Positions 1-64,000 of a stretch of 64,000 nt of DNA are shown here, in pieces. Position numbers and translations under genes: made by a program. This DNA comes from Cladorhizidae sp. MBARI D1340-BT2. Taxonomy: Eukaryota; Porifera; Demospongiae; Poecilosclerida; Cladorhizidae. The notes under the pieces were generated by a model. That model did no database searches. It was not told the DNA's origin and saw only the letters and a list, made by a program, of their open reading frames with translations. The stretch lies in NCBI GenBank assembly GCA_028752905.1, contig JAQNBH010000004.1, positions 37,628,336 through 37,692,335 on the forward strand. The letters run 5' to 3'. Position 1 is the stretch's first letter, and each line of letters begins with the position of its first letter.

Positions 1-175
1 CATTAGGTAATGCATAAACAAGCAATGCTAGAAACAAGAAAAGTGAAGCAGGTAGGTAGATAAATATTATTGAAATATGGTTATTTAAAGTGCGATTTTT
101 CAATGGTGAATGAAATAGAGGGATATATAACAGAAATGAATTTATTTTTTAAATTTTTTACATAAATTGATTAAG

Positions 176-669
176 GTATTGCTTCTGAGAGATAGCCTGA
201 CTGAACAGATCAGCCGTCTCCAGGCTGACCTCAGTTCAGCAGATGCCGTGATACAGAAACTGAAGTGTGCACTTGGAAGTGCATCTAATGATAGTCACCA
301 GCTCTCCCTTGAAAAGGACCAACTCAGAGCCGAGCACCACAACGTCATCAGCAAGCTCAAGCTTGATTATGACGGAGCGTGTGCTGAAGCCAGAGACCTC
401 CGACTCAAGCACGATCATGCCATGATGGAATCCAGCGAGAAGTATGAGCAAGTGCTAGCTGAGGTCATCGAGCTGGAGCGTCGGCGTGACATAGCTGCCG
501 TGGAGTCTGGCGGCCTGAGGGTAGAGTTGGGACGAGCTGCGGAGGAAGTGACTAAGATACAAATGGAGTATGATCGTGTGGCTACTGAGCATGCCCAGCA
601 GCTGGAGCAAGTACAGCTAAGTCTTGCTCAGACCCAGAGGGAACGCACGCAGCAACAAGAAGCACTTCA
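176..669 (+). CDS. Coiled-coil gene, exon 1 of window (residues 1-165)
   Basis: Acceptor is ATTAAG before GTATTG, and the donor is CA|GTAAGT at 670. The frame starts at phase 0 and ends with two bases of a Gln codon that exon 2 completes. The 164 full codons read as continuous heptad-like coiled coil with motifs such as EQISRLQADLSSADAV and TEHAQQLEQVQLSLAQTQ. The apparent start at 167 is not a real start codon, because the frame enters from an upstream exon. The acceptor lies behind a T-rich tract at 141-160. Confidence 0.85.
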
Positions 670-727
670 GTAAGTGTCTTGTAGTTAGTACATGTCATCT
701 AGCCCTACCTTAGGCCTCATTTTAGTC

Positions 728-1440
728 CTGGCCCGATCCTAGTCCAAGCCCTAGCGTTAGCCGTCTCCTAACCCTAGCCCTATTTTGGCTTTGTCCTAGC
801 CCTAGTCTTTAGCCCGATCCTAGCCCTAGTCTTTAGCCCGATCCTAGCCCTAGTCTATAGCCCTCTCCTAGCCCTAGTCTTTAGCCCTCTCCTAGCCCTA
901 GTCTTTAGCCCTCTCCTAGCCATAGTCTTTAGCCCTCTCCTAGCCCTAGTCTTTAGCCCTCTCCTAGCCCTAGTCTTTAGCCCTCTCCTAGCCCTAGTCT
1001 TTAGCCCTCTCCTAGCCCTAGTCTTTAGCCCTCTCCTAGCCCTAGTCTTTAGCCCTCTCCTAGCCTTAGTCTTTAGCCCTCTCCTAGCCCTAGTCTTTAG
1101 CCCTCTCCTACCCTAGTCTTTAGCCCTCTCCTACCCTAGTCTTTAGCCCTCTCCTAGCCCTAGTCTTTAGCCCTCTCCTAGCCCTAGTCTTTAGCCCTCT
1201 CCTAGCCATAGTCTTTAGCCCTCTCCTAGCCCTACCCTCTACTAGCCCTAGTCTTTGCCCTAGCCTCTCCTAGCCCTAGTCTTTAGCCCTCTCCTAGCCC
1301 TAATCTTTAGCCTCTCCTAACCCTAGTCTTTGCCCTAGTCCTCTCCTAACCCTAGTCTTTGCCCTAGCCTCTCTAGTCTTTGCCCTAGTCCTCTCCTAAC
1401 CCTAGTCTTTAGCCCTCCACTAGCCCTAGTCTTTGCCATG
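728..1440 (+). repeat. Minisatellite, ~24-bp unit, CCCTAG-rich (intron 1)
   Basis: Unit begins CTAGCCCTAGTCTTTAGCCC and repeats about 28 times with single-base variants; the end near 1260-1440 is degenerate. It begins about 60 bases after the exon 1 donor. It belongs to a recurring set of CCCTAR-rich arrays in this gene. Confidence 0.95.
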
Positions 1441-1449
1441 GCAGGTCTG

Positions 1450-4400
1450 TGAGAATTGTCTGGTGAGGTCAGAGTGGCAAGCCTATGTTATGTCTGGTGA
1501 GGTCAGTGGCAAGCCTATGTTATGTCTGGTGAGGTCAGAGGCAAGCCTATGTTATGTCTGGTGAGGTCAGTGGCAAGCCTATGTTATGTCTGGTGAGGTC
1601 AGTGGCAAGCCTATGTTATGTCTGGTGAGGTCAGTGGCAAGCCTATGTTATGTCTGGTGAGGTCAGAGTGGCAAGCCTATGTTATGTCTGGTGAGGTCAG
1701 TGGCAAGCCTATGTTATGTCTGGTGAGGTCAGAGTGGCAAGCCTATGTTATGTCTGGTGAGGTCAGAGTGGCAAGCCTATGTTATGTCTGGTGAGGTCAG
1801 AGGCAAGCCTATGTTATGTCTGGTGAGGTCAGAGTGGCAAGCCTATGTTATGTCTGATGAGGTCAGAGGCAAGCCTATGTTATGTCTGGTGAGGTCAGAG
1901 GCAAGCCTATGTTATGTCTGGTGAGGTCAGAGGCAAGCCTATGTTATGTCTGGTGAGGTCAGAGGCAAGCCTATGTTATGTCTGGTGAGGTCAGAGGCAA
2001 GCCTATGTTATGTCTGGTGAGGTCAGAGGCAAGCCTATGTTATGTCTGGTGAGGTCAGAGGCAAGCCTATGTTATGTCTGGTGAGGTCAGAGAGGCAAGC
2101 CTATGTTATGTCTGGTGAAGTCAGAGAGGCAAGCCTATGTTATGTCTGGTGAGGTCAGAGTGGCAAGCCTATGTTATGTCTGGTGAGGTCAGAGGCAAGC
2201 CTATGTTATGTCTGGTGAGGTCAGAGTGGCAAGCCTATGTTATGTCTGGTGAGGTCAGAGTGGCAAGCCTATGTTATGTCTGATGAAGTCAGAGGCTAGC
2301 CTATGTTATGTCTGGGGAGGTCAGAGTGGCAAGCCTATGTTATGTCTGGTGAGGTCAGAGAGGCAAGCCTATGTTATGCCTGGTGAGGTCAGAGGCAAGC
2401 CTATGTTATGTCTGGTGAGGTCAGAGGCAAGCCTGGTGAGGTCAGAGGCAAGCCTATGTTATGTCTGGTGAGGTCAGAGTGGCAAGCCTATGTTATGTCT
2501 GGTGAGGTCAGAGAGGCAAGCCTATGTTATGTCTGGTGAGGTTATGTCTGGTGAGGTCAGAGGCAAGCCTATGTTATGTCTGGTGAGGTCAGTGGCAAGC
2601 CTATGTTATGTCTGGTGAGGTCAGAGGCAAGCCTATGTTATGTCTGGTGAGGTCAGAGTGGCAAGCCTATGTTATGTCTGGTGAGGTCAGAGTGGCAAGC
2701 CTATGTTATGTCTGGTGAGGTCAGAGTGGCAAGCCTATGTTATGTCTGGTGAGGTCAGAGGCAAGCCTATGTTATGTCTGGTGAGGTCAGAGTAGCAAGC
2801 CTATGTTATGTCTGGTGAGGTCAGTGGCAAGCCTATGTTATGTCTGGTGAGGTCAGAGTGGCAAGCCTATGTTATGTCTGGTGAGGTCAGAGTGGCAAGC
2901 CTATGTTATGTCTGGTGAGGTCAGTGGCAAGCCTATGTTATGTCTGGTGAGGTCAGAGTGGCAAGCCTATGTTATGTCTGGTGAGGTCAGTGGCAAGCCT
3001 ATGTTATGTCTGGTGAGGTCAGAGGCAAGCCTATGTTATGTCTGGTGAGGTCAGAGGCAAGCCTATGTTATGTCTGGTGAGGTCAGAGTGGCAAGCCTAT
3101 GTTATGTCTGGTGAGGTCAGAGTGGCAAGCCTATGTTATGTCTGGTGAGGTCAGAGTGGCAAGCCTATGTTATGTCTGGTGAGGTCAGAGGCAAGCCTAT
3201 GTTATGTCTGGTGAGGTCAGAGTAGCAAGCCTATGTTATGTCTGGTGAGGTCAGTGGCAAGCCTATGTTATGTCTGGTGAGGTCAGAGTGGCAAGCCTAT
3301 GTTATGTCTGGTGAGGTCAGAGTGGCAAGCCTATGTTATGTCTGGTGAGGTCAGTGGCAAGCCTATGTTATGTCTGGTGAGGTCAGAGTGGCAAGCCTAT
3401 GTTATGTCTGGTGAGGTCAGTGGCAAGCCTATGTTATGTCTGGTGAGGTCAGAGGCAAGCCTATGTTATGTCTGGTGAGGTCAGTGGCTAGCCTATGTTA
3501 TGTCTGGTGAGGTCAGAGTGGCTAGCCTATGTTATGTCTGGTGAGGTCAGAGTCAAGCCTATGTTATGTCTGGTAAGGTCAGTGGCAAGCCTATGTTATG
3601 TCTGGTGAGGTCAGAGTGGCAAGCCTATGTTATGTCTGGTCAGGTCAGAGTGGCTAGCCTATGTTATGTCTGGTCAGGTCAGAGTGGCAAGCCTATGTTA
3701 TGTCTGGTGAGGTCAGAGTGGCAAGCCTATGTTATGTCTGGTGAGGTCAGTGGCTAGCCTATGTTATGTCTGGTGAGGTCAGAGGCTAGCCTATGTTATG
3801 TCTGATGAAGTCAGAGGCTAGCCTATGTTATGTCTGGTCAGGTCAGAGTGGCAAGCCTATGTTATGTCTGGTGAGGTCAGAGGCAAGCCTATGTTATGTC
3901 TGGTGAGGTCAGTGGCTAGCCTATGTTATGTCTGGTGAGGTCAGAGGCTAGCCTATGTTATGTCTGATGAAGTCAGAGGCTAGCCTATGTTATGTCTGGG
4001 GAGGTCAGAGTGGCAAGCCTATGTTATGTCTGGTGAGGTCAGAGTGGCAAGCCTATGTTATGCCTGGTGAGGTCAGAGGCAAGCCTATGTTATGTCTGGT
4101 GAGGTCAGAGGCAAGCCTATGTTATGTCTGGTGAGGTCAGAGGCAAGCCTATGTTATGTCTGGTGAGGTGAGAGTGGCAAGCCTATGTTATGTCTGGTGA
4201 GGTCAGTGGCAAGCCTATGTTATGTCTGGTGAGGTGAGAGTGGCAAGCCTATGTTATGTCTGGTGAGGTCAGAGTGGCAAGCCTATGTTATGTCTGGTGA
4301 GGTCAGAGGCAAGCCTATGTTATGTCTGGTGAGGTCAGTGGCTAGCCTATGTTATGTCTGGTGAGGTCAGAGTGGCAAGCCTATGTTATGTCTGGTGAGG

Positions 4401-5366
4401 TCAGAGTCAAGCCTATGTTATGTCTGGTAAGGTCAGTGGCAAGCCTATGTTATGTCTGGTGAGGTCAGAGTGGCAAGCCTATGTTATGTCTGGTCAGGTC
4501 AGAGTGGCTAGCCTATGTTATGTCTGGTGAGGTCAGAGTGGCAAGCCTATGTTATGTCTGGTCAGGTCAGAGTGGCAAGCCTATGTTATGTCTGGTGAGG
4601 TCAGAGTGGCAAGCCTATGTTATGTCTGGTGAGGTCAGAGACAAGCCTATGTTATGTCTGGTGAGGTCAGTGGCTAGCCTATGTTATGTCTGGTGAGGTC
4701 AGAGTGGCTAGCCTATGTTATGTCTGGTGAGGTCAGAGTGGCAAGCCTATGTTACATGTATGTCTGGGGAGGTCAGAGTGGCAAGCCTATGTTATGCCTG
4801 GTGAGGTCAGAGGCAAGCCTATGTTATGTCTGGTGAGGTCAGAGGCAAGCCTATGTTATGTCTGGTGAGGTCAGAGGCAAGCCTATGTTATGTCTGGTGA
4901 GGTGAGAGTGGCAAGCCTATGTTATGTCTGGTGAGGTCAGTGGCAAGCCTATGTTATGTCTGGTGAGGTGAGAGTGGCAAGCCTATGTTATGTCTGGTGA
5001 GGTCAGAGTGGCAAGCCTATGTTATGTCTGGTGAGGTCAGAGTGGCAAGCCTATGTTATGTCTGGTGAGGTGAGAGTGGCAAGCCTATGTTATGTCTGGT
5101 GAGGTCAGAGACAAGCCTATGTTATGTCTGGTGAGGTCAGAGGCAAGCCTATGTTATCTCTGGTGAGGTCAGAGTGGCAAGCCTATGTTATGTCTGGTGA
5201 GGTTAGAGTGGCAAGCCTATGTTATGTCTGGTGAGGTCAGAGTGGCAAGCCTATGTTATGTCTGGTGAGGTCAGAGTGGCAAGCCTATGTTATGTCTGGT
5301 GAGGTCAGAGTGGCAAGCCTATGTTATATCTGGTGAGGTCAGAGTGGCAAGCCTATGTTATGTTAT
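1450..5366 (+). repeat. Minisatellite, 32/34-bp unit, ~3.9 kb (intron 1)
   Basis: Unit contains GGCAAGCCTATGTTATGTCT followed by GGTGAGGTCAG. Unit lengths of 32 and 34 bp alternate because of AG/AGTG variants, for roughly 118 copies. Rare variants (AGTAGCAAG, GATGAAGTCAGAGGCTAG, GGTAAGGTCAGTGG) recur in the same order, so larger blocks have been duplicated. Short open frames at 2271, 3566 and 4481 are by-products of the array. Confidence 0.97.
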
Positions 5367-5499
5367 GTTGGGCTTGCTACAGGATTCCTAGTTAGTGGTG
5401 GAAGGAGGGGAGGGAGGTCAGGGTCCGTGGTGAGAATGTTTGGTGTGCCTAGAGTTAGTATCTCGGTTAACATGCTCACAATAGTGCATGAGGGAACCT

Positions 5500-6310
5500 G
5501 TCTTGTAATATGCACCCTCTTGCCTTGTAATGTGAGGCTCTGTCCTGTAATGTGAGACCCTGTCCTGTAATGTGAATCCTGTCCTGTAATGTGAGACTCT
5601 TGTAATATGTACCCTCAGGACTGTCTTGTAATGTGAACCCTGTCCTGTAATGTGAGACTCTGTCCTGTAATGTGAGACTCTGTCCTGTAATGTGAGACTC
5701 TGTCCTTTAATGTGAGACCCTGTCCTGTACTGCGTAATGAGACTGTCCTGTAATGTGAGACTCTGTCTTGTAATGTAAGAATCTGTCCTGTAATTGAGAC
5801 TCTGTCCTGTAATGTGAGACTCTGTCCTGTAATGTGAGACCCTGTCCTTTAATGTGTCCTTTAATGTGAGACTCTGTCCTGTAATGAGAGACCCTGTCCT
5901 TTAATGTGAGACTCTGTCCTGTAATTGAGACTCTGTCCTGTAATGTGAGACTCTGTCCTGTAATGTGAGACCCTGTCCTTTAATGTGTCCTTTAATGTGA
6001 GACTCTGTCCTGTAATGAGAGACCCTGTCCTTTAATGTGAGACTCTGTCCTGTAATGTGAACCCTGTCTTGTAATGTGAGCCTCTGTCCTGTAATGTTAG
6101 ATGTACTAACATGAGACCCTGTCCTGTAATGTGAGACTCTGTCCTGTAATGAGACCCTGTCCTATAATGTGATAAATTGCCTGTAATGCGAGACCATGTC
6201 CTGTAATGTGAGACATACTTTAATGTGAGACCATGTCCTGTAATGTGAAATCCTGTCCTGTAATGTGAGATATACTGTAACATGAGACCCTGACCTGTAA
6301 TGTGAAGGAA
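5500..6310 (+). repeat. Minisatellite, ~20-bp unit (intron 1)
   Basis: Unit is TGTCCTGTAATGTGAGACTC, about 38 copies with many indels. The minus-strand open frames at 6032-6331 and 6220-6456 are shadows of it. It is the third array in the same 5.8-kb intron. Confidence 0.95.
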
Positions 6311-6515
6311 TTTAGCTTGGAGGGTAGCCAAGCTGAGACCTTCTTAAGTAACTGTGTGAATGAGGACTCACAGAAGTTAGTCAGTATTCTAGGAGCAGGA
6401 ATGCTGGCTCGAGTCCTACCACTTAATCCTTGCCTTGGCCTGCAATGCATGCACATAAATAGAGATGATGGTGTGAGGTCCGTCTGAATTTATCTAATAT
6501 TTGTTTGTGACACAG

Positions 6516-6858
6516 GATGGAGTTGAAAGATGCTCGCGGAAAGGTGTCTTTCAAACAAGAGGAAAACTCCAGATTGTTGGAGCAACTTGACGCCGCCAGG
6601 CACGAGGCGAAGGAGAAGGTTGCTAGACTGTTCCAGCTCGAGTCTGTTGTAGAGAAGATGGAGGAAGCTCGGGAGAAGCACGGCCGTGTTTTTGAGGAGC
6701 TGAAGTCGTCGCAGCAGAGTGTTGCGACCTTGGAGCATCAGCTCAAGAACTGCAGGCAGCAGTTAGGGGCTGCCCAGATGGAACAGAAGGACTTGGAGAG
6801 GGAAGGAGATGACCTCCAACGTGAGGTTATCACCTTGACGACCGAGCATGAGCAACAG
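6516..6858 (+). CDS. Coiled-coil gene, exon 2 (residues 165-279)
   Basis: Acceptor GTGACACAG and donor CAG|GTAGGT. The first base G completes the Gln codon left by exon 1, then the frame reads MELKDARGKVSFKQEENSRL and stays open for 114 codons. It ends TTEHEQQ. Strong coiled-coil composition. The second half resembles exon 3: ELKSSQQSVATLEHQL and EGDDLQREV here match ELVSSQQGVASMEEQL and DGDDLHRQL there. Both exons end in EHEQQ at a CAG|GTAGGT donor, which points to exon duplication. Confidence 0.9.
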
Positions 6859-6964
6859 GTAGGTTGCTGAAAGTGCTGCTTGATGAGCATGGTGGTTGCG
6901 GCATTGCGGTCAGCTGGAGTGTTGCCACTTATCATCGCTGAGTGGCCACTGAAAGGAGCTATGG

Positions 6965-7365
6965 CATTAGTCTCTAGTATATTAGAGGAAGTGTCTAGTA
7001 TCACAGGAAGTGTATAGTATACTATAGGAAGCATTTAGCATACTACAGGAAGTGTTTAGTATACTACAGGAAGCATTTAGCACACACAGGAAGTGTATAG
7101 TATACTACAGGAAGTGTTTAGTATATTACAGGAAGTGTTTAGTATACTACAGGAAGTGTCTAGTATACTACAGGAAGCATTTAGCATACTACAGGAAGTG
7201 TATAGTATACTACAGGAAGTGTTTAGTATATTACCGGAAGTGTCTAGTATACTACAGGAAGTATTTAGTATACTACAGGAAGTGTTTAGAATACTACAGG
7301 AAGTGTTTAGTATACTACAGGAAGTGTCTATTATATTACAGGAAGTGTTTAGTATAGTGCTGTAA
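6965..7365 (+). repeat. Minisatellite, 21-bp unit (intron 2)
   Basis: Unit is AGTATACTACAGGAAGTGTT, about 18 copies. Because 21 is divisible by three, two overlapping frames stay open (7052-7357 and 7093-7365). Their repetitive translations show no sign of being selected proteins. Confidence 0.95.
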
Positions 7366-7369
7366 TGAG

Positions 7370-8095
7370 ATTCATGAAGTTATGATTCCACAATATCTAT
7401 ACCCAATTAGTATAAGTGCAAAGTTTGTAGCTCGACTGTTGCTCGTGAGAGGGGCGGGGCCACCACGGAGCATGTGGTGAGAGTGGTGGAGTGCAGCTGT
7501 GCCCATTAAGCAGTGCACAAGTGTTATGAGGATTGCTGGTGTGTGTACCAGGCTAGCTAGAAGGGATAATGGATGGTGGAGCTGTTGCAGAGCAGTGTCT
7601 GCTGAGTGTCGTGTGTGTGGCCAAGACATCTTTCTCTGCTCCACAATGGATGCCAGCAACACGACTCTTGAGCAGGGAGAGACACGGTCATGACCAGCAC
7701 TTTCATTTGATCCTCTCACTGGTGTATTTATTGCATCCTATGTGAGGAGGATATGCCTTGCTCAGGAAGAGTCCCTAGCAACTATACCATGTTGCATTCG
7801 TATTGACCAACATTGTGGTTAGTGTTTGCCGTAGAAATGAACCATAGAACCACAATGAGGTGTACTCACTCCAGCCTGCTACTTCTTGTTTTAGTGTGTT
7901 TAGCCAGTGGAAATAACTAGCTAACTAATGAATGTCTGTTGGGCTTAGGATGGGGGGATGGGGCAACATAGCGATAGTAGCTCTGTCACTTGCCCAATCC
8001 ATCGCTTCATTTATCTACCTCTAAGATTGCTCGGCTAATAATTTTCTCCGTGAACAAGGAAGCTAAAATAACCTTTGCACTTCATGTTCTGCTCA
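7370..8095. other. Intron 2, no recognised feature
   Basis: Non-repetitive sequence between two minisatellites. It includes a purine-rich, GTGG-rich patch at 7445-7600. Small open frames on both strands (7499-7693 and 7372-7719) overlap each other, have no family signature and lack supporting splice context. I see no gene here. Confidence 0.6.
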
Positions 8096-8912
8096 CTAAA
8101 TACAAATGCAACTCAGTTATAACAAATACAGCTCAGTTATAACAAATACAACTCAGTTATAACAAATACAACTCAATATAATTCAGTTATAATAAATACA
8201 ACTCAGTTATATCAAATAAAATTCAGTTATAACAAATATAACTGTTATAGTAAATACAACTCAGTTATAGTAAATGCAGCAACTCAGTTATAGTAAATGC
8301 AGCAACTCAGTTATAGTAAATGCAGCAACTCAGTTATAGTAAATGCAGCAACTCAGTTATAGTAAATGCAGCAACTCAGTTATAGTAAATCTCTCAGTTA
8401 TATTAAATGCAACTCGGTTATAGTAAATGCAACTCAGTTATAGTAAATGCAACTCCGTTATAGTAAATGCAACTCAGTTATATTAAATGCAACTCAGTTA
8501 TAGTAAATGCAACTCAGTTATATTAAATGCAACTCAGTTATAGTAAATGCAACTCAGTTATAGTAAATGCAACTCAGTTATAGTAAATGCAACTCAGTTA
8601 TAACAAATGCAACTCAGTTATAGTAAATGCAACTCGGTTATAGTAAATGCAACTCGGTTATAGTCAATGCAACTCGGTTACAACTCAGTTATAGTAAATG
8701 CAACTCATAAATGCAACTCAGTTATAGTAAATGCAACTCAGTTATAGTAAATGCAACTCAGTTATAGTAAATGCAACTCAGTTATAGTAAATGCAACTCA
8801 GTTATAGTAAATGCAACTCAGTTATAGTAAATGCAACTCAGTTATAGTAAATGCAACTCAGTTATAGTAAATGCAACTCAGTTATAGTGAATACAACTCA
8901 GTTATAGCTCAG
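8096..8912 (+). repeat. Minisatellite, 20-bp unit (intron 2)
   Basis: Unit is CAACTCAGTTATAGTAAATG, about 40 copies. The left edge has older variants (AACAAATACAACTCAGTTAT) and the right part is very homogeneous, which suggests recent expansion toward the right. Confidence 0.95.
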
Positions 8913-9135
8913 CCCTTTCCTAGAATATCTCTAGCCTTAGTCCTGGATTAGCCATTGCCCTAGCCAAACACAGCCCTAGCTGAAGAATATCCGTAAGTCC
9001 TAGCCCTAGAATACTCTTAGTCCTCAGCCTGAGCCCTAGAATAATCCTAGCCCTCAGATTCAGGGATCCATGATGTAATGTACAGTCGGTCACCCTCATA
9101 AAGGTTACCCCAGGATTGTTCCAAATATCCCGAGA
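8913..9135. repeat. Dispersed repeat copy (CCTAGAATA... GGGATCCATG...)
   Basis: CCCTAG/AGAATA-rich sequence is followed by CAGGGATCCATG, then TACAGTCGGTCACCCTC and a TCCCRGGAT-like block. The same order of blocks recurs at 31375-31520 and, in reverse, at about 21480-21540. It is therefore a dispersed repeat; coding capacity was not seen. Confidence 0.6.
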
Positions 9136-9235
9136 TTGCTGGAATATCCTAGGAAAGATCATAGCAATACTAGGTATCCTTCGAGTATTGAACTGGCATT
9201 CCGTCCAACAAACCTTGGCTCTCATCAGGTTGATA

Positions 9236-9373
9236 GCATGTGAAAATGTCTGTTTTGTTCTTCGTGTCATCAGCTGGTAGCCAGCTTCCTAATGGACTTC
9301 TTTCGCATGAGAAAATGTCTGTCTTGTTCTTCGTGTCATCGGCTGGTAGTTGGCTTCCTAATGGACTTCTTTA
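9236..9373 (+). repeat. Two-copy direct repeat, 69-bp period
   Basis: Two adjacent copies beginning GCATGTGAAAATGTCTG and GCATGAGAAAATGTCTG, ending in TAATGGACTTCTTT, with a few substitutions. It lies just upstream of exon 3. Confidence 0.9.
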
Positions 9374-9414
9374 GCGGTGCCCAATCTTTACACGACCACT
9401 TTGTAATTGTCTAG

Positions 9415-9690
9415 CTGCAACTAGTACGAGACGATCTTGCGAGACAGATCGGTGTCCTTCAGACGGACTGCCACTCGCTCAAGGCTGACCTCTGGAAGCT
9501 GAGGTTGGAGCTGGTCTCGTCACAGCAGGGTGTGGCTTCCATGGAGGAGCAGCTGAGGAGAAGTCAGCAGCAGTACGAGGTGGCCGAGGTGGAGCTCGGA
9601 GACTTGCGGAAAGATGGCGATGATCTGCACCGTCAGCTTGCCAACGTGAACACTGCAGCTAGTGGCAAGAGGTCCGAGCATGAGCAGCAG
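9415..9690 (+). CDS. Coiled-coil gene, exon 3 (residues 280-371)
   Basis: Acceptor AATTGTCTAG and donor CAG|GTAGGT. Ninety-two codons in phase 0-0 begin LQLVRDDLARQIGVLQ and end KRSEHEQQ. An in-frame TAG lies immediately before the exon and is removed by splicing. Coiled-coil composition. The sequence is a diverged relative of the second half of exon 2. Confidence 0.88.
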
Positions 9691-9719
9691 GTAGGTGCTG
9701 TTGTTCCAGTGAATTACAC

Positions 9720-10100
9720 GGAGAGTGGGTTGACCAATGTGGGAGTGGCTCCAGAGGGAGAGTGGGTGGACCAATGTGGGAGTGGCTCCAGGGGGAGAGT
9801 GGGTGGACCCATGTGGGTGTGGCTCCAGAGGGAGAGTGGGTGGACTCATGTGGGATGGCTCCAGAGGGAGAGTGGGTGTGTCCATGTGGGTGTGGCTCCA
9901 GAGGGAGAGTGGGTGGACTCATGTGGGAGTGGCTCCAGAGGGAGAGTGGGTGGACTCATGTGGGAGTGGCTCCAGGGGGAGAGTGGATGGGTCCATGTGG
10001 GTGTGGCTCCATAGGGAGAGTGGATGGACTCATGTGGGAGTGGCTCCAGGGGGAGAGTGGGTGAGTCCATGTGGGAGTGGCTCAGTGAGTGGAGACCATG
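9720..10100 (+). repeat. Minisatellite, ~37-bp unit (intron 3)
   Basis: Unit contains GTGGGAGTGGCTCCAGAGGG followed by AGAGTGGGTGGA, about 10 copies. It begins about 30 bases after the exon 3 donor. The open frames 9505-10014, 9737-10357, 9762-10064 and three on the minus strand run through it. Only the parts within exons 3 and 4 are likely to be coding. Confidence 0.93.
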
Positions 10101-10195
10101 TGGGTGTTTCAGCGGAGAGTGGGAGGAGTCCATGCAAGAGAGATGTTCATAGGTGTTGTGAGATATCTAAATTTAATTTTACCACACTTTACCAG

Positions 10196-10330
10196 GTGCG
10201 CCGGATGAGGGATAATTTGATGGAGCACATGTCAGAGAATCAGGCGCTGAAGTTTGAGCTGGAGTGTAACGCTGCGTCAGCGTGCCTCGTCAGAAATGAA
10301 TGTGATCACGCTAAGGAAGAACTCAACCAA
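10196..10330 (+). CDS. Coiled-coil gene, exon 4 (residues 372-416)
   Basis: Acceptor CTTTACCAG behind a T/A-rich tract; donor CAA|GTAATT. Forty-five codons, phase 0-0, read VRRMRDNLMEHMSENQALKF and end KEELNQ. Coiled-coil composition, consistent with the flanking exons. Confidence 0.85.
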
Positions 10331-10854
10331 GTAATTAGGGGTGTGGTGACAGGGTAATGAGGGGTGTGGTAACTAAGCAATAAGGGTTGTGACTGAGTGT
10401 ATATACGCTGAGAAGTAAGTTTTGTCTGCATGCAGGCATTGCTTGTGAAGCAGCTGTATATTATCAACCCACTCATCGGTGTAAGCAAGTACTTTACACC
10501 CTCGCATATCCGAACCTTGATTATCTCTTTGTACACTTGTAAAAATGTTGATAATTGTGAAGGGCCCCTTACTGAGGACCTAACTTCTTCTAAGCCAGGA
10601 AGTGAGCTTATTATCCCAAGGACCTGCAGATTAACTCTTACACTGCGTTTGTCACGGCGTTTGTGACACAACAATCCACCCCACGGGTGCGTGTGTCACA
10701 GCATCCGTGACAAGCAATTTACCGCTGGCAGTGCGTGTGTCACAGCATCTGTGACATGATACAGTAGAGGCCAAAAAAAACTTTACGTACCGTTTGCGTT
10801 GGACGTTTGTGGTACGTTTGAGTCGCAGCGTTGCTGTACCGTTAGGCATACGTT

Positions 10855-10915
10855 CGCCGAACGTTCGCCAAACGTTTGCCATACGTTCGCTAAACGTTGG
10901 CCAAAAACGTTTAGG
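10855..10915 (+). repeat. Subterminal 11-bp array, transposase side of Tc1 copy 1
   Basis: Five consecutive 11-mers of the form ACGTTCGCCAA / ACGTTTGCCAT / ACGTTGGCCAA. The corresponding end of copy 2 (about 60210-60270, reverse) has similar ACGTTYG 11-mers. The period is close to one DNA helical turn, as expected for an array of protein-binding sites. Transposase binding is inferred. Confidence 0.7.
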
Positions 10916-11057
10916 GATCGTTAATTGAGCGTTGTAAAATTGAATTTCTCCAGCGCATGCCAGATCGACGAAGGCGGGAGAAAGGCTAACTGTCGTTGCT
11001 CTAGCGGTTATTCTTTCAGAATCAAGATGCCTTCTTAATAGAATTTTATTCTTTAGG

Positions 11058-12240
11058 ATCTAGAGGATTCAAGGCTGCAGCTATCGTCTGTATTTTGAAG
11101 GAGGGCCTGACAGCAACAAGGCAAAGCGTCCAGTTTTGTCAAGCACTGCGAGACTGGTATCGCCTCACAGCCATGGAGCGGAGTTTTTTATTGCTGGCCC
11201 AAAACTCGTGGTCGAAAAGATGCTTGGAATATGATGAGAAGACAGCATACCAACTGCAGTTCTCATTCACAGCGAAGGGAACCCAGTCTTGCTTTGCAGG
11301 ACATTGAGTGTGTTGATATTTTGAGTCAGTGGTAATGCCAACTGATAAGAGAAGCCAATAAAGTTTGTGTTGAACTAGTTTTGGGATGGAACTATGTGAA
11401 AGTTATAATATCTAGTGTAGAAGCTTTCTGTGTCACACTGAAGCTATGTTGGTTGCTAGTGGCTAATGATAATCTAGGCCTGGGTCTTGATGGTATTTTG
11501 GTTAGAGCCAATGTGCCGATTGCCATTGGATTAAAAAATATATATTTATTATATATAGTTTAGGGACTTTGTAGATGTTATGGCTTAAATCTAGGGCAAG
11601 ATATTGATATAGAACACTGGTGAATTGGTATAGTGACTCATGTAATAACATGATCAATAGCAGTATCATTTATCCCTGTCCTAGGTCAAGAGATTGGAGC
11701 GAGATACAGAACCTTGAAGAGGACAGACGAGTGCACAGTTCAATTGGAAACACATAGGCTTTTTGTTGTTGTATAAGGCAGGCACGAAAGAACAAGCCAA
11801 GATATGATTCATGTTGTATTATGGTTGTGTGTAATAAGGTGTAGATTTATACTCAGGTGTTTTAAACCTCTGTTTATTTGATTATAGCGTGAAACATTTG
11901 GTGAAGGTAAATGTGTGGGCCAGTATTATGAGAGCCACTTTTTGTTCAAATTCTTCACTAGACCCTTTTTACCCTTTGTAAAGGATGTTTGCTCCCATCA
12001 CCACATGCAGGACACTGACCCCAAACGCACATCCAGGCTGGCTAAGGAGTTTGATATAAATTGATGGAGGATGCCTCCTGAGTTTCAATGCCAACCCCAT
12101 TGAAGACCTGTGACACGAGTACATCAGGAGAGAAGTGAAGCCCAAGTCCAAAGCTGAATTGGTGGACAGCTTAACACAATTTTGATTAACTGTAGATGTC
12201 AGAAGTAGAACAGACACCTGGAGGGTTAGGCCACGGGGGG
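11058..12240 (+). pseudogene. Tc1-type (DD34E) transposase remnant, copy 1
   Basis: Three blocks match the transposase of copy 2. First, the N-terminal helix-turn-helix region (GSRGFKAAAIVCILKEG, from 11058). Second, a block after CCTAG at 11693 with KRLERDTEP and RTDECTVQLETHR. Third, a C-terminal block from about 11887 with VKVNVWA, PFLPFVKDV and TDPKRTSRLAKEF, then ANPIEDL. The blocks are separated by the same intron-like gaps as in copy 2. Stops and indels break the frame, and the catalytic segment is degraded. It is not functional. Confidence 0.8.
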
Positions 12241-12258
12241 GGGGGGGGGGGGGGGGGG
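12234..12258 (+). repeat. Poly-G tract, ~25 bases
   Basis: Uninterrupted G run following CCAC. It sits where the C-terminal transposase match of Tc1 copy 1 ends and the missing BEN segment would begin. Such tracts can form quadruplexes, and the length may be unreliable in the assembly. Confidence 0.8.
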
Positions 12259-12434
12259 ATTATTTGGAAATCACTTGCCAAGCAATGCTTCTTGATATCA
12301 AGTTGGCAAAACTTTCGTGTGTTTGGGCAGTTAGAGATGTTAAATTTTCTTATTAAATTATCAATAAGAAGAAAAAAAATAATGATAATTTCAAAAACAA
12401 CTATATAGTTATCGAACAAGTCCAGTCCTGACCC

Positions 12435-12919
12435 CACCACCACAGATGTAGAGTGAAGAACTGTAATCCTCGTCTTCCATGACAGGCTTGAATTCTTCCT
12501 CCATGGCTGCCTGGTAACTGCATTTCAAAATAGTAAATCACACCTGAACTTGATTTGATTTAAAACTTAACAATAGCTGAAATCTTGCCTTTATATATCA
12601 CCCTCACTGCCTTGGCCTCCCACCTCCCACTCCCACTGAGGAGCACTCTAAAACATTGCTGCTTGGTACAGCCACCCAGAACTTTCATTCTGCCAGAAGA
12701 CCAAACAATAGTCAGTATAATTATCATTAGTGGATCCACTGTTCTAGCTTTTATTTTGGGGGGTTTCGTTTTAAATATGTAACACTAACAACTAGACTGA
12801 AGTAAAGGCTGGGTCACTACCACAGATAGGCGCTAGAGGTTCAAGCCATTGGAGTTCTACCTAGTGTTACACTTACTGCTCAGAGCGAAGGTAGCAGCGA
12901 GAGTTCTTCTGTAAGCCAT
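12435..12919 (-). pseudogene. BEN-domain gene remnant in Tc1 copy 1 (exons 1-3)
   Basis: Read on the minus strand, 12919-12877 is a 43-bp first exon, MAYRRTLAATFALS, ending at a GTAAGT donor. It has the same length and nearly the same sequence as exon 1 of the BEN gene in copy 2 (MALQRTLAATLAHR). Bases 12711-12571 match exon 2 (YCLVFW and the AAGATTTCAGCT end), but its acceptor AG has decayed to TG and stops are present. Bases about 12510-12435 match exon 3 (AAMEEEFKPVMEDED). The BEN domain itself is deleted. Confidence 0.75.
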
Positions 12920-13069
12920 TCCCAGGACAAATCAAAAGTAGAAGCTGCAACAAAACAGAACAGTAATCAACAGTAGGCCGACTGACTTGCGCTCCATCGA
13001 ACACGTGGTGTAGGATACCGAATGTTGATTGCGCGTTTCGGATAATTAAATAACGGTTCGTGCGTTGCG

Positions 13070-13185
13070 TTCGCGATACGTTGCTTGAGCGTTTCCTGTG
13101 CGTTGCTTGAGCGTTGCTTGAGCGTTTCCTGTGCGTTGCTTGAGCGTTGCTTGAGCGTTTCTTAAGAACGGTTTCTGCGTTGAAC
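13070..13185 (-). repeat. Subterminal 11-bp array, BEN side of Tc1 copy 1
   Basis: Tandem 11-mers CGTTGCTTGAG and CGTTTCCTGTG alternate about eight times next to the right terminal repeat. Copy 2 has the equivalent at its left end (about 56388-56445: CAACGCACAGG / CAACGGTCAGG). The sequence differs from the array at the transposase end. Confidence 0.75.
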
Positions 13186-13237
13186 GTTTACCCAACGCAA
13201 CGGTACGTAAAGTTTTTTTTGGCCGCTACTGTAAGAG

Positions 13238-14670
13238 AGTCCCCCTTCATGAGGGTGGAAACTGAGAGAATCCCCCTTCATGAGGATGGAACCTGAGAGA
13301 GACCCCCTTCATGAGGGTGGAACCTGAGAGAGTCTCCCTTCGTGAGGGTGGAACCTGAGAGAGTCCACCTTCATGAGGGAGGAACCTGAGAGAGACCCCC
13401 TTCATGAGGGTGGAACCTGAGAGAGTCCCCCTTCATGAGGGTGGAAGCTGAGAGAGACCCCCTTTATGAGGGTGGAACCTGAGAGAGACCCCGTTCATGA
13501 GGGTGGAACCTGAGAGAGTCCCCCTTCATGAGGGTGGAACCTGAGAGAGACCCCCTTCATGAGAGTGGAACCTGAGAGAGTCCCCCTTCATGAGGGTGGA
13601 ACCTGAGAGACTCCCCCTTCATGAGGGTGGAACCTGAGAGAGACCCCCTTCATGAGAGTGGAACCTGAGAGAGTCCCCCTTCATGAGGGTGGAACCTGAG
13701 AGACTCCCCCTTCATGAGGGTGGAACCTGAGAGAGACCCCCTTCAATGAGGGTGGAACCTGAGAGAGTCCCCCTTCATGAGGGTGGAACCTGAGAGACTC
13801 CCCCTTCATGAGGGTGGAACCTGAGAGAGACCCCCTTCAATGAGGGTGGAACCTGAGAGAGTCCCCCTTCATGAGGGTGGAACCTGAGAGAGTCCCCCTT
13901 CGGAACCTGAGAGAGTCCCCCTTCATGAGGGTGGAACCTGAGAGAGTCCCCCTTCATGAGGGTGGAACCTGAGAGAGACCCCTTCATGAGGGTAGAACCT
14001 GAGAGAGTCCCCCTTCATGAGGGTGGAACCTGAGAGAGCCACCCTTCATGAGGGTGGAACCTGAGAGAGTCCCCCTTCATGAGGGTGGAACCTGAGAGAG
14101 CCCCCTTCATGAGGGTGGAACCTGAGAGAGACCGCCTTCATGAGGGTGGAACCTGAGAGAGTCCCCCTTCATGAGGGTGGAACCTGAGAGAGCCCCCTTC
14201 ATGAGGGTGGAACCTGAGAGAGACCCCCTTCAATGAGGGTGGAACCTGAGAGAGTCCCCCTTCATGAGGGTGGAACCTGAGAGAGTCCCCCTTCGGAACC
14301 TGAGAGAGTCCCCCTTCATGAGGGTGGAACCTGAGAGAGTCCCCCTTCATGAGGGTGGAACCTGAGAGAGACCCCTTCATGAGGGTAGAACCTGAGAGAG
14401 CCACCCTTCATGAGGGTGGAACCTGAGAGAGTCCCCCTTCATGAGGGTGGAACCTGAGAGAGCCCCCTTCATGAGGGTGGAACCTGAGAGAGACCGCCTT
14501 CATGAGGGTGGAACCTGAGAGAGTCCCCCTTCATGAGGGTGGAACCTGAGAGAGTCCCCCTTCATGAGGGTGGAACCTGAGAGAGACCGCCTTCATGAGG
14601 GTGGAACCTGAGAGAGACCCCCTTCATGAGGGTGGAACCTGAGAGAGTCCCCCTTCATGAGGGTGGAACC
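13238..14670 (+). repeat. Minisatellite, 29-bp unit, abutting the Tc1 right end
   Basis: Unit begins GAGAGTCCCCCTTCATGAGG and continues GTGGAACCT, about 49 copies. Blocks have been duplicated: the stretch with CTTCGGAACC at 13898 recurs at 14293. It starts directly after the TA duplication of the Tc1 insertion and lies inside the piggyBac element. Minus-strand open frames at 13775 and 14138 are by-products. Confidence 0.96.
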
Positions 14671-14873
14671 TACGTATTTCTTGTCCGTGGATTGTCTGTT
14701 TTATAGTCTGTACTTACTAGGTAAGGTTGATGGGTTTATAATCAAACTTGGGAATGCATCACATCTCCATGAATAACATAAAAAATATAAAAAACAGGCG
14801 TTTTATTTCGTGGTTCATTGCCAGATGCAAATAAGAAACATGGTGTGTATTTTTATCCAAAACAAACACAAAT

Positions 14874-15424
14874 ATGGATCTGCAGGCAGTATTGGAGGCT
14901 CTTTCTGATATTGAGAATGACTTTGAAAGTGACAGTGAACTGGATGATGTGGAAGAAATGAACTAGATGATATTGGAAGAAGATGAACTATATGATGTGG
15001 AAGAATGGCCGGCCCCTGAAGAAATGGAAGATGCTAATGGCAGCAGTAGTGTAGATGAGACTGATGGGGAAATGGATGTGGAAACTGGCCATACGAGTGG
15101 AAGTGGGCTTGTCAGGTGCAAAGAAGTTGACAACATTATGAGCCCCACCGAGCGTAGAAACTCCTGGTTAAAATTTGCCAGATGATGATGTTGAGCCCAA
15201 GGATATTTCTTCACCTGTTCTTTGCAGACAAGGATTTTGACCTAGTAGTGCGTGAAACAAATATTAATACACAAATTCTGATCGTAAACAGGCCACTTAC
15301 GGTTCGCTCAGGCTCAGTGTACTACTATCAGACTTGCTCTGACCACCCACCTCTACATCCAGAAGAGTGCTTCAAGGAGTACCACACAGCCAAGATCCTG
15401 AAGAAACCAAGAGCAACACAGTGA
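14874..15424 (+). pseudogene. piggyBac-type transposase relic, internally deleted
   Basis: ATG at 14874 opens an acidic N-terminal region (MDLQAVLEALSDIENDFESD), as in many piggyBac transposases. It is broken by an in-frame TAG near 14964 and a frameshift near 15180. A segment DKDFDLVVRETN then matches the start of the conserved piggyBac core, but the catalytic core is missing. The frame passes directly to a C-terminal cysteine-rich tail, YYQTCSDHPPLHPEECFKEY, ending at 15424. The family is recognised from these end motifs, and the protein cannot catalyse transposition. Confidence 0.65.
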
Positions 15425-16079
15425 ACTCATGACTATATTGTTATTCAATGACTATAATATTGTTATTCAATTATCTTCTTATAAAACATTGTACTTGATC
15501 TAGCAAGGTATTCAAATGGATTTTTGCTGCTGACAATCTTGTTCTAGCTAGATAGCTATATATCCAGGTAAGTTTTAGTACACAATGTAACAAAAATAGC
15601 TCCCACCAACCTAAATTGCCAATCCTATAGCTACCACACAGCATACAGACAAATCTAGCATACTTTGCATAGTCTAAGCAGCCGACTAACATACAAAAAT
15701 AGCGTAGAAGCTACCATGACTATTTTCTAAACAAAGGTATAACAATAGCGTCAATACGATGGGTTTTTTTTAACTGGCTATCGAATACTTACAGTTTGCT
15801 GAGATAACCAATGTTCCCTGGACCTGTCTCTGTTGTTTGGTCAATTTTGGAGTAGTAAATATGCCGTAGGAGCAACTAACAACAGACCGTTTCTTCCCCA
15901 TGCGATCGACCATTTAAAAAACAAACAATGCCGCACCCAGGTGACTACTTCCGGTTTGAGTATAACGCACGTACAATGATTGTGACGTTTCCAATTGCCG
16001 CCGTGTAAGTGTTAAAAGGATATTGAAAATATTTCCAACATGATTCAGCATTTTAATTACATAATTAATATTTGTGTTT

Positions 16080-16158
16080 TTTGTGTGCATATCTGAACTT
16101 TTTGCTTATCCGACTACCTTGGGTCCCAATGTGTTCGGATAAGAGAGGGTCTACTGTA
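16080..16158 (-). mobile_element. Tigger/pogo-like terminal fragment
   Basis: Read in reverse it begins CAGTAGACCCTCTCTTATCC, continues GAACACATTGGGACCCAAGG, then repeats TCGGATAAGC. This is the pattern of pogo/Tigger termini. A TA follows at 16159. No partner end was found in the window, so it is a single truncated end abutting the piggyBac-like element. Confidence 0.5.
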
Positions 16159-16399
16159 TTAGATATGCCAAAAGCTAATAAAAAAAACAATTAAAAATAG
16201 TTGATGGTAGGGTTGAGGTATAAGGAAAAAAGCGCTAAATACTTCCATTACCTGTCATGGGGGAGGGGAGAAATAGTGATGAAGCCCGTGGGAAAGCCTG
16301 GGGGGTCTGGGGGTGGGTGGGGGGCGTGGTTCTGGGGTCAAGGAATTTTTTTGAATTTTACATCCACTCGGATTGCAATCTCGAAAGAATTGTTTGGAA

Positions 16400-16482
16400 A
16401 ACATGATGTAACCATGATGTAACCATGATGTAACCATGATGTAACCATGATGTAACCATGATGTAACCATGATGTAACCACA
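16400..16482 (+). repeat. Short tandem repeat, 11-bp unit
   Basis: CATGATGTAAC repeated about seven times without interruption. Confidence 0.95.
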
Positions 16483-16620
16483 CACCACAAGCTCATTAGT
16501 TTTAATTAAAACTCAGTGTTATGCATGAAGTGGGGTCATCCCCCTGTGGGATCAATGGGAGGCTTGGGAAAAGCAAGGGAATCACTGACTGGAGCCATGC
16601 TACTGAATTATTAAAAGTAC

Positions 16621-17340
16621 GTGGAGAGTCTTGGTGTCATTGAGATGCTGAAGTCACTGCTAGTAGGTCACAGCAGGCAATGTGGAGCGTCCGTCCTTGA
16701 GTTACGATGTTCAGCTGTTGCCAAGCAAGCAAGTAGAGGAGAGAGAAACTGTAATATCATGCTCAAGTTGATGAGGTCGGAATATTTTCTGGCAAAGAAT
16801 AAGATTCCCCACACCATTGACCGTTTATCGAAATCTTATTGCCTTGACGGAGATGGATTGCTGGAGGAGCACACCACACAAGATGCTTCCAATGCTCAGT
16901 ATGCCTACAAGTAGAGTGCAGTGATGCTTCTTGAGGCATTGCTGGAAGGGCACATCACACAAGATGCTTCCAATGCTCAGTATGCTTGCAAGTATAGTGC
17001 AGCAGGGTTTCATTTAGAAAATTGTCCAAGGGGGGTCAACTGGAGGAATCTGGATATTAAGGGGGGGCATGATGTCAAGCACTTATCAACATCAATAAGA
17101 ATTTTAATAATACAATTACTAAGGGGAGGGGGGGGGGAGGTTCCAAGGGGGGGCAGCCGCCATGCCTAAATGAAACCCTGTGCAGTGATGCTTCTTGAGG
17201 CTCTCGACACATGGCTCGAGAGAAAGCAATTATACACAGAGTCTACAGTCCAGCCCATATATCTCTATATTAGCTGACGAGTGTCAAGACACATCCACAC
17301 AGGAAGAGCTTTCCATCTGTTGCAGGTGGATTGTAGATGC
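16621..17340 (+). pseudogene. hAT-like (ZNF862/DUF4371-type) transposase relic
   Basis: Two separated segments read as one decayed protein. The first, 16621-16914, contains MRSEYFLAKNKIPHT and GLLEEHTTQDASNAQY. The second, 17186-17335, gives SAVMLLEALDTWLERKQLYT, then after an in-frame stop DECQDTSTQEELSICCRW. These strings resemble the DUF4371/hAT-type proteins common in invertebrate genomes. An 81-bp in-frame tandem duplication (period 16858 to 16939) and a 178-bp inserted element (17003-17180) interrupt it. Dead copy; the family call is from memory of the motifs. Confidence 0.55.
17003..17180 (+). mobile_element. Small CAGGG-ended non-autonomous DNA element, copy A
   Basis: Terminal inverted repeats CAGGGTTTCATTTAG / CTAAATGAAACCCTG. 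TGCAG is duplicated at 16998-17002 and 17181-17185. The neighbouring 81-bp repeat preserves the uninterrupted empty site (AGTGCAGTGATGCTTCTTG), which proves both the boundaries and the 5-bp target duplication. The interior has G-runs and an AATTTTAATAATACAATT block shared with copies B and C. It has no coding capacity. CAGGG ends suggest the hAT group, although 5 bp is shorter than the usual 8. Confidence 0.85.
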
Positions 17341-17344
17341 CTGT

Positions 17345-18590
17345 TATTAACACAGGACTACGCAATAGGCTGAATGATGCTAACTGTCTCCTCTCATGAG
17401 AATAGCAACTGTAGATTCAGAACTCTCCTCGATCAACTTTAATGAAGTTCTTAAAGTGAGAAAAAATCATCGAATCCAGTTCTAGTAGCATTATAGGACA
17501 CAGTTAGTTGACACACACTTATTAGAGCCTGTTGACACCTCGGTGTTGTTGACACACACTTATTAGAGCCTGTTGACACCTCAGTGTTGTATGTTTTTGT
17601 TTCATGTCCAAGATTGTAAGTCATATTAATGATTGTCTAAACTTATCTTCCTAAATTTTCAAGATTTCTGGGTGTGTGTGAAATTCCAGCCCCCCCCTTC
17701 CCCCCTCTTTCTTTATGAAACACTGAATTACGAGTAGCTGTTGAAAGCGATCAAGATGTCCAGTCGACTAATAATGGAGGACGTGCGAAATTCTTCAATT
17801 TAATATATATTTTTCCCCTGACGATGTCAGACTTTGTGCCATATGGTGCTTACGGGTGAAGAACCAGCTTCATGCTCTTACAATACCATGTACTGCAGCT
17901 GCTGTTATATGTTCCCATGGATACCGGCAGCACAAACAAGGTCTAATTGAGCCAAGTGTCTCTCCTATAAGAGTCGTGTGTCTCCACATGGAAGCCCCAC
18001 AGATAAATTGTATTTCTTTGAATGGTTACTGCAAGTTCGAATCATTTCAGATGCCTTAATGGAGCGAGGATTAAACGAGGTTGAACAAAACTAATCCCAG
18101 GCAGGTTATGGGCATGTGCGAGTTCATTTAGCCCCACCTACTGGCTCCTCCCAGTCACTGTTGAGCTCGAGTCAACAAACGCTAGCACAAAGAAATTGAA
18201 GGTAGCGACAGCGAAGGCTGGGGCCTGAACAAATTAGGACAAACAACATTTGCTAGTCCCGAGGCATCAACTAGAATTTCGTGCTACTTTCCCAGCTCTT
18301 CGTCGTCGAGGTCCGAGAAAAGGTTGCTAGAATTCTGACGGTCTCGACGTACCAACTTGGAGTGAGCTCACAATTTATTTGCACTTCGGCTGCCACTCCC
18401 CCCTATTTTAAGCCGTGAATCGCGACATCTTCCCCCTGCCTTTCTGAAATTTCAATTTATTTGCGCACGCATGGGAACACTGCAAAAACTATTCGACGAC
18501 TGCGAACACTATTTTGTTCAGACCTCGTAGTGGTTGAGGGTGAATATCATTGGAGGATATGGCTTATGATAAGCGAGTCTGGCAACAATG
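17345..18590. other. Intron 4 remainder, no recognised gene
   Basis: It holds a two-copy 41-bp repeat (17507-17590) and a weak pair of inverted arms, CGAGGTTGAACAAAAC (18075) and its near-complement at 18512-18528. The arms could bound a decayed 450-bp element. The frame at 17856-18059 has no recognised features. Confidence 0.5.
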
Positions 18591-18711
18591 TATAAAACAT
18601 GTCATGTTGTAGACACAGAATGCTCGATCATAACCAGTGGATGTTTGCAAGTCTTGATACTATTTTGATACTCTGCATTTGTGTTCCTGTGATGTGTATG
18701 TCCTTGTATAG

Positions 18712-18779
18712 ATGCACCAGAGGAACACTCGGCTCGTGGAAACACATGCTCAGCAAACAACTAAGATGGCCGCTGAAAT
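18712..18779 (+). CDS. Coiled-coil gene, exon 5 (residues 417-439)
   Basis: Acceptor CCTTGTATAG and donor AT|GTAAGC. It enters in phase 0, as required after exon 4, and leaves two bases (AT). Reads MHQRNTRLVETHAQQTTKMA. Only 68 bp, so support comes from the phase match on both sides and the good splice sites. Confidence 0.75.
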
Positions 18780-18902
18780 GTAAGCCAACAAGAGCTGAAG
18801 CAATGGAAGGAAAAGAAAGATATATATATATTTTTTTAAGTTTCCCAATCATTGGCATTTCTTGGTCATAGTGATGAGTTGGTGATGCAAGGACCATGGG
18901 CA

Positions 18903-19765
18903 GATCTGTAGAGACCCGGGAACCTAAATGCTTGGGGGGGGGGATCTGTAGAGAAGCGGAACCTAAATTGCTGGGGGAGAATTGGAACCTAAAATCCTTG
19001 TGGAGATATGTAGGGAACTGGAACCTAAGATCCTTTGGGAGATCTGTAGGGAACTGGAACCTAAGATCCTTGGGGAGATCTGTAGGGAACTGGACCTAAG
19101 ATCCTTGGGGAGATCAGTAGGGAACTGGACCTAAGATCATTGGGTAGATCTGTAGGGAACTGGAACCTAAGATCCTTGGGGAGATCTATAGGGAACAGGA
19201 ACCTAAGATCCTTGGGGAGATCTGTAGGTAACTGGAACCTAAGATCCTTGGCGGAGATCAGTAGGGAACTGGACCTAAGATCCTTGGGTAGATCTGTAGG
19301 GAACTGGAATCTAAGATCCTTGTGGAGATATGTAGGGAACTGGAACCTAAGATCCTTTGGGAGATCTGTAGGTAACTGGAACCTAAGATCCTTGGGGAGA
19401 TCAGTAGGGAACTGGACCTAAGATCCTTGTGGAGATCTGTAGGGAACTGGACCTAAGATCCTTGGGGAGATCTATAGGGAACAGGAACCTAAGATCCTTG
19501 GGGAGATCAGTAGGGAACTGGACCTAAGATCATTGGGTAGATCTGTAGGGAACTGGAACCTAAGATCCTTGGGGAGATCTATAGGGAACAGGAACCTAAG
19601 ATCCTTGGGGAGATCTGTAGGGAACTGGAACCTAAGATCCTTGGGGAGATCTGTAGGGAACTGGACCTAAGATCGATCCTTGTGGAGATCTGTAGGGAAC
19701 TGGACCTAAGATCCTTGTGGAGATATGTTGGGAACTGAAACCTAAGATTCTTTGGGAGATCTAAA
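18903..19765 (+). repeat. Minisatellite, ~36-bp unit (intron 5)
   Basis: Unit contains GATCCTTGGGGAGATCTGTA followed by GGGAACTGGAACCTAA, about 24 copies, some shortened to 34 bp by loss of AA. Short open frames at 18896 and 19140 are by-products. Confidence 0.95.
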
Positions 19766-20004
19766 AACTCTAATCCTGGTTACACCTCTGGCCATACAAA
19801 AGCACCATTCACCTGGATGGTGCTCCAATACTGCCATCTGAATGTCATGGATCACTTCGGATTTGGGAGTCCTCGCATAGGGTATAGGTCTGGTTGTCCC
19901 ATGATGTTTTAATGGGTACCATCCATACCAACGTTATGCCTGTCCTACCCTAATGACCTACAGGATTGAGTGACTAGGAAGGTACTTAGTGGATTCCATG
20001 GGGT

Positions 20005-20592
20005 GATGCAACCTGTCCTGCATGAGAGGATAGTGCAACCTGTCCTACATGAGAGGATAATGCAACTGTCCTGCATGAGAGGATAATGCAACCTGTCCTG
20101 CATGAGGGGATAATGCAACCTGTCCTGCATGAGAGGATAGTGCAACCTGTCCTGCATGAGGGGATAATGCAACCTGTCCTGCATGAGAGGATAATACAAC
20201 CTGTCCTGCATGAGAGGATAATGCAACCTGTCCTGCATGAGGGGATAATGCAACCTGTCCTGCATGAGGGGATAATGCAACCTGTCCTGCATGAGGGGAT
20301 AATGCAACCTGTCCTGCATGAGAGGATAATGCAACCTGTCCTGCATGAGAGGATAATACAACTTGTCCTACATGAGGGGATAATGTAACCTGTCCTGCAT
20401 GAGAGGATAATGCAACCTGTCCTGCATGAGAGGATAATGCAACCTGTCCTGCATGAGAGGATAGTGCAACCTGTCCTGCATGAGAGGATAATGCAACCTG
20501 TCCTGCATGAGAGGATAATGCAACCTGTCCTGCATGAGAGGATAATGCAACCTGTCCTACATGAGAGGATAATGCAACCTGTCCTGCATATG
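20005..20592 (+). repeat. Minisatellite, 27-bp unit (intron 5)
   Basis: Unit begins CCTGTCCTGCATGAGAGGAT and continues AATGCAA, about 22 copies. Because 27 is divisible by three, frames of up to 232 codons stay open on both strands. They are repetitive and unsupported. Confidence 0.96.
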
Positions 20593-20599
20593 GTAGGAG

Positions 20600-21555
20600 A
20601 ATCCAGCTTGTCCACATGGAGCAGTAAGATTCCAAAGTGGTGCAGAATATTCTGATAACTGTCTTGGACATGAATGAAGGCCAAGGAAGGATGGGGTACT
20701 GTGTTTTATATAGTGTTTTTCGATTAGTGGTAGAGGGGACCTGGACTATTGACTATTGGGGGTAACCCATCTCCTCCCCAAACACACACACCTCTTAAAT
20801 CTTCCTTCCGTGTGAAACATTTCTGTGCATAACATGTGAAATGGCAGCTGCAGTGGGTGGCGGTGAGGGTAAACAAGAGTTCATGGATGTGAAAGAATAA
20901 TGTGTTGAGTATGATCTAATGGTATCTAGTACTAACATATGGTATATATATATATATCAGATGGTGCTATTATACTGCAGGCATAGAGGAATATGTTTCT
21001 AGAGGTTAAGTAGTCGCACTTTCCATGTCTGCAGTATCCACTCGACGCTACACGAATATTTCCAGCCTTGAATCCTTTTGTTAGTCTCTCACGTGCGAAT
21101 ATTTAACCCCAAAAGACAATCCTCTTATGCTGCGTATTTGAGTTGCAGTCTCAGAGCAGATGGAAGAAGAGCATGTCTTAAGAGAGCTGCTGTCTTCTTC
21201 GAGAAAGATTCTGTTATTATTTGTGTTGGGTATGCCAGTGTCCGGGCTGCGTGCTGGCCTCGATGCAGAGTTAGTGGATCATCGGTACCTATTGATGGCC
21301 GGAGGAAGTGTTTTGCCAGAATGATGGTCGACGATACGTTTTAGCAGATTGAGGCCCACCTGAGCCCGTCTGGAAGCTACGTAGGCGTGCTGGACGAGGG
21401 TCGTCCTATACTGCCACACCTGCTGCTGTAGCTTCTCCCGGGAAGTTTGGGACTCTCTAGGGATATTCTGTGCGAATGTGTGGTGAGGGTGACTGATTAC
21501 ACAACGTGGATCCCAGAGTGCTTGTGTCTGGAGATGTCCCTGCCCTGTGCATAGA
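20600..21555. other. Intron 5 middle, no recognised gene
   Basis: Mostly unique sequence. A minus-strand stretch at about 21285-21540 stays open for some 85 codons without a start codon and has a protein-like composition (for example KLQQQVWQYRTTLVQHAY). Its outer end overlaps the dispersed GTGGATCCC repeat motif. I cannot assign it. Confidence 0.4.
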
Positions 21556-21559
21556 ATAG

Positions 21560-22095
21560 TCCTAAGCCTAGGCCTTGTACCCTCCCTTGGCCCTAGCTCT
21601 AGTCCTAATCCAAGCCCTCTGGTCCTTGAATATCCGGCCTTGGTTCTAACTCTAGCCCTAACTGTAGCCCTAGTGGTAGCCCTTGAATACCCTTCCTTGC
21701 CCTAGTGGTAGCCCTTGGATACCTTCCTTGGCCTAGTGCTAGGCCTTGGATACCCTCCCTTGGCCTAGTGCTAGCCCTTGGATACTGGAACCCCCTTAGC
21801 ATTTTAGCTACTAGCTATAGACCGTAGATTATGTATAGAATATATCCCTGGCCCTAGAATATACCCACAGACCTAGAATATGCCCCTCCCCTAGCCTTAG
21901 CTCTAGAATATATCCCTAGCCTACATGTATATACCCACAGACCTAGAATATGCCCCTAGCCTCTAGAATATATCCTAGCCCTAGAATATATCCCTAGTCC
22001 TAGAATATAGCCCTATATACCCACAAACCTTACCTAGAATATACCCCATAGCCCTAGTCCTAGTATATATCCCTAGCCCTAGAATATCCCTAGAA
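21560..22095 (+). repeat. Degenerate CCCTAG/AGAATATA repeats (intron 5)
   Basis: Irregular tandem of CCCTAGAATATATCCCTAGC and CCTTGGATACCCTCCCTTGG type units. Old and diverged. Confidence 0.8.
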
Positions 22096-22097
22096 AT

Positions 22098-22669
22098 AGT
22101 GTGGTATTGACCTCACTGAGATATTGACCTCACTGATCAGAAGATTGATATTAACCTCTTTGATCCGAAGATGGTGACATTGACCTGACTATTGTGATTT
22201 TGACCTCTTTCTGATCAGAAGATTTTGTTATTGATCTCTCTGAACATTGTGATATTAACCTCTGATCCGAAGATTTTGATATTGACCTGACTGATCCGAA
22301 GATTGTGATATCGACCTGACTGATCAGAAGATTGTGATATTGATCTCTCTGATCAGAACATTGTGATATTGACTATTCTGATCAGATGGTTGTGATATTA
22401 ACCTAACTGATCAGTAGGTTCTGATATTGACCTCTTTGATCAGATGGTTGTGATATTGACCTCTGATCAGAAAGTTGTGATATTAACCTCACTGATCAAA
22501 AGGTTGTTATATTGACCTCACCGATCAGAAGGTTGTGATATATATTGACCTCTGATCAGATGGTTGTGATATTGACCTCTCTGATCAGAAGGTGTGATAT
22601 TGACCTCTCTGATCAGAAGGTGTGATATTGACCTCTCTGATCAGAAGGTGTGATATTGACCTCTCTGAG
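22098..22669 (+). repeat. Minisatellite, ~29-bp unit, running into exon 6
   Basis: Unit begins GATATTGACCTCTCTGATCA and continues GAAGGTGT, about 20 copies. The last unit changes to CTCTCTGAG and provides the acceptor of the 27-bp exon 6. Every unit holds an AG in a similar position. Confidence 0.93.
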
Positions 22670-22696
22670 ACACTTGAATGAGCCGAGTAGCGTCAG
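22670..22696 (+). CDS. Coiled-coil gene, exon 6, 27-bp microexon (residues 439-448)
   Basis: Lies between acceptor CCTCTCTGAG and donor CAG|GTACGT. Its first base completes the split codon from exon 5 (AT+A, Ile). It encodes HLNEPSSV and leaves AG for exon 7 (AG+G, Arg). It has no stop in the required frame. The phase logic on both sides is strong, but a 27-bp exon at the edge of a minisatellite needs cDNA confirmation. Confidence 0.6.
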
Positions 22697-23027
22697 GTAC
22701 GTAGTGGCATCTTCTGATTCGTGATTGGACGTGCTGCAAGCATCTAAAACTAAAACACTGCAACTGTCATCGGGTTTTTGTGGATTTTCTCACTCCTTGT
22801 ATTAATGATCAGGGTTTAGCTAATTAAAATGGCAGAAAATGTGGCTAGATGCAAAAATTGTGGCTCTTGTGGCCAAATTTACTGTCATCCACGAACAAAG
22901 TTTTAATGCATCATTTTCACTAAAGTTGAATATTACGTGCAGTAGCGAGCAGGAAGAATACAGTACTCGTAGTAGACCCCATCTGTGGGTTTCTAATAAG
23001 AGAGTTAATCTTGTCTTCTATTCATAG

Positions 23028-23164
23028 GAAAGAGCTGCACGATCTCTTCTCTGCCAGTCTGGAGCTGTCCACGCTGGTGCAGTACACGCTGGCACAGGGA
23101 GAGAAGCGCACTCACATGGTTCCTCTGGCAAGGGCTCTGGAACACGCCACCTCCTTAGCACAGT
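23028..23164 (+). CDS. Coiled-coil gene, exon 7 (residues 448-494)
   Basis: Acceptor TTCTATTCATAG and donor T|GTACGT. After one completing base it reads KELHDLFSASLELSTLVQYT and ends HATSLAQ. Helical and coiled-coil-like. It leaves one base (T) for exon 8. Confidence 0.85.
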
Positions 23165-23399
23165 GTACGTAGCTGGCTACTGGAGTTCAGGGTTCACCCT
23201 GGTAGCATAGTTGTATTTGTCATATTGCAGATATTGGATTTACTTGGAGATATTTTTTCCTAATAATTTTTACATAGGATTTTCAAGAGAAATATTCCTA
23301 TCAGTAATGTTTGTGTGCTTTCTGAGGCAACTCTACAGTATCGCAACATATATTCTGTACTGTTCAGAACAAGCTTAACAAGTGGAGCTTTGGTATCTT

Positions 23400-23960
23400 G
23401 TCCTAGTCTAAATCCTTGCCCTAACCCTAGATTCAAACAGTGTCCATAACAAGTGGAACTAGCCTTAGCCCTATGCCATGGCTTTAGTAGATAGCTTTCA
23501 ATCCAAACACTGGCCCTAGACCCTAGATCCAAACCCTGGGCTAAGCACTTTCTGGACCCAAACTTGACTGGACCCAAACTTGAGCCCTAAATCTGGACAA
23601 ACTGTAGCCCTAGCCCTAACTCTGGACCTAGCCCTAGCTCTAGACTTAAACGCTAGCCCTAACTCTAGATAAACTTACCCTAGCCCTAACTCTGGACCTA
23701 AACGCTAGCCCTAACTCTAGATAGACTTACCCTAGCCCTAGCTCTAGACTTAAACCCTAGCCCTAACTCTAGACTTAAACCCTAGCCCTAACTCTAGACC
23801 TAAACCCTAGCCCTAGCTCTAGACTTAAACCCTAGCCCTAACTCTAGACTTAAACCCTAGCCCTAACTGTAGACCTAAACCCAGCCCTAACTCGAGACCT
23901 AAACTCTAGCCTTAACTCTAAACATAAACCCTAACCCTAGTCCTATTTCTGACTTAACAC
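23400..23960 (+). repeat. Minisatellite, ~24-bp unit, CCCTAR-rich (intron 7)
   Basis: Unit is close to CCCTAACTCTAGACTTAAAC plus CCTAG. About 18 copies, with a degenerate left end. It is another telomere-like CCCTAA/CCCTAG array. Confidence 0.9.
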
Positions 23961-24109
23961 TCCCTAATGGCTAATCCTAGCCCTAACCATTGCCCTAGGA
24001 CTTATGCATACTGGGAAACAGACAGTCCAGACAATCGCTGGCAGTCACAGACACGAGTGGTTTAGCCAAGTTCTCTTCCGTACACCTCCCTTGAGTTTCC
24101 ACATATCCC

Positions 24110-26092
24110 TTAATACCTTACATACTCCCTTTAGTTTCCTCTCTATAGCCCCACATACTCCCTTTAGTTTCCTCTCTATAGCCCCACATACTCCCTTTAG
24201 TTTCCTCTCTATAAACCCACATACTCCCTTTAGTTTCCTCTCTATAAACCCACATACTCCCTTTAGTTTCCTCTCTATAAACCCACATACTCCCTTTAGT
24301 TTCCTCTCTATAAACCCACATACTCCCTTTAGTTTCCTCTCTATAAACCCACATACTCCCTTTAGTTTTCTCTCTATAAACCCACATACTCCCTTTAGTT
24401 TCCTCTCTATAAACCCACATACTCCCTTTAGTTTCCTCTCTATAAACCCACATACTCTTTAGTTTCCTCTCTATAAACCCACATACTCCCTTTAGTTTCC
24501 TCTCTATAAACCCACATACTCCCTTTAGTTTCCTCTCTATAAACCCACATACTCCCTTTAGTTTCCTCTCTATAAACCCACATACTCCCTTTAGTTTCCT
24601 CTCTATAGCCCCACATACTCCCTTTAGTTTCCTCTCTATAAACCCACATACTCCCTTTAGTTTCCTCTCTATAAACCCACATACTCCCTTTAGTTTCTTC
24701 TCTATAAACCCACATACTCCCTTTAGTTTCCTCTCTATAGCCCCACATACTCCCTTTAGTTTCCTCTCTATAAACCCACATACTCCCTTTAGTTTCCTCT
24801 CTATAGCCCCACATACTCCCTTTAGTTTCCTCTCTATAAACCCACATACTCCCTTTAGTTTCCTCTCTATAAACCCACATACTCCCTTTAGTTTCCTCTC
24901 TATAAACCCACATACTCCCTTTAGTTTCCTCTCTATAAACCCACATACTCCCTTTAGTTTCCTCTCTATAAACCCACATACTCCCTTTAGTTTCCTCTCT
25001 ATAAACCCACATACTCCCTTTAGTTTCCTCTCTATAAACCCACATACTCCCTTTAGTTTCCTCTCTATAAACCCACATACTCCCTTTAGTTTCCTCTCTA
25101 TAAACCCACATACTCCCTTTAGTTTCCTCTCTATAAACCCACATACTCCCTTTAGTTTCCTCTCTATAAACCCACATACTCCCTTTAGTTTCCTCTCTAT
25201 AAACCCACATACTCCCTTTAGTTTCCTCTCTATAAACCCACATACTCCCTTTAGTTTCCTCTCTATAAACCCACATACTTCCTTTAGTTTCCTCTCTATA
25301 AACCCACATACTCCCTTTAGTTTCCTCTCTATAGCCCCACATACTCCCTTTAGTTTCCTCTCTATAAACCCACATACTCCCTTTAGTTTCCTCTCTATAA
25401 ACCCACATACTCCCTTTAGTTTCCTCTCTATAAACCCACATACTCCCTTTAGTTTCCTCTCTATAAACCCACATACTCCCTTTAGTTTCCTCTCTATAGC
25501 CCCACATACTCCCTTTAGTTTCCTCTCTATAAACCCACATACTCCCTTTAGTTTCCTCTCTATAGCCCCACATACTCCCTTTGGTTTCCTCTCTATAAAC
25601 CCACATACTCCCTTTAGTTTCCTCTCTATAAACCCACATACTCCCTTTAGTTTCCTCTCTATAAACTCACATACTCCCTTTAGTTTCCTCTCTATAAACC
25701 CACATACTCCCTTTATTTTCCTCTCTATAAACCCACATACTCCCTTTAGTTTCCTCTCTATAAACCCACATACTCCCTTTAGTTTCCTCTCTATAAACCC
25801 ACATACTCCCTTTAGTTTCCTCTCTATAAACCCACATACTCCCTTTAGTTTCCTCTCTATAAACCCACATACTCCCTTTAGTTTCCTCTCTATAGCCCCA
25901 CATACTCCCTTTAGTTTCCTCTCTATAACCCCACATACTCCCTTTAGTTTCCTCTCTATAGCCCCACATACTCCCTTTAGTCTCTATAACCCCACATACT
26001 CCCTTTAGTTAACTCCACATACTCCCTTTAGTTTCCTCTCTATAACCCTACATACTCCCTTTAGTTTCCTCTCTATAGGCCCACATACTCTC
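24110..26092 (-). repeat. Minisatellite, 33-bp unit, ~2 kb, very homogeneous (intron 7)
   Basis: The + strand unit begins TTTCCTCTCTATAAACCCAC and continues ATACTCCCTTTAG, about 60 copies. Variation is mainly AAACCC versus AGCCCC. Since 33 is eleven codons, the minus strand stays open for 399 codons (24440-25639) as an 11-residue repeat, MWVYREETKGS. No promoter, splice context or flanking unique coding sequence supports a protein. Confidence 0.97.
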
Positions 26093-26145
26093 AGTCAACA
26101 ACCAGGACTCTGTTTTATTTCCCTCTTGCATGCATCCTCACACAG

Positions 26146-26339
26146 TCTCTGCAGCCCCAGCAGAGACCAGTAAACCCTTCCAATGGCCTGAACACAAGAC
26201 CCCTCAAAACCACGTTATTTTCACGGAGCACCTCTCGGGTGGAGGTAGCCGTGACTCTGTGAGTGATGATGTTGCGGTCGGATTGAGCGGAGCAGAGAGT
26301 GGAGATGAAGATGACAAACACTTGACAGATCAGAAACAG
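26146..26339 (+). CDS. Coiled-coil gene, exon 8 (residues 494-558)
   Basis: Acceptor CCTCACACAG; two bases (TC) complete the codon left by exon 7. Reads SAAPAETSKPFQWPEHKTPQ and ends DDKHLTDQKQ at donor CAG|GTATTG, phase 0. The second half is acidic and Ser/Gly-rich (SGAESGDEDD). It forms a linker rather than a coiled coil. Confidence 0.8.
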
Positions 26340-26419
26340 GTATTGGAATCATTGCCGAGTGTCTCCTGAAATATATGCCGTATTAACTCGTTGTGTGTCT
26401 ATTTAGCTCTTACTTTTTG

Positions 26420-29400
26420 TTAGGCACCTACTTCACTGTTGGCTCTAGTCTCCACTTGTTAGCACCTACTTCACTGTTGGCTCTAGTCTCCACTTGTTAG
26501 GCACCTACTTCACTGTTGGCTCTAGTCACTTGTTAGCACCTACTTCACTGTTGGCTCTAGTCACTTGTTAGCACCTACTTCACTGTTGGCTCTAGCCTCC
26601 ACTTGTTGGCACCTACTTCACTGTTGGCTCTAGTCTCCACTTGTTAGGCACCTACTTCACTGTTGGCTCTAGTCTCCACTTGTTAGGCACCTACTTCACT
26701 GTTGGCTCTAGCCTCCACTTGTTAGGCACCTACTTCACTGTTGGCTCTAGTCTCCACTTGTTAGCACCTACTTCACTGTTGGCTCTAGTCTCCACTTGTT
26801 AGGCACCTACTTCACTGTTGGCTCTAGTCACTTGTTAGCACCTACTTCACTGTTGGCTCTAGTCACTTGTTAGCACCCACTTCACTGTTGGCTCTAGCCT
26901 CCACTTGTTAGCACCTACTTCACTGTTGGCTCTAGTCTCCACTTGTTAGGCACCTACTTCACTGTTGGCTCTAGCCTCCACTTGTTAGGCACCTACTTCA
27001 CTGTTGGCTCTAGTCTCCACTTGTTAGGCACCTACTTCACTGTTGGCTCTAGTCTCCACTTGTTAGGCACCTACTTCACTGTTGGCTCTAGCCTCCACTT
27101 GTTAGCACCTACTTCACTGTTGGCTCTAGTCTCCACTTGTTAGCACCTACTTCACTGTTGGCTCTAGCCTCCACTTGTTAGGCACCTACTTCACTGTTGG
27201 CTCTAGCCTCCACTTGTTAGGCACCTACTTCACTGTTGGCTATAGTCTCCACTTGTTAGCACCTACTTCACTGTTGGCTCTAGTCTCCACTTGTTAGCAC
27301 CTACTTCACTGTTGGCTCTAGTCACTTGTTAAGCACCTACTTCACTGTTGGTTCTAGCCTCCACTTGTTAGGCACCTACTTCACTGTTGGCTCTAGCCTC
27401 CACTTGTTAGGCACCTACTTCACTGTTGGCTCTAGTCTCCACTTGTTAAGCACCTACTTCACTGTTGGCTCTAGTCTCCACTTGTTAGGCACCTACTCTC
27501 CACTTGTTAGGCACCTACTTCACTGTTGGCTCTAGCCTCCACTTGTTAGGCACCTACTTCACTGTTGGCTCTAGTCTCCACTTGTTAGCACCTACTTCAC
27601 TGTTGGCTCTAGCCTACACTTGTTAGGCACCTACTTCACTGTTGGCTCTAGCCTCCACTTGTTAGGCACCTACTTCACTGTTGGCTCTAGTCTCCACTTG
27701 TTAGACACCTACTTCACTGTTGGCTCTAGTCTCCACTTGTTAGGTACCTACTTCACTGTTGGCTCTAGCCTCCACTTGTTAGCACCTACTTCACTGTTGG
27801 CTCTAGTCTCCACTTGTTAGGCACCTACTTCACTGTTGGCTCTAGCCTCCACTTGTTAGGACCTACTTCACTGTTGGCTCTAGTCTCCACTTGTTAGCAC
27901 CCTACTTCACTGTTGGCTCTAGTCTCCACTTGTTAGGCACCTACTTCACTGTCGGCTCTAGCCTCCACTTGTTAGCACCTACTTCACTGTTGGCTCTAGC
28001 CTCCACTTGTTAGGCACCTACTTCACTGTTGGCTCTAGCCTCCACTTGTTAGGCACCTACTTCACTGTTGGCTATAGTCTCCACTTGTTAGGCACCTACT
28101 TCACTGTTGGCTCTAGTCTCCACTTGTTAGGCACCTACTTCACTGTTGGCTCTAGTCTCCACTTGTTAGGCACCTACTTCACTGTTGGCTCTAGCCTCCA
28201 CTTGTTAGGCACCTACTTCACTGTTGGCTCTAGTCTCCACTTGTTAGGCACCTACTTCACTGTTGGCTCTAGTCTCCACTTGTTAGGCACCTACTCTCCA
28301 CTTGTTAGGCACCTACTTCACTGTTGGCTCTAGCCTCCACTTGTTAGGCACCTACTTCACTGTTGGCTCTAGTCTCCACTTGTTAGACACCTACTTCACT
28401 GTTGGCTCTAGTCTCCACTTGTTAGGCACCTACTTCACTGTTGGCTCTAGCCTCCACTTGTTAGCACCTACTTCACTGTTGGCTCTAGTCTCCACTTGTT
28501 AGGCACCTACTTCACTGTTGGCTCTAGCCTCCACTTGTTAGGCACCTACTTCACTGTTGGCTCTAGCCTCCACTTGTTAGGCACCTACTTCACTGTTGGC
28601 TCTAGCCTCCACTTGTTAGGCACCTACTTCACTGTTGGCTCTAGCCTCCACTTGTTAGGCACCTACTTCACTGTTGGCTCTAGCCTCCACTTGTTAGCAC
28701 CTACTTCACTGTTGGCTCTAGTCTCCACTTGTTAGGCACCTACTTCACTGTTGGCTCTAGTCTCCACTTGTTAGGCACCTACTTCACTGTTGGCTCTAGT
28801 CTCCACTTGTTAGGCACCTACTTCACTGTTGGCTCTAGCCTCCACTTGTTAGGCACCTACTTCACTGTTGGCTCTAGCCTCCACTTGTTAGGCACCTACT
28901 TCACTGTTGGCTCTAGCCTCCACTTGTTAGGCACCTACTTCACTGTTGGCTCTAGCCTCCACTTGTTAGCACCTACTTCACTGTTGGCTCTAGCCTCCAC
29001 TTGTTAGACACCTACTTCACTGTTGGCTCTAGTCTCCACTTGTTAGGCACCTACTTCACTGTTGGCTCTAGCCTCCACTTGTTAGGCACCTACTTCACTG
29101 TTGGCTCTAGCCTCCACTTGTTAGGCACCTACTTCACTGTTGGCTCTAGTCTCCACTTGTTAGGCACCTACTTCACTGTTGGCTCTAGTCTCCACTTGTT
29201 AGGCACCTACTTCACTGTTGGCTCTAGCCTCCACTTGTTAGGCACCTACTTCACTGTTGGCTCTAGCCTCCACTTGTTAGGCACCTACTTCACTGTTGGC
29301 TCTAGCCTCCACTTGTTAGGCACCTACTTCACTGTTGGCTCTAGCCTCCACTTGTTAGGCACCTACTTCACTGTTGGCTCTAGCCTCCACTTGTTAGGCA

Positions 29401-29775
29401 CCTACTTCACTGTTGGCTCTAGCCTCCACTTGTTAGCACCTACTTCACTGTTGGCTCTAGTCTCCACTTGTTAGGCACCTACTTCACTGTTGGCTCTAGT
29501 CTCCACTTGTTAGCACCTACTTCACTGTTGGCTCTAGTCTCCACTTGTTAGGCACCTACTTCACTGTTGGCTCTAGTCTCCACTTGTTAGGCACCTACTT
29601 CACTGTTGGCTCTAGTCACTTGTTAGGCACCTACTTCACTGTTGGCTCTAGCCTCCACTTGTTAGGCACCTACTTCACTGTTGGCTCTAGCCTCCACTTG
29701 TTAGGAACCTACTTCACTGTTGGCTCTAGCCTCCACTTGTTAGGCACCTACTTCAGTGTTGGTTCTAGTCTCTAA
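26420..29775 (+). repeat. Minisatellite, 39-bp unit, ~3.35 kb (intron 8)
   Basis: Unit begins TTGTTAGGCACCTACTTCAC and continues TGTTGGCTCTAGYCTCCAC, about 87 copies, with a 38-bp variant lacking one G and a 34/35-bp variant lacking TCTCC. A rare junction CACCTACTCTCCACTTG occurs at 27489 and 28282. The block around GTTAGACACC (27701) is repeated at 28383, so blocks of several hundred bp were duplicated. The thirteen-residue open frames are by-products. Confidence 0.97.
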
Positions 29776-30185
29776 TTGTTCAAGTGTGCCAGTCGTGAGT
29801 ATATCTCCTCTTCAGAGAAAGTTTGTGGTACTTCCATTGCTGGAAACCAGTCGGACTTGTGGATATTGTCAAGGCTTTATATACTCAGCAACAGTCCAAA
29901 TTCCACCCGTCTGTCCTAGCTGGTATGGTGCATGCACTCAACGATCCATACCCGTAAGACCTAGAACACATTGATGACACCTGCTCATGGGCATTGTTTG
30001 TTAAGTAGCTGCTTGGAGTTCAGCTGCCGCTTGGAGTTCAGCAGCCATTTTATTGTTAGCAGATGCTGTTGTGTGTCCAGCTTTTGCAGTTGTGTGTGCC
30101 TGTGGTAGATTACCCAGTTATGCTTGCAATGAAGAATGAATGACTGACTCCTGGTCAGATATATATATAGGTGAGGTTGCAGGTA
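29776..30185. other. Intron 8, unique sequence, no recognised gene
   Basis: The short frame at 29756-29974 begins in the minisatellite and has no family features. A GCTTGGAGTTCAGC direct repeat occurs near 30010-30045. Confidence 0.5.
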
Positions 30186-30352
30186 TTGTTGTTGGTCATG
30201 TTGCAGTGTTGCTGCTCACTGTAGCAGAATGTTGTTGGTCATGTTGCAGTGTTGCTGCTCACTGTAGCAGAATGTTGTTGGTCATGTTGCAGTGTTGCTG
30301 CTCACTGTAGCAGAATGTTGTTGGTCATGTTGCAGTGTTGCTGCTCTATGTA
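30186..30352 (+). repeat. Tandem repeat, 43-bp unit, four copies (intron 8)
   Basis: Unit begins GTTGTTGGTCATGTTGCAGT and continues GTTGCTGCTCACTGTAGCAGAAT. Confidence 0.93.
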
Positions 30353-30469
30353 ACAGAATGAATGTGCGAGAGCGATTCTCTACAGTTATCCTTAAAGGGT
30401 GTACATTTCCTATACTGCGATAGACTGTCCTAAAACACCCCAGCATTCCTGGAATACTTGGAAGCATTC

Positions 30470-31345
30470 CAGGGTGTCCCTAGTGTGGGTAACTGACTAT
30501 ACAGCAAGGTTCCTGGAGTACTTGGAACCATTCCATGGTGTCCCTAGTGTGGGTAACTGACTATACAGCAAGGTTCCTGGAGTACTTGGAACCATTCCAT
30601 GGTGTCCCTAGTGTGGGTAGCTGAATGCAAGGTTCCTGGAGTACTTGGAACCATTCCATGATGTCCCTAGTGTGGGTAACTGACTATACAGCAAGGTTCC
30701 TGGAGTACTTGGAACCATTCCATGGTGTCCCTAGTGTGGGTAACTGACTATACAGCAAGGTTCCTGGAGTACTTGGAACCATTCCATGGTGTCCCTAGTG
30801 TGGGTAACTGACTATACAGCAAGGTTCCTGGAGTACTTGGAACCATTCCATGGTGTCCCTAGTGTGGGTAGCTGAATGCAAGGTTCCTGGAGTACTTGGA
30901 ACCATTCCATGGTGTCCCTAGTGTGGGTAACTGACTATACAGCAAGGTTCCTGGAGTACTTGGAACCATTCCATGGTGTCCCTAGTGTGGATAACTGACT
31001 ATACAGCAAGGTTCCTGGAGTACTTGGAACCATTCCATGATGTCCCTAGTGTGGGTAACTGACTATACAGCAAGGTTCCTGGAGTACTTGGAACCATTCC
31101 TGGGGTGTCTCTTGTGTGGTTAACCGACTATACAGCAAGGTTCCTGGAATACCTGGAACCATTCCAGGGTGTTTCTAGTATGGGTAACTGACTATACAGC
31201 AAGGTTCCTGGAGTACTTGGAACCATTCCATGGTTTCCCTAGTGTGGGTAACTGACTATACAGCAAGGTTCCTGAAGTACTTGGGACCATTCCAGGGTGT
31301 TTCTAGTGTGGGTTGACTATACAGCAAGGTTCCTGGAATGCTTGT
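30470..31345 (+). repeat. Minisatellite, ~66-bp unit (intron 8)
   Basis: Unit contains GTGTGGGTAACTGACTATAC, then AGCAAGGTTCCTGGAGTACT, then TGGAACCATTCCATGGTGTC, about 13 copies. In reverse complement the core (TTGCTGTATAGTCAGTTACC) matches the dispersed repeat at 31445-31500. The array therefore seems to have grown from one copy of that repeat. Confidence 0.93.
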
Positions 31346-31374
31346 ATAGCAGGTGCTTCAGACTCTGGACATAG

Positions 31375-31520
31375 CATACCCATAACCCTGATCCTAGCCC
31401 TACACCCAGAATATTCGTAGCCCTAGTCCTAGAATGCCACTAGTCCTAGGCACCCAGGGATCCATGCTGTATAGTCAGTCACCCTCGTTAGGGACATCCC
31501 GGGATAGTCCCAGATATTTT
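31375..31520. repeat. Dispersed repeat copy (CCTAGAATG... GGGATCCATGCTGTATAG)
   Basis: Same block order as 8913-9135: CCCTAG/AGAAT repeats, CAGGGATCCATG, TGTATAGTCAGTCACCCTC, then TAGGGACATCCCGGGATA. Confidence 0.65.
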
Positions 31521-31643
31521 GAATATGGCCATGGTAGGACTTGTGTCCAACCATGTAGAACCACATGTTTCTAGTGGTATAAGTCATGCTCTATTTATTG
31601 TTATATGCAATGTATTTATTTGGAGTCTACGACTGACCTGCAG

Positions 31644-31701
31644 GCACAGAGCATGGATAGCGGTCTTGCCAGCAACATCACCGAGCTCCTTCACAGTAGA
31701 G
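31644..31701 (+). CDS. Coiled-coil gene, exon 9 (residues 559-578)
   Basis: Acceptor GACCTGCAG and donor G|GTGAGC. Phase 0 in, one base out. Reads AQSMDSGLASNITELLHSR. Short, 58 bp, supported by strong splice sites and phase agreement with exons 8 and 10. Confidence 0.75.
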
Positions 31702-31704
31702 GTG

Positions 31705-32110
31705 AGCAAAGCTGCTTGCTTGTGGAGTAATTGCATTCCAAATTATTGTTAGGGTGCATGTGAGTTAAAGCCATGCACTACTAACTTTGTTAGAGTACGT
31801 GACTGTTGGAGGCTCTCACCATCTCAAGGCCTTCCCTGGCCCATCTAGTGAGAGCACTGGCTATATCTTCTGCACATCTCTGTAAATCGAGGCTAGCTTG
31901 AAAAGCAGCAGAAATCACCGCAGCCAGCCTAACAATGTTCCATTCACGCAGGGTAAGGGTACCGACCTGGCTCTCGGGGAAGGCTTATTTTGTCCTCTAG
32001 AACTAGTGCCTGGACTCATCACTGCCACAAGTTTAGATGTAAAAGATAATTTTAGCAGTTAGTGCAATAAGAAATTCTTCATATTTTTCCAAAGAATAAT
32101 AAAACTTCAA
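31705..32110. other. Intron 9, no recognised feature
   Basis: Unique sequence without open frames of note or recognisable repeats. Confidence 0.5.
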
Positions 32111-32129
32111 TAATTGCTTTTAGATGTTT

Positions 32130-32515
32130 TTCACCATGTGCATATATTATATGCATATACGTGTATGTATATATGTGCATATATTATATGCATATACGTG
32201 TGTATATATATGCATATATTATATGCATATACGTGTGTGTATATATGCATATATTATATGCATATACGTGTGTGTATATATGTGCATATACTTGTATATA
32301 TATATATGTACATGATTTGAATATGTATGCATATATATTTGAATATATTTGTGTATATATTATTGATATATACGTGTGTATATATGTATGTATATATATT
32401 AGTATATATATATATGAATATACATGTGTATATGAATATATGTGTGTATATATATATGTACATATATTTGTATATTATGTGTGTATATATATACATATAT
32501 TTACAAACATGTATT
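32130..32515 (+). repeat. AT-rich microsatellite, TATATG/CATATAC (intron 9)
   Basis: Alternating TATATG, GCATATACGTGTGTATATAT motifs, about 35-bp higher-order periods at the left. The overlapping Tyr/Ile/Cys-rich open frames are artefacts. Confidence 0.9.
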
Positions 32516-32574
32516 GTGTGTCCATATGTTATGCAAATCTGTAGGGACTACATTAGTGAGCACTCCTTCCATAG

Positions 32575-32714
32575 GTCAGTACCTAGTGCCCCCAGGTGCC
32601 ACACCCCTATCCTTCATGTACCTAGATGAGACGCAGGAGACGACCACCTTTGAACACCACAACCACTCTCTCCTGGATACTCCCAAAGCTGATGCCACCA
32701 CAAATAATGGAGCA
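32575..32714 (+). CDS. Coiled-coil gene, exon 10 (residues 578-624)
   Basis: Acceptor CTTCCATAG and donor GCA|GTAAGT. Two bases complete the Gly codon from exon 9. Reads QYLVPPGATPLSFMYLDETQ, then His/Thr-rich FEHHNHSLLDTPKA. Not coiled coil; a polar linker. Confidence 0.8.
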
Positions 32715-33185
32715 GTAAGTATATTGCTGTTGTTATTACTACCTCCACCAATGAGGTTTATGCTTCCAACTCAGTTTGTCTGACTGTTCATAGAATTACA
32801 CAAAAACTTGCTGATTGATTTTTCATGAAATTTTAGCGAAAGGTTAGGCATGGGTCATGGTCCAAACCATTACACTTTGGTGATGATTTAGGTTTGCTAG
32901 AAGTAGAAGTCACCATCGCCAGAAGAGGCATGCCACTTGGCGGCGTTGATGGCCATTTTGTTTAGGTCTACCTGCGCATGTTAGTTTTGCATTACAAGGC
33001 TAGCGCACAAATGATGCAGCATGGTGACAATCAGTTACACTAGCTAATTAGAGCTCACTTAACGCAAGCAGTTTGCTAGCGAGGCCAGATTCCCTCGGAG
33101 CCACTTTCTTTGTTGACAACCATCGTTCTGTTCAGAATGAGAAAAATTGTTGGGAGTGGCAGAGGTTTGTAATATCTGATTGCTC
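32715..33185. other. Intron 10, no recognised feature
   Basis: Unique sequence; nothing recognisable on either strand. Confidence 0.5.
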
Positions 33186-33187
33186 TT

Positions 33188-33279
33188 GTAATTATTATTA
33201 TTATTATATTATTATTATCATCATCAACGTCGTCGTCGTCGTCATCATCATCATCATCATCACATCATCATCATCATTA

Positions 33280-33317
<38 letters not shown>

Positions 33318-33324
33318 TATTATT

Positions 33325-33378
<54 letters not shown>

Positions 33379-33430
33379 TTATTATTGTTAATTATTATTA
33401 TTATTGTTAGTATTATTATTATATAATAAT
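33188..33430 (+). repeat. Trinucleotide microsatellite (TTA/TCA/ATG) (intron 10)
   Basis: Runs of ATT, CATCAT, CGTCGT and an uninterrupted (ATG) run of about 18 units at 33325-33378. The repetitive Met/Tyr/Ile frame 33073-33426 is an artefact. Confidence 0.95.
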
Positions 33431-33975
33431 GTGTGCCTGTGTGTCACACTACTGAGCATGCACAGTAAAATACTAGCAACTTACGTTAACCTGAGAAATG
33501 CCGCAAGTGCGAGATAGAGCCTCAGCAGCAGCAGAGACAGATGCAGACTGAGGATCGTCTTGATGAAAATGTAGAGAATGTATCAGCATATCCATTTGGG
33601 GAGAGGGGGGGAGACAAGAACATTGTTACCTCGCGAAAGAAACCCCCGGAGAGAGGTGAACAGAGAAATATGGAACTACCGAGAAGAAGTACCAGTGAAA
33701 GTCCAACTAGCGAGAAGAAGTACCAGTGAAAGTCCTTGCAATGCAAAGTTTACCTTGGGCCAATGTCGCCACTGTACCAGTGTTGTGATGCTTTAAGGTT
33801 TAATATGGAGGCCTGAACTGCTGCCACAATGGCAGGATTAGTCTAGCACCTGCTGGGTATCCACAAACACCCACTGCAAGAACTTGTTTGGAAGCACTCA
33901 GCAAAGGAACAATTTTCAACCAAACTTAAGGAAATGAAGCATGGAGCATACCCAGCATTTACTCCTGGGAGAGTG
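33431..33975. other. Intron 10, unassigned small ORF region
   Basis: A 62-codon frame at 33541-33729 begins MQTEDRLDENVENVSAYPFG and is hydrophilic. Near 33689-33735 a 27-bp stretch (GAGAAGAAGTACCAGTGAAA) is duplicated. No splice sites tie it to the host gene and no family is recognised. Confidence 0.35.
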
Positions 33976-33979
33976 ACAT

Positions 33980-34945
33980 AATTATCGCTACAATGGTCCA
34001 CCCTATTAGTGACGTATCTCTACAATGGTCCACCCTATTAGTGACATATCGCTACAATGGTCCATCCTATTAGTGACGTATCTCTACAATGGTCCACCCT
34101 ATTAGTGACGTATCTCTACAATGGTCCATCCTATTAGTGACATATCGCTACAATGGTCCATCCTATTAGTGATACAGCGCTACAATGGTCCACCCTATTA
34201 GTGACGTATCTCTACAATGGTCCACCCTATTAGTGACATATCGCTACAATGGTCCACCCTATTAGTGACATATCGCTACAATGGTCCACCCTATTAGTGA
34301 CATATCACTACAATGGTCCACCCTATTAGTGACATATCGCTACAATGGTCTACCCTATTAGTGATGCAGCGCTACAATGATCCACCCTATTAGTGACATA
34401 TCGCTACAATGGTCCATCCTATTAGTGACGTATCTCTACAATGGTCCACCCTATTAGTGACATATCGCTACAATGGTCCATCCTATTAGTGACGTATCTC
34501 TACAATGGTCCACCCTATTAGTGATGCAGCGCTACAATGATCCACCCTATTAGTGACGTATCTCTAAAATGGTCCACCCTATTAGTGACATATCACTACA
34601 ATGGTCCACCCTATTAGTGACATATCGCTACAATGGTCTACCCTATTAGTGATGCAGCGCTACAATGATCCACCCTATTAGTGACATATCGCTACAATGG
34701 TCCATCCTATTAGTGACGTATCTCTACAATGGTCCACCCTATTAGTGACATATCGCTACAATGGTCCATCCTATTAGTGACGTATCTCTACAATGGTCCA
34801 CCCTATTAGTGATGCAGCGCTACAATGGTCCACCCTATTAGTGACGTATCTCTAAAATGGTCCACCCTATTAGTGACGTATCTCTACAATGGTCCACCCT
34901 ATTAGTGACGTATCTCTACAATGGTCCATCCTATTAGTCCTCCAA
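33980..34945 (+). repeat. Minisatellite, 32-bp unit (intron 10)
   Basis: Unit begins CTACAATGGTCCACCCTATT and continues AGTGACATATCG, about 30 copies. The variant ATGCAGCG recurs in ordered blocks (34370, 34524, 34650, 34811), showing segmental duplication within the array. Confidence 0.96.
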
Positions 34946-35264
34946 GCCAAACTGACGAGATCAAGCACTAAGGACCAGAATGGACACACTTTGAAATGCT
35001 AGATGCAGACTTGATGCTATGGTGGATATACACATCATGTTATATCAAACAAGTCCTTATGCTAAGAGAGCAAGTGAAGCCTGGCGTCAGGAAGACCAAA
35101 GGTGTTCGTGGCTCTCATCCACTTTCTGATATGCGAGACAATTGCTCTCTATATATATATACTTGCACTAGTCCTCGTTCCTTGTTCGTTTAAATTTAAA
35201 AAGAATGCCCGTGCTACTATTTAGAGCATCAGATGTGCCACACAGTGTAGTTCACATAATTTGA

Positions 35265-35540
35265 ATCCACTTTGCACAAATTTCCTTTATTTGTTGTGTG
35301 AAGTTAACCCCTTGCTGACTACAAATTTCTTTTATTTGTTGTGAAGTTAACCCCTTGCCGACTACAAATTTCCTTTATTTGTTGTGAAGTTAACCCCTTG
35401 TCGACTACAAATGTCCTTTATTTGTTGTGAAGTTAACCCCGTGCTGACTGCAAATTTCCTTTATTTGTTGTGTGAAGTTAACCCCTTGCCGACTACAAAT
35501 TTCCTTTATTTATTGTGTGCAAGTTAACCCCTTGCCGCAG
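35265..35540 (+). repeat. Tandem repeat, ~43-bp unit, six copies (intron 10)
   Basis: Unit contains AAGTTAACCCCTTGCCGACT followed by ACAAATTTCCTTTATTTG. Confidence 0.92.
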
Positions 35541-35693
35541 TACATAAGGCAGTATGTCTAATGCAAAAATTGGCACGTGCTATTAAAAGCTGTCCTATTA
35601 ATTGTATGTAGCCCTCAAAAAAAGGTAATTATGAAAAGAGTGCCATAAGTCGGATAGTAATTATTAATGATTGTTATCTCACCTTGCATGTAG

Positions 35694-35960
35694 GAACAAC
35701 ATTCACCTACTTGTTCTCCAGATGATCTCAGTATTTTCCCTCTGGATACTACTGTAACACAGGCTCAAGTCAGTATGTTTGATCTGGAGAGTTCAGGGTT
35801 CGACCTCAGCAGCACTGCTCTGGATGCCGCTGATGCTAATCAGTATCAAGAACTGGCAATATCATCAAGTTTGGATCCACAGTCCATCCGATTTAGCCTG
35901 TTTCGATTCCACGGTAGTGTTCGCCAACTTGCCAGGAACTATACGTCCACACTGGCTGAG
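35694..35960 (+). CDS. Coiled-coil gene, exon 11 (residues 625-713)
   Basis: Acceptor CTTGCATGTAG and donor GAG|GTATGA; 89 codons, phase 0-0. Reads EQHSPTCSPDDLSIFPLDTT, then an Asp/Ser-rich stretch, then RFSLFRFHGSVRQLARNY, which looks like the start of the next helical segment. A possible internal GTCAGT donor at 35770 exists, but the frame stays open through it. Confidence 0.85.
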
Positions 35961-36024
35961 GTATGAAGCTTTCTATCTATCTCAGTGTTGCTTGTGCGAC
36001 AGCTTAAAATGTGTCTCCATCTTA

Positions 36025-37735
36025 TGGGAGCATGCAATGCATCATGCAGTTCCCTTGCTCTGCAGTCTATATGGGGGCCATGCAATGCATCATGCAGTTC
36101 CCTTGCTCTGTAGTCTATATGGAGCCATGCAATGCATCATGCAGTTCCCTTGCTCTGTAGTCTATATGGAGCCATGCAATACATCATGCAGTTCCCTTGC
36201 TCTGTAGTCTATATGGGGCCATGCAGTTCCCTTGCTCTGTAGTCTATATGGGAGCCATGCAATACATCATGCAGTTCCCTTGCTCTGTAGTCTATATGGG
36301 AGCCATGCAATGCATCATGCAGTTCCCTTGCTCTGTAGTCTATATGGGAGCATGCCCTTGCTCTGCAGTCTATATGGGGCCACGCAATGCATCATGCAGT
36401 TCCCTTGCTCTGCAGTCTATATGGGGCCATGCAATGCATCATGCAGTTCCCATGCTCTGCAGTCTATATGGGAGCCATGCAATGCATCATACAGTTCCCT
36501 TGCTCTGTAGTCTATATGGGAGCATGCAATGCATCATACAGTTCCCTTGCTCTGCAGTCTATATGGGACCATGCAATGCATCATGCAGTTCCCTTGCTCT
36601 GCAGTCTATATGGGACCATGCAATGCATCATGCAGTTCCCTTGCTCTGCAGTCTATATGGGACCATGCAATGCATCATGCAGTTCCCTTGCTCTGTAGTC
36701 TATATGGGAGCATGCAATGCATCATGCAGTTCCCTTGCTCTGCAGTCTATATGGGGCCATGCAGTTCCCTTGCTCTGCAGTCTATATGGGACCATGCAAT
36801 GCATCATGCAGTTCCCTTGCTCTGCAGTCTATATGGGACCATGCAATGCATCATGCAGTTCCCTTGCTCTGTAGTCTATATGGGGCCACGCAATGCATCA
36901 TGCAGTTCCCTTGCTCTGTAGTCTATATGGGGCCACGCAATGCATCATGCAGTTCCCTTGCTCTGCAGTCTATATGGGAGCATGCAATGCATCATGCAGT
37001 TCCCTTGCTCTGCAGTCTATATGGGACCATGCAATGCATCATGCAGTTCCCTTGCTCTGCAGTCTATATGGGAGCATGCAATGCATCATGCAGTTCCCTT
37101 GCTCTGCAGTCTATATGGGGCCATGCAATGCATCATGCAGTTCCCTTGCTCTGCAGTCTATATGGGGCCATGCAGTTCCCATGCTCTGCAGTCTATATGG
37201 GACCATGCAATGCATCATGCAGTTCCCTTGCTCTGCAGTCTATATGGGAGCATGCAATGCATCATGCAGTTCCCTTGCTCTGCAGTCTATATGGGAGCAT
37301 GCAATGCATCATGCAGTTCCCTTGCTCTGTAGTCTATATGGGGCCATGCAGTTCCCATGCTCTGCAGTCTATATGGGACCATGCAATGCATCATGCAGTT
37401 CCCTTGCTCTGCCGTCTATATGGGAGCATGCAATGCATCATGCAGTTCCCTTGCTCTGCAGTCTATATGGGAGCATGCAATGCATCATGCAGTTCCCTTG
37501 CTCTGCAGTCTATATGGGAGCATGCAATGCATCATGCAGTTCCCTTGCTCTGTAGTCTATATGGGGCCATGCAGTTCCCATGCTCTGCAGTCTATATGGG
37601 AGCATGCAATGCATCATGCAGTTCCCTTGCTCTGCAGTCTATATGGGGCCACGCAATGCATCATGCAGTTCCCTTGCTCTGCAGTCTATATGGGGCCATG
37701 CAATGCATCATGCAGTTCCCTTGCTCTGCAGTCTA
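36025..37735 (+). repeat. Minisatellite, 46/47-bp unit, ~1.7 kb (intron 11)
   Basis: Unit contains CATGCAATGCATCATGCAGT, then TCCCTTGCTCTGCAGTCTAT, then ATGGGA, about 38 copies. Short units lacking the AATGCATCATGCA part (for example 36222, 36757, 37169) are spread among full ones. Overlapping frames of up to 339 codons are artefacts. Every unit holds a TTGCTCTGCAG stretch that resembles a 3' splice site. Confidence 0.96.
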
Positions 37736-38027
37736 GCTTCTGGCCTTGGTTCTGGAATCTGAATCTTCCCATTCTTTTAATTGCGTTCAGCTTCTCCATG
37801 AGCTTCACACTTATTTTAACTCCGCCTCCCTCTAGAAAATACCCCCTTAAAATATTAGTGGGTTTGGGGGAGGAATGTTTGGAGCAGCTCTCTCTTGACA
37901 GCTGCACTCTCCTCTAGTCTAGAAGCTCTTGTATGACCTTTCGTGAATGGGCGGTCTTTGTTCGAGCCCTTGTGATTATCTCCTTATATGTCCTGTTGTG
38001 CCATGGGCAATTATTCTTTGCTGGCAG

Positions 38028-38147
38028 GTCATGAGACTTCAGGACGAGGGGGCGAGGCTGAGGGACAAGGAGGAGGAGTTACGGAGAGCTTTGTCTCTCC
38101 TTGAGCAGATGAAGGTGGAGTTGGCTGTCAAGACAGAGAGAACCAAG
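38028..38147 (+). CDS. Coiled-coil gene, exon 12 (residues 714-753)
   Basis: Acceptor TTTGCTGGCAG and donor AAG|GTGATA; 40 codons, phase 0-0. Reads VMRLQDEGARLRDKEEELRR and continues ALSLLEQMKVELAVKTERTK, a clear coiled coil. Confidence 0.88.
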
Positions 38148-38149
38148 GT

Positions 38150-39120
38150 GATAATTATGGGAGCATATCAATCAAGGGTTCTAATTGACATTGGGGTAAT
38201 TCCCAGTTTAATTTTTGCATTATGTACTTGGGTCTCCTATATCTTTATTCGGTGGGGGGGAGGTGGGTGCAATGTTTGTGGGGGGGGAGGGGGCATGCAA
38301 TGTTTGTGAGGGTGAAATGTGTTTTTTGGGGGGAGAAATGTTTGGCATATCAGATAATTTTCTAATGTTTCTATGCGTTCATGCTAATAATAGCATTATC
38401 ATCTGTATTATTGGGAGAGGGGGGAGGGTTTGTTTCTGTTACCGAGTGGGCCTTTTTCTGTGTGCGACTCTGAAGTACTACAGTGCATGTCTGGTGTCCT
38501 CAATATGGAAACATGTGACATGAGTTGTTGCCATGGTGCTATAAATATGTAATCTTCTCACTCCCTCTTTAAAAAAAATTCCCCCTCTTAACCAATTGAA
38601 CGCCGACTTTATTACTTTGTTGTAATAATTATACTTTTAGCTAAAACTTTTTTATTTTATTTTTGATTTATTTTATACTCAAACTTTTCAGAATGTAAAT
38701 GCGATAAGCTGGTATAAGGATCAGCTCTGTTGAAGTGAGCAAACAAAAGCTACTCAACGCTGCTGCGTTGCTATATGTCTACAACAAAATCTACAGCTAA
38801 ACCATCTATCAATATGGACTCAGAGTGCCTCCTTCCTCAAAGGTGAAGGAATTCAGAATGGATCCTCGTAAGCTTGTGGTGCTGAAGAACTTCCAGAAAC
38901 AGTAGCAAGACCGTTTATGAAGACAGTTGTGATCATCAACCTTTAAATTAAAAAAATGGAAAAAAAGTTTTAATTCTGCTTGCTTGCCCCGCCCAATCGT
39001 ATTTTAAATCAATAGAGTAGTCTATTGGGCATGTGCACAGGCACGTAATACTAATTAAAAAAATTCCTGGCGATGTTTCGAGTTTGCGCCATATGGTGCT
39101 AATGGTATTTACGGTTAATC
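38150..39120. other. Intron 12, dispersed repeat and G-rich patch
   Basis: G-rich patch at 38250-38340. A dispersed repeat at about 38711-38800 (GGTATAAGGATCAGCTCTG, ATGTCTACAAC) shares its order of motifs with 60490-60577. Nothing coding is recognised. Confidence 0.5.
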
Positions 39121-39124
39121 TTGA

Positions 39125-39262
39125 GCCATGTCCTATAGTGCCATGTCATGTAGCACTATGTCCTATAGTGCCATGTCCTGTAGTGTCATGTCCTGTAGTG
39201 TCATGTCCTGTAGTGCCATGTCCTGTAGTGCCATGTCCTGTAGTGCCATGTCCTACATATTT
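39125..39262 (+). repeat. Tandem repeat, 17-bp unit (intron 12)
   Basis: TGTCCTGTAGTGCCATG repeated about eight times. Confidence 0.93.
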
Positions 39263-39674
39263 TCATGTTCTGTAAAGGCATGACCAATCCCAAGATATCC
39301 CGCTCTATCGTGGCCCTGCCCCAGTCAGGTGGGAAACAACTTTGAGTTGGTGGTTGTCCTTGCAAGATCCCCCGGGGTGGCCCACCACGCCACAGGACAG
39401 ACAGGAAAATCCTGTCGAGTTTCTCCAAAACACGCTATATTCATGTGATGAAGCTAACTACTATCTGCTTGAGTGGCTTACCAAATGCTGACATGTTCTT
39501 GGCTCTTTTGATGACCCTTTACCATTTTATTTATCCAAATTGTAGGTGTCAATCATTATTTTTAAATAGTATTAACGGTTGTCTACAGTGATGGATCCAG
39601 GGCATATTGAAATGGGGGAGGGGAGTGGTTAAAATTTTGTAGACCCAGAGTATATACCTTGCATCAGAGAGAGT

Positions 39675-39780
39675 CAGTGTTCTATCTAGAAATTTCTATA
39701 TGAGGGAGAAACAAGAAATTTGTGCACCTTAACTAACTTAACCATGCAGGACAAGTTAAAAAAAAAAAAAAAAAATTGGG

Positions 39781-39814
<34 letters not shown>

Positions 39815-39837
39815 CTCCTCCAGTAGATAGAACCCTG
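39675..39837 (+). mobile_element. Small CAGKG-ended non-autonomous element with long poly-G
   Basis: Ends CAGTGTTCTATCTA and TAGATAGAACCCTG are inverted repeats. Flanks AGAGT and AGGGT are a probable 5-bp target duplication with one difference. The interior has about 19 A, then a G run of about 32. No coding capacity. Similar in size, end sequence and G-run to the family at 17003, 47488 and 51719, but with different terminal sequence. Confidence 0.6.
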
Positions 39838-40020
39838 AGGGTGTGGGATTAGGAGATGACATGTACATGCATATCACATATGAATATCACATATGAAAGG
39901 TCAAAGGAGTATTATAAGAGCAAAATTATTGAGATTTTAAAAATTTTGACAAGAAATTTTTTTAAGGATTTCTAAGTAAAATGAATACGTATTAGACTCG
40001 TGTTAGCAAATAAATCAATA

Positions 40021-43000
40021 ACTTCATTTATGTCCATAGCTACATCTTTATTTATGTCCATAGCTACATCTTTATTTAGCCAATAACTACATCTTTATTT
40101 ATGCCAATAGCTACATCTTTATTTATGCCAATAGCTACATCTTTATTTATGCCAGTAGCTACATCTTTATTTATGTCCATAGCTACATCTTTATTTAGCC
40201 AATAACTACATCTTTATTTATGCCAATAGCTACATCTTTATTTATGCCAATAGCTACATCTTTATTTATGCCAGTAGCTACATCTTTATTTATGTCAATA
40301 GCTACATCTTTATTTATGCCAATAGCTACATCTTTATTTATGCCAATAGCTACAATCTTTATTTATGCCAATAGCTACATCTTTATTTATGCCAATAGCT
40401 ACATCTTTATTTATGCCAATAGCTACATCTTTATTTATGCCAGTAGCTACATCTTTATTTATGTCAATAGCTACATCTTTATTTATGCCAATAGCTACAT
40501 CTTTATTTATGCCAATAGCTACATCTTTATTTAGCTACATCTTTATTTATGCCAATAGCTACATCTTTATTTATGCCAATAGCTACATCTTTATTTATGC
40601 CAGTAGCTACATCTTTATTTATGCCAATAGCTACATCTTTATTTAGCTACATCTTTATTTATGTCCATAGCTACATCTTTATTTATGTCAATAGCTACAT
40701 CTTTATTTATTGGCCAATAGCTACATCTTTATTTATGTCAATAGCTACATCTTTATTTATGCCAATAGCTACATCTTTATTTATGCCAATAGCTACATCT
40801 TTATTTATGTCAATAGCTACATCTTTATTTATGTCAATAGCTACATCTTTATTTATGCCAATAGCTACATCTTTATTTATGTCCATAGCCACATCTTTAT
40901 TTATGCCAATATCTTTATTTATGCCAATAGCTACATCTTTATTTATGCCAATAGCTACATCTTTATTTATGTCCATAGCTACATCTTTATTTATGCCAAT
41001 AACTACATCTTTATTTATGCCAATAGCTACATCTTTATTTATGCTAATAGCTACAATCTTTATTTATGCCAATAGCTACATCTTTATTTATGCCAATAGC
41101 TACATCTTTATTTATGCCAATAGCTACATCTTTATTTATGCCAGTAGCTACATCTTTATTTAGCCAATAGCTACATCTTTATTTATGTCCATAGCTACAT
41201 CTTTATTTATGCCAATAGCTACATCTTTATTTATGCCAATAGCTACATCTTTATTTAGCTACATCTTTATTTATGCCAATAGCTACATCTTTATTTATGC
41301 CAATAACTACATCTTTATTAAATGCTAATAGCCACATCTTTATTTATGCCAATAGCTACATCTTTATTTATGCCAATAGCTACAATCTTTATTTATGCCA
41401 ATAGCTACATCTTTATTTATGCCAATAGCTACATCTTTATTTATGCCAATAGCTACATCTTTATTTATGCCAATAGCTACATCTTTATTTATGCCAATAG
41501 CTACATCTTTATTTATGCCAATAGCTACATCTTTATTTAGCTACATCTTTATTTATGCCAATAGCTACATCTTTATTTATGCCAATAGCTAATCTTTATT
41601 TATGCCAGTAGCTACATCTTTATTTAGCTACATCTTTATTTATGTCCATAGCTACATCTTTATTTAGCCAATAACTACATCTTTATTTATGCCAATAGCT
41701 ACATCTTTATTTATGCCAATAGCTACAATCTTTATTTATGCCAATAGCTACAATCTTTATTTATGCCAATAGCTACATCTTTATTTATGCCAATAGCTAC
41801 ATCTTTATTTATGTCCATAGCTACATCTTTATTTAGCCAATAACTACATCTTTATTTATGCCAATAGCTACATCTTTATTTATGCCAATAGCTACAATCT
41901 TTATTTATGCCAATAGCTACATCTTTATTTATGCCAATAGCTACATCTTTATTTATGCCAATAGCTACATCTTTATTTATGCCAGTAGCTACATCTTTAT
42001 TTATGTCAATAGCTACATCTTTATTTATGCCAATAGCTCACATCTTTATTTATGCCAATAGCTACATCTTTATTTAGCTACATCTTTATTTATGCCAATA
42101 GCTACATCTTTATTTATGCCAATAACTACATCTTTATTTATGCCAATAGCTACATCTTTATTTATGCTAATAGCTACATCTTTATTTATGCCAATAGCTA
42201 CATCTTTATTTATGCCAATAACTACATCTTTATTAAATGCTAATAGCTACATCTTTATTTATGTCCATAGCTACATCTTTATTTATGCCAATAACTACAT
42301 CTTTATTTATGCCAATAGCTACATCTTTATTTATGCTAATAGCTACATCTTTATTTATGCCAATAGCTACATCTTTATTTATGCCAATAACTACATCTTT
42401 ATTAAATGCTAATAGCTACATCTTTATTTATGCCAATAGCTGCATCTTTATTGATGTCCATAGCTACATCTTTATTTATGCCAATAACTACATCTTTATT
42501 TATGCCAATAGCTACAATCTTTATTTATGCCAATAGCTACATCTTTATTTATGCCAATAGCTACATCTTTATTTAGCTACATCTTTATTTATGCCAATAG
42601 CTACATCTTTATTTATGCCAATAACTACATCTTTATTAAATGCTAATAGCCACATCTTTATTTATGCCAATAGCTACATCTTTATTTATGCCAATAGCTA
42701 CAATCTTTATTTATGCCAATAGCTACATCTTTATTTATGCCAATAGCTACATCTTTATTTATGCCAATAGCTACATCTTTATTTATGCCAGTAGCTACAT
42801 CTTTATTTATGTCAATAGCTACATCTTTATTTGTGTCCATAGCCACATCTTTATTTATGCCAATAGCTACATCTTTATTTATGCCAATAGCTACATCTTT
42901 ATTTATGCCAATAGCTACATCTTTATTTAGCTACATCTTTATTTATGCCAATAGCTACATCTTTATTTATGCCAATAGCTACATCTTTATTTATGCCAGT

Positions 43001-44072
43001 AGCTACATCTTTATTTATGCCAATAGCTACATCTTTATTTAGCTACATCTTTATTTATGTCCATAGCTACATCTTTATTTATGTCCATAGCTACATCTTT
43101 ATTTAGCCAATAACTACATCTTTATTTATGCCAATAGCTACATCTTTATTTATGCCAATAGCTACAATCTTTATTTATGCCAATAGCTACATCTTTATTT
43201 ATGTCCATAGCTACATCTTTATTTAGCCAATAACTACATCTTTATTTATGCCAATAGCTACATCTTTATTTATGCCAATAGCTACAATCTTTATTTATGC
43301 CAATAGCTACATCTTTATTTATGCCAATAGCTACATCTTTATTTATGCCAATAGCTACATCTTTATTTATGCCAGTAGCTACATCTTTATTTATGTCAAT
43401 AGCTACATCTTTATTTATGCCAATAGCTACATCTTTATTTATGCCAATAGCTACATCTTTATTTAGCTACATCTTTATTTATGCCAATAGCTACATCTTT
43501 ATTTATGCCAATAACTACATCTTTATTTATGCCAATAGCTACATCTTTATTTATGCTAATAGCTACATCTTTATTTATGCCAATAGCTACATCTTTATTT
43601 ATGCCAATAACTACATCTTTATTAAATGCTAATAGCTACATCTTTATTTATGTCCATAGCTACATCTTTATTTATGCCAATAACTACATCTTTATTTATG
43701 CCAATAGCTACAATCTTTATTTATGCCAATAGCTACATCTTTATTTATGCCAATAGCTACATCTTTATTTATGCCAATAGCTACATCTTTAGTTATGCCA
43801 ATAGCTACATCTTTATTTATGTCCATAGCCACATCTTTATTTATGGCAATAGCTACATCTTTATTTATGCCAATAGCTACATCTTTATTTATGCCAATAG
43901 CTACATCTTTATTTATCCGCCAATAGCTACAATCTTTATTTATGCCAATAGCCACATCTTTAATAGCTACAATCTTTATTTATGCCAATAGCTACATCTT
44001 TGTTTATGTCCATAGCTACATCTTTATTTATGCCAATAGCTAGATCTTTATTTATGCCAATAGCCACATCTC
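40021..44072 (+). repeat. Minisatellite, 24-bp unit, ~4 kb (intron 12)
   Basis: Unit begins ATAGCTACATCTTTATTTAT and continues GCCA, about 165 copies. Short units (TTTAGCTACATC) and a TTATTAAATGCTAATAG variant (41318, 42233, 42409, 42635, 43621) recur in ordered blocks of 1.3-1.4 kb. Frames up to 204 codons on both strands are artefacts of the 24-bp period. Confidence 0.97.
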
Positions 44073-44214
44073 CTGGATCCACCCATGACTCCAACTGGTT
44101 GCCATCTGCAGTATTGCGGTCGTGTGTGACCAGGTGTCCTGTATTGTATATCTGTCACATTCCTAAGGTTTATATGGGCTAGTATGGGCTAGGAAGTAAG
44201 GATGCTATGTAAAG

Positions 44215-44490
44215 TGGCTGGAGCTAGGCTAGATACTGGATTAGGGCTGGAGCTAGGGCTAGGGGAAGTCTGTGGTTAGGGCTGGAGCTAGGGCAAGTCT
44301 GTGATTAGGGCTGGAGCTAGGGCAAGGGGAAGTCTGGGATTAGGGCTTGGGAGGGCTAGGGTAAGTCTGGGATTAGGGCTGGAGTTAGGGCTAGTCTGGG
44401 ATTAGGGCTTGGGAGGGCTAGGGTAAGTCTGGGATTAGGGCTGGAGCTAGTGCTAGGGTAAGTCTGGGATTAGGGCTGGTGGATTAGAGG
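44215..44490 (+). repeat. Degenerate TTAGGG/CTAGGG-like repeat (intron 12)
   Basis: Units of GGATTAGGGCTGGAGCTAGG and GGTAAGTCTGG type, about nine copies. It is the G-rich strand counterpart of the CCCTAR arrays elsewhere in this gene. Confidence 0.85.
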
Positions 44491-44950
44491 CTAAGCTTAT
44501 GAGGACAGCCCCTGCCGCCTTCCCATGAGGCATGCCTGCTGAAGTTACGACACAAACTCTGCAGTGGTGGCAGTGAGCAGTTGTGAAACATTTTATACTC
44601 CTGTTGCTGAGCACCCTGCTTCCTACCCCAACCTACTACTTCATAGGCCGTGGGGGCGATTTACCTGTGAAGTAGCGGCTGCTAAAAGACGGGACCAACA
44701 ATGGCCAGAAGTGCTCTGCAAATGAGCATCACGAAGCTTGCCAGGAAAAACTAAGGACCACTTTAGCCAATCATAAGTGCAGTTGTGTAGTGTTTTTTCA
44801 AAGACTTGGCTTTTCTGGAGAAGTAGATGCGTGAGCATAACTGATTATTGATTTTTATGACATTGAGACCAGCGCTTCACAGCAACGCGGCATAAGGACG
44901 AAGGATGGTTTGTCAATGATATAGGTGCTTAACAGCTTACTGTGTGCTAA
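44491..44950. other. Intron 12 end, no recognised feature
   Basis: Unique sequence. The minus-strand frame 44641-44838 has no recognised features. Confidence 0.5.
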
Positions 44951-44989
44951 ACATTGAGAGGCTTAACTACCAGAGTTTTCTATATGACT

Positions 44990-45348
44990 TCATATGATAT
45001 ATTCATTGCCTGTGGACGTGTATTTCCAGAGTTCTATATGATGTATTCACTGCTTGTGGATGTGTATTTCCACAGTTTTCTATATGATGTATTCATTGCT
45101 TGTGGATGTGTATTTCCAGAGTATTCTATAGATGTATTCATTGCCTGTGAACGTGTATTTCCAGAGTTTTCTATATGATGTATTCATTGCCTGTGGACGT
45201 GTATTTCCAGAGTTTTCTATATGATGTATTCATTGCCTGTGAACGTGTATTTCCAGAGTTTTCTATATGATGTATTCATTGCCTGTGGATGTGTATTTCC
45301 AGAGTTTTCTATATGATGTATTCATTGCCTGTGGACGTGTATTTCCAG
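44990..45348 (+). repeat. Minisatellite, ~46-bp unit carrying the exon 13 splice acceptor
   Basis: Unit begins AGTTTTCTATATGATGTATT and continues CATTGCCTGTGGACGTG, then TATTTCCAG, about eight copies. The TATTTCCAG of the last unit is the acceptor of exon 13, and earlier units carry the same acceptor-like sequence. Since 46 is not divisible by three, use of an upstream copy would shift the frame. Confidence 0.9.
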
Positions 45349-45456
45349 AGTTTAGAAGCTGCGGCCATTGTAAGCAGCGAATTGGCCAAGGAAACAGAGA
45401 ACCTGGTGAAGCACTTCAGAAGCATGGAGGAAGAGAAGGCCTCCCTTGAGAACAAG
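45349..45456 (+). CDS. Coiled-coil gene, exon 13 (residues 754-789)
   Basis: Acceptor GTATTTCCAG, donor AAG|GTGCTT, 36 codons, phase 0-0. Reads SLEAAAIVSSELAKETENLV, ending EEEKASLENK. Coiled coil. Confidence 0.85.
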
Positions 45457-45459
45457 GTG

Positions 45460-46595
45460 CTTGTCTATGTCATTGAAGAGTATGTTAACAATTGTGTTCC
45501 CTCGGCCCAAATTCCCCTTGATGACTAACTGATTGATGTCTACAGGTGCAAACTCCAACACTAGTTATATATATATTTTTTAAGTTAAAAACTGAACCGT
45601 CTCACGTGGTAAATACCGCATTTGTTGACCTGCACGTGCCTCGTAAACTGCTCTATTGATATATAAAAGAACCCTTCCTCTTCTCCCAAAAATTGCCAGT
45701 TTGACGGGGTGAGTGTAAAAATAAGGGCAGGGTGGGGGAGGGGGGGCCGACGAATGCAACTGCCATCATGGATGGTCTTTTCCAGAACCTTATTGCTGTT
45801 TCTGGAAGCCCTTCTGCTGCGGGCATCTGCACAGGCATCTGTGGTTATGTGCATGCTCTGAAGGTCCTTTGTGCTTGAGGAAAGAGATGCTCTTGGGGAT
45901 GGATCTCTTGGCTATAAGTTTTGCTGCAGACATAGCATGCATGCCAAACTGTAGCGTATTGCATTTGCATTCTAGTGATATGAATAGTCAACGAGCTTAG
46001 CTTAAGGCAGTTGGTATGAATATTGATGAGCAAATTCCCCCCATATTTTATCTCAGGTTCAAAGACACTATGGAGACTTTGATGAACAATATAAAGGCAA
46101 CTAGACTAATATGTCCGAAGTATCAGTGTTTGGCGGTGGATGGGCTGGCTTGGGTGAATAGATGAATCCTTGGTTTGGGCATCAAATCTTGGCCACACCC
46201 AGAAATGTTTGCTGGATCTGTAGATTCATATTAACGTACTCAAGTGTGACGTAGAGAAACTCTATCACAGCCACGAACATCCTGGAAGAATTGATTGAAA
46301 AGGCGTGGCTTAGTTTTGTTGTCATTAGACATGCTCGTGTAAACAATTATAATAATATAATTATTTTTATTTTTATATATATTTATATTTCTCGATAATC
46401 TTGCTAAAGGCTTTAGCCTTGTATCTGTACATAGATGTCAACGGAGGAGTTTGTTAATAATAATAGCAATATTAAAATAATTCTATATTGTATTCTAATT
46501 GGGCTGGTCTGATTGGTTTTGTTTCCACTAGTCCTCAAGCCTGTGTACTTCTTGCCCCCCACCCTCCCAAATATCAGAGCATTATTGTGTTTGCT
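45460..46595. other. Intron 13, no recognised gene
   Basis: Unique, AT-rich toward the right. Small frames on both strands (45585-45854, 45653-45838, 45845-46033) overlap each other and show no family features. Confidence 0.5.
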
Positions 46596-46600
46596 GTTAG

Positions 46601-46693
46601 GTTCTGGAGTGGAGGGCCGTCTGTGAGGTGCGTGCTACTGAATTGGAAGGGGTGTGGCAGGAGCTACAGCAGGAGAAGGCCATCATAGTTGAG
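46601..46693 (+). CDS. Coiled-coil gene, exon 14 (residues 790-820)
   Basis: Acceptor TTGCTGTTAG and donor GAG|GTAGGT; 31 codons, phase 0-0. Reads VLEWRAVCEVRATELEGVWQ, then ELQQEKAIIVE. A longer open frame at 46488-46688 runs in a different frame and is not used. Confidence 0.82.
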
Positions 46694-46799
46694 GTAGGTG
46701 TGGCTGGGTTTGTACTTCAGAGTGTGAAATAGCATTTTTAATGTCGGCTTATAATCTGCCCTTTTTCATTGATTTTTTTGGTTAATCCTTAGCGGACTA

Positions 46800-47000
46800 C
46801 CTGAGTCTGTATTTAACCCTTAGAGGCTGTATTTAACTCTTTGAGGACAACCTGAGGCCCTTAGAGGACAACCTGAGGCTGTATTAAACCCTTAGAGGAC
46901 AACCTGAGGCTGTAGTTAACCCTTAGAGGACAGCCTAAACCTGTATTTAACCATTAGATGACAGCTTAAATCTGTATTTAACCCTTAAAGGACAGTATTT
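46800..47000 (+). repeat. Tandem repeat, ~31-bp unit (intron 14)
   Basis: Unit contains TTAACCCTTAGAGGACAACC followed by TGAGGCTGTA, about six degenerate copies. The sequence starts with TTAACCCTT, like piggyBac ends, but no full element was delimited. Confidence 0.8.
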
Positions 47001-48230
47001 AACTCTTCGAGACAACAGACAAAATTGAAAAAAATAACCTACAAAAAAACTTGCGCTGTGGCGGGCACTATTTTACTCGATTGCATTTTTCAAGAAGCAA
47101 GTTAGTGGTGCTCGGGCTCTCAATCTAAGGTTGCATTTAATTCTTCATTGTTTCTGCAACATAATCAGACTTCTCTGGACAAGTCGTTTCTCCATCTTTT
47201 TGGCTATGGCGCTTCTTGTTGAGCTATAGCTATTAGCGTTTTGGTCGAGCTGAATAATTTTGTCACCTGTTAAGGTCTTGCACTAGACTTGCTTGCAAGA
47301 CTACAACTTTTGTTCAGGCAACTGCCTAGCATGAGCTAACTACTTGCCGGGTTTTGGCTTGTAGCCGAGGACACCTATAGTAGCGCTTTTGTTGAACTTT
47401 TATATATATAATTAATGTCAAAAGCTGAAGAGCTTGATTTTCGAAGAAGAAGTGCAACAAATTGTTGGGGATAGTGAAAGGTGCTTGTTGGGTTTCATTT
47501 AGGGGGGGGGGCCCTCCCTAGGAAATTGTATTATTAAAAATTTTGTCGAATCTTTAACCATCATGCCCCCCCCCCCCCCCCCCCCCCTTAAAATCCAGAT
47601 TCCTCCAGTTGCCCCATCGGACAATTTTCTAAATGAAACCCTGGCTTGAATGGATTAAGGCAGCTATTAAATATACACAAATTTGCAGGCTATAGTATCA
47701 ACAACTGATGAATATCTAAGCCAATACACTCCAGCATATGCTGGGATATATCACTGGTTTCACTGGTTCAAATGGTTTGGCAATTATCTTAAACATAATT
47801 CTACTCACTCGCTCATCTCCACATAAGTATCTATCCAACACATTGCCCACAATATTTGATCCGTTCTTATTCTTGCCTGGAAAAGTGTGCTTGCTGGAGC
47901 TTGTAAATTAACTCTTCGGGGTGGGCCCCCTAAACGAAGGACGGAAGGCATTTTGATTAGTTATGGTGCGTGGTAAAGGAATATCACAAAGAAAAAAGCT
48001 GGTAAAGGGAAATCATAAAGAAAAAGCCCATCATGAATCTGTGACGTCCTTATTAAAATTTTTTGAATGTGACCATCGTCTGCGCGTAACAATTAATTAA
48101 GTCACGGATTCATGACGGTTGTCCTGTAAGGGTTTATAAACACTCATCTTGATTTATTTTCGAAAGATTAAATTAGTGAATAATATTTCATAAAGAAAAC
48201 TCTTCTCTTTAATATTGGCATCATCAATAG
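47000..48230. other. Intron 14, mostly unassigned; inverted repeat at 48029-48115
   Basis: Contains the small element at 47488-47643. A 15-bp inverted pair, TCATGAATCTGTGAC (48029) and its near-complement at 48101-48115, encloses about 57 bases. No coding sequence recognised. Confidence 0.5.
47488..47643 (+). mobile_element. Small CAGGG-ended element, copy B
   Basis: Ends TTGGGTTTCATTTAG (first two bases mutated) and CTAAATGAAACCCTG. GCTTG is duplicated at 47483-47487 and 47644-47648. Shares AAATTGTATTATTAAAA, CATCATGCC and CAGATTCCTCCAGTTGCC blocks with copies A and C. Contains a poly-C tract of about 22. Confidence 0.85.
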
Positions 48231-48460
48231 CATAATTGGCATCAACAATAGGATAACGCTGGCACAGATTGAGGAGAGGCTACTAGTGAGCCTTGCTGGC
48301 AGAGAGGCTGTAAAGTGCTGGCACAGATGGAGGAGAGGTTACTAGGGATGAGTGTGTTGAGCCTTGCTATGTGAGAGGCTGTACAGTGCTGGCACAGATG
48401 GAGGAGAGGTTACTAGGGATGAGTGTGTTAAGCCTTGCTGTGTGGGAGGCTGCCAGGCAG
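48231..48460 (+). repeat. Tandem repeat, ~70-bp unit, three copies (intron 14)
   Basis: Unit contains GCTGGCACAGATGGAGGAGA, GGTTACTAGGGATGAGTGTG and GAGCCTTGCTG. Confidence 0.9.
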
Positions 48461-48714
48461 ACCAGGTTATGTGGGCAGCAGTAGTTAGAAGATGTTTGTC
48501 TGTGCAAGAAGCGGAACAATGAGAGAGACTGTTACGCTATAGCACTTGTAATGTAATGAGCTACCTACTTCTTTTATTACCTCGAGTCTTAGCTAGACTC
48601 AGTCACTCTCTGTCTCCAATTCCAGGCTTGCTAAGCAATACCCCCAGGATATATACATATTTAAGCTGACAGTGAGTGGACCCCTTGAGATCAGCAAGTC
48701 CACACCCAGTTTTG

Positions 48715-50020
48715 TAGTACTAGTGAAGTGACAGATGAGAAAGAAGTGGAGCAGAACTCCAGCATGTGTTACTAGTGAAGTGACAGATGAGAAAGAAGTG
48801 GAGCAGAACTCCAGCATGTGGCACTAGTGAAGTGACAGATGAGAAAGAAGTGGAGCAGAACTCCAGCATGTAGTACTAATGAAGTGACAGATGAGAAAGA
48901 AGTGGAGCAGAACTCCCAGCATGTGTTACTAGTGAAGTGACAGATGAGAAAGAAGTGGAGCAGAACTCCAGCATGTGGTACTAGTGAAGTGACAGATGAG
49001 AAAGAAGTGGAGCAGAACTCCAGCTAGTGAAGTGACAGATGAGAAAGAAGTGGAGCAGAACTCCAGCATGTGTTACTAGTGAAGTGACAGATGAGAAAGA
49101 AGTGGAGCAGAACTCCAGCATGTAGTACTAGTGAAGTGACAGATGAGAAAGAAGTGGAGCAGAACTCCAGCATGTGGTACTAGTGAAGTGACAGATGAGA
49201 AAGAAGTGGAGCAGAACTCCAGCATGTGGCACTAGTGAAGTGACAGATGAGAAAGAAGTGGAGCAGAACTCCAGCATGTGGCACTAGTGAAGTGACAGAT
49301 GAGAAAGAAGTGGAGCAGAACTCCAGCATGTGTTACTAGTGAAGTGACAGATGAGAAAGAAGTGGAGCAGAACTCCAGCATGTGGTACTAATGAAGTGAC
49401 AGATGAGAAAGAAGTGGAGCAGAACTCCAGCATGTGTTACTAATGAAGTGACAGATGAGAAAGAAGTGGAGCAGAACTCCAGCATGTGGCACTAGTGAAG
49501 TGACAGATGAGAAAGAAGTGGAGCAGAACTCCAGCATGTGGCACTAGTGAAGTGACAGATGAGAAAGAAGTGGAGCAGAACTCCAGCATGTGGCACTAGT
49601 GAAGTGACAGATGAGAAAGAAGTGGAGCAGAACTCCAGCATGTGGTTACTAATGAAGTGACAGATGAGAAAGAAGTGGAGCAGAACTCCAGCATGTGGCA
49701 CTAGTGAAGTGACATATGAGAAAGAAGTGGAGCAGAACTCCAGCATGTGGTACTAGTGAAGTGACAGATGAGAAAGAAGTGGAGCAGAACTCCAGCATGT
49801 GGTTACTAATGAAGTGACAGATGAGAAAGAAGTGGAGCAGAACTCCAGCATGTGGGACTAGTGAAGTGACAGATGAGAAAGAAGTGGAGCAGAACTCCAG
49901 CATGTGGTACTAGTGAAGTGACAGATGAGAAAGAAGTGGAGCAGAACTCCAGCATGTGGTACTAGTGAAGTGACAGATGAGAAAGAAGTGGAGCAGAACT
50001 CCAGCATGTGGTACTAGTCA
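48715..50020 (+). repeat. Minisatellite, 52-bp unit (intron 14)
   Basis: Unit begins AGTGAAGTGACAGATGAGAA, then AGAAGTGGAGCAGAACTCCA, then GCATGTGGTACT, 25 copies. Variation is confined mainly to the GTGGYACTAGTG segment. Minus-strand frames at 48599, 49492 and 49649 are by-products. Confidence 0.96.
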
Positions 50021-50234
50021 GGTCATGTGACTGAATCTCGTAGTAAAAAAATAAATAATAATATGTAGTCTGAAATTGTAATATTGTGAGGTATTCATGT
50101 ATCTAAACTTCGTATATTTAACAACAAAGTCTAGAAAGCATTGACAATAGCTATTTCCACTTGAGGGCCAACTCTATATTCCCGAACATTACTTAACAAC
50201 AAAAAGTCAAATTACGTAAAATGTTCTTCAACAG

Positions 50235-50450
50235 AAGGAAAGCTTGATTGCCGAGCAGAAGGAGAAGGGGCGTGTTCTCGAAGAGGTCCAGGTGGAAGTG
50301 CGGCGACTACAGGAGGAGGTTGTGGAGAGGAGGGAGGAGGAGGGGCAGCAGAGAAGGGAGGTGGAGAGGTTGGAGCGAGAGGTGAAGATGCTGGCGGCCG
50401 AAATGGAGCACAAGGAAGAGGTCAACATTGCCTTGGAGGATAAGGTCAAG
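50235..50450 (+). CDS. Coiled-coil gene, exon 15 (residues 821-892)
   Basis: Acceptor TTCTTCAACAG and donor AAG|GTACAT; 72 codons, phase 0-0. Reads KESLIAEQKEKGRVLEEVQV with an extremely charged middle (ERREEEGQQRREVERLERE). Strong coiled coil. Confidence 0.9.
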
Positions 50451-50808
50451 GTACATAGTTCAATTAAAGTAGCTGCGGCATATTATACCAGTCGGTTGAT
50501 TCTCGTGATTTTATTGGCTAAATAAGTCGTAGTTCTATCCCGTATCCCCCCTTCCCTCCCCTAGATCCATATATGGTCAGTATTTCTCTCTATCCCACCC
50601 CCTTAAATATCTAAATAGGATTATTGATAGATTTCCAAGTTTCCCCCCCCCCATAATTTCACAAACTCTGATTTGCCTCCCCCCCCCCCATAATTTCAAT
50701 CTCTGATTTGCCCCCCCTCCCTATAATTTCACAAATGCCACCTCCCCTTACATAACACTTAAGATGAGCACCAACATTGCCCACTGCATCACTCTTAATT
50801 CTTCGTAG

Positions 50809-51534
50809 GAGCACGTGCTTTCACTGGAGACTGGGGAGATATGCCGGACTTCTCTAGGCCAGCAGATCACGTCTCTTCAGAGAGACCTCGATGCTGCTCA
50901 GACCAAATGGATGAACAAATGCCGTGACATCCAAGCCACTTGCCAGCGGCAGATGGCGTCGATGGGGGAGGAGCATGCACAGGAAATACACGCAGAGGTC
51001 TCCAGAATCAAAGAAGAGCACGAGCGAGAGCTGAAGGTGATGTCGTCGGATTACTCGTGTAAATTTGAACTGGAACGGAACAGGCTCACTGTGGAGCTCC
51101 AGTGCTTCCATCAACAGCAGCTACGGAGCAGGGAGTCGGAACTCTTCAAGCAGCTCCGGGAAGAACGGGTCCGATTGGCTTCCCGGCTGACAGAGTTGGA
51201 GGAGACCCACCAACAGGAAATTAAAACGATTACAGCCGAGCATGCCCGGAAGCTTAAAGAAGACCGCGAGCATGCGGAGATGGAATTAGGAACTACTCAC
51301 CAAGCCGAGAAGATGGTCACGGAAGGAGTGACGAATGCTCCGAGGATGCGAGAGCTCGAAGTCTCGCACCATCGCGACGTACCGGGGCAGCTGGAGCAAG
51401 TTCATTTGATGGACCAGACCTCCCATCAGCAGCAAGTGGAGAGAACCCTAGCAGAAAATGCTCTGACATTCGAAGCAGAAAGGGCTGCCCACCAACAGGA
51501 AGTGAAGGAGATCAATGCCCAGCAGGCACAGAAG
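50809..51534 (+). CDS. Coiled-coil gene, exon 16, largest exon (residues 893-1134)
   Basis: Acceptor CTTCGTAG and donor AAG|GTACAA; 242 codons, phase 0-0. Starts EHVLSLETGEICRTSLGQQI. Continuous coiled coil with recurring His-Gln motifs (EEHAQEIHAE, ETHQQEIKTI, TSHQQQVERT, AAHQQEVKEI) at roughly 30- to 90-residue intervals, similar to the EHAQQ/EHEQQ motifs that end exons 1-3. The block EGVTNAPRMRELEVSHHRDV is a likely break in the helix. Confidence 0.93.
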
Positions 51535-51654
51535 GTACAAATAATGTCACTAGACACTATTCAACTAGCATGTTTTGTCTTGCTTATTCGCTGTGGTGAC
51601 TGGACTCTAGGGGGTTGCCCAATCTTCTTTGTCGTCAGCATGTTATAACCCTGA

Positions 51655-51718
51655 CCTACTTCACTCAGTATGCGCTAGACTTTGCCCCCTTATATCAGCA
51701 TTAAAAAAAAAATTCCTG
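51655..51718 (+). repeat. ~60-bp direct repeat flanking an element insertion (left copy)
   Basis: ACCCTGACCTACTTCACTCA and GCGCTAGACTTTGCCCCCTT here recur with changes at 51919-51985. The two copies now flank the small element at 51719-51920. Confidence 0.75.
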
Positions 51719-51920
51719 CAGGGTTTCATTTAGGGGGCGGCTGCCCCCCCTTGGAACCTTTTTGCCCTCCCCCCCCTTGGAAATTGTATTATTAAAATTA
51801 AAATTCATTAGAAACTTTGTCACATCTTTAACCATCATGCCACCCCTTAATATTCAGATTCCTCCAGTTGCCCCCCCCCCCCCCCCTCCCCCCTTGGACA
51901 ATTTTCTAAATGAAACCCTA
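51719..51920 (+). mobile_element. Small CAGGG-ended element, copy C
   Basis: Ends CAGGGTTTCATTTAG and CTAAATGAAACCCTA. Flanks TCCTG (51714-51718) and CCCTG (51921-51925) are a probable 5-bp target duplication with one difference. Longest copy (202 bp), with internal GGGGGCGGCTGCCCCCC, several C-runs and the shared AAATTGTATTATTAAAA block. Confidence 0.82.
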
Positions 51921-52247
51921 CCCTGACCTACTTTACTCTGTATGCACTAGACTCTGCCTCCTCATATCAGTTTTTTTTTTAACGACGATAGTATTCGACC
52001 AACCTCCACTTTCTCAACGTGATTAGGGATTTGTACTTTACTATGTCAGGAGGTGATAATTGTTCTCTGTTGTTCATTTATCTCTCCCCAAAATTACGTT
52101 ACGTACTGTTTAACTCGGTGTATCCCACGGCCAAGTTCAGCAGCAGCCCATGTTTTGGAAGGTGCCATGTCTGTGGTTCTGTGATGATTAGCAAGTCATG
52201 TGGCCGATGCTTTGATGAGTTGTTTTCTTCTCGCATTCGTCTTGTAG

Positions 52248-52391
52248 TTGTCTGAGCTCGACTTGATTCACGCGGAGGCACTGCACGAGAAGATCGTTGA
52301 GGTCGAGGCTCGCATGATGGGTGAGGTGGCTGCTCTGAAGCTCCAGCACGAAGAGGAACAGCTCCGGCTTCAGCAGCAGTGCAACAATGAG
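52248..52391 (+). CDS. Coiled-coil gene, exon 17 (residues 1135-1182)
   Basis: Acceptor GTCTTGTAG and donor GAG|GTCAGT; 48 codons, phase 0-0. Reads LSELDLIHAEALHEKIVEVE, then KLQHEEEQLRLQQQCNNE. Coiled coil. Confidence 0.88.
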
Positions 52392-52599
52392 GTCAGTTAC
52401 CGTGGCGACGGTACATTGGCGGTCAGTTTGCAGTGTGCTTTGTTTTTATGGAGAAGTAGGTGCAAGAGATTATTGTGTTCAGATGCCCTTTTGTTTTGAC
52501 CGTGTAAACCTGTGTGTATGTTGTGTGTGTGTGTGGTGTGTGTGTATGTGGTGTGTGTGTGGTGTATGTTGTTTGTGTCCTGACTCCAGGATTTGTAGA

Positions 52600-53060
52600 G
52601 CCCTAATCCTGCTCCAAGAACAATCTTAACCCTAATCCTAGAACAGCCCTCTCTACCTGTAGCCCTAGAGCAGTCCTAACCCTGTTCCTAGACAGTCTTA
52701 GTACTAACCCTAGGATAGCCCTAATCCTGGGCATGGGGCAGTCATAACCCTGGACAGCCTGACTGCCCTAACCTTAGCCCTAGGACAGCCCTAGCCTTTG
52801 AACAGCCCTATCCCTGCACCTACAACAGTCTTTATCCTTAACCCTAGGAGAGCCTTAACCTTAGCCCTACACCTAACCCTTGGAGAGCCCTAACCCTGCT
52901 TCTAGTCAGTCTTAGCCCTAACCCTAAGACTGCCCTAACCCTAGTCCTTGGATAGCCCTAACCCTAGCCCTAACTCTAGTCCTTGGACAACCCTAACCCT
53001 AGTCCTTGGACAGCCCTAGCCCTAACCCTAGTCCTTGGACAGCCCTAACTCTCAACCTAG
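52600..53060 (+). repeat. Degenerate CCCTAA/CCCTAG repeats (intron 17)
   Basis: Units such as CCCTAACCCTAGTCCTTGGA with CAG spacers. Irregular and diverged; another telomere-like array. It is followed at 53094 by CTGGGAAAGGAACAACTCAG, which resembles the end of the 23.4-24.0 kb array. Confidence 0.85.
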
Positions 53061-53435
53061 GGTAGCTCCAACTCTAGGGCTGACCTAAACACAAACTGGG
53101 AAAGGAACAACTCAGACAGTTCCTGGGCATGAGTGAAGGTAGTCTTGAAGCAGGCAATGTTGAGTAGCATAGTGCCGAGTTTCTCTGCACTCTGACCAAG
53201 TGATGCTGACTAGTTACAAGCATCACTTCTATATATTCTTGATGTACGCAAGAGCATCTAGCTGAAGCGTCGAGTCTGGAAAATTAAGTTGAATGATTGA
53301 GAACATCATTCTATCTGTACTATGTAACTGATAGTTCACCAAGCATTACTCCTGAAATGCATGGGATTTCCCCTCTTAATTTCTGCGATTCCCCTCTGTT
53401 TAAGGTATTTCCCCTTTTTGTTTCTGTGTCTGCAG

Positions 53436-53552
53436 ATCAGGAATCTATCTGAAGGCCATAAGATCTTGCAGTCTCTCAGAAATGCCGGCAGTGTGGGTGA
53501 GTCTTGGCTTGATCTTGATGAAGAAGAAACGGCTCTCCTTCACAAGATTGTT
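53436..53552 (+). CDS. Coiled-coil gene, exon 18 (residues 1183-1221)
   Basis: Acceptor TCTGTGTCTGCAG and donor GTT|GTAAGT; 39 codons, phase 0-0. Reads IRNLSEGHKILQSLRNAGSV, then GESWLDLDEEETALLHKIV. Helical, acidic at the end. Confidence 0.87.
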
Positions 53553-53559
53553 GTAAGTG

Positions 53560-55170
53560 GCAACTGCATTGGATTGGTTTAAAAATTACGGGAAATAACG
53601 ACACGTCATTATTATTGAGGTCATACCGTAAATCAGGGAATTTTTTTATTTGTTGTTTATAAATTTTAGTAACTAAATATAAAATGTGATTTTTTTTTAG
53701 CATAAAATGGTAAGTGGATGTGTACTCTTGCTCGTGGACACACACCAGACAGGGCAGAAAAGAAAGCTACCTTCTAGAAGTGCTGGAAATATCTCTCTCC
53801 TAAGGTATTTGAAGTTCAGAGAAGTGGACACAGCTTTAGCAATTTCCTAGACACCTGGTGGCACCTTTTGTACCCAGCAACCACCTGCTTAGTGATCTCC
53901 TAGTTAATGGGTCTTGTTCACAATCCCTCCAAGGTTGATTTCCAAATAAACATGCTCTCTTTCAAGAAGAGCCAATGGAGCAGTCTCATCCATAGCTCTT
54001 CAGCAGGTGTCTCTTCAGAAGTCCATTGATATTGCCTCATGGTCAGTCGCACCAGTAAAAAAAAAAAAATTCGTAGGGGCGACGAGTTCTACAAAAATAC
54101 AAAAATATATTGACGCAAAAAAAATTCTTACGGATTATTTTTAACATCGCGTAAGTATAACCATGCCAAAGCTACATGCGGTCAAAGTTGGCGACCTCAA
54201 AACCTGCGTGCTTGAATTCTCTGCAGTTCTGTGAAAATTGATTTTCAACCTGTTTGCTTGACCACATACTCGCGTTGTAGCACTTAATGAAACCACTCTT
54301 GGGGTAGGGCATCCCTCTTGCCAAAGATCAACTGTCTAGCACTTTTCCAATCGGGAACCAGAACTGCAGGCATGCAGGTTTTGAGGTCCCCAACTTTGAA
54401 TGCATGTAATTTTGGTGAGGTAAACCTAAGTAATATATCATTTTGTATCAAAAGAGCACACATAGAGACCTATCTTTTGAGCTTCATATCAAGTCCATAT
54501 TGTGAAGTGTGCAGAATCTATGGAGCTCCAAAATTGTGACCACAAGTTGTTTTTAAGTATTTGTAAAAAGTGTTATTGTCCCCCCTTAATTAAGGTCTAT
54601 GGTTCATTTTAGACTGTCCAGAGGACTGGATGCCCGCTGGAAGCATGTGGGAGTTATGGTCCTCTCAAGAGGGGACACTTTTCTCTAATTATTTCCGATT
54701 TTGATTTTATGCCCCACCCTTAGACCCGTCTACGTCTGTATAGTGGAGACTGTTCTTGGTGGAATTTTTTGTAACGTCTATATGAAGTCCCTTGTAGAAA
54801 ATTTTGTTTTAATCTTTGCAAGGTGTTGCGATAGCTTGGAAGGATCCTCAGAATAACACATCCATACCGACATCTGGGATGCTCTGTTGGAGAGGAATTG
54901 CCCTCCCAACAGGAAGCTAGCAACCCCATGTGTGCATACGATCTCGTGAGCTAGACCCTTTTCCAAATCACTACTTTCTCATGTACAGCGATTTGAGAAA
55001 GGGAATGGCTTGCAAACCTGGTGTCTGAGGTTTAAATTTTCATTGGATTTGGATGGATTTGGACGAAGTGGCGACCAAGTGGCAAAATTTTTCCAGTAAC
55101 GCAGAATTTCCTGCTCTGCACAATTCCACACCGACATTGAGTATGCAAGTCATTTATGCTTCATTTACTC
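53560..55170. other. Intron 18, unassigned; inverted-repeat element at 54163-54417
   Basis: Two arms, 54163-54232 and 54359-54417, are imperfect inverted repeats (AACCTGC, CTGCAGTTCTG, CAAAGTTGG, GAGGTC blocks) around a 126-base loop. This is consistent with a small foldback or MITE-like element. The rest, including minus-strand frames at 54720-54966, is unassigned. Confidence 0.5.
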
Positions 55171-55177
55171 TGTGTAG

Positions 55178-55239
55178 GAGCTAGGGCCGTCCTTGGTGAG
55201 CACGTCTGGCGAAGTCAGAGACCTCGTGCGCTCCATTAA
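55178..55239 (+). CDS. Coiled-coil gene, exon 19 (residues 1222-1242)
   Basis: Acceptor TACTCTGTGTAG and donor AA|GTAAGT; 62 bp, phase 0 in and two bases out. Reads ELGPSLVSTSGEVRDLVRSI. Supported by strong splice sites and the phase match with exon 20. Confidence 0.78.
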
Positions 55240-55384
55240 GTAAGTTGAACTAACATAAGCGGTGATTTATGGTCTGCAATAGCTTATCCTCCTCCAATCC
55301 TCCTTGCCCCCGGATATCCAAAGTACATAAGTTGTTGCCCACGTAATACTAACCCCACCAGATCCTGGGACACACAGCCCTGAA

Positions 55385-56316
55385 TATCTTCTTTTATATG
55401 ATGCCCTAGTATACCTAGTGTTTATACCATGCCCTAGTATATCTAGTGTTTATACCATGCCCTAGTATACCTAGTGTTTATACCATGCCCTAGTATACCT
55501 AGTGTTTATACCATGCCCTAGTATACCTAGTGTTTATACCATGCCCTAGTATACCTAGTGTTTATACCATGCCCTAGTATACCTAGTGTTTATACCATGC
55601 CCTAGTATACCTAGTGTTTATACCATGCCCTAGTATACCTAGTGTTTATACCATGCCCTAGTTTACCTGATGTTTATACCATGCCCTAGTATACCTAGTG
55701 TTTATACCATGCCCTAGTATACGTAGTGTTTATACCATGCCCTAGTATACCATACCTAGTGTTTATACCATGCCCTAGTTTACCTAGTGTTTATACCATG
55801 CCCTAGTATACCTAGTGTTTATACCATGCCCTAGTATACCTAGTGTTTATACCATGCCCTAGTATACGTAGTGTTTATACCATGCCCTAGTATACCTAGT
55901 GTTTATACCATGCCCTAGTATACCTAGTGTTTATACCATGCCCTAGTTTACCTAGTGTTTATACCATGCCCTAGTATACCTAGTGTTTATACCATGCCCT
56001 AGTATACCTAGTGTTTATACCATGCCCTAGTATACGTAGTGTTTATACCATGCCCTAGAATACCTAGTGTTTATACCATGCCCTAGTATACCTAGTGTTT
56101 ATACCATGCCCTAGTATACCTAGTGTTTATACCATGCCCTAGTATACCTAGTATTTATACCATGCCCTAGAATACCTAGTGTTTATACCATGCCCTAGTG
56201 TTTATACCATGCCCTAGTGTTTATACCATGCCCTAGTACTACCTGGTGTTTATAACCATGCCCTAGTATACCTAGTGTTTATACCATGCCCTAGTGTTTA
56301 TACCATGCCCTAGTAT
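55385..56316 (+). repeat. Minisatellite, 28-bp unit (intron 19)
   Basis: Unit begins TATACCTAGTGTTTATACCA and continues TGCCCTAG, about 33 copies. It ends immediately at the left TA of the Tc1 element at 56319, and no repeat is found beyond the right end of the element. Confidence 0.96.
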
Positions 56317-56570
56317 TACAGTAGACGCCAAAAAAAACTTTACGTACCGTTGCGTTGGGCTTCCGTTCAATGCAGAAACGTTTAATCAGCAACGCACAAG
56401 CAACGGTCAGGCAACGCACAGGCAATGCTCAGACGCACGGACCGTTCTTAAATTATGCGCAATCACATTTCCGGTAGCCTTCACCACGTGTACGAAAGGG
56501 CACGTTCGATTACTTGCTACTTCGAGGTTGAACAGTCTGCTGCTTCTCATTGCTATCTATTGTTTGCTCT

Positions 56571-58704
56571 ATGGCTCTCCAAAGAACTCTAGCTGCTACC
56601 TTGGCTCATCGTAGTAAGTATACTTGCCTGAAGGGGAAAAACAGCTAAAAGCTAGCGCAGAGACCCAGTAACAACCAAGATTTTAGCTACTTCTAGCAAA
56701 GATCTGTACATTAACCATAGCGTGTTCATCTTGAGAGCATTTAGATCAGAATTAATTTATCTTTGAACTCTTGATACTTTACAGATTATTGTTTGGTCTT
56801 CTGGCCCGAAGAAAATTCGGTCTCTGCTGTACCAAGCAGCAAAGTTTTAAGGGGGCACCTTGGTCGGAGAGGACTGTGAGGTCAAAGCGGGGAGGCTGAC
56901 TTTCAAAGGGAGGATTTCAGCTGTTGGTAAGTTTGAAAGAAGTTTTTAAAAATCGAGTTCAAGTGAGATTATTATGCTGAAATATAGGTATCCAAGCAGC
57001 CACGGAGGAGCTGGAGGAGGAGTTTGAGCCAGTCTTTGAAGACGATGAGGAAAATGTTGCTCCTTGCCCTCAACCAATGGCACAGTCTGGTGTAAGTTGT
57101 TTATTTAGATGATTTAATTTTGATATTGCTGAGCCTGTTAAGGCCTTCACATATATATTACAGCACACTGTGGAACTATTTAGTAATAACAATCTATATT
57201 CAACTACTTAATTAATCCAATAGATTATAATCTGAGTTAAATTCAACGAATTTAATTCAGACTTCGAAGCGGAAGAGGAGGAGTGGTCAAGGGGAAGAAC
57301 CTCAAGGAAAGAAACCTGATGGTGTGTTACAGTTCAATAATCAACTTATAATGTACTCTCAATGATTCTACTAACCTTCATCTGGAATGATGGATTTTTG
57401 TTACTATGGTCATATGATGCTGCCCTCCTGCACAGCTCGGGCACATTCTCCATTGCCAACTCTATTCTCTTCTGATCCAATTGAATCTATTCCTGTAAGC
57501 TTTGAATGTATTTATTTTGGAAGTAATCAATTCTAAAAATCTTCTAATTCAGATGTCTACCAGAGACCCCAAAAGAGGGAAATTCCAGAAACCTGCTGAA
57601 GGTGAAGTAATTAAAATTCATAGGGTGTCCATCATAATTTGATTTCACCAAATAGGTTCCATAATACTGGTGACCTCGCCTAGTTCTGCTGAACTAGCAG
57701 AAATTTGAAGTGCCAGGGAACTTTCACCAAGAAATGGAGGATATTGGCGAGTGTGTATTGGGTGATGCCAGGGCAACAACTCCTACTTCAGAGTTTGGTA
57801 AGTGCACCTAAATTTATAACTGTTGGTCAAATCTTCATGTAAATTTATTATTGGTCAATTGCATGTAAATTTATTATTGGTCAAATGTTTGGGTCAAATG
57901 TTCATGTTCATGTAAATTTATTATTGGTCAAATGTTCATGTATTTATTATTGGTCAAATGTTCATGGTCAAATGTTCATGTACATTTATTATTGGTCAAT
58001 GTTCATCATGTAAATTTATTATTGGTCAAGGTTCATCATGTAAATTTATTATTGGTCAAGGTTCATCATGTAAATTTATTATTGGTCAAATGTCCATAAT
58101 GCCACAGCTCTGAACATGGAGATGGCAGTGTTGGAGCAATCTGAGAGGCTTGACATGATGGAGAAAGGCCAGAAAGAACTGGCGAGATCAATCAAAAAAA
58201 TTGAGAAAACATTGGAGGATATTCTGAAGAGGCTCTTCTCAATCAGTTCCTCCAGCCCCAACCTCTCCTCCCCGTTCCCCGCCGCCTCCAACCCACACCT
58301 CACTTCCACCTCCTCGTTCCCCGCCGCCTCCAACCCACACCTCACTTCCACCTCCTCGTTCCCCGCCTCCTCCAACCCACACCTCACATCCACCTCCGTC
58401 ACCTGTCACTTCTCCTGCTGCCATAGCCACAACCTGTGATCGCCCTGCATGCAAGCCAATTGGTGTTGTGAAGCGGGCACTACCATCTCATATGATACAA
58501 GAGGACCTTGAGGATATTAGCACAGTATTGGCAAGATATCTAAAATTGCAACCTCTCTGCAAAGTCGGAGCCTTGGCATGCAAGCTAGCCAGAGAGGCAA
58601 TATTTGGACAGAATGTAATGAACATGTGTACTCCCATGGGGAACCGAGATCTGCCTGGGCTTCCTATCGAAGAGCTAAAACTCTTGAAGAAAACGATTTA
58701 CTAA
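56571..58704 (+). pseudogene. BEN-domain protein gene carried by Tc1 element, 8 exons, two frame breaks
   Basis: Exons 56571-56613, 56785-56926, 56988-57091, 57261-57321, 57436-57494, 57553-57601, 57711-57797 and 58108-58704 join with matching phases and GT-AG borders. Exon 1 begins MALQRTLAATLAHR. Exon 2 reads YCLVFWPEENSVSAVPSSKV, then in another frame CEVKAGRLTFKGRISAV. This resembles the N-terminal module of many BEN-domain proteins. Exon 4 has a basic stretch, KRKRRSG, a possible nuclear signal. Exon 8 has a short coiled coil, a Pro-rich linker with a 42-bp coding repeat (58262-58395), and a terminal BEN-like domain (KVGALACKLAREAIFG, then LPIEELKLLKKTIY). BEN domains bind DNA or chromatin. 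Frame breaks lie in the G5 run near 56855 and near 58230-58250. Role in transposition is unknown. Confidence 0.72.
57815..58090 (+). repeat. Tandem repeat, ~28-bp unit, in a BEN gene intron
   Basis: TTATTATTGGTCAAATGTTC and CATGTAAATT units, about nine copies, between exons 7 and 8 of the element-borne gene. Confidence 0.9.
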
Positions 58705-58708
58705 ATAT

Positions 58709-60030
58709 TCAGTACCCTGTAGCTGCACCCTCTAGTTCTATTATTTTAGGAATTACTTTTCTAAGGTGTCTAATGTATTTCTGACATTTAGTAATATCTA
58801 CAGTTAACCAAAATGGTCTTATTCCATCCACCAATTCAGCCTTTGTCTTGGGCTTTACTTCCCTCCTGATGTACTCTTTTAATTCGTGCCACAGGTTTTC
58901 AATGGGGTTGGCATCTGGAGACTTAGGAGGTGTCCTCCACCAATTAACATTGTTTGATTTCAAGAATTCCTGAGCCAGCCTAGATGTATGCTTGGGGTCA
59001 TTGTCATGCATGTAGCTATGCCGGGGACCTTCACAAAGGGTAAAAGGTCTTCTTGAGAATTTCCACAAAAAGTGGTGCTCTCATGATACCATCAAATATG
59101 CATATTCCTGTTCTCCCTTTCATGCTGATTCCTGCCCACACATGCACCTTCACTGGATGTTTCGCCCTATAATCAAACATACAGATTGTATATCATAAAT
59201 ATACAGCATGTAACATACCTTGGCTTGTTCTTTGGTGCCCTTCCTACCTTTCGGCAACAAAACCGCCTGTGCGTTTCTAACTGAACCGTGCACTCATCTG
59301 TCCAAATAACATTAAAAAACCCATCAGCTGCTTCGTCAACGTTCTGCCTGGCCCACTCCAATCTTTTGACCTAGGATAGGGATAAATAATACTGCCTTTG
59401 ATCACAGGCTTATTACACAAGTCACTGTACAAATTCACCAGTGTTCAATAACAATATCTTACCTAGGTCCTAAAGCATCACACCAACAAGGTGCCCAATT
59501 TTTTTAAATCAAATGGCTTATCCCGATCGTCATTGACTCTAGCAAAACTGCCCCCAAAACCAAGGCCTAGATTATCATTAGCCACTAGCTTCAGCATAAG
59601 AGAAAGCTTCTACACTGGTATTAACTTTCACTAGCTTAGCTTAAACTATGTACACAACACAACAAACCTTGTTGACATCTCTTATAAGTTGGCAGTATAC
59701 ACTGCCTCGAAAAGTCCACCCAAGCAATGTCTGCCACCACAACACTGTCCTCAGGGATAGTGGATATCCTTTGCTGTGAAGGAGGAGGTGTAATTGATAA
59801 GCAGTTGTCTCGTCCATCTTTTCCTCTACAACTCTCTTGACAGCAGATGTCACCAACGAAAGTCTCCCACTCCCTGGCTGTCTGGCGATTGTACCAGTCT
59901 CACGGTACCGCTTAATAAAACTGTAGACGCCTTGCCTCGTTGCTGTCATGCCCTCCTCATTCAAAATGCGGACTATAGCTGTAGCCTTGAATCCTCTTGA
60001 TTCCAGAGTGAGAATCCTCTGTTTCTTAAA
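58709..60030 (-). pseudogene. Tc1-type DD34E transposase with introns, frameshifted
   Basis: Three exons read on the minus strand. Exon about 60030-59668 is the N-terminal DNA-binding half (ILTLESRGFKATAIVRILNE, then TATRQGVYSFIKRYRETG), ending RDVNK. Exon 59370-59219 starts VKRLEWARQNVDEA and holds the first catalytic Asp in IWTDECTVQLETHRR. Exon 59166-58709 contains KVHVWAGISMKG, the second Asp in HDNDPKHTS and the Glu in NPIENLWHELK. There are 34 residues between the last two, which is the DD34E signature of Tc1. Splice sites GTATGT and TTATAG rejoin the Arg codon of KPR-AKHPV. The frame breaks near 59020-59050 (after FVEILKK). About 340 residues overall, normal for the family. Ends ELEGAATGY. 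Confidence 0.85.
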
Positions 60031-60337
60031 TGTAGAATAAGCATTTACTCGGAGTAGTAGGTGAGCGCTAAAAAGTCAGAGTAGAAGTGAGCGCTAAAAC
60101 ACGTGTAACTAGCATTAGCCTTTCTCCCGCCTTCGTCGATCGCGGGAGAGCATGCGCAAGTTAATTCAATATTAGAACGCTTAACGATTCGTGGCTAACG
60201 TACCGTTCGCACATACTTACGTTGTTGGCAAACGTTTGTCGAACGTATGGCGAACGGTAGAGGAACGCTGTGACTCAAGCGTCCCGCAAACGTACAACGC
60301 AAATGGTACGTAAAATTTTTTTGGGGTGTGTACTGTA

Positions 60338-60965
60338 CATACTCTCAGGGGTCCATACAAAATAGATGAGGACTCTGCATGGACACTGCTTGTTAATTAT
60401 TGCCCAGTAATGATATTTATGGCTATGACTTTCATTTTCAAAAAACACAAACCGTTTCTATCATTAGAATCCAAATATAATATGCAGTTGGTATAAGAAT
60501 CAGCTCCAGTGAGGTAAGCAGACTAAAGCTACGCAGCACTACGTTGCTCTCCCTGTGTCTACAACCAAACTAACGGCATTGAAATCCAACTTTCTCCAGA
60601 GCAAAGGGAGTGCGAGTGATTCCAGGTGAGCATGGGTGCCTGTGTAGGAATGCCTTCTAGAAACTCCAGTAAATATCAGGAAACCTTCATGATTGCAGTT
60701 ACAATTTAGTCAGCCATCTTTTTATTGTGCTTGCCTCCCCATCCGAACCTGAATTCAAAAGCTTTCTCATCGTTACAACAGTATACGTTGCACCTGGTTC
60801 ATTTTTTAAATTCACTATGAAGGATATCCAGGTGTGGTACTTACGGTGGTCAAACGTGTAAGTGGTCATTTGGTGTTAGATGGTCTTGCCATCAGATGGC
60901 CCAAGCCTAAACCACCAGCTTCTTGTATACTATGGTTATACTAAACTGTACATGCATGTATTACT
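60338..60965. other. Intron 19 end, dispersed repeat at 60490-60577
   Basis: GGTATAAGAATCAGCTCCAG, TGTGTCTACAAC and following motifs align in order with 38711-38798. Weaker similarity continues for about 120 bases (CTTCTAGAAACTCCAG). No coding capacity recognised. Confidence 0.55.
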
Positions 60966-60971
60966 TGACAG

Positions 60972-61116
60972 CAATGTCCCTCGTACCTCTGCTCCGAATA
61001 TGTCCGTCCCCCCTGCACCCATTGCCCACCTTCCTTGTGCCCCCGCTGATGGAGCATCGATCGATTCTTTGCTAGATCATTTCAAGCGACTTCTGCTGGA
61101 CATTAGGGCAGCCAAG
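60972..61116 (+). CDS. Coiled-coil gene, exon 20 (residues 1242-1290)
   Basis: Acceptor TACTTGACAG and donor AAG|GTAGTC. The first base completes AA+C (Asn). Reads NVPRTSAPNMSVPPAPIAHL, a Pro/Ala-rich linker, then a helix SIDSLLDHFKRLLLDIRAAK. Phase 0 out. Confidence 0.85.
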
Positions 61117-61424
61117 GTAGTCTGTTTGTTTGTTTGTTTGTTTGTTTTCTCACCAATTTTAAAGAGTGGTTCCGATATGCCTGGAGGGAACATTAAAGTG
61201 GGGTTCCGATATGCTAGGAGGGAGAGAGAGGAAGGTTGGGTCAGCTTTAGGACGGGAAATCAGGGATGATCGCATCTACTCTACTTCATTTAGTCTCCAT
61301 GAGTCCCCTGAATTTTAGTTCTTGGAAGCTTTTTATTCTTGGTGTGGTGATATGAGCTCCTAAGATGGTAGCTATCCTCTTAGAGATCTCATTATTTCTG
61401 TGGTTATTTTTTGGATTATTTTTT

Positions 61425-61600
61425 GGGTAATACATTTTTTTTGTGATTTATTCCTTACCCTTGTAACTAATCGTAATTGGTAATTAATTTCTTATTTTGG
61501 TAATTAATTTCTTTTTTTTGTAATTAATTCTTGTTTTGGTAATTAATATCTTATCTTGTTTTGGTAATTAATTTCTTATTTTTAAAATTAATTTATTGTA
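61425..61600 (+). repeat. AT-rich imperfect repeat (intron 20)
   Basis: TTTTGGTAATTAATTTCTTA units, about eight imperfect copies, ending just before the exon 21 acceptor. Confidence 0.85.
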
Positions 61601-61610
61601 TGATTTGCAG

Positions 61611-61826
61611 GGGGATTATGATGTCAGGGATTGGAGAAAGGAATTGTTAGAAGCAGTGGAAAAGATCTTGGAGCAGGAAAGAAAAATTCTGTCTTCAGCC
61701 ATCTCCTTTCCTGACATACCGAACACGAGGGAGAGAGGAGGAGAGAGTGACGTGGGAGACGGAGCTCGTGATGAAGATAGTGGCAGCTCATCTTCTTCTG
61801 TCAGTTATCAGATGCTCCTTGATCAG
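61611..61826 (+). CDS. Coiled-coil gene, exon 21 (residues 1291-1362)
   Basis: Acceptor TGATTTGCAG and donor CAG|GTACTT; 72 codons, phase 0-0. Starts GDYDVRDWRKELLEAVEKIL with a following helix, then an acidic Ser-rich segment (DEDSGSSSSSVSYQ). The ELLEAVEKILEQERKIL pattern is the part that most recalls pericentrin/AKAP9-like proteins. I cannot verify that without a search. Confidence 0.87.
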
Positions 61827-62144
61827 GTACTTAATGCACATGGTTGGAGGGGGGGGGTTTATTATAATAATTGACATCCTCTTGTACACACACGCGCACA
61901 CACACACACGTTGTTTAACGAGGTATTTTCTGTGGCTTTGAATAAATATTTCTCGTGGCTACATTCCAATCTACGAGTAGGAAAAACGGTTACCAGAACA
62001 AGGAGTGGTTTCCATTATACTCTACACCATCCAATGTCAATTACCATCTGTGAAAACATCTCTCTATGGCCAACTCTCTACGGCCAAAAAAAAAAAAATC
62101 AGCACCTAATAATTCATAACAGATTCAATATATTTTTTGTATAG

Positions 62145-62264
62145 CTCTGTAGACAGAGTGGCTTGATAGAAGAACTCCCAACAGTTGAGAGGAACTCGCT
62201 TGTGAAGGAAATCGGTCAACTTCGAGAGGCTAATGGGAAGGCCAAGGAGGAACACGAAAGACGG
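62145..62264 (+). CDS. Coiled-coil gene, exon 22 (residues 1363-1402)
   Basis: Acceptor TTTTTTGTATAG and donor CGG|GTATTG; 40 codons, phase 0-0. Reads LCRQSGLIEELPTVERNSLV, ending EANGKAKEEHERR. Coiled coil. Confidence 0.83.
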
Positions 62265-62399
62265 GTATTGCAGGATTTGGGTGGTTGGTGTCACTTTTTT
62301 TCCATTGGTAGCATTTATCAATGCATGTATCAAACAGGAGGTTATTATGCAGGACAGCAATATGATGGGGGATGCTGTTGAACATACATATACTATTGT

Positions 62400-62665
62400 C
62401 TTAAGAGGGGATGTGGAGGGAGAGGAGGAGAGAGTGTGGAGAGAAGAGAGAGAGTGGGGACAGGATGGGAAGAGTGAGAAAGATGGAGTGAGGAGTGAAG
62501 AGAGAAGGAAGAGAGTGAGCAAAGAGAAAGTGATAACCTTAAAGAAATGTGAGAGTGGAAAGAAAAGAGAATGAGAGAAAAGCAAAATGGGGAGATAGTG
62601 AAGAGAGAATGGGACAAAAAGGAGGACACTGGGGGCAGACGAAGAGAAAGATGGAGTCTTGGTAT
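62400..62665 (+). repeat. Purine-rich (GA) tract in intron 22
   Basis: About 260 bases are almost all A and G on the + strand (GGAGAGGAGGAGAGAGTGTG, GAGAGAGAGTGGGGACAGG and similar). Overlapping Arg/Glu-rich and Ser/Leu-rich frames on the two strands follow from composition, not selection. Confidence 0.85.
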
Positions 62666-62703
62666 GTATTGGCCTTTATGGTGAACTCCTGATTGTGTTG
62701 TAG

Positions 62704-62997
62704 GAGCAAGAGTGGCGCTCCCAAGCAGAGCATGCACGTCATACTGCAGACAGCAGTCTACTACACCAACTCCACTTGGAGAAATCTCGGTCGTGTGAGC
62801 TGGAGAAAAAGGTGTCTTCCCTGCACGGGGACCTCACTGGTAAGAATGCTCAGTTGCTCGAAGTGGACACAGAGAACAGACAGCTGCGGGAAGTGTCCAA
62901 GGAGAGAGATAGACTCCAGCGGCAGTTTGACTCTGTGCAGTCGGCAGTGGAGCAGTCAGTGAATAAAGCCAGTGACGCCATTGACTGCCTCCAAAAG
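62704..62997 (+). CDS. Coiled-coil gene, exon 23, last in window (residues 1403-1500)
   Basis: Acceptor GTGTTGTAG; donor AAG|GTAGCA at 62998. Ninety-eight codons, phase 0-0, start EQEWRSQAEHARHTADSSLL and end SDAIDCLQK. Strong coiled coil (ENRQLREVSKERDRLQRQF). Reading could continue in frame through the following 51-bp repeats until a TAA at 63604, so the 3' boundary depends on which repeated donor is used. Confidence 0.88.
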
Positions 62998-63690
62998 GTA
63001 GCAAGTATGCCTGTGGATTGTGCTAATAGTATTGACTGCCACCAACAGGTAGCAAGTATGCCTGTGGATTGTGCTAATAGTATTGACTGCCACCAACAGG
63101 TAGTGAGTATGCCTGTGGATTGTGCTAATAGTATTGACTGCCACCAACAGGTAGCTAGTATGCCTGTGGATTGTGCTAATAGTATTGACTGCTACCAACA
63201 GGTAGCAAGTATGCCTGTGGATTGTGCTAATAATATTGACTGCCACCAACAGGTAGTGAGTATGCCTGTGGATTGTGCTAATAGTATTGACTGCCACCAA
63301 CAGGTAGTGAGTATGCCTGTGGATTGTGCTAATAGTATTGACTGCCACCAACAGGTAGTGAGTATGCCTGTGGATTGTGCTAATAGTATTGACTGCCACC
63401 AACAGGTAACAAGTATGCCTGTGGATTGTGCTAATAGTATTGACTGCCTTCAACAGGTAGCAAGTATGCCTGTGGATTGTACTAATAGTATTGACTGCCA
63501 CCAACAGGTAACAAGTATGCCTGTGGATTGTGCTAATAGTATTGACTGCCACCAACAGGTAGCAAGTATGCCTGTGGATTGTGTTAATAGTATTGACTGC
63601 AACTAACAGGTAGCAAGTATGCCTGTGGATTGTGCTAATAGTATTGACTGCCACCAACAGGTAGTGAGTATGCCTGTGGATTGTGCTATT
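62980..63690 (+). repeat. 51-bp repeat that multiplies the exon 23 5' splice site
   Basis: Each unit is ATTGACTGCCACCAACAG (a copy of the exon end) plus GTAGCAAGTATGCCTGTGGA and TTGTGCTAATAGT (intron start). GT donors fall at 62998, 63049, 63100 and so on to 63661 with no indel, so about 14 copies. Since 51 is 17 codons, the frame stays open through 63606. Each donor up to 63559 would add a multiple of 17 residues. Confidence 0.93.
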
Positions 63691-64000
63691 AAAAGTTCAC
63701 CCACAACATTTCTTCAATCTTTTTATTTTCCTATTTTTTAAAGAATTAATTTACTCTACTGTTATTATTATTTTATAACACACGATGTAGAAATCATTTC
63801 CTTACTTTTTAAAAGGCAAGTACACGTAGACCAAATATGAGGTCATATTTGGTGCATGGACTTCTGCTCCGTTAGTGGAATTACTGAGTGAGTGTTTTGT
63901 TCCTTGCATATTTTGAGATCACTCAAAAATCCTGATGTATAAGAGACTATCATGCACTAGTGCCATTGTCATGGTGATACTATGTGTTTCCCAATGTTTA
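63691..64000. other. Intron after exon 23, no recognised feature
   Basis: AT-rich unique sequence to the end of the window; nothing coding recognised. Confidence 0.5.

Follow-up and report, generated by a model that had tools for sequence, protein, structure and literature searches.

A Tc1/mariner-type element with a second gene and CpG-rich, repeat-bearing ends in a cladorhizid sponge

The window analysed in this study, a 64-kb stretch of DNA from a cladorhizid sponge, contains a Tc1-type element at positions 56319–60335, which is recognised by a TA on both sides (strandless target duplications at 56317–56318 and 60336–60337), matching ends and a transposase. The terminal inverted repeats of ~40 bp are located at 56319–56358 (plus strand) and 60296–60335 (minus strand) and were aligned with 5 mismatches and 2 gaps across 41 columns. 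Both the boundaries and the matching ends had been proposed in an earlier sequence-only reading of this DNA, whose coordinates proved exact to the base. A pattern for the terminal repeats recovered the right end and gave 0 matches in 100 shuffles, a test that is not independent, as the pattern was built from the first-copy ends themselves. Two genes are enclosed by these ends, a transposase gene on the minus strand and a second gene on the plus strand. They are convergent, with stop codons at 58709–58711 and 58702–58704, respectively, and 4 bp in between, and both are broken in this copy. By the features tested, the element belongs to Tc1/mariner and is Tc1-like DD34E, with the exception of the N-terminal helix-turn-helix of the transposase, for which the matches stayed below the cut-offs.

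The transposase can be followed as an open frame from 60075 down to its stop codon, with two GT-AG introns (59667–59371 and 59218–59167); no start codon was recognisable in the open frame beginning at 60075. Its first open stretch (59668–60075, minus strand) gave weak helix-turn-helix matches, namely HTH_32 with E=0.013 and PAX with E=0.12, neither of which reached its curated cut-off. The middle exon (59219–59370, minus strand) contains a WTDE motif, the D of which is taken as the first catalytic residue by alignment to Sleeping Beauty, and the last exon (58709–59166, minus strand) contains the DND...E motif, in which 34 residues separate D and E; its frame is broken near 59045. When read across this break, the joined translation matched the Pfam profile DDE_3 with E=2.3e-20 and Sleeping Beauty (5cr4) with E=6.2e-28 over residues 121–330, the alignment reaching the last residue. 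The DD34E transposase of the sequence-only reading, for which a DDE_3 search of the reconstructed protein had been suggested, is thus supported by residue spacing and by both matches. With Sleeping Beauty and other Tc1-like DD34E elements, the element shares the TA duplication, the inverted ends, DDE_3, the D-34-E spacing and the C-terminal alignment to the last residue, whereas it differs from them by its length of 4.0 kb, the transposase introns, the second gene and CpG-rich subterminal arrays. The usual one-gene Tc1 elements are shorter than 4.0 kb.

For the second gene, a model of eight plus-strand exons (56571–58704) with GT donors and AG acceptors was drawn by hand. Exon 1 (56571–56613) begins with an ATG at 56571 and is followed by the donor GTAAGT, exon 2 (56785–56926) has a frame break near 56870, and exon 3 (56988–57091) is followed by exon 4 (57261–57321), which is basic and includes KRKRR. 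Exons 5 (57436–57494), 6 (57553–57606) and 7 (57701–57797) lead to exon 8 (58108–58704), which ends with the stop codon; the donor of exon 6 and the acceptor of exon 7 were picked by hand to keep the frame. Within exon 8, a heptad-patterned stretch is followed by proline-rich repeats of 42 bp, where the frame changes, and then by a C-terminus (58438–58701) which we tentatively call BEN-like; the frame break lies between 58228 and 58439. The encoded protein would have a basic stretch and a likely coiled coil between its conserved N-terminal part and the BEN-like C-terminus. The eight-exon gene described in the sequence-only reading is recovered with GT donors and AG acceptors, while the frame is interrupted in exons 2 and 8.

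Comparison of this element against the rest of the window revealed a second copy of the same family, an internally deleted element of 2470 bp on the minus strand at 10762–13231 with TA at 10760–10761 and 13232–13233. Like the first copy, it has terminal inverted repeats flanked by a duplicated TA, and it is likewise broken. Its ends are better kept than those of the first copy (1 mismatch and 1 gap in 41 columns). Exons 1–3 of the second gene are found at 12466–12919 on the minus strand, with exon 3 partly deleted, and are ~75% identical to those of the first copy, while exons 4–8 are absent. The transposase region together with the right end occupies 10771–12197, with the transposase frame on the plus strand and 66% identity to the first copy including gaps; roughly 29 residues are missing from the C-terminal end of this transposase. 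The stretch between the second-gene part and the transposase also contains a run of 24 C. In both copies, the left end is followed by exons 1–3, then by the transposase, encoded on the opposite strand, and finally by the right end.

Since the second copy carries exons 1–3, the second gene appears to have been part of the ancestral element, and most simply, the two-gene arrangement is ancestral to both copies, as judged from a sample of two copies that both lie within the 64-kb window. A segmental duplication of one insertion is disfavoured, because blastn between the 1-kb flanks of the two copies returned nothing with E up to 1e-3. The recurrence of the same order of ends and genes at a second, unrelated position of the window supports the earlier proposal that the second gene is the element's own cargo. 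The proposal had been made subject to other copies not lacking this gene, and here the only other copy gave a divided answer, as it has exons 1–3 and lacks exons 4–8. A chance neighbourhood, in which an ordinary Tc1 element lies beside a host gene and the ends only seem to bracket both, could draw on possible host exons nearby, as a single long coiled-coil gene, suggested by open frames and weak Pfam matches, may harbour both copies within its introns. It is contradicted by the second copy, in which order, ends and gene recur with their own TA and non-matching flanks. Also, no additional terminal-repeat copy was found between the second gene and the transposase of the first copy. We consider such a coincidence very improbable and rejected it.

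The two copies also allowed a comparison of codon positions, counted without codons that contain gaps, internal insertions or stops. In exons 1–3 of the second gene, which yielded 76 codons with exon 3 of the second copy being partly deleted, mismatches at codon positions 1, 2 and 3 numbered 12, 17 and 28, an excess of position 3 over positions 1 and 2 (Fisher p=0.0055), and dN/dS was 0.52, whereas the wrong frames gave 1.41 and 0.71. The transposase gave 58, 41 and 75 mismatches in 237 codons (p=0.0022) and a dN/dS of 0.35 compared with 0.79 and 1.51 in the wrong frames. Exons 1 and 2 of the second gene together are identical at 139/183 positions versus 80/161 in intron 1 (p=6e-7). Intron 2 is conserved like the exons (40/52), and the transposase introns, with 205/294 and 37/52 identical positions, are not far below the transposase exons (584/773). 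Exons 1–3 look like sequence under coding constraint, which suggests that the second gene was in use while the lineages moved. The dN/dS comparison among copies that the sequence-only reading had called for thus covers the first three exons across two copies; exons 4–8 are carried by one copy only.

The sequence-only reading had placed a terminal BEN-like domain in exon 8 and had named a profile search without a BEN hit for this C-terminus as a refuting result, and such was the outcome. Pfam BEN (PF10523) did not match the 158-aa frame, the last 88 aa, the joined protein or two shorter cuts in searches that asked for E up to 10, with the HMMER filters dropping most matches above ~0.1. Fragments of fly Insensitive and of BEND6, used as positive controls with the same Pfam library, were matched with 1e-20 and 1.2e-9. 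On a profile of three BENs with solved structures, the second-gene C-terminus scored -0.8 bits and was exceeded by 1366 of its own shuffles, where 4351 sequences were scored of 5001 given. A PDB sequence search with the C-terminus gave no match at E up to 10, and with the joined second protein no BEN chain was matched. An AlphaFold2 model from the single sequence, without alignment, had a mean pLDDT of 39.9 and was useless. The supposed BEN exon is known from the first copy only, because the second copy is without exons 4–8, and no DNA-binding profile reached its cut-off in the second gene. With five sequence forms unmatched by Pfam BEN and a three-BEN score lying among those of shuffles, BEN as an established fact was rejected.

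A true but divergent and C-terminally truncated BEN, captured from a host BEN gene, is nevertheless a serious possibility, if less likely than not, and has these negative searches against it. By eye, the C-terminus appears to be spaced like the first helices of BEN, and proteins resembling it in cnidarians and sponges are presumably annotated as BEN. Known BENs diverge: with the three-BEN profile, built from BEND6 and two fly proteins, human NACC1 was reached only at E=0.06–0.08, so that the profile tests have limited force against a divergent BEN. In a by-eye register on this broken copy, the frame appears to end after a helix-4-like stretch and before helix 5, which PMC11472053 describes as the main DNA-reading helix of the five in BEN. 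Compared with the BEN proteins BANP, BEND3 and Insensitive, the second gene is alike in a possible helix spacing seen by eye, and it differs in having no profile match, in the seeming absence of helix 5 in the first copy and in being borne on a transposon. Capture of a BEN would be compatible with the accessory-factor explanation discussed below and does not exclude it.

Both ends of both copies are rich in CpG in a window that is otherwise CpG-poor, with a median observed/expected ratio (o/e) of 0.20 and a 99th percentile of 1.17 for the sequence outside the elements, sampled in 453 overlapping 250-bp windows. The left end of the first copy (56319–56568, plus strand) has 19 CpG with o/e 1.35 and its right end (60069–60318, minus strand; element positions 3751–4000) has 26 CpG with o/e 1.93, while the terminal bins of the second copy have 28 and 24 CpG with o/e 1.89 and 1.90; three of these bins comprise 250 bp and one 220 bp, and the right bin in the first copy leaves out the last 17 bp. 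The interiors of both copies range from 0.00 to 0.73. A few host windows are high, the highest reaching o/e 1.64 with 5 CpG. CpG depletion and introns together would suit an animal-like eukaryotic genome. Since one gene begins behind each of the CpG-rich ends, each end is likely a promoter.

The ends also contain units of 11 bp, which are of GCAACGC type on the left, with four of them at about 56389–56432 in the first copy, and built around ACGTT on the right, where some of them have a palindromic core (CGAACGTTCG, CAAACGTTTG); the right end of the first copy contains AACGTT-type units. The number of units varies between the copies. Within the window, 8/10 occurrences of GCAACGC and 9/9 of CGAACG fall into the four 260-bp ends, both motifs having been chosen after the ends had been seen. 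An 11-bp spacing of CpG as in the second copy was reached by 0/1000 shuffles at either end. In the first copy the spacing was not significant (192/1000 and 203/1000 shuffles), with four units visible on the left.

Starting from the two-gene structure, the second copy with the same gene start, the constraint on exons 1–3 and the CpG-rich, repeat-bearing ends, we tentatively propose a two-gene Tc1/mariner lineage whose second protein acts as an accessory factor at the CpG-rich ends, a joint claim to which we give somewhat less than an even chance. The second gene would already have belonged to the element when the two copies diverged, with selection preserving its first exons. Its protein would oligomerise via the putative coiled coil and bind the 11-bp repeats, with their CpGs, that lie in the CpG-rich stretch at either end; once bound, it could keep the terminal promoters open and unmethylated and/or bring the ends together for the transposase. 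We infer these promoters, the protein–DNA contact, oligomerisation, anti-silencing and help in transposition from the arrangement of genes and repeats. The second protein, with its basic stretch and heptad pattern, is a natural candidate for binding the arrays, whose spacing is that of a helical turn. The sequence is equally compatible with a simple accessory function or with a repressor, and the targeting or silencing role put forward in the sequence-only reading is plausible.

Several observations speak against the accessory-factor view. Besides the unmatched BEN profile and a frame that by eye ends before helix 5, the first copy shows no significant 11-bp spacing, the second copy has no counterpart of the supposed DNA-binding part, some introns are conserved near exon level, high CpG o/e also occurs in a few windows of host sequence, and there are just two copies, both broken. 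It is also conceivable that only the transposase or host factors make use of the CpG-rich ends. The second gene might instead be an old passenger, or encode a protein that acts in transposition by protein contact or as a transposase repressor without binding the ends, which would then be ordinary promoters and transposase sites. This is in line with the lack of any DNA-binding profile at cut-off, BEN included, and with the left end, which is identical between the copies at 97/115 positions without gaps, as expected of transposase sites; moreover, CpG-rich promoters in a CpG-depleted genome require no element-encoded factor. The 11-bp units, however, look like more than one transposase site and differ in number between the copies, and the constraint on exons 1–3 speaks against a mere passenger. 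We regard a second gene of this non-binding kind as a serious possibility, yet not as the probable one.

The proposal that an accessory factor acts at the ends gains from analogies. VANDAL elements of Arabidopsis belong to a superfamily other than Tc1/mariner. According to PMC10398659, their VANC anti-silencing proteins bind VANDAL noncoding regions in which the targets form tandem repeats, and silent marks are lost; an element-encoded non-transposase protein and tandem repeats in noncoding regions are shared with the sponge element, whereas VANDALs are plant elements, and binding and demethylation are only proposed here. BANP selects unmethylated tandem CpG motifs through oligomerising (PMC11472053), and oligomerisation together with a preference for unmethylated CpG, as in BEN proteins, would fit the putative coiled coil and the CpG arrays. 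By analogy to BANP and VANC, the role of the second gene may be to shield the ends or to open them. The more far-reaching form, an animal Tc1/mariner lineage with built-in anti-silencing, in which a coiled-coil, CpG-reading protein on 11-bp arrays keeps the ends unmethylated and active while the genome around them is CpG-depleted, we consider unlikely.

That Tc1 elements normally encode only a transposase, as the sequence-only reading had stated, is broadly right, with the ciliate elements TBE and Tec as exceptions. As described in PMC7325037, these belong to the Tc1/mariner superfamily, are DD34E and have several ORFs, including one in the complement in Tec and one for a zinc-finger protein in TBE. 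The likeness to the sponge element, which is one by description, extends to superfamily, DD34E and multiple ORFs. In contrast to the sponge element, TBE and Tec are restricted to ciliates and have other additional ORFs and terminal inverted repeats of about 80 bp and 700 bp, respectively (PMC7325037). In our literature search, which left Repbase/Dfam and most subscription journals outside, no description of a Tc1/mariner element with a BEN or a second gene of this kind was found. Prokaryotic and viral sequence collections, which say little on an animal element, were searched as well: the 158-aa frame gave 464 pattern stretches in prokaryotic genome contigs, none of them confirmed, and in viral contigs the end pattern gave 0 matches, the C-terminus 34 pattern stretches and the C-terminal piece of the transposase 8, none confirmed. 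A shorter end pattern had 2 matches in bacterial metagenome bins among the genome contigs, about as many as expected by chance by a rough estimate, and Rfam gave 0 matches at the gathering cut-off.

Tc1-type cut-and-paste elements, whether found in nature or used as tools, are regarded as simple one-gene machines. If true, a lineage carrying and conserving a second gene along with CpG-rich repeat arrays at its ends would be a testable animal case of a transposon bringing its own regulator, perhaps a transposon-borne defence against DNA methylation. Should the anti-silencing reading be true, the element would provide an animal parallel to VANC of the plant VANDAL elements.

The sequence-only reading, which described the two-gene Tc1/mariner element at 56319-60335, did not include a second copy of the same family located at 10762-13231 on the minus strand. 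This copy is deleted inside, and a stretch taking the place of exons 4-8 of the second gene, the eight-exon gene beside the transposase in the first copy, contains a run of 24 C residues (12235-12258, minus-strand reading).

Outside the two elements, 52.5% of the window consists of tandem arrays (period 10 or more), which merge into 50 arrays. Of the two elements' four ends, three border a minisatellite array whose edge lies at most 3 bp from the base outside the TA, namely at 56314/56317 (2 bp), 13232/13234 (0 bp) and 10756/10760 (3 bp); for the fourth end the distance is 821 bp. As background, 1.9% of the positions in the window outside both elements have an array edge within 5 bp. This arrangement may reflect an insertion preference or arrays growing out from the element ends.

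Four coiled-coil-like open frames, all on the plus strand, were detected at 140-673, 9415-10014, 50809-51648 and 62704-63606, and their Pfam matches are weak only, all below the cut-offs. These same-strand frames may be exons of a single long gene, in which both elements would be intronic.
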